From contig NZ_CP045422.1 of NCBI RefSeq assembly GCF_014926585.1, forward strand, positions 744,001-808,000: a DNA stretch of 64,000 nt, written 5' to 3'. The translations under genes and the position numbers were made by a program. The notes beneath the pieces were generated by a model, which was not told the DNA's origin, searched no databases, and was given only the letters and a program-made list of their open reading frames with translations. Shown here piece after piece: positions 1 through 64,000 of the stretch; position 1 is the stretch's first letter; the number at the start of each line of letters is the position of its first letter. The stretch comes from Devosia beringensis. GTDB lineage: Bacteria; Pseudomonadota; Alphaproteobacteria; Rhizobiales; Devosiaceae.

Positions 1-902
1 GGCGGCTGACCAAGCGCAACAAGATCGTGCTGTCGGGCGGGCTGCACCCGCATTACCGCGACGTGGTGAAGGCCTATCTCAAGGACGATGCCGATCTCGA
101 ATGTCTCTCGGCTTCACCGGAAGGCCAGGGCGACATTCTCGACCATATCGACGAGCAGACCGCCGCCATCGTGGTGCAGACGCCGGACTTCTACGGCCAT
201 CTGCGCAATATCAAGAAGGCCGCTGACGCCGCCCATGCCAAGGGCGCGCTGCTGATCGTGGTGATTACCGAGGTCGTCTCGCTTGGCCTGCTCGAAGCCC
301 CCGGCGCCCTGGGCGCCGATATCGTGGTGGCCGAGGGCCAGTCGATCGGCAATGCACTCAACTTTGGCGGCCCCTATCTGGGCCTCCTCGCCACGCGCAA
401 GGAATTCATCCGGCAGATGCCTGGCCGCATCTGCGGCGAGACGGTGGATGCCGAGGGCCAGCGCGGCTTCGTGCTGACGCTGTCGACCCGCGAGCAGCAT
501 ATCCGCCGCGAGAAGGCGACCAGCAATATCTGCACCAATTCGGGGCTCTGTGCGCTGGCCTTCTCGATCCATATGGCGCTGCTGGGCGAAGCTGGCTTCA
601 CCCGGCTGGCCCGGCTCAACCACGCCAATGCCTGCAAGCTGGCCGATGCGCTGGCAGCGGTGCCCGGCGTCGAGGTGCTCAACAAGACCTTCTTCAACGA
701 GATGACCATCCGTACCAGCAAGCCGGCTGCGGCACTGATCGAAGCCTTGGCCAAACGCGGCATTCTGGGCGGTGTCCCGGTCAGCCGGCTGGAGCCGACC
801 GATGCCAGCGTCAACAACCTGATCGTGCTGGCGGCCACCGAACTGACGACCGAGACTGACATCGCCGCGCTCTGCGCCGCCCTGACGGAGGAACTGGCAT
901 GA
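1..902 (+). CDS. gcvPA: Glycine dehydrogenase (decarboxylating) subunit 1, 5'-truncated by window
   Basis: N-terminal half of the two-subunit P-protein of the glycine cleavage system, which decarboxylates glycine with PLP and passes the aminomethyl group to GcvH. The reading frame is open from the first bases of the window, so the true start lies upstream; about 300 C-terminal residues are visible of the roughly 450 usual for the family. The frame includes the conserved stretch NFGGPYLGLLATRKEF and the CGETVD and REQHIRREKATSNICTNS segments typical of GcvPA. Its stop overlaps the gcvPB start (ATGA), indicating translational coupling. Confidence 0.95.
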   Translation, partial: RLTKRNKIVLSGGLHPHYRDVVKAYLKDDADLECLSASPEGQGDILDHIDEQTAAIVVQTPDFYGHLRNIKKAADAAHAKGALLIVVITEVVSLGLLEAPGALGADIVVAEGQSIGNALNFGGPYLGLLATRKEFIRQMPGRICGETVDAEGQRGFVLTLSTREQHIRREKATSNICTNSGLCALAFSIHMALLGEAGFTRLARLNHANACKLADALAAVPGVEVLNKTFFNEMTIRTSKPAAALIEALAKRGILGGVPVSRLEPTDASVNNLIVLAATELTTETDIAALCAALTEELA

Positions 903-2446
903 GCATGAACAATCAAGGCCGCCCTACCGGCACCGGCACTTCGGGCTTTGCCTCCACCTCGGGCTCGTCGCTGCTGCCCAATGAACCGCTGCTGTTCGAG
1001 ATCGGCGATACCGAGCATTCCGGTGTCGACCTGCCGGATGCAGAGATCAGCAATGACCGCCTGGGTGGCTTCGAGCGCAAGATGCCGCTCGATCTGGCCG
1101 GTCTGACCGAGCCGGAGGCGATGCGCCACTATGTGCGCCTCAGCCGCCTCAACCACTCGATCGATTCCGGCATGTATCCGCTGGGCTCGTGCACGATGAA
1201 GCACAATCCGCGCCTCAACGAGAAGATGGCCCGCCTGCCCGGCTTTGCCGATATCCACCCGCTGCAGCCGGTCTCGACCGTGCAGGGCGCGCTCAAGCTG
1301 ATGAACGAGCTCAGCCACTGGCTGATGACGCTGACCAATACCTCGGCCGTGGCGCTCACGCCCAAGGCCGGTGCACATGGCGAGCTGCTGGGCATGATGG
1401 CGATCAAGGCGGCGCAGGAAGCCGCCGGTCAGGCGCACCGGACCATCGTGCTGGTGCCCGAAAGCGCGCATGGCACCAATCCGGCGACGGCAGCGTTCCT
1501 GGGCTATTCGGTCAAGTCGATCCCGGCCCGCGCCGATGGCACGGTCGACGTGCAGGCGGTCAAGGATGCGCTGTCGCCTGAAGTCGCGGCGATCATGCTG
1601 ACCAATCCCAATACCTGCGGGCTCTTTGAACCTCAGGTCATCGAGATCGCCAAAGCCGTGCATGATGCCGGGGCCTTCTTCTATTGCGATGGCGCCAATT
1701 TCAACGCCATCATGGGCGTGGTGCGGCCGGGCGATCTGGGCATCGACGCCATGCACATCAACCTGCACAAGACCTTCTCGACGCCGCATGGCGGCGGCGG
1801 GCCGGGCGCCGGTCCCGTAGTGCTGTCGGCAGCGCTGGCGCCATTTGCGCCCGTGCCCTTCGTCCGCAAAGGCGCGGACGGGCTGGAACTGGTCGAGCAT
1901 AACGAGGGCGAGGCGCTGGGGCGCATCACCGCCTTCCAGGGCCAGATGGGCATGTATGTCCGCGCCCTGACCTATATGCTCAGCCATGGCGGCGACGGGC
2001 TGGCCCAGGCGGCGCAGGATGCCGTGCTCAACGCCAACTATATCAAGGCGCGGCTGGGCCATGTGTTCTCGGTGCCGTTCCCCGATTACCCGACCATGCA
2101 TGAGGCGCTGTTCGATGACAGCTTCCTTGCCGGCACCGGCGTCACCACGCTCGATTTCGCCAAGGCGCTGATCGACGAGGGCTTCCACCCGATGACCATG
2201 TATTTCCCGCTGGTGGTGCATGGGGCCATGCTGATCGAGCCGACCGAGAGCGAGAGCAAGCAGACGCTGGACCGCTTCTGCGACGTGATGGAAGAGCTGG
2301 CGCTGGACGCCAAGGCGGGCAATGCCACGCGCTTTACCGCTGCGCCGCTGTATGCCCCGCGCCGCCGTCTCGACGAGACACGGGCGGCCCGCTCGCCAAT
2401 CCTGAAATGGGAACGGCCGGTCGAAACGCTGAAGGCCGCGGAATAA
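899..2446 (+). CDS. gcvPB: Glycine dehydrogenase (decarboxylating) subunit 2
   Basis: The PLP-binding half of the split P-protein, 515 residues, complete. Visible family marks are GSCTMKHNPR near the N terminus and NLHKTFSTPHGGGGPGAG around residues 285-300, whose lysine forms the Schiff base with PLP. It starts four bases before the gcvPA stop and so is translated with it. A strong hairpin follows directly, so gcvPB is the last gene of the glycine cleavage operon. Confidence 0.97.
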   Translation: MSMNNQGRPTGTGTSGFASTSGSSLLPNEPLLFEIGDTEHSGVDLPDAEISNDRLGGFERKMPLDLAGLTEPEAMRHYVRLSRLNHSIDSGMYPLGSCTMKHNPRLNEKMARLPGFADIHPLQPVSTVQGALKLMNELSHWLMTLTNTSAVALTPKAGAHGELLGMMAIKAAQEAAGQAHRTIVLVPESAHGTNPATAAFLGYSVKSIPARADGTVDVQAVKDALSPEVAAIMLTNPNTCGLFEPQVIEIAKAVHDAGAFFYCDGANFNAIMGVVRPGDLGIDAMHINLHKTFSTPHGGGGPGAGPVVLSAALAPFAPVPFVRKGADGLELVEHNEGEALGRITAFQGQMGMYVRALTYMLSHGGDGLAQAAQDAVLNANYIKARLGHVFSVPFPDYPTMHEALFDDSFLAGTGVTTLDFAKALIDEGFHPMTMYFPLVVHGAMLIEPTESESKQTLDRFCDVMEELALDAKAGNATRFTAAPLYAPRRRLDETRAARSPILKWERPVETLKAAE

Positions 2447-2449
2447 AGC

Positions 2450-2487
2450 AAAGGGCCCGTAGAGCGATCCACGGGCCCTTGTTCAAA
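2450..2487. terminator. Bidirectional hairpin terminator between convergent genes
   Basis: A perfect 10-bp inverted repeat (AAGGGCCCGT at 2451-2460, ACGGGCCCTT at 2471-2480) with a 10-base loop lies between gcvPB and the convergent lipoprotein gene. It is flanked by A-rich bases on the left and TTGTT on the right, so it could end transcripts from both sides. Confidence 0.75.
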
Positions 2488-2503
2488 CTAAAATGGCGCC
2501 GCG

Positions 2504-3091
2504 TTAGTTGCGGGTGTCGAAGCCGACCCAGATGACGATGTCCTCGCCGCCCAGATAGGGGATGGCGACATTGTCGACGACCTGGACGAACTCGGCCGAA
2601 CGGGCCGGTGCCACGACCGGCACGGCCACGGTGTATTTTTCGGAATAGACGGCCTGGCCGTCACGCTCGACGGCAAAGCGGATCGGGGCATTGACCGAGC
2701 TCTGATTGCCTTGGGGGCCGAGCAGCACCCGCCCGGTGACGCCCATATTGACGGTGATCAGCCCGTTGGAGACCACGCAATTGCGCGTCGTTTCGTCGAT
2801 CACGCCCTGATATTGCAGCGCGCGGGCATCGCCCGTCTTGCCGCTACCGTAGTAGAACATGGCTTCGCTGCCCGGACGCACGCGGATCGGCGGGCACTGG
2901 GTGGCAATGGCCGGCAGAGCATTGGTCTGGGCCGCGGCGACCGCGGCGGGGGTCGGGGTGGCGTTCTGCAGGGTCTGGGTCTGGGTGGCATTACCGCCGC
3001 CAAACATGCCGCCCATCGAGCAGCCGGCCAGAACGGTCGCGGCAGCGGCGGCGGCAGACAAACGCAGGGCCAGGGGCGTGAAAAGGGTCAT
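2504..3091 (-). CDS. Putative lipoprotein, unknown function
   Basis: A 195-residue exported protein. It begins with a signal sequence ending in a lipobox LAGC at about residues 22-25, so it should be lipidated and anchored in a membrane. A low-complexity Gly/Thr/Gln/Ala linker follows, then a conserved-looking C-terminal domain with two cysteines. I chose the ATG at 3091 because AGGAG sits 8 bases ahead of it and it puts the signal peptide at the N terminus; an upstream in-frame start would add 14 residues and spoil it. It lies 22 bp behind the peroxiredoxin gene on the same strand. I do not recognise a named family. Confidence 0.8.
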   Translation of the reverse strand: MTLFTPLALRLSAAAAAATVLAGCSMGGMFGGGNATQTQTLQNATPTPAAVAAAQTNALPAIATQCPPIRVRPGSEAMFYYGSGKTGDARALQYQGVIDETTRNCVVSNGLITVNMGVTGRVLLGPQGNQSSVNAPIRFAVERDGQAVYSEKYTVAVPVVAPARSAEFVQVVDNVAIPYLGGEDIVIWVGFDTRN

Positions 3092-3113
3092 CGGCAAGTC
3101 TCCTGACGCAATA

Positions 3114-3608
3114 CTAGCTGTTGGCGGCTTCAAGGGCCATCAGAATAGCGGGTGCCCCGCTGGCACCGACGCCAGGACCATCCTCGACAAACACATCCTG
3201 CACCACGCCATCGCGGATCAGCACGGCAGAGCGCGCAAAGCGCGGCCCCATGCCGGCGACCGTCAGGTCGAGCTGCAGGCCGAAGGCCTTGGCCATGGCG
3301 CCATTGCCATCGGCGAGGAAATCGATGTGACCCAGGGCGCCGGTATTCTCGGCCCAGGCCTTCATGACGTGGTGATCGTTGACCGAGGCGCAGACGATGC
3401 GCGTGACGCCGGCAGTCCTGAGTTTGGCCTCATTGGCCAGAAAGCCGGGCAAATGGTTGACATGGCAGGTGGGGGTGAAGGCGCCCGGCACGGTGAACAG
3501 CACGACCAGCCCCTGCCCCAGCACGTCGGTCGTGGTGGTGTCGGCAATGCCGTCGGCGTTGACGAGCTTGGTGGGGACGGACGGAAGTGCACTGCCGCGT
3601 TCAATCAT
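3114..3608 (-). CDS. Peroxiredoxin (Prx5/AhpE-like, redoxin family)
   Basis: A 164-residue thiol peroxidase of the Prx5 group that reduces H2O2 and organic hydroperoxides, usually using glutathione or glutaredoxin. The peroxidatic cysteine is in PGAFTPTCH at about residues 41-49, and the conserved arginine lies in the GPRFARSA segment. Length and motifs fit the family. It is probably cytosolic, as there is no signal peptide, and it is followed closely by the lipoprotein gene. Confidence 0.92.
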   Translation of the reverse strand: MIERGSALPSVPTKLVNADGIADTTTTDVLGQGLVVLFTVPGAFTPTCHVNHLPGFLANEAKLRTAGVTRIVCASVNDHHVMKAWAENTGALGHIDFLADGNGAMAKAFGLQLDLTVAGMGPRFARSAVLIRDGVVQDVFVEDGPGVGASGAPAILMALEAANS

Positions 3609-3730
3609 AATTCGATAGCCCCGTGGATTGGGCCGCCCGCAGGCAGCGCTTCGCCTTGCTCAACATGTGTCCGGAATATGCGGCTTTGCTTCCGCAGACA
3701 AGGCCCTGCCGGCCTTTCCCCGTGCACTCT

Positions 3731-4543
3731 CTAGTCGGTTGGCGTTACCGTGACGGCGCGGTCGATTTCAAAGGCGCCGTGGTCCGTCATGAAGGTGAGT
3801 TCAACCGGCTGGTCCGCCAGATCGGTCTCGTCGACCTGCCCCAGAACCGGGATGAGTACTAGGTTTGGTTCCGGGCTTTTTTGCGGCGCGCCAAACAGGG
3901 GCAGCCCGCTGGCTGTGGCGGCAATCAGCGAGGTCGGATCGAGGGCGGGATCGCTGAGCGGTACCTCGAGCATGCCGGAGGCGGCGTCGTAGACGACTGT
4001 GCCAATGGGCGTGGTTGAATGATCCCAGTCGATGGGTGTGAGTGCCACGGCCTGGCGCAGGCGCAGGCCATTGGCGCGGTCGGGCGTGGCTTCTGCCAAG
4101 GCCAGGGAGAACCGCACCTGGGCCGGCACGCAGATGTCCGAACAGATGCCCAGCACCGCCGTCATGTCGGCATGCGGGGCATGGGGCGACACCGTCACCG
4201 CGATGGGCAAGACGGTGGGCCCATAATAGACGTAGTCGGCATAGCCATTGGTGGTGTCGAGCGTGGGATAGGGCCAGAGGATCTCGTGTGCGGTGACGGC
4301 CGACGCGCCGCCGAAATCGAGTTCGGTGGGCAGCCCGGTTTCGCCGGGCACGCGCCAATAGGTCTTGGTGCCGGCCGGCATGTCGATCTCAAGGCCGAGC
4401 AGCGTCGTGCCGTCGGGCTTGACCTCGCCGGTACTGATCAGCCGCAGCTTGACGCCAGGGGCCACCTCCTGCCACGGCGTTTCGCCCGCAAAGGCGGATT
4501 GGGTGAACAGCACTAGGGCAAGGACGAGCAAAATGGGACGCAT
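3731..4543 (-). CDS. DsbD alpha-domain-like periplasmic protein
   Basis: A 270-residue exported protein with a clean signal peptide (MRPILLVLALVLFTQSAFA). The body resembles the N-terminal periplasmic domain of DsbD/ScsB thiol-disulfide interchange proteins, with a CSDIC pair near residue 134 where the redox-active cysteines are expected. No transmembrane beta domain follows, so this is a stand-alone periplasmic domain. Its electron donor is not evident in the window; an unlinked CcdA/DsbD membrane protein would be needed. The family call rests on the cysteine motif and overall sequence character. Confidence 0.75.
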   Translation of the reverse strand: MRPILLVLALVLFTQSAFAGETPWQEVAPGVKLRLISTGEVKPDGTTLLGLEIDMPAGTKTYWRVPGETGLPTELDFGGASAVTAHEILWPYPTLDTTNGYADYVYYGPTVLPIAVTVSPHAPHADMTAVLGICSDICVPAQVRFSLALAEATPDRANGLRLRQAVALTPIDWDHSTTPIGTVVYDAASGMLEVPLSDPALDPTSLIAATASGLPLFGAPQKSPEPNLVLIPVLGQVDETDLADQPVELTFMTDHGAFEIDRAVTVTPTD

Positions 4544-4637
4544 GGCACTGCCAATAGCGCAGGAGAAGGTGAAGAAACAGCTGCGCAGCCATCATGCCTT
4601 CGTGAAGGCGACCTCGCGCCATCAGCCAATGAGGAAC

Positions 4638-4665
4638 TTGGCAGCGGCGGCACAAGTGCTAGACT
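4638..4665 (+). promoter_or_regulatory. Candidate promoter of yqgE with a very short leader
   Basis: TTGGCA (4638-4643) and TAGACT (4660-4665) are spaced 16 bp and lie just before the yqgE ATG at 4672. Transcription would start at or within a few bases of the ATG, and no Shine-Dalgarno is present ahead of it. This is inferred from consensus resemblance only. Confidence 0.35.
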
Positions 4666-4671
4666 GCCCCC

Positions 4672-5247
4672 ATGAACACGCTCGAAGGACAATTCCTGGT
4701 CGCCATGCCCGACATGGATGATGAACGCTTCGCCGAAAGCGTCATCCTGGTGGTTGGCCATGGCGGCGAAGGCGCGGTGGGTCTTGTGGTCAACCATGAG
4801 CTCGAAGAATTGCGCTTTGCCGACATTATCGACGAGCTCGACCTGGGCGATCCTGACAGCGTCATTCGCCTGCCCGACGAAATCCGGCAGCGTGCCGTGA
4901 TGCGCGGCGGACCGGTCGAGCGGGGCCGCGGCTTCGTGCTGCATTCGCAGGACTATCACAGCGGCAACAGCTATCGCGTGGCCGAAGGCACCAGCCTGAC
5001 GGCAACGCTGGACGTGCTCAAGGCCATGGCTTTCGGTCCGGCCCCCAAGGCGTCCCTGTTCGCGCTGGGCTGCTGCGGCTGGGGCGCCGGCCAGCTGGAA
5101 GACGAGATCGCCCGCAATGGCTGGCTCACCGCACCCTTCTCGCGCACGCTGGTATTCGATACGCCGGTCAAGGACCGCTATGCGGCGGCCCTGGCCAGCC
5201 TGCATATCACACGGGCCACGCTCAGCCCGGATGCCGGGCACGCCTAG
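4672..5247 (+). CDS. YqgE/AlgH family protein (UPF0301)
   Basis: A 191-residue cytosolic protein of the YqgE/AlgH family, whose biochemical role is unsettled. The family signature is visible from the N terminus: LEGQFLVAMPDMDDERFAESVI, then GHGGEGAVGLVVNHELEEL, and later GGPVERGRGFVLHS and LGCCGWGAGQLEDEIARNGW. Length is standard. It stands alone, divergent from the DsbD-like gene and convergent with the GGDEF-EAL gene. Confidence 0.93.
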   Translation: MNTLEGQFLVAMPDMDDERFAESVILVVGHGGEGAVGLVVNHELEELRFADIIDELDLGDPDSVIRLPDEIRQRAVMRGGPVERGRGFVLHSQDYHSGNSYRVAEGTSLTATLDVLKAMAFGPAPKASLFALGCCGWGAGQLEDEIARNGWLTAPFSRTLVFDTPVKDRYAAALASLHITRATLSPDAGHA

Positions 5248-5267
5248 CGCGCCTTGCGCAGGACGGC

Positions 5268-8147
5268 CTAGCGCTTGAGCTGGAAGGCCAGCTGCTTGCC
5301 GAATTCGGTACCCGTCATGGCCGCGCCAAAGACGAAGCCCTGGGCATAGCGACAGTTCAGCGTGCGCAGGCGCTCCAGCTCGTCCTGGTTTTCAACACCC
5401 TCGGCGATCACCATCAGATCGAGATCGCTGGCCAGCGTCACGATCGACTTGATGATCGGCACCTGGGTATGGGCGATGCCATGGCCCTCGCTCAGCCGCA
5501 CGAAGGGCTGGGGAATCTTGATGGTGTCGAAGGGGAAGCGGTGCAGATAGCTCAGTGAGGAATGGCCGGTGCCGAAGTCGTCGAGTGCCAGGCCAAGGCC
5601 GAGATTGCGCAAAGCCTGCAGCATATAGGCGGAATGTTCGGGATTGGTCATCACCTGGCTCTCGGTGATTTCGAGCTTGAGGTGGCGGGCCAGTTCCTTG
5701 TCCTGGCTGACCAGGCTGCGCATGTCGTTGAGCAGGGTCTCGGTGGCCAGCTGGGTGGGCGAGAGATTGACCGAGATAAAGAAGTCCTCGGGCAGGCCGA
5801 AGGCTGTCATCCAATCCTTGGCCTGGGCAGCCGATTGCTCGAATGCCAGCCGGCCGAGCTTTTCGATCTGGCCGGAGCGCTCAGCCAAAGGCACAAACTC
5901 GTCGGGGCTGACCGAGCCGCGGGTGGGATGGGTCCAGCGCATCAGCGCCTCGGCCCCGACCATCTGGTTGGTCTGGATATCCATTACCGGCTGGAACTGC
6001 ACATGCAGCTCGCCATGCTTCATGCCGCGCTCGAGATCTTCCTCGCTGGCGCGGTTATAGGCGGCAATCGAGCGCGCCGACGCGCGATAGGCCTCGATAC
6101 GGTCGCCGCCCAACCGCTTGGCGTAATACATGGCCAGCTCGGCATCACGCAGCACGTCGACGGCCTCGGCGGGGTTGCTGTCATAGATGGTGACGCCAAT
6201 CGAGGCAGTCAGCGTCAGGTCGCGGTCGCCGAAGTTGAACGGCGCCTTGAGTGCCTTGCGGATCTGCTCGGCCGTCTCGGCGATCTTGCCGGCGGCCTGC
6301 TCGGACGCCAGGATCACGGCGAACTGGTCGCCGGTAATGCGCGCCACCGTATCGAGCGGGCGCATGATGCGGGCAATACGCCGGGAAATGGCCAGCAGCA
6401 CCGAGTCGGCCGCAGCGTGGCCGATGCGCTCCTCGAGCTCCATGAAGCGGTCGATATCGATAAGGAAGACGGCTGGCTTGGTGCCACCGGGCTGGCGGGC
6501 GCGCAGCAAAGCGCGCTCCAGCCGATCAAGGAACAACTGACGATTGGGCAGGCCGGTCAGGCTGTCATGAACAGCATCGTGCAGCAGGCGCTCGCGCGCG
6601 GCGCGGTCTTCGGTGACATCCTGCAAGGTGCCGACAATGCGGTTGACCTGGCCGTCGCCGCCCAGCACCGGCTTCACCCGCATGCGGAAGGCGCGGTAAT
6701 TGCCGTCATGGCTGGCGATGCGCATGTCGGCGGACACCTTGCCGCGGCGCAGTTCGACCAGGGTATCGAAGGCGGTGCGGAAGCGATCGCGGTCATCGGG
6801 ATGGACGCGATCGAGCCAGAGCTTGATGGCGCCGCGCAGGGCGCCGCGCCGTTCACCCAGGCGCACGGCCAGTTCGTCGCTGACGGCGACGCGATCGCGC
6901 TCGATATTCCAGTCAAAGACGAAATCGCCCGAACCGGTTAGCGCCAAAGCGCGGCGTTCGACTTCCGACAGCGTGCCGATGCTGACCTGGCCCTCGGAAA
7001 AGGCGTGCTGGACTGCAGTGAAGCCGAGCAGCATGACGATCAGCACAAGGCCGCCGCCCACTGCCGGCTGAGCCACGTCGTTGGAGACCTGGCCGGACAC
7101 GACCAGCCAGGAATAGAACAGCCAGGCGATGACGATGATCCAGGTGGGTACCAGCAGCACGGCGCGGTCATAGCCGCGCAAGGCCAGTAGCAGGATCAGG
7201 AAAAAGCCCGAGAGGCCGAGCAGCGCCAACACCAGCCGGGCAATGGTCGCGGCGATGGCAGGCTCGAAAAAGGCAAAGCCGAAGAGGGCTAGGAACAGAG
7301 CCGCCAGCCCGAGCGCCAGATGGACGAAGCGCAGATGCCAGCGATGCAGATTGAGATAGATGAAGAGAAAGCCAGCCAGAGTGGTGGCTATACCCGCCTC
7401 GGCGGCGGCGCGCAGCGGCGGGACGCCGGTGGCCGAGAGACCCAGCAGGCGCCCCAGCACGCCGAAATCGATCAGCAGATAGATCAGCACCGCCCAGGCC
7501 ACGGCAGCGGTGGCGGGAAACACGCCGCGCCCCTTGACCACGAACATGATGGACAGGAATACCGAAGCCAGCGAGGCCACGCCCAGCACTACGCCGCGGA
7601 ACAGGGTGAAGGAGTTGACGTAGTCGCGATAGGCATTGGGCTGCCAGAGATAGAGCTCGGGCAGGCCGGCGCCGGTCAGTTCGGCGACAAAGGTGACGGT
7701 GGCGCCCGGATCAAGGGTGACCTCGAAGACGTCGGCCTCGGAATCGGTCAATCGTACCGGACGAATGCCGGCGCTGGGCGTCAGCGCGGTGATGCGATCG
7801 CTGCCCAGATCGGGCTGCACGATGCCCGAGCCGGGCAGACGATAGAACGGCGCCACCAGCAGTCGCTCGATCTGCTGGTCGCTGTCATTGCTCAGCGCAA
7901 ACAGGGCAAAGCCGGGATCGGTACCCTTTTCGGAAGCCAGCACCTCGATGCGCCGTATGATGCCGTCGGCGCCGGGAGCGGTGGACAGTTCGACGCGACC
8001 GCCGTCGCCGGGCCGTATCTCCAGCACTTGGGACAGGTTGACGGCGTTGACATCGTCGGGGACCGAGATGACTTCCAGGGCTTGGGCGGGAGCGAGAGAT
8101 GCCAGCACCAGGGCAAGACACATCGCGAGTGCATAAAAGTGACGCAT
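5268..8147 (-). CDS. Membrane-bound PAS-GGDEF-EAL cyclic-di-GMP signalling protein
   Basis: A 959-residue protein. Order: signal peptide (MRHFYALAMCLALVLASLAPAQA), a periplasmic sensor domain of about 155 residues, about seven transmembrane helices (residues roughly 185-390), a PAS/PAC segment ending in VGTLQDVTEDRAARERL, a GGDEF domain (HDSLTGLPNRQLFLDRL), and an EAL domain. The layout is like 7TMR-DISM receptors. The GGDEF active loop reads ITGDQFA instead of GGDEF, so cyclase activity is doubtful. The EAL domain keeps EALMRW, NLSP, LEITES, DDFGTGHSSL and EGVEN, but the usual KID reads KIP. I chose the ATG at 8147 because it begins a good signal peptide; an upstream in-frame start would bury it. 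Confidence 0.88.
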   Translation of the reverse strand: MRHFYALAMCLALVLASLAPAQALEVISVPDDVNAVNLSQVLEIRPGDGGRVELSTAPGADGIIRRIEVLASEKGTDPGFALFALSNDSDQQIERLLVAPFYRLPGSGIVQPDLGSDRITALTPSAGIRPVRLTDSEADVFEVTLDPGATVTFVAELTGAGLPELYLWQPNAYRDYVNSFTLFRGVVLGVASLASVFLSIMFVVKGRGVFPATAAVAWAVLIYLLIDFGVLGRLLGLSATGVPPLRAAAEAGIATTLAGFLFIYLNLHRWHLRFVHLALGLAALFLALFGFAFFEPAIAATIARLVLALLGLSGFFLILLLALRGYDRAVLLVPTWIIVIAWLFYSWLVVSGQVSNDVAQPAVGGGLVLIVMLLGFTAVQHAFSEGQVSIGTLSEVERRALALTGSGDFVFDWNIERDRVAVSDELAVRLGERRGALRGAIKLWLDRVHPDDRDRFRTAFDTLVELRRGKVSADMRIASHDGNYRAFRMRVKPVLGGDGQVNRIVGTLQDVTEDRAARERLLHDAVHDSLTGLPNRQLFLDRLERALLRARQPGGTKPAVFLIDIDRFMELEERIGHAAADSVLLAISRRIARIMRPLDTVARITGDQFAVILASEQAAGKIAETAEQIRKALKAPFNFGDRDLTLTASIGVTIYDSNPAEAVDVLRDAELAMYYAKRLGGDRIEAYRASARSIAAYNRASEEDLERGMKHGELHVQFQPVMDIQTNQMVGAEALMRWTHPTRGSVSPDEFVPLAERSGQIEKLGRLAFEQSAAQAKDWMTAFGLPEDFFISVNLSPTQLATETLLNDMRSLVSQDKELARHLKLEITESQVMTNPEHSAYMLQALRNLGLGLALDDFGTGHSSLSYLHRFPFDTIKIPQPFVRLSEGHGIAHTQVPIIKSIVTLASDLDLMVIAEGVENQDELERLRTLNCRYAQGFVFGAAMTGTEFGKQLAFQLKR

Positions 8148-8312
8148 CAAGGGCGAGTATATCCTGCGGTAGGCTTCATTGTGGCAGCGATCCGGCGACA
8201 CACCGAATATTGGCGCGGCACGGAACGGCGTCCTCTTGAGGGGAGCGCCCTTTGGTAGCGGGGTTTGATCCGAGCGACAAGCTTGGCGAACTGTTGCCAA
8301 AAAGGCACACAG

Positions 8313-8936
8313 CTAGACCACCCGTCTGGCAAAGCAGGCCAGCTCGTAGCGTTCGCGGTTGAGACCGAACAGGACATGGTCTTCCCAGCGGCCATTGATC
8401 TGCAGATATTTCTCCGCGAAGCCCTCTTCCACGAAGCCATTCTTTTCGAGCACCCGGCGCGAGGCCATGTTGCCGGGCAGGAAGGCGGCGTGGATGCGGT
8501 GCAGGTCGAGGGTGTCGAAAACGAAGGGCAGACAGGCCGCCACAGCCTCGGTCATCAGGCCCTTGCCGGCATATTGCTGGCCCATCCAGTAGCCCAGATT
8601 GACGAACTGGGCAGCGCGGCGGCGCACATTGGACAGGGTAATGCCGCCCACCAGCGTTTCGTCCCGGCCATCGGGCAGGAAAATGAACAGGGCATAGTCA
8701 GTGCCCTCCTCCGCCTCTTCGCGGGCGCGCTTGACCCGGCTGGTGAAGACGCGGCGCGCCAGGTCCGCCTCGGTCCAGCGCGGTTCGAAAGGCATAAGGA
8801 AGGCCCGGCTGGAGCGGCGCAGGGATTGCCATTGCTCATAGTCCGACAGCTGCGGCAGGCGCAGGTGCACGCCGGCGCCGCGCAGGCTGATCAGCGATGG
8901 CGGCGACGACCAGGGCCAGAGCACGGCTTTGGCCAT
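8313..8936 (-). CDS. GNAT acetyltransferase, RimJ-like
   Basis: A 207-residue GNAT-family N-acetyltransferase most like RimJ/RimL ribosomal-protein alanine acetyltransferases. Seen: HLRLPQLSDYEQW at the N terminus, LGYWMGQQYAGKGLMTEAV as the acetyl-CoA pyrophosphate-binding segment, and a C-terminal NMASRRVLEKNGFVEEG. It starts immediately after the stop of the M16 peptidase gene, so it is very likely cotranscribed and coupled with it. The substrate is not known from sequence. Confidence 0.88.
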   Translation of the reverse strand: MAKAVLWPWSSPPSLISLRGAGVHLRLPQLSDYEQWQSLRRSSRAFLMPFEPRWTEADLARRVFTSRVKRAREEAEEGTDYALFIFLPDGRDETLVGGITLSNVRRRAAQFVNLGYWMGQQYAGKGLMTEAVAACLPFVFDTLDLHRIHAAFLPGNMASRRVLEKNGFVEEGFAEKYLQINGRWEDHVLFGLNRERYELACFARRVV

Positions 8937-10199
8937 TCAACGCTTGAGATGATCGCCAATGGCCTGGACGTCCGCCAGATTGCCGATCGGCCCAATGCCG
9001 GCCAGGGTGGGCGTGCCCTGGGTGAATATCTGTTCGGCAATCTCCTGCACGCGTCGGGCGGTGATGGCGTTGATGCGGTCCACCGTCTCCTGCATGGGGA
9101 TGGGGCGACCCCACAGGATCTGCTGGCGCGCCAGCTGGCCGGCGCGGGCCGAGGGGCTTTCGAGCGACATCAGCAGGCCGGCGCGGATCTGGTTGCGGAC
9201 GCGGATCACTTCTTCGTCGGTGATGTTCTCGGTGGCGCGCTTGAGTTCGTCGAGCACGACCGGGACGAGGTCGGCGACTTCGTCGGCGCCGGTGGCTGCC
9301 GCGACGCCGAAGACGCCGCTATCGGCAAAGGCCCAGTGGAACGAATAAACCGAGTAGCAGAGGCCACGCTTTTCGCGGATTTCCTGGAACAGGCGCGAGC
9401 TCATGCCGCCACCCAAGATCGAGGCCAGCACCTGCGCTGCATAGAAGCCGTCGGCATTGTAGGCGCGACCCTCGAAGCCGACCACGATATGGGCCTGCTC
9501 ATGGTCGGAAACCAGGCGTTCCTGGCCGCCCTGATATTCGGCGCGCTGCGGCGCCGGGGCGCCATTGGGCTTGAGAGTGGCAAAGCGCTCGCGCGCCACA
9601 TCGACCAGGTTGTCGTGGCTGACATTGCCGGCCGCAGCCAGCACCATATGGTCGCCGACATAGTTGCGGTTCATATACTTGCGGATGGTGTCGGAATTGA
9701 CCGCACGCACCGAATCCACCGTGCCCAGAATGGTGCGGCCGATCGGCTGGCTGGGAAAGGCGGCTTCCTGGAACAGGTCGAATACCTGATCATCGGGATT
9801 GTCGCGGGCGGCGCCGATTTCCTGGACGATGACCTGCTTTTCGCGGGTCAGCTCGTCCTCGTCGAACAGCGAATTCTGCAGGATGTCGGAGAGAATGTCG
9901 GCGGCCAGCACCACATCTTCCTTGAGTACCCGCGCAAAGTAACCGGTATGCTCGATGGAGGTCGCAGCGTTGAGGTCGCCGCCCACATTCTCGATGGCTT
10001 CGGCGATCTGGAGGGCATTGCGCGAGCTGGTGCCCTTGAAGGCCATGTGCTCGAGCAGATGGGAAATGCCGTGCTCGGTCTTGCGCTCGGAGCGCGCGCC
10101 TGCCTTGACCCAGACCCCCAGCGAAGCACTTTCGAGATGGGACATGTGATCGGTCAGGATCACCATGCCATTGTCCAGGGTCGTCGTTTCTACGCTCAC
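8937..10199 (-). CDS. M16 family zinc peptidase (mitochondrial processing peptidase-like)
   Basis: A 420-residue peptidase of the pitrilysin (M16B) family. The inverted zinc motif HLLEH is at about residues 47-51 in SHLLEHMAFKGT, and the downstream glutamate region (ENVGGDLNAATSIEHTGYFARV) is present, so it should be catalytically active. The start is GTG at 10199, preceded by GGAG nine bases upstream. It follows thrC and is followed without a gap by the acetyltransferase; thrC/M16/GNAT is a recurring order in Rhizobiales. Confidence 0.93.
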   Translation of the reverse strand: MSVETTTLDNGMVILTDHMSHLESASLGVWVKAGARSERKTEHGISHLLEHMAFKGTSSRNALQIAEAIENVGGDLNAATSIEHTGYFARVLKEDVVLAADILSDILQNSLFDEDELTREKQVIVQEIGAARDNPDDQVFDLFQEAAFPSQPIGRTILGTVDSVRAVNSDTIRKYMNRNYVGDHMVLAAAGNVSHDNLVDVARERFATLKPNGAPAPQRAEYQGGQERLVSDHEQAHIVVGFEGRAYNADGFYAAQVLASILGGGMSSRLFQEIREKRGLCYSVYSFHWAFADSGVFGVAAATGADEVADLVPVVLDELKRATENITDEEVIRVRNQIRAGLLMSLESPSARAGQLARQQILWGRPIPMQETVDRINAITARRVQEIAEQIFTQGTPTLAGIGPIGNLADVQAIGDHLKR

Positions 10200-10251
10200 T
10201 CAGGATTCTCCTCAGGCCCAGCGATCCGGTGACCGCTGGTCCCTCTTGTCG

Positions 10252-11646
10252 CTAGGCAGCGCGCGTGCGCGCTGAAATGAAATCTTCGACCGCCTGAGGG
10301 TCATTGGCAAGCACGCTGAGGCGCTCGGGCCGATCATAGAGATCGGCCAGCCAGGCCGGCAGCGCCGGATCGACGCCCGAGGCGGCCTTGACGGCGGCAG
10401 GAAACTTGGCTGGATGGGCCGTGGCCAGGGTAATCATCGGCGTCGCGCCCTGCGGCTGCAGAAGGGCAACATGCAGGCCCACGGCGGTGTGGGGATCGAG
10501 CAGATAGCCGCTCCCCTGCAGCGTTTCGGCAATGGTGGCGTGGGTGGCAGCCTCGTCTGTGGTGGCGGCGGCAAAGCCGGCGCGGATGGCCTTGAGCGCC
10601 GCTTCGGGCACGGCAAAGCCGCCCGACTGCTTGAGGCTATCCATCATGGCCAGCACGGCCGGTGCGTCACGCCCGGCAGCCTCGAACAGCAGGCGTTCGA
10701 AGTTGGACGAAATCTCGATATCCATGGACGGACTGATGGTGGGGGAAACCCCATCCATGTCGTAGCGGCCGGTCTCGATGGTGCGGCGCAGGATGTCATT
10801 GGCATTGGTGGCAATGACCAGGGTCTCGATCGGCAGACCCATGGCACGGGCGCAATAGCCGGCGAAGATATCGCCGAAATTGCCGGTCGGTACGGTGAAG
10901 CTGACTTTGCGATGCGGGGCGCCGAGGGATACCGCTGCGGTAAAATAATAGACGATCTGGGCGACGATGCGGCCCCAGTTGATCGAGTTCACGCCAGACA
11001 GGCGTACCCGGTCGCGGAAGGCGTGGTTGTTGAACATCGCCTTGACGATGTTCTGGCAGTCGTCAAACGTGCCCTCAAGCGCGATATTGTGGACATTGGC
11101 ATCAAGCACGGTGGTCATCTGCAGTCGCTGCACCGGCGAGGTGCGCCCCTGGGGATGCAGGATGAAGATGTCGGTGGTGTCGCGACCGCGAAAGGCCTCG
11201 ATGGCGGCCGAGCCGGTATCGCCCGAGGTGGCGCCGACAATGGTGGCCCGCAGGCCGCGCTCGAGCAGGATGTGGTCCATCACCCGGCTGAGGAACTGCA
11301 TGGCGACGTCCTTGAAGGCCAGGGTCGGACCGTGGAACAGCTCGAGCAGGAAATGGCCCGGCGCCAGTTCGACCAGTGGCGCGACGGACGGGTGGCGGAA
11401 CATGGCGTAGGAATCGTCGAGTATCTGCTTGAGCTTGGCCGGCGCAATCTCATCGCCGGTGAAGCGGCTGATGATGGCATAGGCGACATCGGCATAGGGC
11501 TTGCCGGCAAAACCGGCGATCTCGGCGGCGCTCAGCTGCGGCCAGGACTGGGGTACATAGAGCCCGCCATCGGCTGCCAGGCCAGCCAGTACTGCGTCAG
11601 AGAAGCCGAGCACGGGTGCCTGACCGCGCGTTGAGACAAACTGCAT
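10252..11646 (-). CDS. thrC: Threonine synthase
   Basis: A 464-residue PLP enzyme that converts O-phosphohomoserine to threonine. The N terminus MQFVSTRGQAPVLGFSDAVLAGLAADGGLYVP and the PLP-lysine segment HGPTLAFKDVAMQFL (about residues 103-117) are typical of the bacterial and fungal long form, as is GATSGDTGSAAIEAFRG. It lies 69 bp downstream of the SURF1 gene and 52 bp ahead of the M16 peptidase, on the same strand as the oxidase operon. Confidence 0.96.
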   Translation of the reverse strand: MQFVSTRGQAPVLGFSDAVLAGLAADGGLYVPQSWPQLSAAEIAGFAGKPYADVAYAIISRFTGDEIAPAKLKQILDDSYAMFRHPSVAPLVELAPGHFLLELFHGPTLAFKDVAMQFLSRVMDHILLERGLRATIVGATSGDTGSAAIEAFRGRDTTDIFILHPQGRTSPVQRLQMTTVLDANVHNIALEGTFDDCQNIVKAMFNNHAFRDRVRLSGVNSINWGRIVAQIVYYFTAAVSLGAPHRKVSFTVPTGNFGDIFAGYCARAMGLPIETLVIATNANDILRRTIETGRYDMDGVSPTISPSMDIEISSNFERLLFEAAGRDAPAVLAMMDSLKQSGGFAVPEAALKAIRAGFAAATTDEAATHATIAETLQGSGYLLDPHTAVGLHVALLQPQGATPMITLATAHPAKFPAAVKAASGVDPALPAWLADLYDRPERLSVLANDPQAVEDFISARTRAA

Positions 11647-11715
11647 TGGGGGGAAGCGCCCTTTTAGAATTGTTGCAACGTAGTGAAACCGTCACCGAAC
11701 CGCAAGTTCGCTGGC

Positions 11716-12486
11716 TCAGTTGGCGTCGGGGTTCTTGCTGCTGGCCCGCTGCCGCGCCAACCAGAAGCCCAGCATGACGACGGCGACAATGGCAAAGCCG
11801 AACCAGGTATAGGCATAGCCGAGATGGTTGTTGGGAAACTCGATCACCGTCTCGCCGCCCTGGGGCAGTTCGCCGGGCGCGCCGGCCGGCAGGTCGACAT
11901 AGAAGGGCGCGATGGGCGCCAGCATGGGGTCGACCATGGCCGCCAACCGCATTGGATCGCGCACCCATTCGATGCGATTTGACGTGTCGGGCGCGGGGGT
12001 CATGAAGCCGGCCGCCTCGCCGGGACGCAGCAGGCCGAAAATGGTCACCGGGGTGACGTCGGCTTCGCCGTCGGTCACGGCGGCTTCCTGCAGCGCCGCG
12101 GGAACAAAGCCGCGATTGACGAAGACGGTGCCGCCCTGGGCCAGGACAAAGGGCGTGACCACCCAGTAGCCGGGACCGGAGGCCTGGCCGCGGGCATCGC
12201 CGAGGCTGGTGAAGACGGTGACGGTCTGGTTGTAGCGGAAGGCGCCGGTCAGCGTAACAGGGCGGAAGTTGAGATCGGCGAGATCAAGGTTCGCCCACTG
12301 GTCGGCACCTGGCACCGGGATCGGGGCGGCGTCGAGGCGTTGGTCGACGGCCAGGATCAGCGCCTCCTTCTCGGCCAGGCGCTCAAGCTGCCAGAAACCG
12401 AGCCAGCTGCAGGTGATGGCCAGCGCCAGCATCAGCACCACGAAGGTGGCGGTCTTGATACGACCCATGACCGGCGCCTGCTTCAT
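11716..12486 (-). CDS. SURF1 family cytochrome c oxidase assembly protein
   Basis: A 256-residue inner-membrane protein that helps insert heme a into oxidase subunit I. It has one transmembrane helix near the N terminus (residues about 11-30) and a second near the C terminus (YAYTWFGFAIVAVVMLGFWLARQ), the standard SURF1 plan, with WQLERLAEKEALI after the first helix and VNRGFVP in the body. Its start codon overlaps the DUF983 stop (ATGA), placing it in the oxidase operon. Confidence 0.93.
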   Translation of the reverse strand: MKQAPVMGRIKTATFVVLMLALAITCSWLGFWQLERLAEKEALILAVDQRLDAAPIPVPGADQWANLDLADLNFRPVTLTGAFRYNQTVTVFTSLGDARGQASGPGYWVVTPFVLAQGGTVFVNRGFVPAALQEAAVTDGEADVTPVTIFGLLRPGEAAGFMTPAPDTSNRIEWVRDPMRLAAMVDPMLAPIAPFYVDLPAGAPGELPQGGETVIEFPNNHLGYAYTWFGFAIVAVVMLGFWLARQRASSKNPDAN

Positions 12487-12836
12487 TGATGCCCCTCATG
12501 GGCATCGTGACGATACTGCAGCGCCACCAGCACGCCCTTGAAAGGCGGCAGCAAAGCCAGCGACAGGACGATGGTGGCCGGGATCCACAGCATCAGATGC
12601 ACATAGGGGGGCGGGTTGAATGCCGCGCTGACCATGAGCGCCAGGATAATGATGATGGGCGCGACGAGGAAGATCACAAAGATGGCGGGACCGTCGCCGC
12701 TATCGGCAAAGCCCAGATCGAGAGCGCAAACGGCGCATGTCGGCGCGACCTTGAGATAGCCCTTGAACAGTTTGCCCTCACCACAACGCGGGCAACGGCA
12801 GAGTAGACCGGCGACGAAGGGCGAAGGCTGGGCCAA
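12483..12836 (-). CDS. DUF983 family membrane protein
   Basis: A 117-residue protein with a zinc-ribbon-like CRCPRCGEGKLF at the N terminus and a second CAVCALDLG, followed by two transmembrane helices. DUF983 genes regularly sit beside ctaE and SURF1 in Rhizobiales, but the function is unproven. I chose the TTG at 12836 as start because GGAG lies seven bases ahead of it; the longer frame from 12887 also starts with TTG but lacks such a site. Overlaps the SURF1 start by four bases. Confidence 0.85.
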   Translation of the reverse strand: MAQPSPFVAGLLCRCPRCGEGKLFKGYLKVAPTCAVCALDLGFADSGDGPAIFVIFLVAPIIIILALMVSAAFNPPPYVHLMLWIPATIVLSLALLPPFKGVLVALQYRHDAHEGHQ

Positions 12837-12902
12837 AACAGGTCTCCAAAAAGGTTCGGGGCGCAGCTTATGCCACGCCCCGTGCAATCATTCAGGCGAA
12901 CC

Positions 12903-13736
12903 CTAGTGTGACAGTGGAACGCCCCAGGCGCCCCAGACATAGATCGAGGCAAACAGGAACAGCCAGACCACGTCAACGAAATGCCAGTACCACGCGGCAA
13001 ATTCGAAGCCGAGATGGCGCTCCGGCGTGAAGTCGCCGCGTTCGGCCCGGACCAGGCAGACGGCGAGGAACACGGTGCCGATGAAGACGTGGAAACCATG
13101 CAGGCCGGTGGCCATGAAGAAGGTGGCGCCATACATCGAACCGGCAAAGGCAAAGCCTGCTTCGGAATATTCCAGCAGCTGGGTGGCGGTGAACAGCGCG
13201 CCGAGGGCGACGGTGAGAACCAGGCCCCAGCGCAGGCCCTGGCGATCATTCTCGAGCAGAGCGTGATGCGCCCAGGTTACCGTGGTGCCGGAGGTCAGCA
13301 GGATCAGCGTGTTGAACAGCGGCAGGTGGAAGGGGTCGAACAGCTCGATGCCGGTCGGCGGCCAGACACCGCTGGTGGCAGCGACGCGGGCATATTGCTC
13401 GACGTCATCGAGGCGGAAGAAGCCGTCGAAATAGGCCCAAAAAAAGCCGAAAAACACCATCACTTCAGAGGCGATGAACAGCATCATGCCATAGCGGTGA
13501 TGCATCTGCACGACCGGCGTATGGAAGCCCGTATTGGCTTCCCTGACCACGTCCGCCCACCAGGCATACATGGTGTAAAGCACGCCCACGAGGCCTACAA
13601 AGAACACCCACGGGGTCCAGTCATGCATCCAGAAGATGCCGCCCATGGCCATAATCAGTACAGCAACCGAGCCGACAAAGGGCCACGGGCTGGGTTCGAC
13701 CATGTGATAGTCGTGGTTCTTTTCAATGGCGGACAT
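12903..13736 (-). CDS. ctaE: Cytochrome c oxidase subunit III
   Basis: A 277-residue polytopic membrane protein (seven helices) of the aa3-type oxidase. Family marks: KNHDYHMVEPSPWPF at the N terminus, WWADVVREANTGFHTPVV, GMMLFIASEVMVFFGFFWAYF, and the C-terminal WYWHFVDVVWLFLF. It follows the Cox11 gene by two bases and precedes DUF983. AGGGA lies about nine bases before the ATG. Confidence 0.97.
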   Translation of the reverse strand: MSAIEKNHDYHMVEPSPWPFVGSVAVLIMAMGGIFWMHDWTPWVFFVGLVGVLYTMYAWWADVVREANTGFHTPVVQMHHRYGMMLFIASEVMVFFGFFWAYFDGFFRLDDVEQYARVAATSGVWPPTGIELFDPFHLPLFNTLILLTSGTTVTWAHHALLENDRQGLRWGLVLTVALGALFTATQLLEYSEAGFAFAGSMYGATFFMATGLHGFHVFIGTVFLAVCLVRAERGDFTPERHLGFEFAAWYWHFVDVVWLFLFASIYVWGAWGVPLSH

Positions 13737-13738
13737 GG

Positions 13739-14299
13739 TCAGCTTCCCTCGTTGTCTGAAGCGTAGAAGGTGTAAGAGAGGGTGATCTCTTTGATGGTGT
13801 CGAGTTCCTGATTGGTATCAAGCTCGGGATCGACGAAAAAGACGATCGGCATGTCCACGGTTTGCCCGGGCTGCAGCGTCTGCTCGGTGAAGCAGAAGCA
13901 TTCGATCTTGTTGAAGTAAACGCCAGCTTTTTCGGGGGTCACATTGAAGATCGCCTGGCCGGTGACTGGCTTGTCCGAATAGTTGGTGGCGACGAAATTG
14001 ACTGTGTCGACGGCGCCGATCCGGTCGGTGATCGGGCTGGCCGGGGTCACCTTCCAGGTCAGATCATGGGACACGTTGGAATCAAAGCGCACCTTCATTT
14101 CGCGGGCGATGAGGCCCTTGGGATTGTCGGTGGCGGTCTGTGTCGTGCCGCCAAAGCCGGTCGCCTGGCAGAACATCTGGTAGAGCGGCACCGAGGCATA
14201 GGCCAAGCCCACCATGCCCAGAGCGAGGCAGAGGCCAGCCAGGGCGGTACGGTTGTTGCGCTTGCCGGCCGAAACGGCGCCGTGGGAGATATCGGCCAT
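13739..14299 (-). CDS. ctaG: Cytochrome c oxidase assembly protein Cox11 (copper chaperone)
   Basis: A 186-residue membrane-anchored copper chaperone that delivers Cu to the CuB site of subunit I. It has one N-terminal transmembrane helix, then a periplasmic beta domain with the copper motif CFCFTEQ around residue 117 and the conserved MPIVFFVDPE. The start overlaps the stop of the small upstream gene (TGATG). Standard length for the family. Confidence 0.96.
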   Translation of the reverse strand: MADISHGAVSAGKRNNRTALAGLCLALGMVGLAYASVPLYQMFCQATGFGGTTQTATDNPKGLIAREMKVRFDSNVSHDLTWKVTPASPITDRIGAVDTVNFVATNYSDKPVTGQAIFNVTPEKAGVYFNKIECFCFTEQTLQPGQTVDMPIVFFVDPELDTNQELDTIKEITLSYTFYASDNEGS

Positions 14300-14481
14300 C
14301 AGAGCGCCCTATCAAACAGAGCCGGGCCCATCTTGACGATGGTCAGCGTGTAAAAGGTCACGGCAAACAGCGCCAATGCGATCGCCAGGGCAATCGAGCG
14401 GCGGCGGCGTACCCGGGCGCGCGCGGCAGCCACTTCCGGGGTTTCCAGTTCGACAGCCCGGACTTCGTCTGGTGCGCTCAT
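14299..14481 (-). CDS. CoxF-like small membrane protein
   Basis: A 60-residue protein with a basic stretch RARVRRRRS followed by one transmembrane helix (about residues 30-50) and a short C-terminal tail. A small single-helix protein at exactly this place, between ctaB and ctaG, is a known feature of rhizobial oxidase operons (CoxF). Both ends overlap neighbouring genes by a few bases, so it is translated with them. Assignment is mainly by position and topology. Confidence 0.8.
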
Positions 14482-15422
14482 GACAGAACTCCCGGCAGGA
14501 CGTTGAACCGGGCCAGCATATTGTCAACCAGCAGCGCGAAAAACAGCACGAACAGATAACCCAGCGAATAATTGAACAGCGTGCGGGCTGCCTTGCGCAT
14601 GGCAACATCGGCGCCAGTGGCCAGCAGGCGCCAAGCCAGCAGCAGGAAGCCAGCGCCGGAGAGTACGGCTACCGCGGAATAGACCAAGCCGGCAAAACCA
14701 AGCAGTGTGGGCAGCATGGCGGCCAACGCCAGCAGCACCGAATAGACAAAGATCTGCACCTTGGTATGGGGCACGCCCTTGACGTTGGGCAGCATGGGAA
14801 TGCCGGCCGCGCCATAGTCGGACTGCTTGTAGAGGGCCAGCGCCCAGAAGTGCGGCGGGGTCCACAGGAAGATGATGAGGAAGAGCGCGAGGCTTTCCAC
14901 GGTAATGGTGCCGGTCACGGCGGCCCAGCCGACCATGGGCGGAAAGGCGCCGGCGGCGCCGCCGATGACGATGTTTTGCGGCGTCGAGCGCTTGAGCCAG
15001 ACGGTATAGACGACGGCATAAAAGAAGATGGTGAAAGCCAGCAGGCCGCCAGCCACCCAGTTGGTGGCCAGGCCCAGCAGCGCCACAGAAAACACCGACA
15101 GCACGACGCCAAAGATCAGCGCCTCGCCGCCCGAGATGCGACCGGCCGGAATCGGCCGGTTCTGGGTGCGGCTCATGATGGCGTCGATATCGGCGTCGTA
15201 CCACATGTTGAGCGCGCCCGAGGCCCCTGCTCCGATGGCGATGCAGAGCACGGCGATGAAGCCAACCAGGGGATTGATGCCGCCAGGGGCAACCAGCAGG
15301 CCGACAATGGCCGTGAACACCACCAGCTGCATGACGTTGGGCTTGAGCAGCGCGAGGTAATCCTCGACGCGTGCTTCGCCCGTCATGGCTGAGAGGTGTC
15401 TGCTGTCGTCAACTAAAGCCAC
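14478..15422 (-). CDS. ctaB: Protoheme IX farnesyltransferase (heme O synthase)
   Basis: A 314-residue UbiA-superfamily prenyltransferase that converts heme b to heme o for the aa3 oxidase. The prenyl diphosphate site [23 protein letters not shown] and the second loop [16 protein letters not shown] are clear, and about nine hydrophobic segments are present. The GTG at 15422 is chosen because AAGGAAAGC lies nearby and the length fits; an open frame continues upstream into ctaD but has no supporting site. Confidence 0.95.
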
Positions 15423-15478
15423 TGGCTTTGCTTTCCTTGCGTCGTTTGTCGGGCCGCGCGGACGCGGCCCGGATGCAC

Positions 15479-17173
15479 TCAATGCGCGTTGGTCGATTCG
15501 ATCTTGGGCAGCGTGGTGAACTGGTGGAACGGTGGCGGGCTGGACAGGGTCCATTCCAGCGTCGTTGCGCCATCGCCCCATGGGCTGTCACCGGCGGGCC
15601 GCTTCTTCTTGAAGGCTTCCCAGGTGGCATAGAAGAAGATCGCCATGGCCACGAAGGTTATGTAGTAGCCGATCGAGGAGATGCGGTTAAAGAAGCCAAA
15701 GGCGTCCGGATAGTCGATGTAGCGGCGCGGCATGCCGGCCAGGCCGAGGAAATGCTGCGGGAAGAAGATCAGGTTCACGCCGACAAACATGATCCAGAAA
15801 TGCGCCGCGGCCAGGGTCTCGTTGTACATGTAGCCGAACATCTTGGGGTACCAGTAGTACCAGGCCGCGAAGATCGAAAACACGGCACCCAGCGACAGCA
15901 CATAGTGGAAGTGGGCGACCACATAATAGGTGTCGTGCAGGGCACGGTCGGCACCGGCATTGGCCAGCACCACGCCGGTCACACCACCAACGGTGAACAG
16001 GAAGATGAAGCCGATGGCCCAGAGCATGGGCGACTTGAAGGTGATCGAGCCGCCCCACATGGTGGCGATCCAGCTGAAGATCTTGACGCCGGTGGGCACC
16101 GCGATGACCATCGTGGCGGCCACAAAGTAGCGCTGCACGTCAAGGCTGAGGCCGGTGGTGTACATGTGATGCGCCCACACCACGAAGCCGACGAAGCCGA
16201 TGGCGACCATGGCATAGGCCATAGCCATGTAGCCGAAGATCGGCTTGCGGCTGAAGGTGGAGACGATGTGGCTGATGATGCCGAAGCCCGGCAGGATCAT
16301 GATGTACACTTCGGGATGGCCGAAGAACCAGAACAGGTGCTGGAACAGGATCGGATCGCCGCCCTCGGCAGGCTTGAAGAAGGCTGTGCCGAAATTGCGG
16401 TCGGTCAGCAGCATGGTGATGGCGCCGGCCAGCACGGGCAGAGCCAGCAGCAGCAGGAAGGCGGTGACCAGCACGGACCAGGCAAACAGCGGCATCTTGT
16501 GCAGCGTCATGCCGGGGGCACGCATGTTGAAAATGGTGGTGATCAGATTGATCGCGCCCAGGATCGAACTCACGCCCGCCACGTGCAGCGAGAGGATGGC
16601 AAAATCCATGGCCGGGCCGGGATGGCCGGTGGTCGAGAGCGGCGGATAGATGGTCCAGCCGCCACCAAAGCCGAGCGCACCCGGGCCGGTGCCTTCAAAG
16701 AACAGGCTCATCAGCAGCAGGATGAATGCCGGTGGCAGAAGCCAGAAGGCGATGTTGTTGATGCGCGGGAAAGCCGTGTCGGGCGCGCCGATCATCAGCG
16801 GGGCGAAATAGTTGGCAAAGCCACCCATGGTGGCCGGCATGACCACGAAGAACACCATGATCAGGGCATGGGCGGTGGTGAACACATTGTACATGTGCTT
16901 GCCCGCGTCGATCGCCGCGTCGCCGTCAACGCCATAGACCATGGCGGCAAGGCCGTGGAAAATTTGGATGCCGGGCTCCTGCAGCTCCATGCGCATGACG
17001 CCGGACAGCAGCCCGCCGATCACGCCGGTGATGATGGCAAACACCAGGTACATCACGCCGATGTCCTTGTGGTTGGTCGAGTAGACCCAGCGGCGCCAGC
17101 CGGTCGGCGTGTGATTGTCGTGGGCGGCGTCGTGTCCGGTGGCGTGGGCCTGGAGGTGAGCGGTGTCAGTCAT
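15479..17173 (-). CDS. ctaD: Cytochrome c oxidase subunit I (aa3 type)
   Basis: The catalytic heme-copper subunit, 564 residues and about twelve transmembrane helices. Seen: [15 protein letters not shown] at the N terminus, the heme a region [13 protein letters not shown], the CuB histidine-tyrosine segment [16 protein letters not shown], the histidine pair in VWAHHMY, and the heme ligands in [18 protein letters not shown]. It is the second gene of the operon, 24 bp after ctaC. Confidence 0.98.
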
Positions 17174-17196
17174 GTGGTTATCCCCTGAGCCCTGGT

Positions 17197-18132
17197 CTAC
17201 TGCACTGCGGCCAGCGTGGCATTGGCGGCAGCATAGTCGCCACCCTCAAACGCCGCGATGTAGGTGGCAAATTCTGCTTTGGTCACGACGCGGACGGCGA
17301 TGGGCATGAAGGCATGGTCCTTGCCGCAGAGCTCGGAGCACTGGCCATAAAAAATGCCGGTTTCGCGCGAATTGAACCAGGTTTCGTTGAGCCGGCCGGG
17401 GACGGCATCGATCTTGATGCCGAAGGATGGGACGGCAAAGGCATGGATCACGCCCAGCGGATCGGCGGTAACCTGCAGGCGTACCGTGGTGTCGACGGGA
17501 ACGACGAGTTCGTTGTCGACGGCCAGCAGGCGCGGCTGGTTCGGCTTTTCGGTCTGTTCGTAGTTGTCACCGGGCGCACCCAGGATCAGCGAGGAGAACT
17601 CGACGCCCTGATCGACATACTGATAGTCCCAGTACCACTGCTGGCCGGTGGCCTTGACGGTAAGTTCGGGGGCCGGAACCTCGACTTCGCCGAAGGAGAA
17701 GATGTTGGAGCCGAGATACTTGCGCTCGCCATCAGGTGTGGTCAGCTGGTCGGACAGCACGCCGAAGGAGGGAATGGCGATAACGATCAGCACGACGATG
17801 GGCAGCACCGTCCAGGCGATCTCGACCATGGTATTGTGGGTGAAGCCGGCCGGGACCGGATTGCGCTTGGCGTTGAAGCGGATGACGATCCACACCAGCA
17901 GCACCAGCACGAGGACGACGATCAGGCTGATGGTCCACAGCAGGATGCCGTCGTGAAAGCTGACGATGGAGTCCATGATCGGGGTAACCGAGCGCTGCAG
18001 GTGATACTGCCCGGGCAGCGGATGGCCGGTGGCTTCCAGCGGAGCATCCTGGGCCACAGCAAGAGCCGGGGCCAGCGCCATTGCGGCCGCTGCAGCAGCG
18101 CCCATCTTTCTCAAGAACTGACCGGTCACCAT
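17197..18132 (-). CDS. ctaC: Cytochrome c oxidase subunit II
   Basis: A 311-residue subunit carrying the CuA centre that accepts electrons from cytochrome c. It has a signal peptide, two transmembrane helices, and a cupredoxin domain with the CuA motif [12 protein letters not shown] near residue 240 and the upstream WYWDYQY. I chose the ATG at 18132 because AGGGG precedes it and it starts a good signal peptide; the next upstream in-frame ATG would lengthen the signal by ten residues. First gene of the oxidase operon. Confidence 0.96.
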
Positions 18133-18467
18133 AAACCCCTGTGTCGACTTCAATTGGTGCATCCGCACCGGGATTGAGTGGCAATACAGCGGCATAGATA
18201 ACGCCGCCCCGACTCAACCTCGGAGCGAAAACTCTTCCGGTGACCTAAATCATATCGCTGCGGGCAAGTCCATTGCGGCTTGACTGTGTCATGCTGCGTC
18301 ATATTGCGCCGCGCTGGGCCACAAACCGCCTCATCCCCGCCGCACTCTGGGGCGCATATCCCGGGCAATCGGGCGGTTTGCGGGCGGTTTGGTTGACTTG
18401 AGCCACAGCCTAGCGGAAACACAGAGCGCCTGGAACAGACCCACGATTCGGCGGGAGTATTGATCGA
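18133..18467. other. Divergent promoter region between ctaC and the IalB-like gene
   Basis: 335 bp without a convincing gene. It must hold the leftward oxidase promoter and the rightward promoter of the secreted-protein gene. It contains a direct repeat of GGGCGGTTTG (18371-18380 and 18382-18391, 11-bp period) followed at once by TTGACT (18393-18398), and a separate GTCAT-N5-GTCAT (18288-18302). No tRNA or riboswitch was recognised. Confidence 0.5.
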
Positions 18468-18980
18468 GTGAAGCGGATTTTGAATCGTCATCTGGCCGGC
18501 CTTGGCCTGGCTGTCCTAGCCCTTGCCGCCGGCGGCAGCGCCGTGCTGGGTCAGGGCGTGGTGCGCGCCCAGTATGGTGACTGGCAGATGAGCTGCGACA
18601 CGCCGCCTGGCGCCAGCTTTGAGCAATGCGCCATCATCCAGAACGTGCTGGCGGAAGACCAGCCCAATGTAGGGCTGTCGGTGATCATCCTGCGCACGGC
18701 CGACCGTGAGGCCCGCCTGCTGCGCGTGCTGGCGCCACTGGGCGTGCTGCTGCCCAACGGGCTGGGTCTGAATGTGGACGGCGAAGACATGGGTCGCGTG
18801 GCTTTCGTGCGCTGCCTGCCCAATGGCTGTGTCGCCGAAGTCGTGCTGGACGATGCGCTGGTGGAAACGCTGACCAACGGGACGAGCGCGATCTTTGTGG
18901 TGTTCAAGACGCCCGAAGAAGGCATCGGCATTCCGGTGTCGCTGAACGGGCTGAAAGACGGCTTCGCCCAGCTCCCCTAG
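18468..18980 (+). CDS. Invasion-associated locus B (IalB) family secreted protein
   Basis: A 170-residue exported protein of the IalB family, named from Bartonella but widespread in free-living Rhizobiales, where its role is unclear. Signal peptide in residues 1-29, then the family core starting YGDWQMSCDTPPGASFEQCAIIQ, with FVRCLPNGCVAEV giving the second cysteine pair, so two disulfides are likely. GTG start at 18468 with GGGAG about ten bases upstream. It is monocistronic. Confidence 0.88.
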   Translation: MKRILNRHLAGLGLAVLALAAGGSAVLGQGVVRAQYGDWQMSCDTPPGASFEQCAIIQNVLAEDQPNVGLSVIILRTADREARLLRVLAPLGVLLPNGLGLNVDGEDMGRVAFVRCLPNGCVAEVVLDDALVETLTNGTSAIFVVFKTPEEGIGIPVSLNGLKDGFAQLP

Positions 18981-18991
18981 AGCGGCATCCC

Positions 18992-19025
18992 AAAAAAAGC
19001 CGGACAGGTGCAAGCACCGTCCGGC
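18992..19025 (-). terminator. Rho-independent terminator, leftward
   Basis: Read leftward, GCCGGAC pairs with GTCCGGC, with an inner 4-bp GGTG/CACC extension and a CAAG/CTTG loop, followed by seven T residues (A-run at 18992-18998 on the plus strand). It ends transcription from the DUF1127 side about 130 bp after that gene. Confidence 0.85.
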
Positions 19026-19150
19026 AAGTCATCAGGAAACGGGATCGGCGGCAAAACCGACCCGGGAGATGGCACGCGCTCGCAAAAGCAAAACGTACCA
19101 ACCTTGGAGGTGCCGACCGCAGCGATGCGGCCGGCGCAATTCATATTAAC
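18992..19150 (-). ncRNA. Candidate structured 3'-UTR RNA downstream of the DUF1127 gene
   Basis: Between the DUF1127 stop and a terminator, the minus strand can fold into three hairpins: 9-bp stem with a 4-base loop (19113-19134), 7-bp stem (19041-19063), and the terminator stem (18999-19025). A single-stranded ACCUCC (complement of 19106-19111) sits between the first two, an anti-Shine-Dalgarno-like sequence. Known precedent: in Rhodobacter, CcsR sRNAs with CCUCC motifs are processed from the 3' UTR of a DUF1127 gene. The RNA here is inferred from structure and position; its 5' end is unknown. Confidence 0.4.
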
Positions 19151-19153
19151 GGC

Positions 19154-19414
19154 CTAGAGCCGGGCGTTGCGGGCGCGGGCGGCGTTGAGCACATGCTCGG
19201 TGCCGCCATAGGCGCGGGTCGACAGCGCAGCAGTGATGTCGGCCCGGGTAATGCCCAGGTCATCGAGGCGGCCGGAGTCGAGTGCCAGCAAGGCGGTCAG
19301 CGCGGTCCGGCGGGTACGGGCGGCGTTTGCCTCGGCGATCCAGCGCGCAAGCGCAGCAAGGGGACTAGACGAGGCGGCCGCTGGTGACCGCTCGCCGGAA
19401 AGCGAGATAGCCAT
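19154..19414 (-). CDS. DUF1127 domain small protein
   Basis: An 86-residue protein whose C-terminal half carries the DUF1127 pattern (ALTALLALDSGRLDDLGITRADI, residues about 40-62), rich in Arg and Leu. Members are linked to stress responses and RNA turnover in several alphaproteobacteria, but the function here is not shown. The ATG at 19414 is chosen since GGAG lies seven bases upstream; the longer frame has no such site. It is divergent from a LysR regulator and followed by a structured region and terminator. Confidence 0.8.
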   Translation of the reverse strand: MAISLSGERSPAAASSSPLAALARWIAEANAARTRRTALTALLALDSGRLDDLGITRADITAALSTRAYGGTEHVLNAARARNARL

Positions 19415-19525
19415 GGGAATTCTCCACTCATGGGTTGCGCCAACGGGAGGTTGGCGACGCAGCGCCAGAGGTGCTGGAGCCGATGACAGCAAAATACCGC
19501 TCTGGACATTCATTCGTCCAACAAA

Positions 19526-19538
19526 TAGATTTCATCTA
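19526..19538. promoter_or_regulatory. Candidate LysR operator (T-N11-A palindrome)
   Basis: TAGAT-TTC-ATCTA is an inverted repeat with the T-N11-A form typical of LysR-type binding sites. It lies 30 bp before the LysR start and 112 bp before the divergent DUF1127 start, where such regulators usually bind to control both genes. Confidence 0.5.
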
Positions 19539-19567
19539 CTTCATCAATTTGAGTGATGTGAGGGGCC

Positions 19568-20458
19568 ATGGCCGCACCGCTTGATCTGGACCAGTTGCAG
19601 AGCTTCTGCGCCATTGCCGATTGCGGCAGCTTCACCGAAGCGGCGCGGCGGGTGAACAAGACCCAATCGGCCGTGTCGATGCAGATCAAGCGACTCGAGG
19701 AGCGGCTGGGCCAGTCGTTGCTGGCGCGTGACGGGCGCAGCGTGACTCTGACCGCCCATGGCGACGCGCTCTATGCCCGGGCACGCAAGATGCTGCGCAC
19801 CAATGCCGAAATCATGGATCATTTTTCCGATGGCGTGCTGGCCGGCTCGATCCGCTTCGGCGTGCCGGACGACTATGCGGTGCGGCTGCTGCCCGTCATT
19901 TTGTCGAGCTTCCAGCGGACGCATCCGCGGATTGCAGTCGACGTGGCCTGCATGGCCTCGGAGGAACTGCTCAACGGCATGCGGGCGGGTCGCTATGACC
20001 TCATCGTCTTCACGCAGGGAACCGAGCAGAATTACGGCGAATTGTTCCGCACCGAAAAGATGCACTGGGTGACCAGCCATGGCGGGCGGGCCCTGGCCAG
20101 CGAGCCGGTTGCCATTGCCTGCGGGCCGTCATGCTGCATCTGGCGCAAGGATGCGCTGGCGGCCCTCGATCGCACCGGCAAGGACTATCGCGTCGCTTAC
20201 ACGTCATCGAACGCCACGGCGATTTCGAGCGCCGTGCTGTCGGACCTGGCTATCGGCTTCCTGCCCGAGAGCGCGTTGCAGCCGGGCATGCGGGTGATCA
20301 GCGATGATTATGGGCTGCCGCGGCTGGGCGATGCGCAGATCGCGCTGATGCGGGCCAGCCACGCCTATGGCGGCATCTATGACGCGCTGGCTAGCCATAT
20401 CGTGCAGTCCATGGGGAACCTGCAAACCGCCCTGCCCGACGCAGAAGCTGCGGAGTAA
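19568..20458 (+). CDS. LysR family transcriptional regulator (LrhA-like)
   Basis: A 296-residue LysR-type regulator. The N-terminal winged helix-turn-helix reads LDQLQSFCAIADCGSFTEAARRVNKTQSAVSMQIKRLEERLG, followed by an effector-binding domain (IRFGVPDDYAVRLLPVILSSF). The QSAVSMQIKRLE segment resembles the LrhA group. GAGGGG precedes the ATG. It is divergent from the DUF1127 gene, which is its most likely target along with itself; the effector is unknown. Confidence 0.92.
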   Translation: MAAPLDLDQLQSFCAIADCGSFTEAARRVNKTQSAVSMQIKRLEERLGQSLLARDGRSVTLTAHGDALYARARKMLRTNAEIMDHFSDGVLAGSIRFGVPDDYAVRLLPVILSSFQRTHPRIAVDVACMASEELLNGMRAGRYDLIVFTQGTEQNYGELFRTEKMHWVTSHGGRALASEPVAIACGPSCCIWRKDALAALDRTGKDYRVAYTSSNATAISSAVLSDLAIGFLPESALQPGMRVISDDYGLPRLGDAQIALMRASHAYGGIYDALASHIVQSMGNLQTALPDAEAAE

Positions 20459-20488
20459 GCCGGCGCGGCTCTTGACCTGCCCCGGCCG

Positions 20489-22120
20489 ATGTCGCACCAA
20501 CGCAGGATGGCCGACATCCTCACCAATGCCACCGAATTCAGCGTCAGCGAAATTGCCCAAGCGGTCAAACGCACCGTCGAGGACGAGTTTGGCCATGTGC
20601 GCGTGCGCGGCGAGATATCCGGCTTTCGCGGCCAGCATTCCTCGGGCCACGCCTATTTCACCCTCAAGGACGAGGGGGCGGCCATCGACGCCGTCGTGTG
20701 GAAGGGCAATTACGCCAAGCTGAGCTTCAAGCCTCAAGAAGGGCTCGAGGTCATCGCCACCGGGCGGCTGACCACCTTCCCGCGTTCGAGCAAATACCAG
20801 ATCGTCATCGACAATATCGAGCCGGCCGGGGCCGGGGCGTTGATGGCACTGCTCGAGGAACGCAAGCGCAAGCTGGCCGCCGAGGGCCTGTTCGACCGCG
20901 AGCGCAAGCGGGCCCTGCCCTATCTGCCGCGGGTCATCGGCGTCATCACCTCGCCTACCGGGGCGGTGATCCGCGATATCCTGCATCGCCTGGCCGACCG
21001 CTTTCCCAGCCATGTCATGGTGTGGCCGGTGCGGGTGCAGGGCGATACCTGTGCGACCGAAGTGGTCAATGCCATCGAAGGCTTCAATGCCATGGTGCCG
21101 GGCGGGGTCATGCCGCGGCCGGACCTGCTGATCGTGGCGCGCGGCGGCGGCTCGATCGAGGACCTGTGGGGCTTCAACGAGGAAGCGGTGGTGCGCGCCG
21201 TTGCCGCCAGCGGCATTCCGATCATTTCGGCCGTCGGCCACGAGACCGATACGACGCTGATCGACTATGCTGCCGACATGCGGGCACCGACGCCGACGGC
21301 GGCCGCCGAGGCGGCCGTGCCGGTGCGGATCGAACTGGTCGGCTATGTCGACGATCTGGGCGGAAGGCAGCGGCAGGCCACGCGACGGGTGGCAGCCAGT
21401 GCCCGCGACCGGCTGCGGGCGGCGGTGGCCGGCATGCCCCGGCCGGGGGACCTGGTGGCGCTGCAGCGCCAGCAACTCGATCATGCGGCAGCCAACCTCC
21501 TGGGCAATCTGCGCCACTCGGTGCAGTCGCTGCGGCTGCGCTATGCGCGCACCGATTCCAAGCTGACGCCGCGCCTGCTGCAGGGACAGCGCCAGGAAGC
21601 TGCCGAGAGGCTGCGCAACCTGTCGCTGCGCGCCGAGACCGGGCTGCGAAAGACGGTGGACCGGACGCGTCTAACTTACGATCCGCGCGCGGCGCAGCTG
21701 GGCACTTCGATGGTGCGGCTAGTGGAGCGCAAACAGGCGCAATTGGCCCGCATAGCGCCGCAGCTATCCCCGACTACGCTCAAGGCCGAGCTACGCCATG
21801 CGCATAGCCAGCTCAGCCCGCTGGCGGCCCGGATGCGCGCCGGCATGGCGCTGGGTCTGGGTGACAGCCGCACCGCTTTGGGGCAATGGGGCAAGCTTCT
21901 GGCCTCGCTTAGTTACAAAAGCGTACTTGCGCGCGGATATGCGGTGATCAAGGATGTGGACGGCAACCTGGTCCAGCAGCGGGCCAATCTGTCTGCCGGT
22001 GATATGGTGGCCATCGAATTTGCCGATGGAGCGGTCGGCGCGACAATTGCAGGCAGTCCGGTGATCAAGAAGAAACCACGCGACCAACAGGGCAGCGGCG
22101 CGCAGGAAAGCCTCTTCTGA
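20489..22120 (+). CDS. xseA: Exodeoxyribonuclease VII large subunit
   Basis: A 543-residue subunit of the single-strand-specific exonuclease VII used in mismatch and recombination repair. The N-terminal OB fold (VRVRGEISGFRGQHSSGHAYFTLKDEGA), the catalytic region with GVITSPTGAVIRDILHRL and ARGGGSIEDLWGFNEE and GHETDTTLIDYAADMRAPTPTAAAE, then a long helical segment and the C-terminal SYKSVLARGYAVI are in the expected order. The ATG at 20507 is an alternative start; neither has a strong ribosome site. xseB is not in the window. Confidence 0.95.
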   Translation: MSHQRRMADILTNATEFSVSEIAQAVKRTVEDEFGHVRVRGEISGFRGQHSSGHAYFTLKDEGAAIDAVVWKGNYAKLSFKPQEGLEVIATGRLTTFPRSSKYQIVIDNIEPAGAGALMALLEERKRKLAAEGLFDRERKRALPYLPRVIGVITSPTGAVIRDILHRLADRFPSHVMVWPVRVQGDTCATEVVNAIEGFNAMVPGGVMPRPDLLIVARGGGSIEDLWGFNEEAVVRAVAASGIPIISAVGHETDTTLIDYAADMRAPTPTAAAEAAVPVRIELVGYVDDLGGRQRQATRRVAASARDRLRAAVAGMPRPGDLVALQRQQLDHAAANLLGNLRHSVQSLRLRYARTDSKLTPRLLQGQRQEAAERLRNLSLRAETGLRKTVDRTRLTYDPRAAQLGTSMVRLVERKQAQLARIAPQLSPTTLKAELRHAHSQLSPLAARMRAGMALGLGDSRTALGQWGKLLASLSYKSVLARGYAVIKDVDGNLVQQRANLSAGDMVAIEFADGAVGATIAGSPVIKKKPRDQQGSGAQESLF

Positions 22121-22166
22121 ACGACATGAAAGCTCGCTATATCACTCAGGCCGAAGGATTTTCAGC

Positions 22167-22388
22167 ATGAACATTTTTGACAAGAATATTGCCCCTGCCG
22201 AGGCCGTGATCCGTTACCTGGACGGCGACTATGTCGTGCTCAAGCCGGGCAGTTTTGCCCGCTGCGCCATTACCGGCAAGCCGATCCCGCTCGATGAGTT
22301 GTTTTACTGGAATGTTGACCGGCAGGAGGCCTATGCCGATGCCACGGTCGCGAACACCGCGTTCGAACGGTTTGGCCTGGGCGCCTGA
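22167..22388 (+). CDS. DUF2093 family protein
   Basis: A 73-residue protein matching the DUF2093 pattern common in Rhizobiales (AEAVIRYLDGDYVVLKPGSFARCAITGKPIPLDELFYWNVDRQEAY). It carries one cysteine in RCAITGKPI. Function unknown. It overlaps the start of the next gene by one base and follows xseA by 46 bp, so the three genes are probably one transcript. Confidence 0.85.
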   Translation: MNIFDKNIAPAEAVIRYLDGDYVVLKPGSFARCAITGKPIPLDELFYWNVDRQEAYADATVANTAFERFGLGA

Positions 22389-23542
22389 TGGTCGAGGAAG
22401 CGTCTGCCTCACGTCGTCGTTTCCTTTTCATATCCAACGGCCACGGCGAAGACTGGATTGCCGCGGCCATCGTTGCCCGCCTGCCGCGATCGATCGAGGT
22501 GGAAGCCTATCCGATGATCGGCGCAGGCAATGCCTATACCGGTGTCTGCCCGATGGTGGGCCCGCGCGCCACACTTGCCTCGGAAGGCTGGCGCAACGTC
22601 AAGGGATCACTGCAGCGCGACCTGGCCAATGGCGGGCTGATGACCGTGCCGCCCGCCCTGCGCTTCCTGCGCAGCATCCGCGGCAAGTATGAGCGCATTG
22701 TCGTGGTCGGCGATGTCACCGGCGTGCTGGCGGCCTATGCCACCGGCCATCGGGACCTGATCTATCTTGATGTCTACAAGACCGGCGCCGCCCGGCTCTA
22801 TTCGGCCGCCGAGCGCTTCATCATCAAGCGCGCCTGCAGCACGGTGTTCTGCCGCGCCGACAGCCTGGCGCAGACCCTGCATGATGCGGGCGTCGATGCC
22901 CGCTCCGCCGGCAATGTGATGATGGATACCATTCCCCATGGTGGCTATGACGCGGCGTGCCGGCGCAGTAGGCCCCTGGCCGTCACGCTGCTGCCGGGCA
23001 GCCGGGCGCTGACCTCGGAGAGCTTCGAGCTGCAGATCGATGCGCTGCGCACGCTGCCGGAAGCGGAACGGCCCGATATCTTCCTCGCGGTGGCCGGCGG
23101 CATCAATATCGATGACCTGGCCAAGAAGACCGGATTGCGGCGGACCCATATGCTGAGCGTCGAACCGGACGATCTGGGCGAGCTCACCGATGGCACGCTG
23201 ACCGTCCACATGGCCCGCGGCGGGGCAATGGGCAATCTGCTCGAAGCCTCGGACGTGGTGCTGTCGCAGGCAGGGACGGCGACGGTGCAGGCTTTGGGCC
23301 TGGGCCGGCCGGTCATCACCTTCGTCAATCCGCGCGACCGGCGTTCACGCTTCAGCGACGAGCAGAAGCTGTTCGGCGATGCCCGCACCGTGGTGCCGGC
23401 CGATGCTGCCGCGATCGGCGGTGCCGTGCGGCAGCTGTTGGGCAATGATGAAGAGCGGCGGCGGCTGGCCAATCTGGGCCGCCAGCGCATCGGTGGCCCA
23501 GGCGCGATGCAGGCGATATTGGAGGCGCTGGAGGCCCCTTAG
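22388..23542 (+). CDS. Lipid-A-disaccharide synthase-related glycosyltransferase-like protein
   Basis: A 384-residue protein related to LpxB but of the separate LpxB-like group found in cyanobacteria and some alphaproteobacteria. Seen: an N-terminal SNGHGEDWIAAAIV, a central LLPGSRALTSESF, and the C-terminal donor-binding region VVLSQAGTATVQALGLGRPVITF. No membrane segment is evident. It may modify an envelope lipid, but no substrate is known, and a true lpxB would normally sit with lpxA and fabZ, which are absent here. The start overlaps the DUF2093 stop. Confidence 0.78.
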   Translation: MVEEASASRRRFLFISNGHGEDWIAAAIVARLPRSIEVEAYPMIGAGNAYTGVCPMVGPRATLASEGWRNVKGSLQRDLANGGLMTVPPALRFLRSIRGKYERIVVVGDVTGVLAAYATGHRDLIYLDVYKTGAARLYSAAERFIIKRACSTVFCRADSLAQTLHDAGVDARSAGNVMMDTIPHGGYDAACRRSRPLAVTLLPGSRALTSESFELQIDALRTLPEAERPDIFLAVAGGINIDDLAKKTGLRRTHMLSVEPDDLGELTDGTLTVHMARGGAMGNLLEASDVVLSQAGTATVQALGLGRPVITFVNPRDRRSRFSDEQKLFGDARTVVPADAAAIGGAVRQLLGNDEERRRLANLGRQRIGGPGAMQAILEALEAP

Positions 23543-23561
23543 GCCCCCAGCGCGACCCGGC

Positions 23562-23807
23562 CTACTTCTTGTCGGTCTGCGGATCGAGCAGGCGGTGCAG
23601 GTGCACGATGAAATAGCGCGTCTGCGCGCTGTCCACGGTCATCTGCGCCTTCTGCTTCCAGGCGACCAGCGCGCTGGCATAATTGGGATAGAGACCGACG
23701 ATATCGACCTTGTCGAGATCGGCGAAGGTCACGCCCTCAATGCTGGAGAGTTCGCCCCCGATCACCAGGTGCAGCAATTGTTCCTTGGGGACGTTGTTTT
23801 CAGCCAT
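23562..23807 (-). CDS. DUF4170 family protein
   Basis: An 81-residue soluble protein of a family restricted mainly to Alphaproteobacteria (LLHLVIGGELSSIEGVTFADLDKVDIVGLYPNYASALVAWKQKAQ, then YFIVHLHRLLDP). Function unknown. It lies 3 bp after the CysQ-like gene on the same strand, an association seen often in Rhizobiales, so the two are probably cotranscribed. Confidence 0.85.
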   Translation of the reverse strand: MAENNVPKEQLLHLVIGGELSSIEGVTFADLDKVDIVGLYPNYASALVAWKQKAQMTVDSAQTRYFIVHLHRLLDPQTDKK

Positions 23808-23810
23808 GGG

Positions 23811-24665
23811 TCATATCCGTTCATCGGTCGGTTGAGAGTGTGCGGTCGGCGCCGCTTCATCCGGGGGGCAGCCATAGACCTCGATCAGCGCGGCATGCAG
23901 CAGCGGTTTTAGGCTCATGTCACCCAAAGCCGCAAGCGCCCCGTGGCGCACATCACGTCTGTTGAATTGCGGGAAGCCGCGGCAGACATCGGCAATGTCG
24001 ATGCCGCATTCATCCAGGATGACAGTAGCGGCAGCGATATCCCAATCCTGGCTGCCGCGGCGGCTGACCACGGCGTCGAGCTTGCCGGTAGCTACCTGGA
24101 CCAGGCGATAGGCGAGCGAGGGATAATGCGGGCCGCGGGTATAGTTGAGGCCGGCCTGCTGCAATTGCTGATGCACGGCGCCGGCGGCGGGAATGACCGG
24201 CGGCGCGCCGGGGCGACGGCGGCGCTGGATGGGCTTGCCATTGAGCCGGCTGCCCTCGCCCCTGACCGCCTCATAGAGTTCATCGCGCATCGGTGCATAG
24301 ACAACGCCGGCGACGGGGACGCCATTCTCGACCACCGCCAGGCAGACCGTCCAGCTGTCCTCGCCGCGCAGGAAGCCGCGCGTGCCGTCGATGGGGTCGA
24401 CGATGAAGACGCGCTCGCAATCAAGGCGTGAAGGATTGTCGACGGTTTCCTCGCTCAGCCAGCCATAGGTGGGGCGCGCCTGCAGCAAGGCGGAGGCCAG
24501 ATAACGGTCCACCAGGATGTCGGCTTCGCTCACCGGGGAGGCATTTTCCTTGTTCCAGCTCTTTACTTCGCGCCGGAAGAAGCTGCTGGCAATGATGCCC
24601 GCTGCCACCGCCGAGGAGCGGAGCAGTTCGAGATCGTCGGCATAGGTGGTGGGCGGAATGGGCAT
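23811..24665 (-). CDS. cysQ: 3'(2'),5'-bisphosphate nucleotidase / inositol monophosphatase family
   Basis: A 284-residue metal-dependent phosphatase of the FIG superfamily. The metal sites are visible: WLSEETVDN (about residue 75) and VDPIDGTRGFLRGEDSW (about residues 92-108), and the C-terminal GSQDWDIAAATVILDE. This form is annotated as CysQ in Rhizobiales, which removes the 3' phosphate from PAP made in sulfate assimilation. Histidinol-phosphatase or inositol phosphatase activity cannot be excluded from sequence. Confidence 0.85.
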   Translation of the reverse strand: MPIPPTTYADDLELLRSSAVAAGIIASSFFRREVKSWNKENASPVSEADILVDRYLASALLQARPTYGWLSEETVDNPSRLDCERVFIVDPIDGTRGFLRGEDSWTVCLAVVENGVPVAGVVYAPMRDELYEAVRGEGSRLNGKPIQRRRRPGAPPVIPAAGAVHQQLQQAGLNYTRGPHYPSLAYRLVQVATGKLDAVVSRRGSQDWDIAAATVILDECGIDIADVCRGFPQFNRRDVRHGALAALGDMSLKPLLHAALIEVYGCPPDEAAPTAHSQPTDERI

Positions 24666-24933
24666 ATTCCGGGCCTTTTAGGCTTGCCCCGGCTTTTGGA
24701 CAAGAGGCCCCGACCATAGCACCCCCATCGGGCCGCAAAGGGCAGCGTTAACAGGCTGCCAAAGGGCTCGGTTAACCGGGTGCTACCTGGTGCAAGACAC
24801 TGCTAACCCTCTCGAAAAACAAGATAAACTTAACCCAACCGATTAAGGTGGCGGGTAAGTCCTGGCGCTATGTTGAGCCTACAAAGAGAGCACCAAAAAC
24901 CAGCTCTCGAAGTTGACAGGAAGGCATATTCAG

Positions 24934-25446
24934 ATGGTTCATGGCGTTGCAATGGAAGGGTCCTCGGTCGTTTTGGCTTTCGGCCGGCCCGCAGTGGCGG
25001 AGCGCCGGTTCGTTGCCGCAAACGACAACGGCCCCAAGGACCCGATCAAGACCGTCACCATACGCCGCATGCTCGAGCAGAGCGGCGTGGCGATCAAGAT
25101 CAAGGTGCCGGTCACCGAATTCATCGGCGTCGCCGTGGCGACCGCCATCTCGGAACAGGGCGTGCTGACCAGCTCGATCGAGCTGGTGCATTCCGATCAT
25201 GAACTCAACTACCGGGTGTTCGAGGAAGACGGCAATCACAACGTCGTCGCCGAATGGCAGAACTGGGGCAAGAAGCTCCGCCTGCCGCTGTTCATCAAGG
25301 CCGGTGACGGCGCCTATATGCCCTATAGCCAGCAGGTCGACGGCGTCATGGTTGGCTCGAGCCAGGCCCGCCGTAAGCTGGTGGCCGAGGCCGGTCGCCG
25401 CCCCCGCTTCCTCAACCGCCGCAAGCCCGGCCAGCTCGACGCCTAA
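24934..25446 (+). CDS. DUF6101 family protein
   Basis: A 170-residue soluble protein with a basic C-terminal tail (RRKLVAEAGRRPRFLNRRKPG). The middle part (KVPVTEFIGVAVATAI, SIELVHSDHELNYRVFEE, VVAEWQNWGKKLRLPLFI) fits the DUF6101 family of Rhizobiales. Function unknown. ATG at 24934 is preceded by AGGAAGG about nine bases upstream. A rho-independent terminator follows. The 268-bp upstream region is relatively AT-rich and should hold its promoter. Confidence 0.7.
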   Translation: MVHGVAMEGSSVVLAFGRPAVAERRFVAANDNGPKDPIKTVTIRRMLEQSGVAIKIKVPVTEFIGVAVATAISEQGVLTSSIELVHSDHELNYRVFEEDGNHNVVAEWQNWGKKLRLPLFIKAGDGAYMPYSQQVDGVMVGSSQARRKLVAEAGRRPRFLNRRKPGQLDA

Positions 25447-25473
25447 AGTTTACCTGCCTCCAAAGCACGTCTG

Positions 25474-25507
25474 AAGGGTTGACCGGTGGTGCGGTCAGCC
25501 CTTTTGG
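25474..25507 (+). terminator. Rho-independent terminator after DUF6101 gene
   Basis: AAGGGTTGACC (25474-25484) pairs with GGTCAGCCCTT (25493-25503) over 11 bp with one G-U pair, followed by TTTT and a second T-rich stretch. It lies 27 bp after the gene's stop. Confidence 0.85.
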
Positions 25508-25574
25508 CGTTTTACCCCGCTGGTTTTCCGCCAGGACAGGCATATGCTGACCCCGTCAGCGCCGGGAGGCCGAA

Positions 25575-26366
25575 ATGGTCGATAAGGGATTTGCGGGCAG
25601 CATCGCGCAGCACTACGACGATGGGCTGGCTTCGTTCATCTTTGATGACATCGCTGCCGATCTGGCCAGACGCGTCGCGGTCAGTGCCCCGCAGCGGGTT
25701 CTGGAGACGGCAGCGGGCACGGGCATTCTGACTCGGGCCCTGCGCCATGCCCTGCCCGCCGGTGCAGAACTGACGGCCACCGACATCAGTCCACCCATGC
25801 TCGATCTGGCACGGCTGCGTCTGGGCGGCGCAGACGTCGACTTTGTCATTGCTGACGCGACCGACCTGCCGTTTGCCGATGCCTCCTTCGATGCGTTGGC
25901 CTGCCAGCTCGGGGTGATGTTCTTTCCCGACAAGGCCCAGAGCTTCGCCGAAGCCAAGCGTGTACTGCGGCGCGGCGGGCTCTATTTCTTGAACGTCTGG
26001 GATGGTCACAAGTACAACCCGTTCGGGCGAATCTCCCACGCCGTCGTGGAAAGTTTCTTTCCGATCGATCCACCGCAGTTTCAGCGTATCCCGTTCTTTT
26101 ATCCATTCGAGGCAATCAAGGACGCGCTTTTGGACGCCGGGTTCCTGGAGATCACCGGCACCATCGTGCGTGCTGACAAGGCGCTGCCGGATGTCGCCCG
26201 CCTGGCTCGTGGCATTGTCTATGGCAGCCCGTTAATCGAGCAGATCAGAAGCCGTGGCACGGTCCCTGCCGAAATCATCCTTGCTGCCATGACGACCGCC
26301 TTCGCCAGCGAATTTGCATCGGGTAGCATGCCGCTGCAGGCGCTGGTCATGTCGGCTCGCGCCTGA
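25575..26366 (+). CDS. Class I SAM-dependent methyltransferase
   Basis: A 263-residue methyltransferase with motif I VLETAAGTGILTRAL (about residues 37-51), motif II ELTATDISPPMLDLAR and the UbiE-like FADASFDALACQLGVMFFPDKAQSFAEAKRVLRRGG. The later part is less conserved and the substrate cannot be assigned. It stands alone, convergent with ubiA three bases away. Confidence 0.85.
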   Translation: MVDKGFAGSIAQHYDDGLASFIFDDIAADLARRVAVSAPQRVLETAAGTGILTRALRHALPAGAELTATDISPPMLDLARLRLGGADVDFVIADATDLPFADASFDALACQLGVMFFPDKAQSFAEAKRVLRRGGLYFLNVWDGHKYNPFGRISHAVVESFFPIDPPQFQRIPFFYPFEAIKDALLDAGFLEITGTIVRADKALPDVARLARGIVYGSPLIEQIRSRGTVPAEIILAAMTTAFASEFASGSMPLQALVMSARA

Positions 26367-26369
26367 TTG

Positions 26370-27302
26370 CTACCAGACCCAATCGGCCAGAAGCGCCAGC
26401 GACAGGGCCACGCCGACATAGTGGTTGCTGTAGAAGCGCGCGCGCGGATTGTCCGGCTGGGCGGGATCGACAGTCCAGACCTGCCAGCCCAGCAGCGCGA
26501 TGGCCGCCAGCGACAGCACGGCAAAGATTAGGCCGCCGCCGACCAGCACCACTGCCGCGGCCCAGAGCATATAGGCGGCGAGATAGAGCACGGCGACGAC
26601 GGGGCGGACATGCTCGCCGAACAGCCGGGCGGTCGACTTGACGCCGATCAGCGCGTCGTCCTCGATATCCTGCAGCGCATAGAGCGTATCATATCCGATG
26701 ACCCAGAGGATGGTGCCGGCATAGAGCAGCACCGGCGCCCAGCTCAGGCCTCCGGTCTGGGAGCTCCAGCCGACCAGGGCTCCATAGGAAAAGGCGAGGC
26801 CGAGGAAAGCCTGCGGCCACCAGGTGATGCGCTTCATGAAGGGATAGATGGCCACCAGCACCAACGAGGCCACCGCGGCCCAGACGGTGAAGCGGTTGAA
26901 CTGGAACAGGACGGCCGAGGCCAGCAGGGCCTGGGCAACCATGAAATAGAGGGCGTCGCGGGCGGTAACCTGGCCGGAGGGAATCGGGCGCGAGCGGGTG
27001 CGGGCCACCTTGTCATCGATATCGCGGTCGACAATGTCGTTGAAGGTGCAGCCGGCGCCGCGCATCAGCACCGCGCCCACCAGCATGAGCAGGGCGGCGG
27101 GAAAGTCGAAGCCGCGCTCGGGCACGGCAATGGCGGCCAGGGCCAGACCCCAGATACAGGGCCAGAACAGCAGCCAGAAGCCGATCGGCCGATCCCAGCG
27201 CGCCAGGCGGGCATAGGGCTTGAGCCAATCGGGTGCATGACGATCGACCCAGTTGTCGGCCTGGGCATCGGCGACGGTGCTGGGCTGGTTGGCATCGGAC
27301 AT
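26370..27302 (-). CDS. ubiA: 4-hydroxybenzoate octaprenyltransferase
   Basis: A 310-residue inner-membrane prenyltransferase that attaches the polyprenyl tail to 4-hydroxybenzoate in ubiquinone synthesis. The first Asp-rich motif NDIVDRDIDDKVARTRSRPIPSG and the second YDTLYALQDIEDDALIGVKS are intact, with about eight hydrophobic helices. ATG at 27302 is chosen because AAGGAG lies eight bases upstream. It is divergent from rsmE, a usual Rhizobiales arrangement. Confidence 0.95.
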   Translation of the reverse strand: MSDANQPSTVADAQADNWVDRHAPDWLKPYARLARWDRPIGFWLLFWPCIWGLALAAIAVPERGFDFPAALLMLVGAVLMRGAGCTFNDIVDRDIDDKVARTRSRPIPSGQVTARDALYFMVAQALLASAVLFQFNRFTVWAAVASLVLVAIYPFMKRITWWPQAFLGLAFSYGALVGWSSQTGGLSWAPVLLYAGTILWVIGYDTLYALQDIEDDALIGVKSTARLFGEHVRPVVAVLYLAAYMLWAAAVVLVGGGLIFAVLSLAAIALLGWQVWTVDPAQPDNPRARFYSNHYVGVALSLALLADWVW

Positions 27303-27439
27303 GGGGACAACTCCTTGGCGCAAGCTCCCCGCCACGTGCAGAGAATCTTGAGGTCATTGATTAGCAGAAATTCTCGACGAGGCAGAATTGGCACCGTGGA
27401 AAGATGACAATGGGGGCGGCGCGATGGTATCAGCGGGCC

Positions 27440-28180
27440 ATGCCCCGCACCCATGCCACCCTGCCCCGCCTTTATGTCGATGCCGATCTTGCTGCCGGGG
27501 GCCAACTGACCCTGGGCAAGGAGCAGTCGCTTTATCTTGCGGCAGTGCTGCGCAAGAGTGTCGGGGACGCGGTCGTGCTGTTCAATGGACGGGACGGCGC
27601 CTGGCGCTGCGTGCTGACGGCCGACTCGAAAAAATCCGTCCAGCTCGACCTGGTCGAGCAGATCGCCAGACAGACCCCGGCTTCTGACCTCTGGTATGGC
27701 TTTGCGCCGCTCAAGAGCGAGCGGCTGGATTATGTGATCCAGAAGGCGGTGGAAATGGGCGTGGGCACCATCCAGCCGGTGATCACCCAGCGGACACAGG
27801 TCAGCCGGCTCAAGCATGAGCGGCTGGTGGCCAATGCGATCGAGGCCGCCGAACAGTGCGAAGTGCTCAGCGTACCGGTGGTGGCAGCCGAGATCACGCT
27901 GGAAAAGCTGCTCGATGGCTGGCCGGCCGAACGGGTGCTGATCGTGGCCGATGAGGCGGCGGCATCGGCCTCGCCGGTCGAGACGCTTGCTGCGCTCAAG
28001 CGACGACCGATTGGCCTGCTGGTCGGGCCTGAGGGCGGATTTTCCGAGATCGAACGGGTCAAAATGCTGGCTTTGCCCTTTGTCGTGCCGATCAGCCTGG
28101 GGCCGCGCATCCTGCGCGCCGATACGGCGGCGGTGGCGGGGCTGGCGGTGATTCAGGCAATCATCGGTGATTGGCGATAA
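27440..28180 (+). CDS. rsmE: 16S rRNA (uracil(1498)-N(3))-methyltransferase
   Basis: A 246-residue SPOUT methyltransferase acting on U1498 of 16S rRNA. The N-terminal PUA-like part begins PRLYVDADLAAGG, and the C-terminal knot carries LLVGPEGGFSEIE and SLGPRILRADTAAVAGLAV. The ATG at 27440 gives the standard N terminus; an earlier in-frame ATG at 27404 would add 12 residues. Confidence 0.94.
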   Translation: MPRTHATLPRLYVDADLAAGGQLTLGKEQSLYLAAVLRKSVGDAVVLFNGRDGAWRCVLTADSKKSVQLDLVEQIARQTPASDLWYGFAPLKSERLDYVIQKAVEMGVGTIQPVITQRTQVSRLKHERLVANAIEAAEQCEVLSVPVVAAEITLEKLLDGWPAERVLIVADEAAASASPVETLAALKRRPIGLLVGPEGGFSEIERVKMLALPFVVPISLGPRILRADTAAVAGLAVIQAIIGDWR

Positions 28181-28254
28181 AAGGCGATTGCTTTCGGCTT
28201 GCGCAACGTTATGTTCCGGCCAACATTGACCCCCTCTGCATCCGAGGACTCCGC

Positions 28255-29625
28255 ATGGCCGGCGCCGATATCGATAGCCCTCTGATTGACTCGCGTGCCG
28301 ACCTGATCGAGGCGATGGCGCGCGGGTGCAAACCCGAGAGCGAGTGGCGCATCGGCACCGAGCACGAAAAGCACGTGTTCCACACCAATCCGCTACGCCC
28401 GGTGGCCTATGACGGCCCCAATGGCATTCGCGCCCTGCTCGAGGGCGTGCAGGCCGAGACCGGCTGGCATCCGTTCTACGATGGCGACAATGTCATCGGG
28501 CTGCGCAATGACGCCGAAGCCGGCGGCATTTCGCTCGAGCCCGGCGGGCAGTTCGAACTGTCGGGCGCGCCGCAGGCGGACATGCATGCCAGCGCGGCCG
28601 AACTGGCCGAGCATATGCGGATCGCCAAGAAGGTCGCCGGCCCGCTCGACATCAATTTCCTCGGCCTTGGCGTGACGCCGCTCTGGAGCGTCGACGAAAT
28701 CCCGGCGATGCCGAAATCGCGTTACGGCATCATGAAGCCCTATATGGAAAAGGTCGGCACGCTGGGGACCTCGATGATGTTCCGCTCCTGCACCGTGCAG
28801 GCAAACCTGGATTTCTCCAGCGAAGCCGACATGGTCAAGAAGCTGCGCGTGGCCGTGGCGCTGCAGCCGATCGCCACCGCCCTGTTTGCCAATTCGCCCT
28901 TCGTGGATGGCAAGGAAAGCGGCTTTCTGAGCTTCCGCAGCCATATCTGGCTCAATACCGACGACGCGCGCACCGGCATGCTGCCCTTCGCCTTCGACGA
29001 GGGCTTCGGCTTCGAGCAATATGCCGATTATGCGCTCGACGTTCCGATGTATTTCGTCATCCGCGACGGCTCCTATGTGAACGTGGCCGGCGAGAGCTTC
29101 CGGGATTTCCTGCGCGGTGAGCTGCCGCAACTGCCGGGCGACAGGCCCACCATCAAGGACTGGGAAGACCACCTCTCGACGATTTTTCCCGAAGTGCGGC
29201 TCAAGCAGTTCCTTGAAATGCGCGGTGCCGACATGGGCGACGAGAAATCGGTGACGGCGCTGTCGGCTTTCTGGACCGGGCTGCTCTATGACAGCGTGTC
29301 GCTTGAAGCCGCCTATGAGATGATAATGCCCTGGACCCAGGACGAGCGCGACGACATGCGCCGGGAAGTGCCGCGGCTGGGCATGGAAACGCCGGTCGGC
29401 CGCACCAATGTCTATGATTTTGCGGCGCAGGCAGTGGGCATTGCCGAGGCGGGCCTGGTCCGCCGCAACCGGTTGAATGCCGCCGGCCAGGACGAATCCA
29501 TCCATATGGCGCCGCTGGAAGAGACCATCCGCCTGGCCAAGACCCCGGCCGAACGCTGGCTGGAAAAACTGCACGGCGAATGGGCCGGCGATCTCAGCCG
29601 GATTTTCGTCGACGCCCGGATGTAG
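28255..29625 (+). CDS. gshA: Glutamate-cysteine ligase (plant/alphaproteobacterial type)
   Basis: A 456-residue GCS2-family ligase catalysing the first step of glutathione synthesis. Motifs: WRIGTEHEKHVF near residue 30, the substrate-binding ISLEPGGQFELSGAPQ near residue 95, and YGIMKPYMEKVGTLGTSMMF. Length and motifs match the plant-like form rather than E. coli GshA. ATG at 28255 has GAGG eight bases upstream. It follows rsmE by 74 bp. Confidence 0.95.
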   Translation: MAGADIDSPLIDSRADLIEAMARGCKPESEWRIGTEHEKHVFHTNPLRPVAYDGPNGIRALLEGVQAETGWHPFYDGDNVIGLRNDAEAGGISLEPGGQFELSGAPQADMHASAAELAEHMRIAKKVAGPLDINFLGLGVTPLWSVDEIPAMPKSRYGIMKPYMEKVGTLGTSMMFRSCTVQANLDFSSEADMVKKLRVAVALQPIATALFANSPFVDGKESGFLSFRSHIWLNTDDARTGMLPFAFDEGFGFEQYADYALDVPMYFVIRDGSYVNVAGESFRDFLRGELPQLPGDRPTIKDWEDHLSTIFPEVRLKQFLEMRGADMGDEKSVTALSAFWTGLLYDSVSLEAAYEMIMPWTQDERDDMRREVPRLGMETPVGRTNVYDFAAQAVGIAEAGLVRRNRLNAAGQDESIHMAPLEETIRLAKTPAERWLEKLHGEWAGDLSRIFVDARM

Positions 29626-29700
29626 ACGCGGCGCCAACAAATCCTTGCCTCTCCACACGCTCTGGTGCATCACCCCGGCAACAGGTGCGGAGGCAGGTGC

Positions 29701-30972
29701 ATGCGGGTTCTGGTGATTGGTTCGGGTGGCCGCGAGCATGCGCTGGCGTGGAAAATCGCCCAGTCGCCCAGGCTGAGCAAGCTGTTCGTTGCCCCCGGCA
29801 ATGGCGGCACCGGGGCGGTGGCGGAAAATGTCGCGCTCGATATTACCGACCATGCGGCCGTGGTGGCTTTCTGCCAGAGCGCGGCGATCGACTTCGTCGT
29901 GGTCGGGCCCGATGCCCAGGTGGTGGCAGGGCTGGGCGACGATGTGCGCACCGCCGGCTTTACCTGCTTCTGCCCCTCCAAGGCCGCGGGGCAGCTCGAA
30001 GGCTCCAAGGGCTTTACCAAGGCGCTGTGCGACGAGATGGGCATTCCCACCGCCGCCTATGGCCGCTTCGACAATGAAGCGGCGGCTTTGGCCTATCTTT
30101 ACACACAGGGAGCGCCGATCGTCATCAAAGCCGACGGCCTGGCCGCCGGCAAGGGCGTCACCGTGGCGATGAGCGTGGACGAAGCGGAAGCCGCGATCAT
30201 CGACTGCTTTGCCGGGGCCTTTGGTGCCTCCGGCGCCGAGGTGGTGATCGAGGAATTCATGATGGGCGAGGAGGTCAGCCTCTTCGTGCTGTGCGACGGC
30301 ACCGACATCCTGCCGCTGACCACGGCGCAGGACCACAAGCGGGCCTTTGACGGCGATACCGGCCCCAATACCGGCGGCATGGGCGCCTATTCGCCGGCTC
30401 CGGTAATGACGCCCGAGATCTATCAGGAGACGCTCGAACGGGTGATCTGGCCGACGGTGCGGGGCCTCGCCGCGCGCGGCACGCCCTATCAGGGCGTGCT
30501 CTATGCCGGGCTGATGCTGACCGAGACCGGGCCGCGGCTGGTGGAATACAATGCCCGCTTCGGCGACCCGGAAACCCAGGTCATGGTGATGCGGCTCGAC
30601 AGCGACCTGCTGGACCTGCTGCATGCCACCGCCACCGGCACGCTGGCGGGGCATGAGGCGGTCTGGAAAGACCAGTTTGCCCTGACGGTGATCATGGCGA
30701 CAAAGGGCTATCCCGGCAGCTATGGCAAGGGTTCGGAAATCACCGGCGCCGATGCCGTCAACTCCGAGACGCTGCAGGTTTTCCATGCCGGAACGCGACG
30801 CGAGGACGGGCGTTTACTGGCCGAGGGCGGTCGCGTGCTCAATGTGACCGCGCTGGGAGCCAGTGCGCGGGAGGCGCAGCAGCGTGCCTATGCAGGGGTG
30901 GACAGCATTGTCTGGCCAGAGGGCTTCTGCCGCCGCGATATCGGCTGGCGCGAATTGGCCCGCAGCGTCTGA
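29701..30972 (+). CDS. purD: Phosphoribosylamine-glycine ligase
   Basis: A 423-residue ATP-grasp enzyme of de novo purine synthesis. N-terminal MRVLVIGSGGREHALAWK, the ATP-grasp segments IVIKADGLAAGKGVTVA and DHKRAFDGDTGPNTGGMGAYSP, and the C-terminal VEYNARFGDPETQVMVMRL are all present. ATG at 29701 with GGAGG upstream; an earlier ATG at 29665 would add 12 residues not seen in the family. Confidence 0.97.
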   Translation: MRVLVIGSGGREHALAWKIAQSPRLSKLFVAPGNGGTGAVAENVALDITDHAAVVAFCQSAAIDFVVVGPDAQVVAGLGDDVRTAGFTCFCPSKAAGQLEGSKGFTKALCDEMGIPTAAYGRFDNEAAALAYLYTQGAPIVIKADGLAAGKGVTVAMSVDEAEAAIIDCFAGAFGASGAEVVIEEFMMGEEVSLFVLCDGTDILPLTTAQDHKRAFDGDTGPNTGGMGAYSPAPVMTPEIYQETLERVIWPTVRGLAARGTPYQGVLYAGLMLTETGPRLVEYNARFGDPETQVMVMRLDSDLLDLLHATATGTLAGHEAVWKDQFALTVIMATKGYPGSYGKGSEITGADAVNSETLQVFHAGTRREDGRLLAEGGRVLNVTALGASAREAQQRAYAGVDSIVWPEGFCRRDIGWRELARSV

Positions 30973-31026
30973 ACCTTTCCTCAACCTCGCGGGTCTAGGC
31001 TGATGCCAGACAAGGAGCGGGGCGAC

Positions 31027-31926
31027 ATGAGCACGATTTCTGGTCCGAGAATTGGCGTGGCCTTGGGCGGCGGCTCGGCCCGTGGCCTTACCCATATTCC
31101 TTATATCGAGGCCATGGACGAGCTGGGGCTGCGGCCCTCGGTGATTTCGGGCACCTCGATTGGCGCACTGATCGGGGCCGGCTGGGCCGCCGGCATGACC
31201 GGGGCGGAACTGCGCGAGCATTCCTATGCCGTGCTGGGCACCATGCGGACGATCGCGACCAAACTCTGGGCCATCCAGCTGCGCGGCCTGGGCGGCATTC
31301 TCAAGAACGGCATTTCGATGCAGCTCGATGCCTCGAGCATCGTCGACAGCTTCATTCCCGACGGTTTCCCGCTCGAATTCAAGGATCTCAAGATCCCGCT
31401 CTATGTGGTGGCGACCGATTTCCAGAGCTGGCACCAGGTGGTGTTCAATTCAGGCGCGCTGCGGCCGGCCATTGCCGGCTCAATCGCCATACCGAGCCTG
31501 TTCAAACCCGTCACCTATGCCAATCACATCCTGGTCGACGGCGGCGTGGTCAATCCGCTGCCGCTCGACCAGGCCGATATCGGCACCGATTTCCTCATCG
31601 GCATCGACGTCAATGGTGATCCATCCGAGGGCATAGCCAAGACCGACCACAAGGCGCTCGACCTGTGGTTCGGCTCGGCGCAGATCATGATGCACTCGCT
31701 GACCGCCCATATGATGGCAGCCTATCCGCCCGACATCTATATCAGGCCCCATGTCGCCAATTTCGGCGCGCTCGAATTCTGGCGGGTGCGCGAGATCGTC
31801 TCGCATGCCGAGGCCGAGAAGGATCGCTTCAAGCGTATCCTGGCGCAGAAGATCGAGGACTATATCCAGGGCCGACTGCCCGCCATTGGCAGCCCGGCAG
31901 GCCGACGGACCGGCACGGCGAAATAA
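31027..31926 (+). CDS. Patatin-like phospholipase family protein
   Basis: A 299-residue predicted serine acyl hydrolase. The oxyanion loop is GVALGGGSARGLTHIP (residues about 10-25), the nucleophile elbow GTSIG and the partner aspartate DGGVVNPLP, giving the Ser-Asp dyad of patatins. No signal peptide, so it likely acts on inner-membrane lipids from the cytosol. ATG at 31027 has AAGGAG nine bases upstream. Resembles RssA-type bacterial patatins; the lipid substrate is unknown. Confidence 0.92.
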   Translation: MSTISGPRIGVALGGGSARGLTHIPYIEAMDELGLRPSVISGTSIGALIGAGWAAGMTGAELREHSYAVLGTMRTIATKLWAIQLRGLGGILKNGISMQLDASSIVDSFIPDGFPLEFKDLKIPLYVVATDFQSWHQVVFNSGALRPAIAGSIAIPSLFKPVTYANHILVDGGVVNPLPLDQADIGTDFLIGIDVNGDPSEGIAKTDHKALDLWFGSAQIMMHSLTAHMMAAYPPDIYIRPHVANFGALEFWRVREIVSHAEAEKDRFKRILAQKIEDYIQGRLPAIGSPAGRRTGTAK

Positions 31927-32007
31927 TTGCGGTCGCCGTCGAAAGCTGCTCCCCTTCATTCGTCATGGTGCTGAGGCAGCAATCAGGCTGCGGATACGGG
32001 GACGACA

Positions 32008-32376
32008 ATGGTACTGGCGGGCTGGATTCTGAGCGGATTGCTGATCGTGTTTATCCTGGGGGCCTCGGTGGCGCCCAAACTGCTGGGCCTGCAGGCGGCC
32101 ATCGATCCGCTCACCGTGGTGGGCTGGCCGCTCAAATACATGCTGCTGATCGGCAGCATCGAGTTGGCCTGCATGGTGCTCTACGCCTTTCCGCGCACCG
32201 CCCTGCTCGGCGCGGTGCTGATGACCGGACTGCTGGCGGCGGCGCTGGCTGCCAATCTGCGGGTGGACAATCCACTCTGGAGCCACACGCTGTTCAGCGT
32301 CTATTTCGGCGTGGCCATGTGGGCAGCTTTGTGGCTGCGCGAGCCGAAAATCCGGAATGTGTTTCCGTTTACCTAG
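32008..32376 (+). CDS. DoxX-like integral membrane protein
   Basis: A 122-residue protein with four transmembrane helices and the DoxX-like look (LGASVAPKLLG, VVGWPLKYMLLIGSIELACMVLYAFPRTALLGAVLMTGLLAAALAAN as successive helices). Function unknown in this family. It stands alone and is convergent with the sensor kinase. Confidence 0.75.
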   Translation: MVLAGWILSGLLIVFILGASVAPKLLGLQAAIDPLTVVGWPLKYMLLIGSIELACMVLYAFPRTALLGAVLMTGLLAAALAANLRVDNPLWSHTLFSVYFGVAMWAALWLREPKIRNVFPFT

Positions 32377-32394
32377 CGCCGGACGCGGCCAGGC

Positions 32395-33462
32395 TCAGGC
32401 GGAGCGCTCGGACTGCATGGCGGCCAGGTCGGCCGACAGTTGACACTGCAGGCCATCGGGATGGAATTCGAGGACGACACTGGCCGGGGCGCCCGGCAGG
32501 CCGGCCCGGATCAGTCTGGTACCGAAACCCTTGCCGACCGGCTCGATCACTTGCGGGCCGCCCTGTTCGCGCCAGCGCAGCACGAAGCTGGGCTGGCCGT
32601 CGATGTCCTCGATGCCCCAGTCGATGCTGACCACGCCATCGGGCGCGGAGAGCGCGCCATATTTGGTGGCATTGGTGCCCAGCTCGTGCAGGATCATGGA
32701 CAGCGACAGTGCCGGGCGCGAGGCCAGCTTGACCGGCGGGCCATCGACCAGGAAGCGGGACTGCAACTGATCGCCATGCAGGTCGACCACCTTGCGCACA
32801 ATCTCCTGTACACCGGCCTGACCCACCATGCCCAGGATCACCATGTCCTGCGCCTCGGCCAGGACGGTGATCCGGTCGGTGATCGCCTTGGCGATAGTGG
32901 GCAAGTCCGACTGGCTGCGCATGGACTGGGTGACAATGGCCTGGACGATCGAGAGCTGGTTCTTCAGGCGATGGCCGATTTCATGCGACAGCACCTGCTG
33001 CTCGCGCTCGCTCTGGGCCAGCGTCAGGTTGGACTGCTGCAGGGATTTGGCCAGCTCGGACATGGATTCGCGCTCGGCCTGCAAGTGCTGGGCGGTCACG
33101 GTGACGCCGTGGATGATGAAGATATCGACAGTGACGATGAAGGCATAAAAGCCCAGCGCCGTCAGCGCGCCCGGATTGAGATCGAGGGAATAGGCGGGCG
33201 CAATGAAGAAGAACCAGGCGGCCAGGCCACAGAGGATTGCCGAGACGATGCCCGGCCACAGCCCGGCCAGCAGCGTCGTGACGATGACAGCCGGAAAGAA
33301 GGTCAGATAGGGGAAACCCGGTGGCAGCGCGTCATTGATAGCATAGCGCACCGCCAAGGCCAGCACGAACAGGCCAAAAGCGAGAGACCAACGGAATTGC
33401 GGCGAGCGTTCGCGGGTGACGATACGCTGCAGTGCTGCCGTAAAACTGCCTTGGTCGCTCAA
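32395..33462 (-). CDS. HWE-family sensor histidine kinase with DUF4118 membrane domain
   Basis: A 355-residue kinase. N-terminal four-helix DUF4118 membrane domain (residues about 20-120), a short coiled coil, the phospho-acceptor segment SHEIGHRLKNQLSIVQAIV (His near residue 160), and an ATPase domain with N box ILHELGTNATKYGAL and the WRE residues in FVLRWREQGG that give the HWE family its name. TTG start at 33462 with GAGG six to seven bases upstream. No response regulator is adjacent, so its partner is elsewhere. HWE kinases often act in the general stress response or light sensing. Confidence 0.9.
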   Translation of the reverse strand: MSDQGSFTAALQRIVTRERSPQFRWSLAFGLFVLALAVRYAINDALPPGFPYLTFFPAVIVTTLLAGLWPGIVSAILCGLAAWFFFIAPAYSLDLNPGALTALGFYAFIVTVDIFIIHGVTVTAQHLQAERESMSELAKSLQQSNLTLAQSEREQQVLSHEIGHRLKNQLSIVQAIVTQSMRSQSDLPTIAKAITDRITVLAEAQDMVILGMVGQAGVQEIVRKVVDLHGDQLQSRFLVDGPPVKLASRPALSLSMILHELGTNATKYGALSAPDGVVSIDWGIEDIDGQPSFVLRWREQGGPQVIEPVGKGFGTRLIRAGLPGAPASVVLEFHPDGLQCQLSADLAAMQSERSA

Positions 33463-33575
33463 GCATCACCTCGCAGGGCTCAATTTCGTTTCACCCATGG
33501 CAGGCTAATTCACGCCGAGCAACAGCATTAACGTGATTGGTACGGCTTCGATCCACGGCCTGGATCATTTCCGGG

Positions 33576-34034
33576 TCAGCGCTCGCGCAGGCCGCGGAAG
33601 AAATCCTTGAGCAGGGTCTCCGCCCGATCAGCGCCGATGCCGGAAATGACCTCGGGCTGGTGATGGCAGCTGGGCTGCCGGAACAGCCGCACGCCATTTT
33701 CCACCGCGCCGGCCTTGGTGTCCTCGGCGGCAAAGTAGACGCGGCGAAGCCGCGTATGGGCGATGGCGCCGGCGCACATGGCGCAGGGCTCGAGCGTCAC
33801 ATAGAGATCGCAGCCATCCAGCCGTCCGGTGCCGCGTTTGGCCAAGGCGGCGCGCATGGCCAGCAGTTCGGCATGGGCGGTGGGATCGTTGAGCGCCTGC
33901 ATGCGGTTGCGCTCGGCGGCCAGCACCACATCGCCCTCCATGATGACCGCGCCGACCGGGGCCTCGCCCAGGGCGGCGGCCTCCTCGGCCAGCGCCAGAG
34001 CGTGGTTCATCGGTGTGCTGAAAGGGCTCGCCAT
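33576..34034 (-). CDS. tadA: tRNA adenosine(34) deaminase
   Basis: A 152-residue zinc deaminase that makes inosine at the tRNA-Arg wobble base. The catalytic motif THAELLAMRAA and the zinc pair TLEPCAMCAGAI are intact. The ATG at 34034 is a plausible start; ATG at 34010 is an alternative with little change. It is divergent from mutL with only 91 bp between starts. Confidence 0.93.
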   Translation of the reverse strand: MASPFSTPMNHALALAEEAAALGEAPVGAVIMEGDVVLAAERNRMQALNDPTAHAELLAMRAALAKRGTGRLDGCDLYVTLEPCAMCAGAIAHTRLRRVYFAAEDTKAGAVENGVRLFRQPSCHHQPEVISGIGADRAETLLKDFFRGLRER

Positions 34035-34125
34035 GGCGTGGTGATAGTGGCCGGGGGCAAATTGCACAAGCGGGTCGGAAAGGCCGGGCGAACCGCCTAT
34101 ATTGGCGCCTCAGGAGAATCGCCCT

Positions 34126-35970
34126 TTGCCCATCCGCCAGCTACCCGAAGACCTGATCAACCGCATCGCTGCCGGCGAGGTGGTGGAGCGGCCCGCCAGC
34201 GTGGTCAAGGAATTGGTGGAAAATGCCATCGATGCCGGCGCCAACCGGATCGTGGTGACCACGGCGGGCGGCGGCAAGACCCTGTTGCGCATCGAGGATG
34301 ACGGGCACGGCATGGACGAGGCCGATCTGGTGCTGTCGGTGGAGCGGCACGCGACCTCCAAGCTGAGCACTGACGATCTCGACGATATCCGCAGCCTCGG
34401 CTTTCGCGGCGAGGCGCTCGCCTCGATCGGCTCGGTGGCCGAGCTGAGCATCGCCTCGCGCCCGGCCGATGCCGAAAGCGGGCTGGCCATCTCGGTCCGC
34501 AATGGCGTGCGCTCCGGGCCGGTGCCGCAGGCGCTCAACCGGGGCACGGTGGTGGAGGTCAAGAACCTCTTTGCCAATGTCCCTGCCCGGCTCAAATTCC
34601 TCAAGACCGACCGCGGCGAAGCGGGTGCCATTACCGATGTGCTCAAGCGACTGGCGATGGCCAATCCGGGCGTGCATTTCGTACTCAATGGCAGCGACCG
34701 TTCACCCGCCAACTGGCCAGCCGTCAGCGGCACGGGCGCCCTGCCCGCCCGGCTGGCGCAGGTGATCGGCGATGATTTCGCGCAGAACGCGGTGACGCTG
34801 GGGCATAGCCGGCACGGCGTGGTGGTGGCGGGCCTGGCGGGCCTGCCGACCTATACGCGTGCCAATAGCCTCAGCCAGTTCTTCTTCGTCAATGGCCGCT
34901 CGGTGCGTGACAAGGTGCTGGTGGGCGCGGTGCGCGCGGCCTATGCCGATTATATCTTCCGCGACCGCTTTCCGGTGGTGGCGCTCTATGTGGCGATCGA
35001 TCCAGCAGAAGTTGACGTCAATGTCCACCCGGCCAAGGCCGAGTTGCGCTTCCGCGATGGCGGGGCGGTGCGCAGCGCGGTGATAAGGGCGATTGGCGAG
35101 GCCCTGGCGGCAGCAGGCTTCAAGGCCTCGAGCAGCGTGGCCGACGATGTGCTGGGGGCGTTTACCGCGCCCGGCCAGCAACCGGCCACGACACCGCAGG
35201 CGCCGACCGGTTCGCCGTCCGCCTTCCCCTATCGGGCTGCCCAGCCGCTGCCCTTTGCCGGCTATGAGCGGGTCACCGGCACCGGCCGCAGCAACCCATT
35301 CTCGCCCGCTTACGGCCAGGGTGGCCTTGAGGGCCTCAACGAGCCGAGCGCCCGCGTCGAGGCCGAAGCCGACCCCGCTCTGATCGATTTTCCGCTTGGC
35401 ACCGCGCGGGCGCAGATGTTCGACAATTTCATCATCGCCCAGAATGGCGAGGGCCTGCTGCTGGTCGACCAGCACGCCGCCCATGAGCGGCTGGTCTATG
35501 AGCGGTTCAAGGCGCAGCTGGCATCCGGCCCGGTGCCCAGCCAGGCGCAGTTGATCCCGCTGGTGGTAGAGCTGCCCGAGGAGGATTGCGCGCGGCTCGA
35601 AGAGGCCGCGCCGGAACTGGAAAGGTTCGGACTCTATCTCGAACGCTTCGGTCCGCGCGCCATTGCCGTGCGCGAGACCCCGGCTTTGCTGGGCAGTTCG
35701 GACATTGATGGCCTGGTGCGCGATATCGCCGACGGCCTGGCCGAATGGGATTCCATCGCTGCGGTCAGCGATCGCATGGAGGCCATCATCGCCCGCATGG
35801 CTTGCCACGGCTCGGTGCGGTCGGGCCGCCGGCTGCGGGTGGACGAAATGAACGCCCTGCTGCGCGACATGGAAGCAACGCCCCATTCGGGCCAGTGCAT
35901 CCACGGCCGGCCGACCTATGTCGAGCTCAAGCAAAAGGACATCGAGCGGTTGTTCGGGCGGAGTCGTTAA
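34126..35970 (+). CDS. mutL: DNA mismatch repair protein MutL, endonuclease-proficient type
   Basis: A 614-residue MutL. N-terminal GHKL ATPase with INRIAAGEVVERPASVVKELVENAIDAGA and LGFRGEALASI; a Pro/Ala-rich linker (residues about 340-430); and a C-terminal domain with DQHAAHERLVYE, fitting the DQHA-x2-E-x4-E metal motif of endonucleolytic MutL, and GQCIHGRPTYVEL near the end. I chose TTG at 34126 because CAGGAG lies eight bases ahead; a TTG at 34102 is in frame but unsupported. A downstream SOS operator does not control it. Confidence 0.95.
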   Translation: MPIRQLPEDLINRIAAGEVVERPASVVKELVENAIDAGANRIVVTTAGGGKTLLRIEDDGHGMDEADLVLSVERHATSKLSTDDLDDIRSLGFRGEALASIGSVAELSIASRPADAESGLAISVRNGVRSGPVPQALNRGTVVEVKNLFANVPARLKFLKTDRGEAGAITDVLKRLAMANPGVHFVLNGSDRSPANWPAVSGTGALPARLAQVIGDDFAQNAVTLGHSRHGVVVAGLAGLPTYTRANSLSQFFFVNGRSVRDKVLVGAVRAAYADYIFRDRFPVVALYVAIDPAEVDVNVHPAKAELRFRDGGAVRSAVIRAIGEALAAAGFKASSSVADDVLGAFTAPGQQPATTPQAPTGSPSAFPYRAAQPLPFAGYERVTGTGRSNPFSPAYGQGGLEGLNEPSARVEAEADPALIDFPLGTARAQMFDNFIIAQNGEGLLLVDQHAAHERLVYERFKAQLASGPVPSQAQLIPLVVELPEEDCARLEEAAPELERFGLYLERFGPRAIAVRETPALLGSSDIDGLVRDIADGLAEWDSIAAVSDRMEAIIARMACHGSVRSGRRLRVDEMNALLRDMEATPHSGQCIHGRPTYVELKQKDIERLFGRSR

Positions 35971-35996
35971 CGAATCACTCTCGATTCACGGTATCT

Positions 35997-36030
35997 GTTC
36001 ATGCAATGTTCTCTTGAACAAAGAGGGAAC
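35997..36030. promoter_or_regulatory. Two adjacent LexA (SOS) operators
   Basis: GTTC-N7-GTTC at 35997-36011 is the direct-repeat LexA operator known for Alphaproteobacteria. Five bases further, GAAC-N7-GAAC at 36016-36030 is the same operator in the opposite orientation. Both are exact in all eight defining bases. The second ends five bases before the ATG of the 31-codon ORF, so bound LexA would block its transcription or translation start region. Confidence 0.75.
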
Positions 36031-36034
36031 AATT

Positions 36035-36130
36035 ATGCGTGAGGGCGCTATTGGATTTGTTTGGGTGATGTCGTCGAAATTTGTCGGCCGAGCCAACGAT
36101 TGGGCATGGCCAAGGCCATTGCCCGGCTGA
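36035..36130 (+). CDS. Putative SOS-regulated microprotein (31 aa)
   Basis: ATG directly behind the LexA operators, with AGAGGG about seven bases upstream as a possible ribosome site. The peptide has a short hydrophobic stretch (GAIGFVWVM), two basic residues, and three tryptophans (FVWVM, NDWAW), then a Pro-rich end. Codon third positions are less GC-rich than in neighbours. I do not recognise it. By analogy only, Caulobacter has a 29-residue SOS-induced division inhibitor (SidA). It may instead be the start of an untranslated SOS RNA. Confidence 0.4.
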   Translation: MREGAIGFVWVMSSKFVGRANDWAWPRPLPG

Positions 36131-36332
36131 GCCGAACCCCAACTGACATGACCGCACGGCACGGCGCCTTGCCCGGCCACGGCGGGGAATTGCCGCGATA
36201 GCCGGCGAAGCTCACGCCCGTCCCGCATCACTGACTGAACGCCGTCAACCTGCCCGCCGGCGTAACCCGGCGGCACGGAAAAGCACGCCTATTGATCCTT
36301 TGCACCCAGTTTGCCAACAACAGGAAATAGCC

Positions 36333-36767
36333 ATGCGCATCAGCCTGCTTATCCTGGTCTGCATCCTGTCAGCGACCAGGCCCAGCCTTGCCCAATTTTA
36401 CACCGTGCCCGCGCCCCATGATCCGGGCCGTCCGGCAACAGGCGTGGTTCACGTTCCGGTGGGGAGCGCGGAGGGGCTGCACCAGTTGGAAAGCGCCGCC
36501 TGGCGGGGAGACCGTCGCGCCTCGGCGCTGCTGGCGGCGCTGCTGCAGGACCGGCCGGAGATCGCGGACGGGCTCGTCACATCCGCCCTGCACTTTCAGG
36601 TGGCGATCGCTGCAGGATATACTGATCTGGACGGGCTGAGCGCCCAAGCGGTGGCACGGCTGTCAGCTGAGCAAAGCCTGGCCTACCAGAAGGCGCTGCC
36701 GCTCTGGGTTCCAGAAGGCGGCAGGTCCGTGATGGCCGGCCTCAAAGGGCGATGCCTGACCTGGTAG
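36333..36767 (+). CDS. Hypothetical secreted protein
   Basis: A 144-residue protein with a signal peptide (MRISLLILVCILSATRPSLAQ), so probably periplasmic. The mature part has segments like LHQLESAAWRGDRRASALLAALL and FQVAIAAGYTDLDGLSAQAVARL that suggest helical Sel1/TPR-like packing, but no complete repeat is evident. ATG at 36333 with AGGAA upstream. It lies 202 bp after the SOS micro-ORF on the same strand and could be read from the same transcript. Confidence 0.65.
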   Translation: MRISLLILVCILSATRPSLAQFYTVPAPHDPGRPATGVVHVPVGSAEGLHQLESAAWRGDRRASALLAALLQDRPEIADGLVTSALHFQVAIAAGYTDLDGLSAQAVARLSAEQSLAYQKALPLWVPEGGRSVMAGLKGRCLTW

Positions 36768-36832
36768 GCGCCCTGCCAGCAGCCTGAGCCATTCCGCCAT
36801 AGGCATCATGGCCTTCTCGCCTCAAATCGCTC

Positions 36833-36857
36833 CGCAGAAGCGTTTTGGCTCTGCGGG
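36833..36857. terminator. Possible hairpin terminator between convergent genes
   Basis: CCGCAGA and TCTGCGG form a 7-bp stem, with two more base pairs inside after a one-base bulge, between the secreted-protein gene and edd. There is no T-run, so rho-independent activity is uncertain. Confidence 0.3.
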
Positions 36858-36868
36858 TCGGCTCGACG

Positions 36869-38683
36869 CTACTGAAACACGCTCGCGCCCTTGTCGGCGA
36901 CGCCGACCATGGCGCGGAAGCCGGCGAAGAGTTCGCGGCCCATGCCGAAATGCTGGCTGGTGAGATCTTCGGTGGCCAGGGGCCGGGCGAAGAATTCGGC
37001 TTCGTCGCCGAGGAAGGTCAGCGTGCCGGCATTGGCGTCCAGCCGGATCATGTCGCCGTCGCGGATGCGGGCGATGGGTCCGCCATTGACCGCTTCAGGC
37101 GTCATGTGGATGGCGGCGGGCACCTTGCCGGAGGCGCCGGACATGCGGCCATCGGTGAGCAGGGCCACCTGGAAGCCGCGATCCTGCAGGATGCCCAAAG
37201 GCGGCGTCAGCTTGTGCAGTTCGGGCATGCCGAGCGCCTTGGGGCCGGAAAAGCGCACCACCGCGATCATATCGCCATTGAGCTGGCCGGCCTTGAACGC
37301 CACCTGCAGCGCTTCCTGGCCGTGGAACACCTTGGCGGGTGCCTCGATGACGCGGTGCTCGGGCTTGACGGCGGAGACCTTGATCACCGAGCGGCCGAGA
37401 TTGCCGCTGAGGAGCTTCAGGCCACCCGTTTCCTGGAAGGGCGTCGCCACCTTGGTCAGCACCTTGGGCAAAGCCGATTCCTTGGGCGAAGCCTCATAGG
37501 CCAGCTTGTCTTCGATCAGCTTGGCTTCCACCGTATAGTTTGAGAGGCCATTGCCCCAGACCGTCTTGACGTCCTCGTGCAGGTGGCCGCTTTCGAGCAG
37601 TTCCTGGATCAGGAAACCCATGCCGCCGGCGGCGTGGAAATGGTTCACGTCGGCCACGCCATTGGGATAGACGCGGGCCAGCAGCGGGGTAGCGTCGCTG
37701 AGGTCGCTCATGTCGTCCCAGGTCACCTGCAGGCCAGCAGCGGCAGCGATCGCGATCAGGTGCATGGTGTGGTTGGTCGAGCCGCCGGTGGCGTGCAGGC
37801 CGACCAGGCCATTGACGATGGCCTTTTCGTCCACGATGTGGCCGACCGGGGTATAGTTGTTGCCCATGGCGCTGAGCGAGAGCGCGCGCACGCTGGCCTC
37901 GCGGGTCAGGGCATCGCGCAAAGGCGTGCCGGGATTGACGAAGCTGGCGCCCGGCAGGTGCAGACCCATGATTTCCATGAGCATCTGGTTGGAATTGGCG
38001 GTGCCGTAGAAGGTGCAGGTGCCGGCCGAATGGTATGACTTGGACTCGGCCTCGAGCAGTTCGGCGCGGCCGACCTTGCCCTCCATATAGAGCTGGCGGA
38101 CCTTGGACTTTTCGTCATTGGGCAGGCCCGAGGGCATGGGGCCGGCGGGCACGAAGACAGCCGGCAGATGGCCGAAGGTCAGCGCGCCGATCAGCAGGCC
38201 CGGGACGATCTTGTCGCAGATGCCGAGATAAACGGCGGCGTCGAACATGTTGTGGCTGAGCGAAATGGCCGTGGCCATGGCAATGACGTCGCGGCTGAAC
38301 AGGCTGAGGTCCATGCCCGGCTGGCCCTGGGTGACGCCGTCACACATGGCGGGCACGCCGCCGGCGACCTGGGCGGTGGCGCCAATGCTGCGCGCGGCTT
38401 CCTTGATGATATCGGGATAGAATTGATAAGGCTGATGGGCGCTCAGCATATCATTATAGCTGGTGACGATGCCCAGATTGAGCGCCTTGCTGCCGGCCAG
38501 CTGCGCCTTTTCGGCGGGGGTGCAGGCAGCAAAGGCGTGAGCGAGATTGCCGCAGGACAGCACCGTGCGGTTGACCCCGGCTTCGCGGGCGCCTTCGAGA
38601 CGGCTCAGATAATCGGCGCGGCTGTCGCGGCTGCGTGCGGCGATGCGATCGGTAACATCCTGGATGGCCTGACGGACAGACAT
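36869..38683 (-). CDS. edd: Phosphogluconate dehydratase
   Basis: A 604-residue iron-sulfur dehydratase of the IlvD/Edd family that makes KDPG from 6-phosphogluconate in the Entner-Doudoroff pathway. Seen: [24 protein letters not shown], the cluster cysteines in [13 protein letters not shown] and [16 protein letters not shown], and [14 protein letters not shown]. Last gene of the kinase-zwf-pgl-edd operon. The aldolase gene (eda) is not in the window. Confidence 0.96.
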
Positions 38684-38751
38684 AGGCGAGCTCCTGGTTT
38701 AGCTGGAGCCCTTCGTGGCCAGAGCGGTCGATTGGGGAGCGCTGAGGGGAC

Positions 38752-39456
38752 TTAGGGGCACCAGTAGACGTTGACGGCGTGACCGGAGCGCAGGACGGCG
38801 CGAATGGGCATGTCCGCGACCGGACCATCCCCCAAAGCAGCGTCCAGCACGGCGGCCTTTTCCTCCCCCTCGATATGAAGGTACAGCCCATCCGCGCGGA
38901 GGAGACGCGGCAGGGTAAAGGTGATGCGCGGTTCGCCCGCGCCGGGGGCGCGGATCGCCAGGGTTGGCCCCTCGGCGGTCAGCGCTTCATCAAGCGTGTC
39001 GCCGCCCGGGAAGAACGAGGCCGTATGGCCATCATTGCCCATGCCCAGCACGACGGCGGCAAACTGCTCGGGCAGGCCTTCCAGCAGGGTATTGGTGCGG
39101 CCGACGGCAGCGGCATCGGGTTCGTCGCCGCCCGAAAAAAGCGGAAAGAAGCGCGCCACGGCGGCCGGGCCCTGAAGCATGCGTTCATTGACCAGCAGGG
39201 CATTGGAGCGCTCGCTGGTCTCGTCGACCCAGCGTTCGTCGACCAGGGTGACGATGACCTTGGACCAGTCGATGTCCTTGGTCTTGCCCAGATTGAGGAA
39301 GAAACGGCCCGGGGTGGAGCCCCCGCTGACGGCGATGGCGGCCTCGCCCCGCTCGGCGATCGCAGTGCGAATGCGGTCGGCCACGGCCTCGGCCAGTTCC
39401 ATGGCCAGGGTGGGCTTGTCGGCAAAGCTGCGGCGCTCGAGCACGGGCTGGGTCAT
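38752..39456 (-). CDS. pgl: 6-phosphogluconolactonase
   Basis: A 234-residue NagB/DevB-family lactonase. Motifs: ALAVSGGSTPGRFF-like segment (AIAVSGGSTPGRFFL, about residue 38), VTLVDERWVDE, and VVLGMGNDGHTASFFPG. The start overlaps the zwf stop (TGATG), so the longer open frame, which runs into zwf, is not used. Supplies 6-phosphogluconate to Edd encoded next. Confidence 0.95.
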   Translation of the reverse strand: MTQPVLERRSFADKPTLAMELAEAVADRIRTAIAERGEAAIAVSGGSTPGRFFLNLGKTKDIDWSKVIVTLVDERWVDETSERSNALLVNERMLQGPAAVARFFPLFSGGDEPDAAAVGRTNTLLEGLPEQFAAVVLGMGNDGHTASFFPGGDTLDEALTAEGPTLAIRAPGAGEPRITFTLPRLLRADGLYLHIEGEEKAAVLDAALGDGPVADMPIRAVLRSGHAVNVYWCP

Positions 39457-40937
39457 CAGTCTTCGCCTTCGTACCAAGTGCGGCCGTCGCGTTCGATCAG
39501 GGCATAGGAGCCGCTGGGGCCCCAGGTGCCGGCGACATAGGACTGTGGCGGCTCGGAAGCACGCTCCCAGGCCTCGCGGATCGGATCTACCCACTTCCAG
39601 GCGGCCTCGAGCTCGTCGCGGCGCATGAACAGGGTCTGGCTGCCACGGATGACGTCGAGCAGCAGGCGCTCATAGGCTTCGGGCGTGCGCTCGGTAAAGG
39701 TATCGGCAAAGCTCAGGTTGAGCGGGACTTCGCGCAGGCGCATGCCGCCCGGGCCCGGATCCTTGATCATCATCATCATCTTGACGCCCTCGCCGGGCTG
39801 CAGGCGGATGATCAGCTTGTTGGCCTTGGGCGCGCCCTCGGCATGATCGAAGATGGAATGGGGGATCGGCTTGAACTGGATGCAGATTTCCGACACGCGG
39901 CTGGCCATGCGCTTGCCGGTGCGGAAATAGAAGGGTACGCCGGCCCAGCGCCAGTTCTCGATCTCGACCTTGAGGGCGACGAAGGTCTCGGTGCGGCTGC
40001 CCTTCTTGTCGGCGGGCAGTTCGTCCTGGTAGCTGGCCACCGAGGTGGTCTCCGAGCTGACCCCCTTGTACTGGCCGCGCACGGTGTTCTTGGCGACGTC
40101 GCCATTGGTGATGGGCTTGAGCGAGCGCAGCACCTTGAGCTTTTCGTCGCGCAGCGCATCGGCATCGTCGCTGGCCGGCGGCTCCATGGCCACCAGGCAC
40201 AGCAACTGCAGCATGTGATTCTGGATCATGTCGCGCAGGGCGCCGGATTCGTCGTAATAGCCGCGCGTGCCGGCGCCGACGCTTTCGGCGACGGTGAGCT
40301 GGACGTGGTCGATATGGGCGGAGTTCCAGATCGGCTCGAACATGGTGTTGGCAAAGCGCAGCGCCAAAAGGTTCTGCACCGTCTCTTTGCCGAGATAGTG
40401 GTCGATGCGGTAGACCTGATCTTCCTTGAAGATCTTGGCCACGCCATCGTTGATTTCCATCGACGAGGCCAGGTCATGGCCAAGCGGCTTTTCGATCACC
40501 ACGCGGGAATCGCGCCGATAGACCTTGGTCTTGGAGAGCTGCTCGGCAATGGGCTCGAACAGGTCGGGCGCCACGGCCAGGTAGAAGGCGCGGATGATCT
40601 TGGGATCGTCGCGTAAGGCCTTCTTGATATCGCCCCAGCCGGCCGGATTGCTGACGTCGTTGACGATGTAGGAGAAGATCTTGACGAAGCGGTCAACGGT
40701 CCCCTTGTGGTGATATTCCTCTTCGACGAACTCTGTGACGGCATCGCGCGCCAGTTCCTGGAATTCGGCGTCGCTCAGCTTGGTGCGCGAGACGCCGATG
40801 ATGCGGCTGGTCTCGTCGAACTGGCCATCCAGGAAGCGGTGATAAAGCGCCGGGATCAGCTTGCGCTTGGTCAGGTCGCCGGTGGCGCCAAAGACCACAT
40901 AGTCGAAGGGCTGGACGGGGATGATGCGGCTGGACAC
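39456..40937 (-). CDS. zwf: Glucose-6-phosphate dehydrogenase
   Basis: A 493-residue enzyme. NADP site GATGDLTKRKLIPALYHRF, active site YRIDHYLGKETVQNLLALRFAN with the catalytic histidine, and FVALKVEIENWRWAGVPFYFRTGKRM. GTG at 40937 is chosen as start because AGGGA lies about eleven bases ahead and the length is standard; the open frame upstream runs into the kinase gene. Confidence 0.96.
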   Translation of the reverse strand: MSSRIIPVQPFDYVVFGATGDLTKRKLIPALYHRFLDGQFDETSRIIGVSRTKLSDAEFQELARDAVTEFVEEEYHHKGTVDRFVKIFSYIVNDVSNPAGWGDIKKALRDDPKIIRAFYLAVAPDLFEPIAEQLSKTKVYRRDSRVVIEKPLGHDLASSMEINDGVAKIFKEDQVYRIDHYLGKETVQNLLALRFANTMFEPIWNSAHIDHVQLTVAESVGAGTRGYYDESGALRDMIQNHMLQLLCLVAMEPPASDDADALRDEKLKVLRSLKPITNGDVAKNTVRGQYKGVSSETTSVASYQDELPADKKGSRTETFVALKVEIENWRWAGVPFYFRTGKRMASRVSEICIQFKPIPHSIFDHAEGAPKANKLIIRLQPGEGVKMMMMIKDPGPGGMRLREVPLNLSFADTFTERTPEAYERLLLDVIRGSQTLFMRRDELEAAWKWVDPIREAWERASEPPQSYVAGTWGPSGSYALIERDGRTWYEGED

Positions 40938-40966
40938 TGGAATAAGTCCCTGGTTTGACGGTCGGG

Positions 40967-41902
40967 TCACGAGAAATTCTGCCTGGCAAGGATCACCGCG
41001 CCATGCAGCGGCTCGAAGCGCGGCAACATGACGAAGTCGCCATAGCGCTGCTGCAGGAGGGGAAAGAGCCGCTGGCCGAAGCCGCCGACAATGGCCATGA
41101 CCCTGGCATTGCGCGCCTTGAACCATTGCACATAGGTTTCAATATAGCCCAGCTGCAGCTCGAGCAGTTTCTGGGCAACCGGATCGCCCTGCTCGAGGTG
41201 CTCGATGAACAGCGGCATCAGCTTTCCGAACTCCGCCGGGGCGCGGCCGATCAACACGTCGTCGCAGCCCTCCGAGCCGTCGCGGCTGATGATCTTGAGG
41301 TCCATGTCGGTGGCGAAGGACCAGGTCATGACGCCTTGGTTGCTGCCGCCGAGCGCGGCGATTACCGCCTTCGTCAGCGGCGAGGCCGCGACCAGACCGT
41401 CCTCGGCCTCCACCGCATAGCGCACCAGTTCGCGGCCGAGGATGGCGCCGCTCATCTGGTCACCGACCTGGAAGCCCCAGCCGCCAGCCTGGTGGCGCTG
41501 GCCATCGACCACGGCCATGGCCGCCGAACCGGTGCCGACAATGATGACCGCGCCCTCTTCGCCACCCAGGGCGCCAGCATGGGCGATATCGATATCGTCA
41601 TAGACCTTGACCCCGGCAAAGGGCCAGGCGCGGGCGGCAAATTCATCGCGGGCGCTGTCCATGCGGCCACCGGCCATGCCGAAGCAGGCGTAGGTATTGG
41701 CGGTTTCAGCATAATCGAGCCCGGCGGCCGCGAAAGCGTCGCGCGTTCCATCAAGAATGGCCTTGTAGGCCGGCTCGCCATCGTCGATCTGCAGATTGGA
41801 GCGGCCGTTCTTGACCTCGGCCAGGGTCACCAGATTTTCATCGGCCAGACGCACGCGGCAATTGGTACCGCCGCCATCAACGCCAAGATAGTATCTGGTC
41901 AC
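40967..41902 (-). CDS. BadF/BadG/BcrA/BcrD-type ATPase, glucosamine/N-acetylglucosamine kinase-like
   Basis: A 311-residue sugar kinase of the ASKHA fold. Phosphate-1 loop GVDGGGTNCRVRLAD at the N terminus, phosphate-2 IIVGTGSAAMAV, and adenosine-binding GGFGQRLFPLL near the end. The GTG at 41902 has GGAG nine bases ahead, while the GTG two codons earlier is too close to it. It heads the zwf-pgl-edd operon, 29 bp before zwf, in the place where a glucokinase is often found, so it may feed an amino sugar or glucose into the pathway. Substrate not proven. Confidence 0.85.
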   Translation of the reverse strand: MTRYYLGVDGGGTNCRVRLADENLVTLAEVKNGRSNLQIDDGEPAYKAILDGTRDAFAAAGLDYAETANTYACFGMAGGRMDSARDEFAARAWPFAGVKVYDDIDIAHAGALGGEEGAVIIVGTGSAAMAVVDGQRHQAGGWGFQVGDQMSGAILGRELVRYAVEAEDGLVAASPLTKAVIAALGGSNQGVMTWSFATDMDLKIISRDGSEGCDDVLIGRAPAEFGKLMPLFIEHLEQGDPVAQKLLELQLGYIETYVQWFKARNARVMAIVGGFGQRLFPLLQQRYGDFVMLPRFEPLHGAVILARQNFS

Positions 41903-42113
41903 GCTCACAGTCTCCGACTTCAGCAAGGGGATTCTAGGGGGTCGTTTCGGCGCGGACCATAGTGCGAAAGCTGCTAAGACGAAAGTAGGATAAGCCACAA
42001 AATCGCCCTGCCAAGGGCTCAGGCCGCATGGCTTGCCTGCACGCGGCAGACAGGCGGTACGGTCCGGACGGTTTTGGTGCATTATCGCACCGATGAACAG
42101 ATGGAGGCCGAAG

Positions 42114-42662
42114 ATGACTCGACATGTGCTGGTGCTGGGTGGTGCCCGATCAGGCAAGACCGCCTTTGCCGAAAGCTTGGCGCTGCGCAGCGGCAACACG
42201 CCGGTCTATCTGGCTACCGCCGAGGTGCTCGATGGCGAGATGCGCGACCGGGTGGCGAGCCACCAGGCCGGGCGCGCCGGGCAGTTCGCCACCATCGAGG
42301 AGCCGCTGGCGCTGTCGCGGACCCTGGTCAAGGCAGCCAAAAGCCATGACGTCATCCTGGTCGATTGCCTGACCCTATGGATCACCAACCTGCTGATCGC
42401 AGGCGAAAATGTGTCCCACCAGGTCGAGAAGCTGGGCGAGACGCTGGGCCAGCTGCAGCAGACCCGGATCATCATGGTCAGCAATGAGGTTGGGCTGGGC
42501 ATCGTGCCGGACAACGCCATGGCCCGCACCTTCCGCGACCTGGCGGGCAGCGCGCATCAGCGCCTGGCCGAGATCTGCGACGATGTCTATTTCGTCATTG
42601 CCGGGCTGCCGATGACGCTCAAGGGCGAGCCGCCGATCCCCACAATGGGGCTGACACAGTAG
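42114..42662 (+). CDS. cobU: Bifunctional adenosylcobinamide kinase / adenosylcobinamide-phosphate guanylyltransferase
   Basis: A 182-residue enzyme (also called CobP) of the nucleotide-loop assembly. P-loop GGARSGKTAFAES, the middle VDCLTLWITNLL, and C-terminal VSNEVGLGIVPDNAMARTFRDLAG are intact. ATG at 42114 has GGAGG seven bases upstream. It is convergent with cobD, six bases away. A small GGTGC/GCACC hairpin lies in its 5' region (around 42077-42092). Confidence 0.95.
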   Translation: MTRHVLVLGGARSGKTAFAESLALRSGNTPVYLATAEVLDGEMRDRVASHQAGRAGQFATIEEPLALSRTLVKAAKSHDVILVDCLTLWITNLLIAGENVSHQVEKLGETLGQLQQTRIIMVSNEVGLGIVPDNAMARTFRDLAGSAHQRLAEICDDVYFVIAGLPMTLKGEPPIPTMGLTQ

Positions 42663-42667
42663 GCGCG

Positions 42668-43633
42668 CTAACCCAGCGCCATGCCGAGGGCAACGAGCAG
42701 GCTCACCACCGCCAGCACGGTCAGGGTCATGCGGTAGAGGTCGAGCGCGCGAGCGATGTGATAGGGACCAAGCACAGACTCGCCCTGCCCCATGGTCGGC
42801 AGGTCGATGACCTCGCCGTCATAGCTTCTGGGTCCGCCCAGCGACAGGCCGAGGGCGCCGGCAAAGGCGGCCTCCGGCCAACCCGAATTGGGCGAGCGGT
42901 GCTTGCCCGCATCGCGCAGCGCTGCCTGCCAGGCCTTGCTGGGACTGGCGCCGGGAACGAAGAAGCAGGCCATGGTGACCAGCACGGCGGTCAGCCGTGC
43001 CGGCAGCAGATTGACCAGATCGTCGAGCCGGGCGGCGGCCCAGCCGAAGTCGACATAGCGCTCGTTCTTGTGGCCGATCATCGAGTCGGCGGTGTTGATG
43101 GCCTTGTAGATCGCGATGCCCGGCAGGCCGAGCAGGACCAGCCAGAACCAGGGGGCCACCACGCCGTCGGAGGTGCTTTCGGCCAGGGTTTCGATGGCGG
43201 CACGGGAGACGCCGGCCGTATCGAGCTGCTGGGGATCGCGGCCGACAATGTGGCTGACCATGCCGCGACCGGCGTCAAGCGAGGTCAGCAGGGCATCGGC
43301 CACCGCCTGCACGGCGCGGCCGAGTTCCTTTTGCGCCAGAAAGGCCGTGGCCAGCACGGCTTCAAGCACAAAGCCCAGGGGAATGAGGCGCAGGATCTGC
43401 TGAGTGACGACCGCGATCACCAGAGTCAGGCCGGTCAGCAGCAGCATGGCCACCACGCCGCGCAGCCGCCGCTGCTGCGGGGTCTGGCCGACGCGGTAGA
43501 GGCGCGCCTCAAGCCAGCTGAGCAGGTTGCCCATCCACATTACCGGATGACCGATGCGGGCGAGGATAGCGGGGGGATAACCCAGCCAGCGCTCGAGCAG
43601 CAGAGCGAGGGGGGCGATAAAGGCGTGCATCAC
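42668..43633 (-). CDS. cobD: Adenosylcobinamide-phosphate synthase
   Basis: A 321-residue inner-membrane protein (CbiB/CobD) that joins aminopropanol phosphate to adenosylcobyric acid. N-terminal [25 protein letters not shown], central [22 protein letters not shown]-like segment ([15 protein letters not shown]), and [23 protein letters not shown]-like C-terminal segment are characteristic. Its start overlaps the cobQ stop by four bases. Last gene of the cobA-cobB-cobQ-cobD unit. Confidence 0.95.
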
Positions 43634-45093
43634 GGTAACCTGACCGGTTGGGCGAGCCCGAGCAGGGCGTCGAGATCGAGATGGCGTTCGAGATGGGCGG
43701 CGAGAGCGTCGAGCGTGGTGTCGATACTGGCCTCATAGGCGAAGTCGGGCGCGGCGACATTGCCCAGCATCGCCCGGCGGAACGCGTCGGCGGCAAACAG
43801 GCCATGCAGGTAGGTCCCGGACACGCGTCCGTTGCTACTGACCGCACCCTCATTATGTTCACCAATTCGGGCAAACGGTCGTGACACATCGAATCCCATG
43901 CTCATGCCCATATGCATGTGATAGCCGGCAATAGCGGTGCCCGAAGCCAGGTGAATGGCCTGTTCCACGCGCAGCTGCTTGACGGGGGTCAGCACGGTTT
44001 CGATGTCCAGGAGACCCAGGCCCTCGCTGGTGCCCGGCGCGCCCTCTATCCCCTCGGGGTCGGCTATCGAGCGGCCCAGCATCTGGTAGCCGCCGCAAAT
44101 GCCCAGAATCTTGCCCCCGGCCCGGTGATGGGCGGCGATGTCGATGTCCCAACCATTCTCGCGCAGGGCTGCGAGGTCACTGCGGGTCGCCTTGGAGCCG
44201 GGCAGGATGACGAGATCGGCGTGACGCGGGATGGCCTCACCCGGTTGCACCAGCACCAGCCTTACCCCCGGCTCGGCCCGCAGCGGATCGAGATCGTCGA
44301 AATTGGCGATGCGCGGCAGTTGCGGCACGGCGATGGTGAAGGTGCCGGACCCGCCGGTGCCATAGTCGACCAGCGCCAGCACGTCCTCGGCGGGGAGCCT
44401 GGTCGCGTCGGCGAACCAGGGCACGGGGCCCAAGCACGGCACGCCGGTGCGCGCGGCGATGAACGCTATCCCCGTAGCAAAGAGGGTCGGATCACCCTGG
44501 AACTTGTTGATCAGGCTGGCGCGGATCAGGACCGCATCGGCCGGATCGATGACCGCAAAAGTGCCGACCACCGAGGCGATGACGCCGCCGCGATTGATGT
44601 CCCCCACCAGCACGACCGGCACGCCGGCGGCCTGGGCAAAACCGAAATTGGCAATGTCATTGGCGCGCAGATTGACCTCGGAGGCGCTGCCGGCGCCCTC
44701 GACGATGACGATGTCCACGTCGGAAGCCAGCTCGCGGAAAGCTGACAATACCTCGGGCATCAGCTTGCCGCGCTCGGCCCAGTAGGAGCGCGCGGTCATG
44801 GAGGCGCGGCGCTGGCCGCGCACCACGACCTGGGCACCGGTTTCCTGCTCGGGCTTGAGCAGGACCGGATTCATGGCGGTGAGCGGTTGGCGACGGGCAG
44901 CCCGGGCCTGCAGCGCCTGGGCCCGGCCGATCTCGCCGCCATCCATGGTGACGGCGGCATTGTTGCTCATGTTCTGTGGCTTGAACGGGGCGACCCTGAG
45001 GCCCCGATTGGCCAGTGCCCGACACAGGCCCGCCACCAGCAGCGACTTGCCGACATCCGAGCCGGTTCCCATGAACATCAGCGCCTTGGCCAT
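43630..45093 (-). CDS. cobQ: Cobyric acid synthase
   Basis: A 487-residue glutamine-dependent amidotransferase that amidates adenosylcobyrinic acid a,c-diamide at positions b, d, e and g. P-loop-like [29 protein letters not shown], and the glutaminase triad region with nucleophile [12 protein letters not shown] and a C-terminal GTYLHGLF histidine. ATG at 45093 with GGGGA upstream, one base after the cobB stop. Confidence 0.96.
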
Positions 45094-45094
45094 G

Positions 45095-46384
45095 TTATCC
45101 CCGATCCACCACATGGGCATATGATCCCATCACGCGACCAATGACGGCGCCCATGGGGGGCATGGCATCGCCGCGGGCATCGGTGGCGGTGAACAAAGGA
45201 GGCAAACGCGACTGTTTGGCGGAGGAATAGTGGAATTCGTGACCGTTCAGATGTGATGGCCAGGGCAGATCGCCCGATTGCACCAGGCGCCGGTAGCCAA
45301 GAATGCGCTTGGGGCGATCGATGCGGGTGGTGACCGGCAAAAGGCCTGCCATGGCGTGGCTGGTACCCGACTTGTCGACCAAAGCCTCGCCCAGCACCAT
45401 GAAGCCACCGCACTCGCCATAGATCAGCGCGTTGCGGTCGCGGGTGGCCAGCAGGCCCGCTTTGAAGGCGCTGGCAGCAGCGAGGGTGGCGCCATGCAGC
45501 TCGGGATAGCCACCGGGCAGAAAGACCGCATCGGCATCGGCGGCGGGCGCCTCGTCGGCCAAAGGCGAGAAGAAGCTTAGCTCGGCCCCCATGGCGCGCC
45601 AGCCGTCGAGCAGGTGCGGATAGGCAAAGGCGAAGGCATCGTCGCGGGCAATGGCGATGCGCTGGCCGAGCGGGGCGAGGCCGGTTGTGCCGGTCTCGCT
45701 GTCAGCGAGCGGGGCGGCGATGGCCCGGAACCTGGCCAGATCGACATAGTCACCCAAGGCCGTGGCTGCCTCGTCGAGAAAACCCGAAAAGGCGGAGACC
45801 TCACCGGGCAGGACCAGGCCGAGATGGCGCTCGGGCAGGACCAGAGCCGGGTTGCGCGGAATGGCGCCGAGGCAGGGGATGCCGGTGGCGGCCAGGGCAT
45901 CGACCAGCATGCGCTCATGCTTGGTGGAGGCGACGCGGTTGAGGATGACGCCGGCGACGCGGACGCCAACGCGCCAATTGGCAAAGCCGGCCACCAGCGG
46001 CGCGACCGACTGGCTCTGGCGGTCCGCATCGACGACCATGACCACGGGGAGCTCGAGCAATTCCGCAAGGTCGGCGGTGGAGCCGAAGCCATCGGCGGCG
46101 CCATCAAACAGGCCCATGACGCCCTCGACCAGCAGCAAATCGGCGCCGGTGGCCTGCATGGCCGCCAACTGCTTGATGCGGCGGGGCGCCATCGACCAGG
46201 GGTCGAGATTGACCGCATCGCGCAAAGCGGCGCGACCGAGAAAGGTCGGATCAATATAGTCTGGCCCGGTCTTGGCGGGTGCCACGACGACCCCCTGGCG
46301 GCGCAGGGCGGCGAGCAGGCCGAGCGTGACCACGGTCTTGCCCGAGCCGGAGCGCGGCGCGGCGATGACGATGCCCTTAGCCAA
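45095..46384 (-). CDS. cobB: Cobyrinate a,c-diamide synthase
   Basis: A 429-residue amidotransferase. N-terminal [31 protein letters not shown]-like [24 protein letters not shown], and C-terminal glutaminase nucleophile [16 protein letters not shown] chose TTG at 46384 as start: GGGGA lies upstream with seven bases between, and it overlaps the cobA stop by eight bases. An ATG at 46411 is in frame and possible. The much longer open frame further upstream is antisense shadow of cobA. Confidence 0.93.
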
Positions 46385-47213
46385 AGATGTGTCCCCGCAT
46401 TTCCCCGACATACCAGTCGAGCGAGTCGCGATACTGGCTGACGGGGCCGAGCACGACAATGGCCGGGGTCGGCACGTCGCGCAGGCTGGCCGCCTCGGCC
46501 AAGGTGGTTTCGATGACGCTCTGCTGCGGCGTGGCGGCATGGGAGACGATGGCGAGGCGCTCATCGCCAGGGCGGCCGGCGGCCAGCAGTTTTTCGGCAA
46601 TCGGGCCGAGATGCTTGACCGCCATGAACATGACGATGACGGGCGCCGCCCCGGCAACGGCGGGCCAGTTGACGCCATGCGGCACGGCGCCGGTTTCGTC
46701 ATGGCCGGTAAGGAAGAGCACCGCCTGGTTGGTATCGCGATGAGTGACCGGAATGCCGGCATAGGCGAGCCCGCCAAGCCCGGCGGAGATGCCCGGCACG
46801 ATGCGGAAGGGGACGCCCGCCGCGGCCAGCGCACCGGCCTCCTCGCCGCCGCGGCCGAACATATAGGGGTCGCCCCCCTTGAGGCGCAGCACGCGCCTAT
46901 TGGCCTGGGCCAGGGCGATGAGCTGCAGCGATATGTCGGTCTGCTTAGGCGACGGCCTGCCACCGCGCTTGCCGGCAAAGATGCGCTCGACATGGGTCGG
47001 AGCCATGGCAAGCAGGTCGGGCGAGACCAGCGCATCATGGACGATGACATCGGCCTGGCCCAGGGCGTGATAGGCCAGTAGCGAGACCAGGCCCGGGCCG
47101 CCGGGACCGGCGCCGACCAGCCAGACCGTACCAGGCTGCAGCGGCGGAAAGTCAGCATGGTCGAGCGCGGCGAAGTGGGCGGCGCGGCGCCGTTTGCGGA
47201 TCCAGCCGAACAT
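46377..47213 (-). CDS. cobA: Uroporphyrinogen-III C-methyltransferase
   Basis: A 278-residue methyltransferase making precorrin-2. Signature GAGPGGPGLVSLLAYHALGQADVIVHD and LKGGDPYMFGRGGEEA, then VPGISAGLGGLAYAGIPVTHR. The ATG at 47213 has GAGG about ten bases upstream; an in-frame ATG at 47240 is possible. No siroheme synthase (CysG-type) fusion is present, so it serves the cobalamin route here. It heads the cobA-B-Q-D unit and is divergent from cobK. Confidence 0.94.
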   Translation of the reverse strand: MFGWIRKRRRAAHFAALDHADFPPLQPGTVWLVGAGPGGPGLVSLLAYHALGQADVIVHDALVSPDLLAMAPTHVERIFAGKRGGRPSPKQTDISLQLIALAQANRRVLRLKGGDPYMFGRGGEEAGALAAAGVPFRIVPGISAGLGGLAYAGIPVTHRDTNQAVLFLTGHDETGAVPHGVNWPAVAGAAPVIVMFMAVKHLGPIAEKLLAAGRPGDERLAIVSHAATPQQSVIETTLAEAASLRDVPTPAIVVLGPVSQYRDSLDWYVGEMRGHIFG

Positions 47214-47281
47214 CAGAACGTGACCTCTTGAGACGGCCATGGCATGGGGGCACAATGACGCCGAAGCGAGACCGCGAGAGC

Positions 47282-48010
47282 ATGAACATCCTGATCCTGG
47301 GCGGCACGTCGGAGGCGCGCGACCTGGCCAGTCGTCTGGTGGCGCTGGGCCATGCCGTGACCAGTTCGCTGGCCGGGCGCACGCAGGCGCCGATCCTGCC
47401 TGCAGGCGCGGTGCGGGTCGGCGGCTTTGGCGGCGCCAGTGGCCTTGGCGCTTTTCTGCGCAGCGCCGGGATCGAACGGCTGGTGGATGCCACCCATCCC
47501 TATGCCGGGACGATTTCCCGCAATGCCGTGGCGGCGGCGCAGGAGAGCGGCGTGCCCCTGGTGCGGCTGATGCGGCCGGCATGGGAGCAGTCCGAGGGCG
47601 CCGACTGGACCATTGTCGAGAGTGCCGCCGAAGCTGCCGCCATAGTGCCCGACGGCACCAACGTGCTGCTGACGACGGGCCATACCGGCCTTGAGGCATT
47701 TTTCGAGCGCAGCGATTGCCGCTTCGTCGTGCGGCTGATCGAGGCCCCGGCCCTGCCCGTCCCGGCGTATGCCAAGCTGCTGCAGCGCCGCCCGCCGTAT
47801 GGGCTGGAGGACGAAATAGACCTGCTTGAGCGCGAGAGGATCACTCATCTGGTCAGCAAGAATTCGGGTGGCGCACAGACCGTGGCCAAGCTGGAAGCGG
47901 CCCGGCGGCTCGGGGTCAAAGTGATCATGATTGCCCGCCCCGCCTATGGACCGGCAATCGAGGTGAGCAGCGTCGAGGACGCCATCACCGCGCTGGAACT
48001 GGACGGCTGA
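47282..48010 (+). CDS. cobK: Precorrin-6A reductase (cobalt-precorrin-6A reductase)
   Basis: A 242-residue NADPH-dependent reductase (CobK/CbiJ). N-terminal MNILILGGTSEARDLASRLVALG, the active-site segment VDATHPYAGTISRNAVAAA, and LVSKNSGGAQTVAKLEAARRLGVKVIMIARP. An ATG at 47255 with GGGGG upstream is an alternative start. It is the only gene of this arm, besides cobU, on the plus strand: divergent from cobA and overlapping the end of cobE by 67 bp. Confidence 0.93.
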   Translation: MNILILGGTSEARDLASRLVALGHAVTSSLAGRTQAPILPAGAVRVGGFGGASGLGAFLRSAGIERLVDATHPYAGTISRNAVAAAQESGVPLVRLMRPAWEQSEGADWTIVESAAEAAAIVPDGTNVLLTTGHTGLEAFFERSDCRFVVRLIEAPALPVPAYAKLLQRRPPYGLEDEIDLLERERITHLVSKNSGGAQTVAKLEAARRLGVKVIMIARPAYGPAIEVSSVEDAITALELDG

Positions 48011-48390
48011 CCAAAGATGTCGAGGCTGAAGCCGGGGGCACAGCGCGCCAGGGCGCAGGTAGCGAAGGCGGACTGACGCCGGTAGAGATGCAGGGGGCCG
48101 GCCATCGATGCCACCGCTTCGGCGAGGCCGGGACCCGCGCCGCACAGATCATCCTCGTCGAACAGGCGCAGCGGCACGTCAAAATGCAGAGCCAGCGGCA
48201 GCAGCAGCGGGCTGGTCTGCCGGCGCCTGTGGGTGCCAATGGCGACCAGTTGGTCGGAGTGGAGACCGGATTCAGCCAGGCATGCCTGCAGCAGCGCAAT
48301 GAGCTCGCCCGCACTGGCCGCCGAGGCAAAGCCCATGCCGGCGACAAAACTCTGGTGCGGGGCGTTTACCCCTGAACTGGCCGTCATCAT
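47944..48390 (-). CDS. cobE: Cobalamin biosynthesis protein CobE / CbiG C-terminal domain
   Basis: A 148-residue protein of the CobE/CbiG_C family (GMGFASAASAGELIALLQACLAE, LVAIGTHRRRQTSPLLLPLALHFDVPLRLF). CobE has been implicated in aerobic corrin synthesis but its reaction is not well defined. The last 22 or so residues are encoded antisense to the end of cobK and look non-conserved and low complexity. It lies upstream of cobA on the same strand but separated from it by cobK. Confidence 0.82.
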   Translation of the reverse strand: MMTASSGVNAPHQSFVAGMGFASAASAGELIALLQACLAESGLHSDQLVAIGTHRRRQTSPLLLPLALHFDVPLRLFDEDDLCGAGPGLAEAVASMAGPLHLYRRQSAFATCALARCAPGFSLDIFGQPSSSSAVMASSTLLTSIAGP

Positions 48391-48665
48391 CGCCTCTCAC
48401 AGCAAGAGGCAGGTTCGCTCAAGACCGTTGCAGCTCCGGACTAGGTCCCCGATTTGGGTCGACCGCACCGAATTCTGTTTCAGTTCCGTCGGGGGAACTC
48501 TGCGCATTTTTCCGTTCTAGGCGGGGAGAAGCCCGTGGTCAATCAATGGCTTGGCCCGATCGGGCGCCAGATGGGAATGCTTCTGAAAATGATTTGCAAA
48601 TTCAACGGCTTGCCCCGCCTTTAGCTTGGGGTTATGGGCCTGATCCACATGTCAGGGGCCAGCCA

Positions 48666-49565
48666 ATGAAGTTCACCGCAAACCGAACCATGGTCGTGGC
48701 GGCCACCAGCCTGCTGGTCGGCCTCGTCGTGCTCGGACTCAAGCTGCTGGCCTGGTATGTCACCGGCTCGGTGGCGCTCTATTCCGATGCGCTCGAATCA
48801 ATCATCAACGTCGTCACCGCCATTGTCGCGCTGATCGCGGTGCGCCTGGCGCAGCGGCCGGCCGATGCCGGCATGCCCTATGGCTATCACAAGGCGGAGT
48901 ATTTTTCCGCCGTGGTGGTGGGCGTGATGATCATCGTGGCGGCGATCCTGATCATCCGCGAGGCGGTGCTGGGCTTTGCCGAGCCGTCCCTGCCGGACGC
49001 GCCCATGCAGGGCCTGGCCATCAGCATGGCGGCCACGGCGATCAATATCGTCTGGGCCCGCATGCTGACCGCCTATGGTCGCAAGGTGCGCTCGCCGGCC
49101 CTGGAGGCGGATGGCAAGCACCTGATGACCGACGTGGTCTCCACCATTGGCGTGCTTGCCGGACTGACGCTGGTGGTACTGACCGGCTGGGCCGTGCTCG
49201 ACCCGATCCTGGCGATTCTCGTCGCGCTCAACATTCTGTGGTCCGGCTGGGGCGTGATCCGCGACAGCGTCGGCGGGCTAATGGATGTGGCCGTGCCCAA
49301 GGACAAGCAGACCGTGATCCGCGACGTCATCGCCATCAATGCCGACGGCGCCATCGAGGCCCATGACATCCGCACCAGGCAGGCCGGCAAGATGACCTTC
49401 ATCGATTTCCACCTGGTGGTGCCCGGCGCCATGACCGTCGACGCCGCCCACGCCATCTGCGACCAGATCGAGACAAAATTGCGCGAGGCGGTGGAGGATG
49501 TGCAGATCACCATCCATGTCGAGCCGGAAGAAAAGGCCAAGCATACCGGCATCGTGGTGCTGTAG
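48666..49565 (+). CDS. Cation diffusion facilitator transporter
   Basis: A 299-residue CDF-family metal/proton antiporter. Six helices; the transport site residues are in SVALYSDALESIINVV (helix 2) and the DGKHLMTDVVST segment (helix 5), followed by a cytosolic domain ending in VQITIHVEPEEKAKHTG. ATG at 48666 has AGGGG upstream. Metal specificity (Zn, Co, Ni, Fe or Mn) cannot be read with certainty; its place between two cobalamin gene arms makes cobalt or zinc export worth testing. Confidence 0.92.
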   Translation: MKFTANRTMVVAATSLLVGLVVLGLKLLAWYVTGSVALYSDALESIINVVTAIVALIAVRLAQRPADAGMPYGYHKAEYFSAVVVGVMIIVAAILIIREAVLGFAEPSLPDAPMQGLAISMAATAINIVWARMLTAYGRKVRSPALEADGKHLMTDVVSTIGVLAGLTLVVLTGWAVLDPILAILVALNILWSGWGVIRDSVGGLMDVAVPKDKQTVIRDVIAINADGAIEAHDIRTRQAGKMTFIDFHLVVPGAMTVDAAHAICDQIETKLREAVEDVQITIHVEPEEKAKHTGIVVL

Positions 49566-49640
49566 GGCGGCCGCACTCGATTTCAGTCCCGACCCTTGAA
49601 CGCGCCCCTGCTGCACCGCACATTGCAGGCGGGAGGGATC

Positions 49641-50114
49641 ATGGGAACAGCACCAAGTCTATACGAATGGGTAGGCGGCATAACTGCCCTCGAACGGCTG
49701 ACGGAGCTGTTCTACCAAAAAGTGGCCGCCGATCCGCTGATCGGGCCTGTCTTTGCGCAGATGAACCCTGACCATCCGGCCCATGTGGCCGCCTTTCTGG
49801 CCGAGGTACTGGGTGGGCCGCCGCTCTACTCGGCGCTGCATGGCGGGCACCCTGAAATGATCCGGCACCATCTTGGCAAGCATCTGGGCGAGAGCCAGCG
49901 GCGGCGCTGGATCAACCTGCTCCTCGACAGCTACACCGAGCTGGAATTGCCGGCCGATCCGGAATTCGCCTCGGCGCTGGTCAGCTATCTCGAATGGGGC
50001 AGCCGCATGGCCGTGCTCAATTCGGTCGAGGGGGCGACCCCGGGCCTGGACGAGCCCATGCCCAAATGGGGCTGGGGCGAGGTCAAGGGGCCCTACCAGC
50101 CAGGGCAGGGATGA
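49641..50114 (+). CDS. Group II truncated haemoglobin
   Basis: A 157-residue 2/2 globin. SLYEWVGGITALERLTELFYQKVAADPLIGPVFAQM is the N-terminal A-B-C region, and HHLGKHLGESQRRRW holds the E/F region, with a proximal His candidate in GGHPEMIRHHLGKH; the G-H part ends in WGWGEV. Such globins bind O2 or NO. ATG at 49641 has GGGAGGG ahead. It overlaps the downstream secreted-protein ATG alternative at 50111. Confidence 0.88.
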   Translation: MGTAPSLYEWVGGITALERLTELFYQKVAADPLIGPVFAQMNPDHPAHVAAFLAEVLGGPPLYSALHGGHPEMIRHHLGKHLGESQRRRWINLLLDSYTELELPADPEFASALVSYLEWGSRMAVLNSVEGATPGLDEPMPKWGWGEVKGPYQPGQG

Positions 50115-50152
50115 GCTTGCGGCGAGGGCTGGATGACGGCAGAGTGCCGACC

Positions 50153-50617
50153 ATGCGTCTCGCCCTTGTCGTCTTCTTGCTGCTGATCGGTCCCGCCTTC
50201 GCCCAAAGCACGGAGCGCTATGACAATGCGCGCTTCGGCTACAGCATGAACGTGCCGGACGGCTTTGTCGGCCAGGGCGGGAGCGCCAATGGCGACGGTC
50301 AGGCTTTTGCCGTGCCCGGCCGCGCCATCGTCCTGCTGGTCTGGGGCGGTTCGCTCGCCGACTTCGAGGCGGAAGTCGCGATGCGCATGGCGCAGGACGC
50401 GGGCGAGGGCTGGAACCAGACCTATCAGGCGGTGACGCCACGCTGGGCCAGTTGGTCATCCGTGGCGGGCGGGCAAATCCTTTACCAGCGCATGATCCTG
50501 CTCTGCGACGGGCAGAGCTATGCCGCCTTCCGGGCGGAGTACGGCCTGCGCGACCGGGTCGAGATGGACCCGGTCGTCGAGCAGCTGGTAGCGTCTCTAC
50601 AGGGCGCGACCTGCTAG
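50153..50617 (+). CDS. Hypothetical secreted protein
   Basis: A 154-residue protein with a signal peptide (MRLALVVFLLLIGPAFAQ) and a mature part beginning RYDNARFGYSMNVPDGFVG, a pattern seen in small exported proteins of Alphaproteobacteria of unknown function. An ATG at 50111, four-base overlap with the globin stop and preceded by AGGGCAGGG, is a serious alternative that would add 14 residues before the hydrophobic core. It ends overlapping the cobO stop by four bases from the other strand. Confidence 0.65.
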   Translation: MRLALVVFLLLIGPAFAQSTERYDNARFGYSMNVPDGFVGQGGSANGDGQAFAVPGRAIVLLVWGGSLADFEAEVAMRMAQDAGEGWNQTYQAVTPRWASWSSVAGGQILYQRMILLCDGQSYAAFRAEYGLRDRVEMDPVVEQLVASLQGATC

Positions 50618-51267
50618 AATTCGATGCCGAGCTGGGCTTTGACCCCCGAGCGGAAGTGATGCTTGATCTCGGTCATTTCGGTGACGAGATCGGCGATCTC
50701 GATCAGTTCGTCCTTCGCATTGCGGCCCGTGACGATGACATGGGTATCGGCCGGCTTGTTGCGCAGGAATTCCACCACTTCCTCGATCGGCAGATAGTCG
50801 TAGCGCAGCACGATATTGAGCTCGTCGAGCAGCACCATCTTGTAGCTGGGATCGGCGATCAGGCTCTTGGCCTGTTCCCAGGCCTTGCGGGCCGCGGCGA
50901 GGTCGCGCTGGCGGTCGGCCACGTCCCAGGTAAAGCCCTCGCCCATGGCGTTGATGGTCACCAGTTCGGGGAATTTCATGAGCACGTCGCGCTCGCCGGT
51001 TTCCCACACGCCCTTGACGAACTGGACGACCCCGACCTTGAAGCCATGGCCCAAGGCCCTGAAAACCATACCGAAAGCGGCGGTGGACTTGCCCTTGCCC
51101 TTGCCGGTATGGACGATGAGCAGGCCCTTTTCCTGGGTCTTGGTGGCTAGGATCTTGTTTCGGGCTTCGCGCTTTTTCTTCATTTTTTCAGCGTGATAGG
51201 CATCGCGCTCGGCCTCGGTCATGAGGTCGGTCTTCTTGATGGGCTTGATGGGGGGTAAGTCGGTCAT
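50614..51267 (-). CDS. cobO: Cob(I)yrinic acid a,c-diamide adenosyltransferase
   Basis: A 217-residue CobA/CobO/BtuR-type ATP:corrinoid adenosyltransferase. P-loop HTGKGKGKSTAAFGM, FVKGVWETGERD, and VLLDELNIVLRYDYLPIEEVVEFL are typical. The N-terminal lysine-rich part (MTEAERDAYHAEKMKKKREARNK) is the usual extension of the alphaproteobacterial form. Start overlaps the cobN stop by four bases; last gene of the cobW-to-cobO unit. Confidence 0.96.
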   Translation of the reverse strand: MTDLPPIKPIKKTDLMTEAERDAYHAEKMKKKREARNKILATKTQEKGLLIVHTGKGKGKSTAAFGMVFRALGHGFKVGVVQFVKGVWETGERDVLMKFPELVTINAMGEGFTWDVADRQRDLAAARKAWEQAKSLIADPSYKMVLLDELNIVLRYDYLPIEEVVEFLRNKPADTHVIVTGRNAKDELIEIADLVTEMTEIKHHFRSGVKAQLGIEF

Positions 51268-54200
51268 GGGGTGTCCTCGAGCAGGGCATAGGCTGCGTTG
51301 GAGCGGGGGGACCAGAGGCCGCGCAGGCGGGCCTCGGCGAATTTGGCGAGGAGCTCGTCATAGCCATAGCGGTTGGCGCTCTGGATGAAGTCTCGCGTGG
51401 CGTCGTCTTCGATGAAGGCCTCGAAGGCCAGGTCGAAATGGTGGGTCTTGACGGCGCCGGTGGTGGCGGCGAAGGCGAACATGAAATCGACGGTGGCGAT
51501 GATCTCGAAGGCGCCGCGATAGCCGTGGCGCTTGACGCCGTTGAGCCATTTGGGATTGACCACGCGGCTGCGCATAACGTGGCTGATTTCCTCTTCCAGC
51601 GTCCGGATCACGGGGCGCTCGGGGCGGGAATGGTCGTTGTGATAGGCAGCGGGCTTGAGGCCGGTCAGGGTTTCGGCGGCGGCGGAGAGGCCGCCCTCGA
51701 ACTGGTAATAATTGTCGCTATCGAGCAGGTCGTGCTCGCGATTGTCCTGGTTGTGGACCACCGCATCGATGTCGGACAGGCGGGCGGCGAAGCGGGCGCG
51801 CTCGGGGGTGCCGGCGGCCTGGGCGCCATAGGCATATTGGCCCCAGTCGAGGGCCTGATTGGCCAGATCGGCCTTGCTGGTCCAGTTGCCATTGTCGATC
51901 AGCGCATTGAGGCCGGCGCCGTAAGTGCCCGGCTTGGAACCAAAAATCCGGTGACCAGCGGCAAGGCCTGCCTCGTCTTGACTCTGGCCGGCGGCCATCA
52001 GGCCGAGCGCATCGGTGCGCATGCGGGCGGCGATGGGGTTGTCGTCGGTGGGTTCGTCGAGGGCGCCGATGGCGCGGATGGCGCGGTCGAACAGCGCTAT
52101 CTGGGCCGGGAAGGCATCGCGGAAAAAGCCGGAAATGCGCATTGTGACGTCGACGCGCGGGCGGCCGAGTTTTGGCAGCGGGATGATCTCATAGCCCGAG
52201 ACGCGCAGCGAGCCCAGATCCCAGGTGGGGCGCGCGCCAATCAGGGCCAGTGCCTGGGCGATATCGTCGCCGCCGGTACGCATATTGGCGGTGCCCCAAA
52301 CCGAGAGGGCGACCGAACGCAGGCTATGACCATGGTCCTGATAGTGCCGCAGGACCAGGCTTTCGGCCGATTTCTGGCCGAGCTGCCAGGCGGTGGGGGT
52401 GGGCACGGCGCGGTTGTCGAGCGAGAAGAAATTGCGACCGGTGGGCAAGACATCGAGGCGGCCGCGCGAGGGGGCGCCGGAGGGGCCGGGGGCGATGAAT
52501 TTTCCGTCCAGACCGTCGAGCAGGGCCGCCATTTCGGCCGGACCGGAGGCGGCCAGGCGGGGGCGGATAAGGGTCTCGACCGTGGCGAGGACAGCTTTGG
52601 TGGCGGTCCAACCGGCAGCGGGGACAGATTTATGCGCGACCAGGTCGGCGGCAATGGCTTCGAGCTGTTCGACGACGTCGCCAAGGCTGCGCGTCGCCGC
52701 CATTTGGTCACCAGTATGAACGCATGATGACTGCGGCAGCCCCGGGCCGGACCAGGGATCGCCCAATTTGGCCGTCAGCGGGTCGATGCCGAGTTTGAGA
52801 TCGTCGGCCAGGGCGCGGATCAGGGAATTATCCCCGGGCGCGTCGCCGCGTGGGACGCGGGCCAAAGCGACGATGAGATCGCGTTCGAGGTCGCCCTGGG
52901 GCGACTGGCCGAAAATGTGCAGGCCATCACGGATCTGGGCTTCCTTGAGGTCACAGAGGAAGTTGTCGATCTTGAGCAAAGCCGCGGTCTCGTCCTCGGG
53001 CAGGCCGATATCGCGATCGAGCCGGCTGTCGCGGGTGAAATCGAGGATGCGGCGCTTGAGGTCGGCGAGGCGGCGGCGGTCCATGCCGGAAGCGGCATAA
53101 TATTCGTCGAGCAGGGCTTCGAGATCCTTGAGCGGGCCATAGGTCTCGGCCCGGGTCAGTGGCGGCACCAGGTGATCGATGATGACGGCGCCGGTGCGGC
53201 GCTTGGCCTGGGTGCCTTCGCCGGGATCGTTGACGATGAAGGGATAGAGATGGGGCAACTGGCCCCAAAGCGCGTCGGGATAGCTCGTGGCGTCGAGCGC
53301 CGTGGCCTTGCCGGGCAGCCATTCGAGCGTGCCATGCTTGCCATTGTGGATCAGGGCATGGGCGCCGAACTCGTGGCGCAGCCAGAGATAGGCGGCGAGA
53401 TAGGCATGCGGCGGCACCAGAGCCGGATCGTGATAGCTCAGCGTCTCGTCGAGCTGATAGCCGCGGGCGGGCTGGATCAGGATGGCGAGGTTGCCGAAAA
53501 TGAGGGCCGGCAGGTGGAAGGTATCGGTTCGTACAAAGGGATCGGTAGCGGGATCGCCCCAGCGGCTGGTGACCTCGGCCTGGATCTTTTCGGGGAGCGC
53601 GACGAGAAGTTCGCGATAGCGCGCGAGGCTCAGCGTAGCGGGCGAGGTGCCGCGCCCTGGACTGGCATTGGTGGGGCCGGACTGGAGACGATCGATCAGG
53701 GCGGCGGCGGTCAGGGTGCCAACCGACGTGCTGTAGCCCGCCCATTCCAGCGCCTGCAGCATGCGGATGGTGGACTCCGGCGCGTCGTAGCCGACGCCGT
53801 TGGCGAGGCGCCCGTCGCGGATGGGGTAGTTGGCGAGGACCAAAGCGACCTTGCGGTCGGCGCGCGGGGTGGTGCGGAGACGGGCCCAGTTGGCGGCGAG
53901 GCTGGCCGCGCGGGCGATGCCGGAATGATCGGGCGCATAGGCGGTGAGCGGGATCTGGCAGCGCTCGTGCCAGACGGCATCGGCGCGGTGGCCGACGATG
54001 AGGCCGCCGAGGCGACCGTCGATTTCTGGCATGACAAGGAACATCGCCATGTCCTTGGACGACAGGCCCTGGCTGTCGCTCTGCCACTGCCCCTCGGAGC
54101 GGCCGGCCTGGATCAGCTGGATGACCGGGGCGTCGCTGGTGGCAAAGGGGTTGGCGGCGGGGTCCAGACCATCAATGCCGAGGGCAAAGCCGGTCAGATT

Positions 54201-55019
54201 GAGCACGGCGGCAGGGGCGACGGCGCCGAGCACCTGCTGGACGAAGGCGATGCAGGCGGCCTCCTTGAGAGAGGAGACGAGGATCGGTACCGGCGCCAGG
54301 CCCTGCGCTTCGAGCGCGGCGATGAGCGCTTCAATGGTCGCGGTGCCGGCGCCTTCGAGGGCGGCGCGGTAGAAGAGGATGGGGATATGAGCAGGCTTGC
54401 TGCCGGGCGGCAGGCAGAGCGCGGCGCGGATGGCCCCGGTCGTCGTCACGCCCTTGCCGGGATACCAGAGGCCGAAGCGGGCGAAGGGCTGGGGCTCGCG
54501 GTCTGGCAAAGCCATGCGGGCATAGCCCACCTGGTCTGCCTGCTGCAAATCGTGAAACGCCCTCAAAATCGTGTCGGCATTATCCGGGCCGCCGGCGATG
54601 AAGAGCTGGTGCAGACGGGTCCAGTCGTCAGGGTGAATGGTGGAGCGGGACTGCAGGATGGCATCAGGATTGGTGTCGCCCGGCAGCAGGACGAGCGGAA
54701 TCCTGCGGTTGGCGCAGAGCGCGGTCAGCTCATCGACGCCATATTGGAAATAGGCGGCGCCGCCGATGAGGCGGAGGACGACGAGGCGGGCATGGGCGAC
54801 GGTCTGTTCGAGCCAGAGATCGACCGAGAGATGGTTGGAGAGGCGCAGCGTATTGGCGAGGCGCAGTTGCTCCTCCCCTGCCCGGTCGGCAGCGGCGGCC
54901 AGCATGGACAGCTCGCTATCGGCCGAGGAGGCAAAGACCAGAGCGCCGGGGCGCTGGTTGAGATCGATGGCCTCGCCCTCCTGCTGGATGGCGCCGGCCT
55001 GGGCGGACAGAAGGTGCAT
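51264..55019 (-). CDS. cobN: Cobaltochelatase large subunit
   Basis: A 1251-residue subunit of the aerobic ATP-dependent cobaltochelatase that inserts cobalt into hydrogenobyrinic acid a,c-diamide. The conserved HNGKHGTLEWLPGKATALD, GVGYDAPESTIRMLQALEWAGYS, and C-terminal VRTLEEEISHVMRSRVVNPKWLNGVKRHGYRGAFEI are present. CobS and CobT, the AAA and MIDAS partners, are not in the window. Its start overlaps the stop of the membrane-protein gene upstream. Confidence 0.97.
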   Translation of the reverse strand: MHLLSAQAGAIQQEGEAIDLNQRPGALVFASSADSELSMLAAAADRAGEEQLRLANTLRLSNHLSVDLWLEQTVAHARLVVLRLIGGAAYFQYGVDELTALCANRRIPLVLLPGDTNPDAILQSRSTIHPDDWTRLHQLFIAGGPDNADTILRAFHDLQQADQVGYARMALPDREPQPFARFGLWYPGKGVTTTGAIRAALCLPPGSKPAHIPILFYRAALEGAGTATIEALIAALEAQGLAPVPILVSSLKEAACIAFVQQVLGAVAPAAVLNLTGFALGIDGLDPAANPFATSDAPVIQLIQAGRSEGQWQSDSQGLSSKDMAMFLVMPEIDGRLGGLIVGHRADAVWHERCQIPLTAYAPDHSGIARAASLAANWARLRTTPRADRKVALVLANYPIRDGRLANGVGYDAPESTIRMLQALEWAGYSTSVGTLTAAALIDRLQSGPTNASPGRGTSPATLSLARYRELLVALPEKIQAEVTSRWGDPATDPFVRTDTFHLPALIFGNLAILIQPARGYQLDETLSYHDPALVPPHAYLAAYLWLRHEFGAHALIHNGKHGTLEWLPGKATALDATSYPDALWGQLPHLYPFIVNDPGEGTQAKRRTGAVIIDHLVPPLTRAETYGPLKDLEALLDEYYAASGMDRRRLADLKRRILDFTRDSRLDRDIGLPEDETAALLKIDNFLCDLKEAQIRDGLHIFGQSPQGDLERDLIVALARVPRGDAPGDNSLIRALADDLKLGIDPLTAKLGDPWSGPGLPQSSCVHTGDQMAATRSLGDVVEQLEAIAADLVAHKSVPAAGWTATKAVLATVETLIRPRLAASGPAEMAALLDGLDGKFIAPGPSGAPSRGRLDVLPTGRNFFSLDNRAVPTPTAWQLGQKSAESLVLRHYQDHGHSLRSVALSVWGTANMRTGGDDIAQALALIGARPTWDLGSLRVSGYEIIPLPKLGRPRVDVTMRISGFFRDAFPAQIALFDRAIRAIGALDEPTDDNPIAARMRTDALGLMAAGQSQDEAGLAAGHRIFGSKPGTYGAGLNALIDNGNWTSKADLANQALDWGQYAYGAQAAGTPERARFAARLSDIDAVVHNQDNREHDLLDSDNYYQFEGGLSAAAETLTGLKPAAYHNDHSRPERPVIRTLEEEISHVMRSRVVNPKWLNGVKRHGYRGAFEIIATVDFMFAFAATTGAVKTHHFDLAFEAFIEDDATRDFIQSANRYGYDELLAKFAEARLRGLWSPRSNAAYALLEDTP

Positions 55020-55471
55020 CAGCGGCGCTTTCGCAGACGGGGCTCGACCAGGCGATCAAACAGCAAGGTGCAGGAAGGCAAAGCCAAGGCGCCGGCCAGG
55101 GCCGAGATGAGGTAGAAGGGCAGGCCGAAATAATCGGTGGCCTGCAACTGCAGCACCACCACGAACATGCCGGCGACGCCAGCCAGTGCGCCCAGGGGGA
55201 TGGCCGCGATATATTGGGCGCGGCGGCCGGCAAAGCGCGTGGCAAACAGCGCGGCACAGGCGCCGGCAATGCCAGACGGGGTCAAGCCGAAGAGGTAGCC
55301 GATGGCCAGCATCTGCAGCAGCTCAAAGGGCAGCGCCCCAGCTTCGAACTGCCAGCCCGTGACAAGAATAGCGGTGATGAAGACCAGCGTGCCCAGCAGC
55401 GGGCCAGCCAGCAGCACCGTCAGGAAACGGGCAAGCGGAAAGACAGCGGCACTGGCGGGAGCGGCGGTCAT
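55019..55471 (-). CDS. Four-helix membrane protein of unknown function in the cobalamin operon
   Basis: A 150-residue protein with four predicted transmembrane segments (about residues 12-36, 43-70, 84-107, 110-140) and a basic C-terminal tail RLRKRR. A LTPSGIAGACAALFATRFAGRR segment lies between helices two and three. Not recognised; I cannot link it to a named family. Both ends overlap neighbours by one to four bases (PhnA upstream, cobN downstream), so it is translated with them. A role in cobalt or corrinoid transport is only suggested by position. ATG at 55471 gives the sensible N terminus. Confidence 0.75.
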   Translation of the reverse strand: MTAAPASAAVFPLARFLTVLLAGPLLGTLVFITAILVTGWQFEAGALPFELLQMLAIGYLFGLTPSGIAGACAALFATRFAGRRAQYIAAIPLGALAGVAGMFVVVLQLQATDYFGLPFYLISALAGALALPSCTLLFDRLVEPRLRKRR

Positions 55472-55689
55472 CAGGCCTTCTTGACGAACTCGGTGCGCAG
55501 GACCAGGCCCTTGACCTTTTCGGCATTGCACTCGATTTCGGCCGTGTCGCCGGTGAGGCGGATATTCTTGACCAGGGTGCCGCGCTTGAGCGTCACCGAG
55601 GTGCCCTTGACCTTGAGGTCCTTGATCAGCGTGACGGCGTCGCCGTCATTGAGCTGGGTGCCGTTGGCGTCCTTGGTGATTTCGGTCAT
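55471..55689 (-). CDS. PhnA-like (YjdM) protein, C-terminal domain only
   Basis: A 72-residue protein equivalent to the C-terminal domain of PhnA/YjdM (KDANGTQLNDGDAVTLIKDLKVKGTSVTLKRGTLVKNIRLTGD). The N-terminal zinc ribbon of full PhnA is missing, as in other short alphaproteobacterial members. The old link to alkylphosphonate use is not supported; function unknown. Its stop overlaps the next gene's start (TGATG). Confidence 0.88.
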   Translation of the reverse strand: MTEITKDANGTQLNDGDAVTLIKDLKVKGTSVTLKRGTLVKNIRLTGDTAEIECNAEKVKGLVLRTEFVKKA

Positions 55690-55736
55690 CTGGTGGTCCT
55701 GTTGGTTTCAGTTTGGCGTGCACGGATGGCACTGGC

Positions 55737-55773
55737 CTGGGCGCAGGAGGCGCATTTCGCCTCCCGCGCCCAG
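55737..55773 (-). terminator. Strong hairpin after the endonuclease/phosphatase gene
   Basis: CTGGGCGC/GCGCCCAG plus GGAGGCG/CGCCTCC form a 15-bp stem with one mismatch and a five-base loop. It lies eight bases after the stop of the EEP-family gene and ahead of phnA. No T-run follows, so it may attenuate or stabilise rather than fully terminate. Confidence 0.5.
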
Positions 55774-55780
55774 AGATTAT

Positions 55781-56797
55781 TCAGGCGGGATCGAGGCTGA
55801 AGACCGCCCGGACAATGCCGTGGTCATTGCTGCCAGTGGCCTTGTGGTCGAGGTCATTGAGGTGATCGTTGGCCAGGTCCATGCGTTCGAAGGCCCAGAT
55901 GCGATCGCGCGAATTGTCGTAGAACTGTTCGCTGACCAGAATGTGGTCCAGCGATTCGCGTTCATTCTGGAAAATGTGCGTGTAGTAGACATCGCGCGTG
56001 CTGCGATATTGCTGCAGCGTCTGGACCGTATAGAGCGCATCGTCGCCGCCGCCCATGGACTGGCCGAACAGATAGTTCGGCTGGCCGGTAAGTACATTGG
56101 CGGTGTTGGAGAGCGTGGCATCGTTGATGTCGCCGAGCACGACCAGCGGATCGTGGTTGCCGCGCAGACGATCGGTGACCAGCATGCGGAATGCCGCCGC
56201 CTCGGCCGTGCGGCGGATGGTGGACAGTGCCGAACCGAGCGCCTTGGCGTGCGGGCCTTGGATTGCCCGATCATACCAGGCATTGCTGGAAATCCGGGTC
56301 GGCGCCTTGGATTTGAAATGCACGACAAAGACATGGATGGCAGCCTGACTGGCGACCGGCCGGATGGTGAAGTGCAGAATCGGACGGGAAAAGCCGCGAA
56401 TCTGGACCAGGATATCGGGCGTCTGCTCGTCGTCGCCCTCGTCCTGCAGCTTGAAATTGTCCGGGAAGCTGGAAATCCATTCGGGCTCGTCCTCCAGAAT
56501 GTCCTTTCGAACAGCGCCAGCGCAGACGATCCGGCCGCCATCGTGATCGGGGGGCACGAGCGGAACATGGCTATCGGCAATGCCGGCCCTTGCCATGAGA
56601 TCGGCAAGCGCGTCGGCGTGCCAGAGCTCCTGAAAGCCGAAGACATCGGCCCGCATGTCGGTAAGGGACCGGCCGAGCCAGGCGATCTTGGCATTGTATT
56701 GGTCCGTGGTCCAACCGTCCGCATCCGAATAGATCGCCTTGCCGGGTAAGTTGAGATTGTAGAGGTTACAGGTAGTGAAACTGAGCAACTGTGCCAT
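55781..56797 (-). CDS. Endonuclease/exonuclease/phosphatase family protein
   Basis: A 338-residue protein of the EEP fold (DNase I-like). Seen: TTCNLYNLNLPG near the N terminus, FGFQELWH with the metal-binding glutamate, HVFVVHFKSK, VLGDINDATLSNTANVL, LDHILVSEQF and the C-terminal SNDHGIVRAVF histidine region. No signal peptide. Substrate (nucleic acid, nucleotide or phospholipid) unknown. ATG at 56797 has GAGG seven bases upstream. It sits between cobW and phnA in the cobalamin operon without an obvious reason. Confidence 0.85.
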   Translation of the reverse strand: MAQLLSFTTCNLYNLNLPGKAIYSDADGWTTDQYNAKIAWLGRSLTDMRADVFGFQELWHADALADLMARAGIADSHVPLVPPDHDGGRIVCAGAVRKDILEDEPEWISSFPDNFKLQDEGDDEQTPDILVQIRGFSRPILHFTIRPVASQAAIHVFVVHFKSKAPTRISSNAWYDRAIQGPHAKALGSALSTIRRTAEAAAFRMLVTDRLRGNHDPLVVLGDINDATLSNTANVLTGQPNYLFGQSMGGGDDALYTVQTLQQYRSTRDVYYTHIFQNERESLDHILVSEQFYDNSRDRIWAFERMDLANDHLNDLDHKATGSNDHGIVRAVFSLDPA

Positions 56798-56884
56798 TGT
56801 GGGCCTCGCGCTTGAGTGTTTCTGCAAAACTGCAGCACAAGACTAGCATGCGAGGCCCACGCTTGCATGACGGGGCAATACCGA

Positions 56885-57936
<1,052 letters not shown>

Positions 57937-57940
<4 letters not shown>

Positions 57941-58005
57941 GCGGACACACCCTCAAGGCGAGTGCGGGACAGAACTGAATTGGGGCAGCATAGGGTCTGC
58001 GTCAT
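57937..58005 (-). CDS. 22-codon leader ORF overlapping the cobW start
   Basis: ATG at 58005 is preceded by AGGAG with a five-base spacing, which is the best ribosome site in the cobW leader. The frame runs 22 codons (starting MTQTLCCPNSV) and stops in an ATGA overlap with the cobW ATG. Both facts suggest it is translated and couples ribosomes into cobW. It lies about 65 bases beyond the riboswitch core. Not a recognised peptide. Confidence 0.45.
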
Positions 58006-58069
58006 GACATCTCCTGGCCGTCCACCCGACGGCACAAAGGGTTAAGGGCTCTGCGCCCGGATGGTGTGA

Positions 58070-58225
58070 TGGCAGGTCTCCTGGCTCGCGGTGATCACCA
58101 CGCCCCTCGCCTTCCCGGCAGCTAGGCTGCCAGTGGCAATTGAGGGGAATGCACCGCTTACAGTTGCGGGGGCAGCCACGGTATTGCGCCCTGATGGGTA
58201 CGTCGCACCGTGTTCCCTTAGTCCA
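58070..58225 (-). promoter_or_regulatory. Cobalamin riboswitch
   Basis: On the minus strand the order is TAAGGGAA (58220-58213), GGTGCGA, then CCCCCGCAACTGTAAGCGG (58172-58154), the B12 box GCCACTGG (58137-58130), GGGAAGGCGAGGGG, and GAGCCAGGAGACCTGCC ending near 58071. These are the conserved elements of the adenosylcobalamin aptamer in the right order and spacing. It lies in front of the leader ORF and cobW and should repress that operon when cobalamin is plentiful. The exact 5' end is uncertain. Confidence 0.93.
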
Positions 58226-58452
58226 GCACAGGCGCGTCAAACGCCTGAACCGGGTATCCCTCCGGCACGGGGCCTTCGGGAACCAACACGAGAGGTGGTG
58301 TGCCACCAAACGGCGGCAACTGCAATGTCTGGCCGGCCGTTGCACGGAAAACGCGGCTGGCGTCAAGCCGAGAGCGGCGCCGAAGCAGCAATTTCAGCCC
58401 CGGCAGCGGCAAGCGACTCGGGCTAGATCAGGACACAGCCAGGAGATGTGCG
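58226..58452. other. Non-coding stretch between riboswitch and DUF2164 gene
   Basis: 227 bp holding the divergent promoters for the cobW leader (left) and the DUF2164 gene (right). A hairpin AGGCG/CGCCT (58240-58254) lies just ahead of the riboswitch. Nothing else is clear. Confidence 0.4.
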
Positions 58453-58707
58453 ATGAAGCCGATCAAGTTCAGCAAGGACGAAACCAAGGCCATTGTCGGC
58501 GAGATCAAGGACTATTTCCGCGAGGAACTCGACCAGGAGATCGGCAGCATACCAGCGGAAATGCTGATGGCGTTCTTCGCGGAGAAGATGGGCGCCTATT
58601 ACTACAATCGCGGGGTCTATGACGCCCAGAGCGCGCTCAAGGAGCGGATGGACAGCCTGCATGACGACCTCTACGCGCTCGAGCAGAAGACCAAGCATAC
58701 CCGCTGA
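58453..58707 (+). CDS. DUF2164 family protein
   Basis: An 84-residue soluble helical protein (IKFSKDETKAIVGEIKDYFREELDQEIGSIPAEMLMAFFAEKMGAYYYNRGVYDAQSAL) clearly of the DUF2164 family; function unknown. ATG at 58453 has AGGAG about seven bases upstream. Divergent from the riboswitch-controlled cobW operon. Confidence 0.9.
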   Translation: MKPIKFSKDETKAIVGEIKDYFREELDQEIGSIPAEMLMAFFAEKMGAYYYNRGVYDAQSALKERMDSLHDDLYALEQKTKHTR

Positions 58708-58800
58708 GCGGGCGAGACCTGCAAGAAACCGACTTTCCGGGGGCAGACAGTGCGGCTAGATAGCGCCGCCGGTTCTGACCGGTTTGTTCAGGAGGAAGCC

Positions 58801-59157
58801 TTGGGCTTCAATTTCGCCACGCTGGCCCCGATCGGGCTGCTGCTTGCATCCAATGTGTTTATGACCTTTGCCTGGTACGGGCATCTCAAATGGCCCGGCG
58901 CGGCGCTGTGGGCGGCGGTGCTGATCAGCTGGGGCATCGCGTTTTTCGAATATTGGCTGGCCGTGCCGGCCAACCGGATCGGCTATGGCGTCTATTCGGG
59001 GGCCGAGCTCAAGACCATCCAGGAGGTGATCTCGCTGTCGGTCTTCGTGCTGTTTGCGGTGTTCTATCTCGGCGAAAAACTCACCTGGAACCACGGCATC
59101 GGCTTTGCCATGATCGCTCTGGGGGCGTTCTTCATCTTCAAGGGGCCGCTGAAATAG
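58801..59157 (+). CDS. DMT/DUF486 family membrane protein
   Basis: A 118-residue protein with four transmembrane helices. The DUF486 signature ISWGIAFFEYWLAVPANRIGY and YSGAELKTIQEVISLSVF is plain; the family resembles small multidrug transporters but has no assigned substrate. TTG at 58801 is the likely start: CAGGAGG lies five bases ahead and the length then fits the family. An open frame continues upstream without support. Confidence 0.9.
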   Translation: MGFNFATLAPIGLLLASNVFMTFAWYGHLKWPGAALWAAVLISWGIAFFEYWLAVPANRIGYGVYSGAELKTIQEVISLSVFVLFAVFYLGEKLTWNHGIGFAMIALGAFFIFKGPLK

Positions 59158-59180
59158 CCAGCCCGGCGGACCGGACTGGC
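59157..59180. terminator. Possible hairpin between convergent DUF486 and znuA genes
   Basis: GCCAG/CTGGC with an inner CCGG/CCGG stem and one mismatch, overlapping the DUF486 stop codon. No T-run on either side, so activity is uncertain. Confidence 0.35.
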
Positions 59181-59188
59181 GGAGTCAT

Positions 59189-60199
59189 TTAGCCCAGGCA
59201 ATCGACCAGGCTAGTGGCAAGGCCGCGCAGCAGGGTGGGATAGAGGTCGGCGCCTTCGGTCAGCGCGCCGCCTTCGGGGTCGAGCACACCGGCCTTGGCC
59301 GAGGTGCCCTCGATGATGGCCGAGATGATGGTCGGCTCGAAATTGGGTTCGGCAAAGACGCAGGTGGCGCCGAGCGTGCCGACCTTGGCCTTGAGTTCGT
59401 CAATGCGGGCGGCGCCGGGCGCCACTTCGGGGCTGACGGTGACCGAACCGGCCACGTCGAGGCCGAAGCGGGCCTCGAAATACTGATAGGCGTCATGAAA
59501 GACGATGAAGGGCTTGTCGGCGACCGGCGCCATTGTGGTGACCAGCTCGGCCTGCAATTCGTCGAGCTTGACCAGCTCGGCCTCGGCATTAGCCTGGTAG
59601 GCCGTGGCATTGTCCGGATCGGCGGTGGCCAGGGTGGTGGCGATCTGGGTGACCATCAGCTTGGCATTCTGCGGATCGAGCCAGAAATGCATATCGCCCT
59701 CGCCGTGCTCGTCATGGTCGTGGCCCTCATGATCGTCCTCGGCGGCGTGGTCGGTGTGCTCAGCTGCGTCGGCATGGGCAGCGTGCTCTTCAGCGGTTTC
59801 GCCGCTGTGGTCGTGCTCCTCGCCTTCATGCATATGCGCCTCGAAGGCGCCGCCTTCGCGCACGGGCAGTAGGGTGATGCCGGGGGCGTCGGCGAGCTCG
59901 ACCACAGCGGCATTGGTGGCAAGGGTGTCGAGCGCATCGGCCAGGAAGAGCTCCATGCCGTGGCCGGTCCAGAAGACAATGTCGGCAGATTCCAGCGCGC
60001 CGGCATCGGAGGGGCGCAGCGCATAAGTGTGCGGCGAGGCCGAGCCCTTGACGATGAGGGTGGGCTCACCGACGCCGGCCATGACAGCAGCAACCAGGGA
60101 ATGGACCGGCTTGATGGAGGCCACGACATTGGGGGCGGCAAAGGCGGTGGAGGTGAGGAGCGCCGTGGCCAGCAGGGTGAGCGGGGCGAGCAGTTTCAT
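59189..60199 (-). CDS. znuA: Zinc ABC transporter substrate-binding protein
   Basis: A 336-residue periplasmic zinc-binding protein. Signal peptide in residues 1-21, KPVHSLVAAVMAGVGEP, the metal histidines in SPHTYALRPSDA and MHFWLDPQNAKLM, and a His/Asp/Glu-rich loop (residues about 120-170) with many HD and HE pairs. The C-terminal cysteine pair is likely (GATCVFAEPNF and SLVDCLG). Divergent from znuCB-zur with two Zur-like operators between. Confidence 0.95.
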   Translation of the reverse strand: MKLLAPLTLLATALLTSTAFAAPNVVASIKPVHSLVAAVMAGVGEPTLIVKGSASPHTYALRPSDAGALESADIVFWTGHGMELFLADALDTLATNAAVVELADAPGITLLPVREGGAFEAHMHEGEEHDHSGETAEEHAAHADAAEHTDHAAEDDHEGHDHDEHGEGDMHFWLDPQNAKLMVTQIATTLATADPDNATAYQANAEAELVKLDELQAELVTTMAPVADKPFIVFHDAYQYFEARFGLDVAGSVTVSPEVAPGAARIDELKAKVGTLGATCVFAEPNFEPTIISAIIEGTSAKAGVLDPEGGALTEGADLYPTLLRGLATSLVDCLG

Positions 60200-60237
60200 C
60201 GGCGGAACCTCTTGGCAACAGGATGGGGGGCAGCATA

Positions 60238-60252
60238 TGTAATGTTGTTACG
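60238..60252. promoter_or_regulatory. Candidate Zur operator 1
   Basis: TGTAAT-GTT-GTTACG is an imperfect inverted repeat close to the Zur-type form TGTTAT-N3-ATAACA. It lies 39 bp before the znuA start codon, in the znuA-znuC divergent region, and 25 bp from a better copy. Confidence 0.45.
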
Positions 60253-60262
60253 CTTGCGGCGG

Positions 60263-60277
60263 TGTTATGCTATAACG
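60263..60277. promoter_or_regulatory. Candidate Zur operator 2
   Basis: TGTTAT-GCT-ATAACG is an inverted repeat with only the last base off from TGTTAT-N3-ATAACA, a form reported for alphaproteobacterial Zur sites. It lies between znuA and znuC and the zur gene is at the end of the same operon, so zinc-dependent repression of both directions is expected. Confidence 0.6.
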
Positions 60278-60357
60278 TATTAACAGCCGTCAAGGGGGCT
60301 GTGGATAGCGCATGGCGACGTGGCACCCGGGCGCCCCAACAACAGATGGACTGGTTT

Positions 60358-61164
60358 ATGGACGCGCGGGCACACAAGGAAATCCTCATCACGCTGAGCA
60401 ATGCCGGCGTGTCACGCGGCGGGCGCCGGCTGGTCAGCGGGGTCGACATGACCATTGCGCGCGGCGAGATCGTGACGCTGATTGGGCCAAACGGGTCGGG
60501 CAAATCGACCACGGCCAAGCTGGCGACCGGCGTGCTCAAGCCCGATACCGGCAGCGTGACGCGCCAGCCGGGCCTGCGCATCGGCTATGTGCCACAAAAG
60601 CTGACGATCGACTGGACCCTGCCGCTGACCGTGGAACGGCTGATGACGCTGACCGGTCGATTTTCGGGGCCAGAGATCGATGCGGCGCTGGAGGCGGTGG
60701 GTGCCTTGCGGCTGCGCGGGGCCGCGGTGCAGGAACTGTCGGGCGGGGAATTCCAGCGCGTACTGTTTGCCCGGGCGATGATCCGCCAGCCAGACTTGCT
60801 GGTGCTCGACGAGCCGGTGCAGGGCGTCGATTTTTCCGGGGAGCTGGCACTGTACGAGCTGGTGCGGCAGATTCGGGACACGACGCGCAGCGGGATCCTG
60901 ATGATTTCCCATGACCTGCATGTGGTGATGGCGGAGACCGATACGGTGATTTGCCTCAATGGCCATGTGTGCTGCACCGGCACGCCCTCGGCGGTCAAAA
61001 GCAGCCCGGAATATCTGGCACTGTTCGGCGAGCGGGCGGCGCATACGCTAGCCATCTATGAGCACCATCACGATCACGAGCACCATGACGATGGCTGCGT
61101 GGTGGGCAAAGGCGAGACGCATGAGCACGCCCATGGGCATGAGGGACACAGCCATGTTCGGTGA
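60358..61164 (+). CDS. znuC: Zinc ABC transporter ATP-binding protein with His-rich C terminus
   Basis: A 268-residue ATPase. Walker A GPNGSGKSTT, signature LSGGEFQRVLFARAM, Walker B LLVLDEPVQGVD. The last 35 residues are rich in histidine (YEHHHDHEHHDD and HEHAHGHEGHSH), probably a zinc sensor or sink. I saw no Shine-Dalgarno ahead of the ATG at 60358; an ATG four codons earlier (60346) is possible. Overlaps znuB by eleven bases. Confidence 0.94.
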   Translation: MDARAHKEILITLSNAGVSRGGRRLVSGVDMTIARGEIVTLIGPNGSGKSTTAKLATGVLKPDTGSVTRQPGLRIGYVPQKLTIDWTLPLTVERLMTLTGRFSGPEIDAALEAVGALRLRGAAVQELSGGEFQRVLFARAMIRQPDLLVLDEPVQGVDFSGELALYELVRQIRDTTRSGILMISHDLHVVMAETDTVICLNGHVCCTGTPSAVKSSPEYLALFGERAAHTLAIYEHHHDHEHHDDGCVVGKGETHEHAHGHEGHSHVR

Positions 61165-61972
61165 CTATTTTTCCCGTGCGCTGATAGCCGGGGTCGGGCT
61201 GGCGCTGGTGGCCGGGCCGCTGGGCTGTTTCGTGGTCTGGCGGCGCATGGCCTATTTCGGCGACACCATGGCGCATTCGGCACTGCTGGGCGTGGCGCTC
61301 AGCATCATCCTCTCCATCAACATGACGCTGGGCGTGTTTGCCGTGGCGGCGCTGGTCGCCGGGGCCCTGATCGTGCTGCAGCGCCAGGCGACCCTGTCGA
61401 CCGATGCGCTGCTGGGGATTTTGAGCCATTCGACGCTGGCGGTGGGGCTGGTGCTGGTGGGGTTCCTGACCACGGTGCGGATCGACCTGATGGGTTTTCT
61501 GTTCGGCGATATCCTCGCCGTGTCGGTGGAAGACATCGTCATCATCTATGGCGGGGGCGTGGCCATCCTCGCCATCCTGATCCTGGCGTGGCGGCCGCTG
61601 CTGGCCTCGACGGTGAGCCCGGAACTGGCAGAAGCCGAGGGGCTGCGGCCGGAGGCCAGCCGGCTGGTACTGATGATCCTGATGGCCTCGGTGATTGCCA
61701 TTGCCATGAAGCTGGTGGGCGTGCTGCTGATCACCTCGCTGCTGATCATTCCGGCGGCCACAGCGCGGCGGCTGAGCGCGACGCCCGAGATGATGGCGGC
61801 GGTGGCCGCGGTGCTCGGCGCCATTGCGGTGGTGGGCGGGCTGTTCGGGTCGCGAACCTGGGATACCGCGTCCGGACCCTCTATCGTGGTGATGGCGCTT
61901 GTTATATTTCTGGTGTCGCTGACCGTGCCGGTCACGCGGCTGTTCGGGCGGAGAGAAAACCATGGCGCATAG
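61154..61972 (+). CDS. znuB: Zinc ABC transporter permease
   Basis: A 272-residue ABC-3 family permease with eight or so hydrophobic helices: GPLGCFVVWRRMAYFGDTMAHSALLGVAL and KLVGVLLITSLLIIPAATARRLS are typical. ATG at 61154 has GAGG upstream. It overlaps both znuC (11 bases) and zur (11 bases), so the three genes are translated as a block. Confidence 0.94.
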   Translation: MFGDYFSRALIAGVGLALVAGPLGCFVVWRRMAYFGDTMAHSALLGVALSIILSINMTLGVFAVAALVAGALIVLQRQATLSTDALLGILSHSTLAVGLVLVGFLTTVRIDLMGFLFGDILAVSVEDIVIIYGGGVAILAILILAWRPLLASTVSPELAEAEGLRPEASRLVLMILMASVIAIAMKLVGVLLITSLLIIPAATARRLSATPEMMAAVAAVLGAIAVVGGLFGSRTWDTASGPSIVVMALVIFLVSLTVPVTRLFGRRENHGA

Positions 61973-62378
61973 TCACGACGTACCAAGCGACCTGACGCGC
62001 AATCAGGGACTGGTGCTGGGCGCGCTCAACCATTCGGTGGGGCCGCTGAGCGCCTATGACATTCTCGACAAGCTGCGCGGCGACGGGCTGCGGGCACCAC
62101 TGCAGGTTTATCGGGCCCTCGACAAGCTGGTGGAGCGCGGGCTGGCGCACCGGCTGGAATCGCTGAATGCCTTCGTTGCCTGTGCGGACGAGCATTGCCA
62201 CCGCAAGGGGCTGATCGCCTTTGCCATCTGCGCCAATTGCGGCAAGGTCGACGAGTTCGCCGATGCGGTGATCGAGGAACGGCTGGGCGAATGGGCCGGC
62301 GCCAAGGGCTTCAAGGTCGAGCGCACGACGATGGAAATCCGCGGGCAATGCGCGGACTGTGTCGCCCCGGCAGCTTAA
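61962..62378 (+). CDS. zur: Zinc uptake regulator, Fur family
   Basis: A 138-residue Fur-family repressor. The winged helix ends in QVYRALDKLVERGLAHRLESLNAFVAC; the zinc sites include CADEHCHRKGLIAFAICANCGKV and the C-terminal GQCADC (two CxxC pairs). It is the last gene of the znuC-znuB-zur operon, and is expected to repress it and znuA when zinc is sufficient. Confidence 0.92.
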   Translation: MAHSHDVPSDLTRNQGLVLGALNHSVGPLSAYDILDKLRGDGLRAPLQVYRALDKLVERGLAHRLESLNAFVACADEHCHRKGLIAFAICANCGKVDEFADAVIEERLGEWAGAKGFKVERTTMEIRGQCADCVAPAA

Positions 62379-62402
62379 CCCCTCGGGTCAAGCCCGAGGG
62401 GT
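62378..62402. repeat. Intergenic palindrome, possible terminator
   Basis: CCCCTCGGG (62379-62387) and CCCGAGGGG (62393-62401) form a perfect 9-bp stem, or 10 bp with the flanking A-T, around the loop TCAAG. It begins immediately at the zur stop and lies before the convergent rsmD gene. The CCTCGGGTCAAGCCCGAGG core resembles short palindromes dispersed between genes in many alphaproteobacterial genomes. No T-run. Confidence 0.55.
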
Positions 62403-62425
62403 GGCGGCCGGTGGGGTAAACGGGT

Positions 62426-62989
62426 CTAGGCGCTTTCGCCAAAGCTCAGGAAATGGACGGCGGCTGAACCGTATTCGCGGCGGTCTTCAAGGGTGAAGGG
62501 CGCGGGGATGGTGATCTCGGCCGTGGCGCTTTCCTCAAAGACCAGGGTGGCGCCGGGGGCGAGCCAGCCGCCCTTGGCGAGGCCTGCCAATGCCAATTCG
62601 CCCAGACCCTGGCCATAGGGCGGATCGAGGAAGACCAGATCGAACTTGCCGAAGGTGCCGGTGGGGCCCAGGTCAATGGCGTCGCGGCGCAGCAGCTTGG
62701 TGACGCCGCCGACGCCGAAGGCCTCGATGTGATCGCGGATCAGGCCCCGGGCTTCGGCGCCCATATCGACAAAAGTGGCGTGGGCAGCGCCGCGCGACAG
62801 GGCTTCAAAGCCCAAAGCGCCGGTACCGGCAAACAGATCGAGCACACGGATGCCCTCGAAGACCGGCCCCAGGCGCGAGGCCAGGATATTGAACATGGAC
62901 TCGCGAACCCGATCGGCCGTCGGACGAATGGAATCGTCCGACGGGGAGATCAGCTGCCTGCCCTTGAACTTGCCGGCAACGATGCGCAC
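62426..62989 (-). CDS. rsmD: 16S rRNA (guanine(966)-N(2))-methyltransferase
   Basis: A 187-residue rRNA methyltransferase. MRIVAGKFKGRQL at the N terminus, SAM motif VLDLFAGTGALGFEALSRGA, and the catalytic DPPY in LVFLDPPYGQG. GTG start at 62989, three bases after the stop of the upstream pseudouridine synthase-like gene. The pairing of the two rRNA modification genes is usual in Rhizobiales. Confidence 0.95.
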   Translation of the reverse strand: MRIVAGKFKGRQLISPSDDSIRPTADRVRESMFNILASRLGPVFEGIRVLDLFAGTGALGFEALSRGAAHATFVDMGAEARGLIRDHIEAFGVGGVTKLLRRDAIDLGPTGTFGKFDLVFLDPPYGQGLGELALAGLAKGGWLAPGATLVFEESATAEITIPAPFTLEDRREYGSAAVHFLSFGESA

Positions 62990-62992
62990 GGC

Positions 62993-64000
62993 TTAGGCCT
63001 TGGGACGACGCGGCGCAGCGGGGCGACCACCGCCACCGGACGGACGACCGCCCGAGGAGGGACGGCCTGCGCCACCTGAGGGACGGCCACCACCAGCGGG
63101 GCGCCCTGCCCCACCGGCAGGACGGCCGCCCGGCTTGCCGAAGCCACCGGGCTTGCCATAACCGCCCGGCTTGGGACCGCGCTGCGGCGCGGCGCCATCG
63201 CGCTTGGGATAGGGCTTGCCATCGGGACGCATCTTGGGCTTGCCATAGGTCTTGGCCTCGGAGCCGAGATTGTCGCGACCCGGGCGAGAAGAACGGTCGG
63301 GACGCGGCGAGGATGCGGGGCGCGGGCGATCGGCATAGGACGGCCGGTCGGCACGATCGGCAAAGACCGGACGATCGCCTTCCGGACGATAGGCGCGGAC
63401 CGGCTTGTCGGAGAAGTTGCGGCCGGGACGCTTGGCCTCGCCGGTAAAGGCGGCGCCAGCGCCGCGCTCATTGTCGGGACGCAGACGCGGCTCGAAGGCC
63501 GGACGTTCGCCACCGCCGGCATCGCTGCGACGCGGGCCGCGTGGCGTGCCGGTGAACTCGCGGTCACGCGGCGGACGCGAACCGCCCTCGGGACGGGTGC
63601 GGGGGGCAAAATTGCCCGGACGGCCGCCACCAGCGTCGTCGCGGCGCGGGCCGCGCGGGGTGCCGGTGAATTCACGGTCACGCGGCGGACGCGCACCACC
63701 TTCGGGCCGCGTGCGCGGCTCGAAGCTGCGGGCGGGACGCTCAGCGAAATCGCGGGCGGGACGTTCGGCGGAGGGACGGCCAGGGCCAGGGCGGGTGCCA
63801 GCGGGACGATCACCATAGGGCTTCTTGTCGCCATAGGGCTTCTTGTCGGCGTAAGCCGGCTTGTCGCCATAGGGCTTGCGATCACCGGCATAAGCGGGCT
63901 TGTCACCATAAGGCTTCTTGCCGGCAAAGGCGGGCTTGTCGCCATAGGGCTTCTTGTCACCGTAAGGCTTCTTGTCGCCATAGGGTTTCTTGTCGCCAAA
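62993..64000 (-). CDS. Repetitive basic C-terminal tail of a probable RluB/RsuA-type pseudouridine synthase, 5'-truncated by window
   Basis: The frame ending at the TAA of 62993-62995 stays open to the right edge, giving about 335 C-terminal residues of a longer protein. All of it is low complexity: PYGDKK-type repeats (about 63820-64000), two near-identical 38-residue repeats with RPPRDREFTGTPRGPRR (about 63519-63746), then KPGG and GRPSGG runs ending RRPKA. It is strongly basic and probably disordered. No catalytic domain is in the window; the pseudouridine synthase call rests on its place directly before rsmD and on the known long tails of these enzymes in Rhizobiales. Confidence 0.65.
   Translation of the reverse strand, partial: FGDKKPYGDKKPYGDKKPYGDKPAFAGKKPYGDKPAYAGDRKPYGDKPAYADKKPYGDKKPYGDRPAGTRPGPGRPSAERPARDFAERPARSFEPRTRPEGGARPPRDREFTGTPRGPRRDDAGGGRPGNFAPRTRPEGGSRPPRDREFTGTPRGPRRSDAGGGERPAFEPRLRPDNERGAGAAFTGEAKRPGRNFSDKPVRAYRPEGDRPVFADRADRPSYADRPRPASSPRPDRSSRPGRDNLGSEAKTYGKPKMRPDGKPYPKRDGAAPQRGPKPGGYGKPGGFGKPGGRPAGGAGRPAGGGRPSGGAGRPSSGGRPSGGGGRPAAPRRPKA

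Follow-up and report, generated by a model that had tools for sequence, protein, structure and literature searches.

In the genome of Devosia beringensis, the interval between mutL and edd probably holds a cassette of the SOS regulon whose original product has been lost. This cassette comprises a twin operator for LexA, the decayed remains of an original product gene (gene A), and a second gene (gene B) that would now be the target of the operator. The analysis is based on a stretch of 64,000 nucleotides (hereafter the window), for which a first-pass annotation had reported a twin LexA-type operator that lies 3' of mutL and is not followed by a classical SOS gene. Our findings support that description of the operator, but they do not support the annotation's proposal that a 31-codon ORF immediately downstream encodes a functional SOS microprotein.

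A facing pair of LexA-type boxes downstream of mutL

Box 1 (GTTCATGCAATGTTC; 35997-36011, forward strand) is an exact GTTC-N7-GTTC match, and box 2 (GTTCCCTCTTTGTTC; 36016-36030, reverse strand) is likewise exact and faces box 1. The first-pass annotation was correct that two exact boxes of the alphaproteobacterial type face each other at 35997-36030 and that they lie in an AT-rich stretch after mutL (the leader, 35971-36034, is 41% GC). However, the gap between the boxes is 4 bases rather than the 5 bases it reported. It also placed an ATG just past the boxes, which is the case, although this start codon of the 31-codon ORF (36035) is located 4 and not 5 bases after box 2, and the Shine-Dalgarno-like sequence AGAGGG (36022-36027, forward strand) resides within box 2. 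The upstream neighbor is mutL (34102-35970, forward strand; NCBIfam MutL equivalog, over the cut-off), and the convergent downstream neighbor is edd (36869-38683, reverse strand; NCBIfam TIGR01196, over the cut-off).

One GTTC-N7-GTTC match alone is nearly no evidence in this genome, because the 40 forward and 45 reverse matches compare with 36 and 37 for the reversed control pattern. Similarly, the 2 single boxes in the window compare with 0.90 expected, and 19 of 100 shuffles reach 2. The facing pair is far rarer: with a gap of 0-30 bases the window has one (0 of 100 shuffles), as does the 4.05 Mb genome as a whole, where the control yields 0 matches. With a gap of 3-6 bases, it is present in 7 of 75 Devosia genomes, again with 0 control matches. 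Three other close box pairs exist in the D. beringensis genome, all with the opposite relative orientation. The two boxes of lexA itself, which are 10 bases apart, are oriented in this opposite manner. The pairs at 3318499 and 3645434 (each 5 bases apart) are probably chance occurrences because their spacers fall outside the best 40 by score. The second of these (C1:3645434-3645468, locus L127) consists of back-to-back boxes with GC-rich spacers between divergent ORFs, and possibly arose by chance.

Across the order, the exact twin pattern (gap 3-6) was found in 11 of 397 genomes (G000, G049, G421, G495, five of genus g34, G358 and G466), and a control match was found in 4 of 397. Given this control rate, chance may account for two of the exact twins, those located before other genes in G358 and G466. 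In genus g34, the operators are near-identical across the five genomes. Twins carrying one mismatch in G029, G065, G122 and G125 were taken as chance matches, because a scan of the same 136 family genomes with the reversed control pattern also yielded 6 matches on each strand.

The window boxes have the same exact half-sites, spacing and placement just before a start codon as alphaproteobacterial LexA operators, as represented by the Caulobacter consensus in an excerpt of PMC12700426. The two facing boxes separated by N4 set the window apart, because about 97% of Caulobacter SOS promoters carry one box according to the same excerpt, and a twin box is therefore uncommon in that organism.

The operator accompanies a Sel1-repeat gene or its relatives

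When gene B was used as a query against 136 genomes of the family, the genomes with a gene A or gene B homolog at E<=1e-5 proved to be the seven operator carriers and no others. An eighth match, in G019, is weak (E 6.5e-4) and its locus has no box, and this genome was not accepted as a carrier of the cassette. Among the 75 genomes of the genus, operator and gene are both present in 7 and both absent from 67, which leaves G019 with a weak gene match at most. Both half-sites of both boxes are exact in all seven carriers, with spacers that vary. The AGAGGG sequence itself is present in only 2 of the 7 operators, and a GG before the AAC end of the half-site is present in all of them. Judged from sequence, the two facing LexA-type boxes are real and conserved.

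The location of the cassette is also consistent: in 7 of 7 genomes it is flanked by edd on one side and by mutL or a mutL end on the other. Apart from this, the region that follows mutL varies, and 3 of the 30 best-scoring mutL loci show the pair within 700 bases. In G052 (locus L138, 2416-3407), the cassette is adjoined by another Sel1 gene and by a degraded second copy of the mutL 3' end, which suggests that the mutL end was duplicated together with a Sel1 gene.

In every carrier the operator resides 4-5 bases before an ATG, which belongs to gene A in three genomes (G020, G041 and G057), to gene B in one, and to a short stub in three. Only the first three keep gene A intact, at 278 codons. 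The gene A product has a hydrophobic, putative signal-peptide-like start and carries Sel1 repeats (Pfam E 6.9e-27, three stretches) that score above the Pfam cut-off (93.3 bits versus 30.7 for the G020 protein). Its predicted structure, modeled from an alignment of 3 sequences, is an all-helix solenoid (mean pLDDT 86) whose best PDB matches are Sel1 proteins, including HcpC (1ouv). A signal-like start and Sel1 repeats are shared with HcpC and with ExoR and RgsF as described in an excerpt of PMC7327166, a likeness at the level of the class alone; gene A differs from these, as far as that excerpt describes them, in standing behind a LexA-type operator.

Sel1 proteins are common in the family, whereas the close gene A group is rare: a match to the gene A profile at E<=1e-10 exists in 135 of the 136 genomes, and E values below 1e-150 are confined to G020, G057 and G041. 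Among the profile-matched loci judged for boxes (19 of 30), the twin precedes two genes (G020 and G041) and a single box lies near one (G024). The latter was rejected as a Sel1 operator since, by eye, the box precedes a divergent glyoxalase-like frame. In G041, the intact gene is followed by another stretch that is similar to the gene A start (locus L136, 1365-1499; 41% over 46 residues, E 5.9e-4). A further locus (L178) matches at 40% over residues 1-165.

LexA is the most likely ligand of the twin boxes

A host-type LexA box lies over the start region, and the boxes are kept together with the gene across relatives, as is expected for a member of the SOS (LexA) regulon. To place the window boxes among others of the same genome, a spacer matrix was built from six boxes at or near lexA (2), recA, uvrA, ssb and rmuC, with the window pair excluded. 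The boxes of recA and rmuC (one each) are 25-44 bases from the ORF start, and those of uvrA and ssb (one each) are 180 and 214 bases away. Of the gene names, lexA, recA and ssb (the last by a subfamily model) pass their cut-offs, and rmuC and the uvrA piece, which is truncated at the end of the locus, score below theirs. Of the 85 boxes in the genome, which include the six training boxes that rank high by construction, box 2 ranks 11 and box 1 ranks 16 by spacer score. In addition, twin boxes with the same 4-base gap precede recA in G421, which belongs to another genus of the order. Because the spacers rank with those of SOS-gene boxes and because of this twin before recA, LexA is the most likely ligand, and it would be expected to bind and repress at this site.

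A regulator other than LexA might instead bind the 34-bp palindrome, which would explain why the box 1 spacer ATGCAAT is kept in 6 of 7 genomes, beyond what LexA alone should need, and why the pair of lexA itself is oriented the other way. We give this proposal very little credence, because it leaves unexplained both the same layout before recA in another genus and the resemblance of the window spacers to boxes at SOS genes of the same genome. The conserved box 1 spacer may overlap a promoter element.

The 31-codon ORF is best read as a relic of gene A

The ORF at 36035-36130 (forward strand) fits the earlier description of a short, Trp-rich peptide (31 codons, 3 Trp) with codon use unlike that of its neighbors (GC3 of 0.58 versus 0.82 for mutL and 0.77 for gene B). 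Its origin was evaluated by ungapped alignment of the 66 bases after the ATG, for which 2258 other ATG-started stretches of the window served as controls. Agreement with gene A of G041, G020 and G057 extends to 31, 36 and 33 positions, respectively, compared with control means of 16.5, 16.5 and 17.4. These values are reached by 1, 0 and 0 of the 2258 controls, and none equals the ORF when the three gene A 5' ends are summed. At the protein level, 7, 7 and 3 of 22 residues agree, with 1, 0 and 352 controls as good, and thus the protein match to G057 is unremarkable. Alignment with the stub of G058 yields 27 of 66 agreements (7 of 2258 controls as good), and the values for the stub of G052 (18 of 66) and for G049, where gene B occupies this place (20 of 66), are at chance level. 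Near codon 23, five extra bases are needed in the window sequence to maintain the alignment, and the gene A frame is lost. The first 23 codons are, by this alignment, recognisably the degraded signal-peptide region of gene A.

The first-pass annotation had also called for a homology search with the 31 residues. Among the 136 family genomes, the best match other than the peptide itself is weak (E 0.024). No membrane-span-like stretch is apparent in the peptide, whose best 19-residue Kyte-Doolittle mean is 0.48. The lack of a family match and of a membrane stretch, together with the lower GC3, fits a decaying sequence. We therefore read the ORF as most probably a relic of gene A that has no microprotein role.

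This reading runs counter to the earlier proposal of an SOS-induced microprotein that, like SidA, blocks division from the membrane. SidA of Caulobacter is an SOS-induced division inhibitor of 29 residues residing in the inner membrane (excerpt of PMC4211646), and the window likewise has a LexA-type box before a very short ORF with a good start site directly behind the operator. However, in comparison with SidA as that excerpt presents it, the window peptide exhibits neither an inner-membrane segment nor conservation among the 136 genomes. Moreover, the equivalent slots in relatives are occupied by stubs of other lengths and sequences (19 codons in G052, 46 codons in G058), by gene B, or by full gene A, and the ORF is already accounted for as a remnant of the latter. 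A SidA-like role is for these reasons highly unlikely.

An unconserved ORF behind a conserved operator could also mean that the operator produces an SOS-induced small RNA to which the ORF is incidental. This seems scarcely plausible given that no Rfam match at E<=1 and no terminator-like site were found, and that the seven-genome alignment, inspected by eye, reveals no conserved non-coding block past the operator.

Gene B is the likely surviving target of the operator

With the 31-codon ORF read as a relic, the candidate target becomes an ORF that the first-pass annotation overlooked. Gene B (36333-36767, forward strand) encodes a Sel1-derived protein of 144 codons with a hydrophobic, putative signal-like start, a linker and a helical domain. 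This domain is homologous to the C-terminal third of gene A, and identities to the three gene A products are 36, 34 and 28% over their C-terminal part. No Pfam family matched gene B at E<=1, and the Sel1 cut-off was not reached. The structure model has a mean pLDDT of 71, with blocks of 71-95 across the domain. In G049, the operator is located directly before gene B, there a 147-codon relative. The window species, G052 and G058 have ORFs of 31, 19 and 46 codons, respectively, behind the operator, and gene B comes after them.

The gene B frame is open in 4 of the 4 genomes that have this gene. Compared with G058, changes by codon position occur at 0.285, 0.292 and 0.486, with dN of 0.37 and dS of 0.89 (dN/dS ~0.4), whereas the mutL C-terminus in the same comparison has dN of 0.03 and dS of 0.80. 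In three comparisons with the window copy, dN for gene B exceeds the value for the mutL C-terminus by a factor of ~12 to 41, and the identity of gene B to its relatives is 45-55% versus 95.7-98.4% for the mutL C-terminus. Pairwise dN/dS values for gene B are 0.29-0.47; with dS close to 1 or higher, these are rough estimates. This substitution pattern indicates that gene B is under some protein-level constraint yet fast-evolving. At one position the window protein carries Tyr where six other aligned sequences have Cys; this loss and the fast evolution suggest that the window copy of gene B may be decaying too.

The possibility must then be weighed that the whole cassette is dead in the window species, with an operator that may still bind LexA, gene A gone, and gene B a functionless, drifting remnant. 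The relic status of gene A, the fast evolution and lost Cys of gene B, and the patchy distribution (7 of 75 genomes) are all compatible with this scenario. Nevertheless, neither box has lost a half-site, the gene B frame is uninterrupted in all 4 genomes that have the gene, and the pairwise dN/dS of gene B, although rough, remains at 0.29-0.47. We consider a dead cassette unlikely, and gene B is the likely surviving target in the window species. Its ATG lies 302 bases past box 2, and no sigma-70-like promoter or terminator consensus was found; because of the latter result, we can only infer that a transcript begun at the operator continues into gene B.

A possible route from DNA damage to the cell envelope

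The preferred reading, in which gene B has succeeded gene A behind a LexA operator, can be extended to a tentative mechanism. The original cassette product would have been a Sel1-repeat protein of 278 residues whose start resembles a signal peptide. Upon DNA damage, LexA would cleave itself, and opening of the promoter would allow transcription. Where relatives have kept gene A intact, the translated Sel1 solenoid would be exported and, hypothetically, would bind an envelope partner, which could be part of the machinery for division or growth or, as with ExoR, a sensor kinase. Envelope growth or division might in this way be adjusted during DNA repair. In the window species, where gene A appears to have decayed to a 31-codon stub, the operator would most likely drive gene B as a later frame of the same transcript. 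Precedents for such partners are given in an excerpt of PMC7327166, in which Sinorhizobium ExoR binds the sensor ExoS, and RgsF, with six Sel1-like repeats, is part of a set studied for unipolar growth and division.

The gene A model also matches 5jkp, 6lch and 5jjo. These Sel1 structures, named as the immunity proteins PA5087, PA5088 and PA5086, share its fold, and on this basis the Sel1 proteins of the cassette might be orphan immunity-like proteins (compare PA5086-PA5088) that are under SOS control but have no envelope adaptor role. Fast evolution, extra copies, decay, and residence in the variable stretch after mutL would all suit such proteins. Yet other Sel1 proteins give stronger fold matches than these, and we regard an immunity-like function as quite improbable. 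This alternative contests only the last mechanistic step and otherwise overlaps with the best explanation, an SOS cassette whose Sel1-repeat product is exported.

If an exported Sel1 adaptor is wired into the SOS response, DNA damage would be signaled to the envelope via a secreted protein, unlike the action of a membrane or cytoplasmic division inhibitor. Gene decay would then leave short SOS-driven ORFs, one of which (in G058) could become a SidA-like microprotein. We offer this combined proposal as a rather doubtful speculation. The 46-codon stub of G058 has a hydrophobic signal-like segment, with a best 19-residue hydropathy of 1.87.

In the literature searched, Sel1 and LexA co-occur only in genome descriptions that use each word once or twice. 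Searches for Sel1 with SOS or DNA damage terms gave no occurrence of Sel1 among the matches listed, and those for Devosia with LexA gave none on the Devosia SOS response by title. The cassette is a candidate addition to the SOS regulon, of a known type and not a new kind of system, and would contribute a gene type (a secreted Sel1-repeat protein) for which LexA control does not appear in the literature searched. It also presents a natural series behind one conserved operator, from intact gene to truncated relative to stubs of 19, 31 and 46 codons. For microprotein hunts this series is a caution, since a good operator can also stand in front of a short ORF that is what remains of a lost gene.

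Other LexA-type boxes

Several other LexA-type boxes were encountered in front of small genes. Small proteins with the motif W-x-G-x-SGR-x-Y are encoded behind such boxes at C1:2107296 of the D. beringensis genome (L099), in L180 (G495) and in L187 (G313), and in G495 (where the motif reads WRGRSGRRY) and L187 the boxes are twins. Within genus g34, an ORF with a similar motif lies right behind the operator in L187, with none listed for the other four genomes. Two of these proteins were searched against Pfam and gave no match at E<=0.01; the motif possibly marks a widespread, uncharacterized SOS protein. A small glyoxalase-like gene stands behind a strong LexA-type box both in the D. beringensis genome (L101, C1:2192697; Pfam Glyoxalase E 8e-6) and in G024 (L161). 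Finally, the box ranked second by spacer score in the D. beringensis genome (L104, C1:2472211) precedes by 154 bases the start of a DUF2200 protein (Pfam E 1.5e-48).
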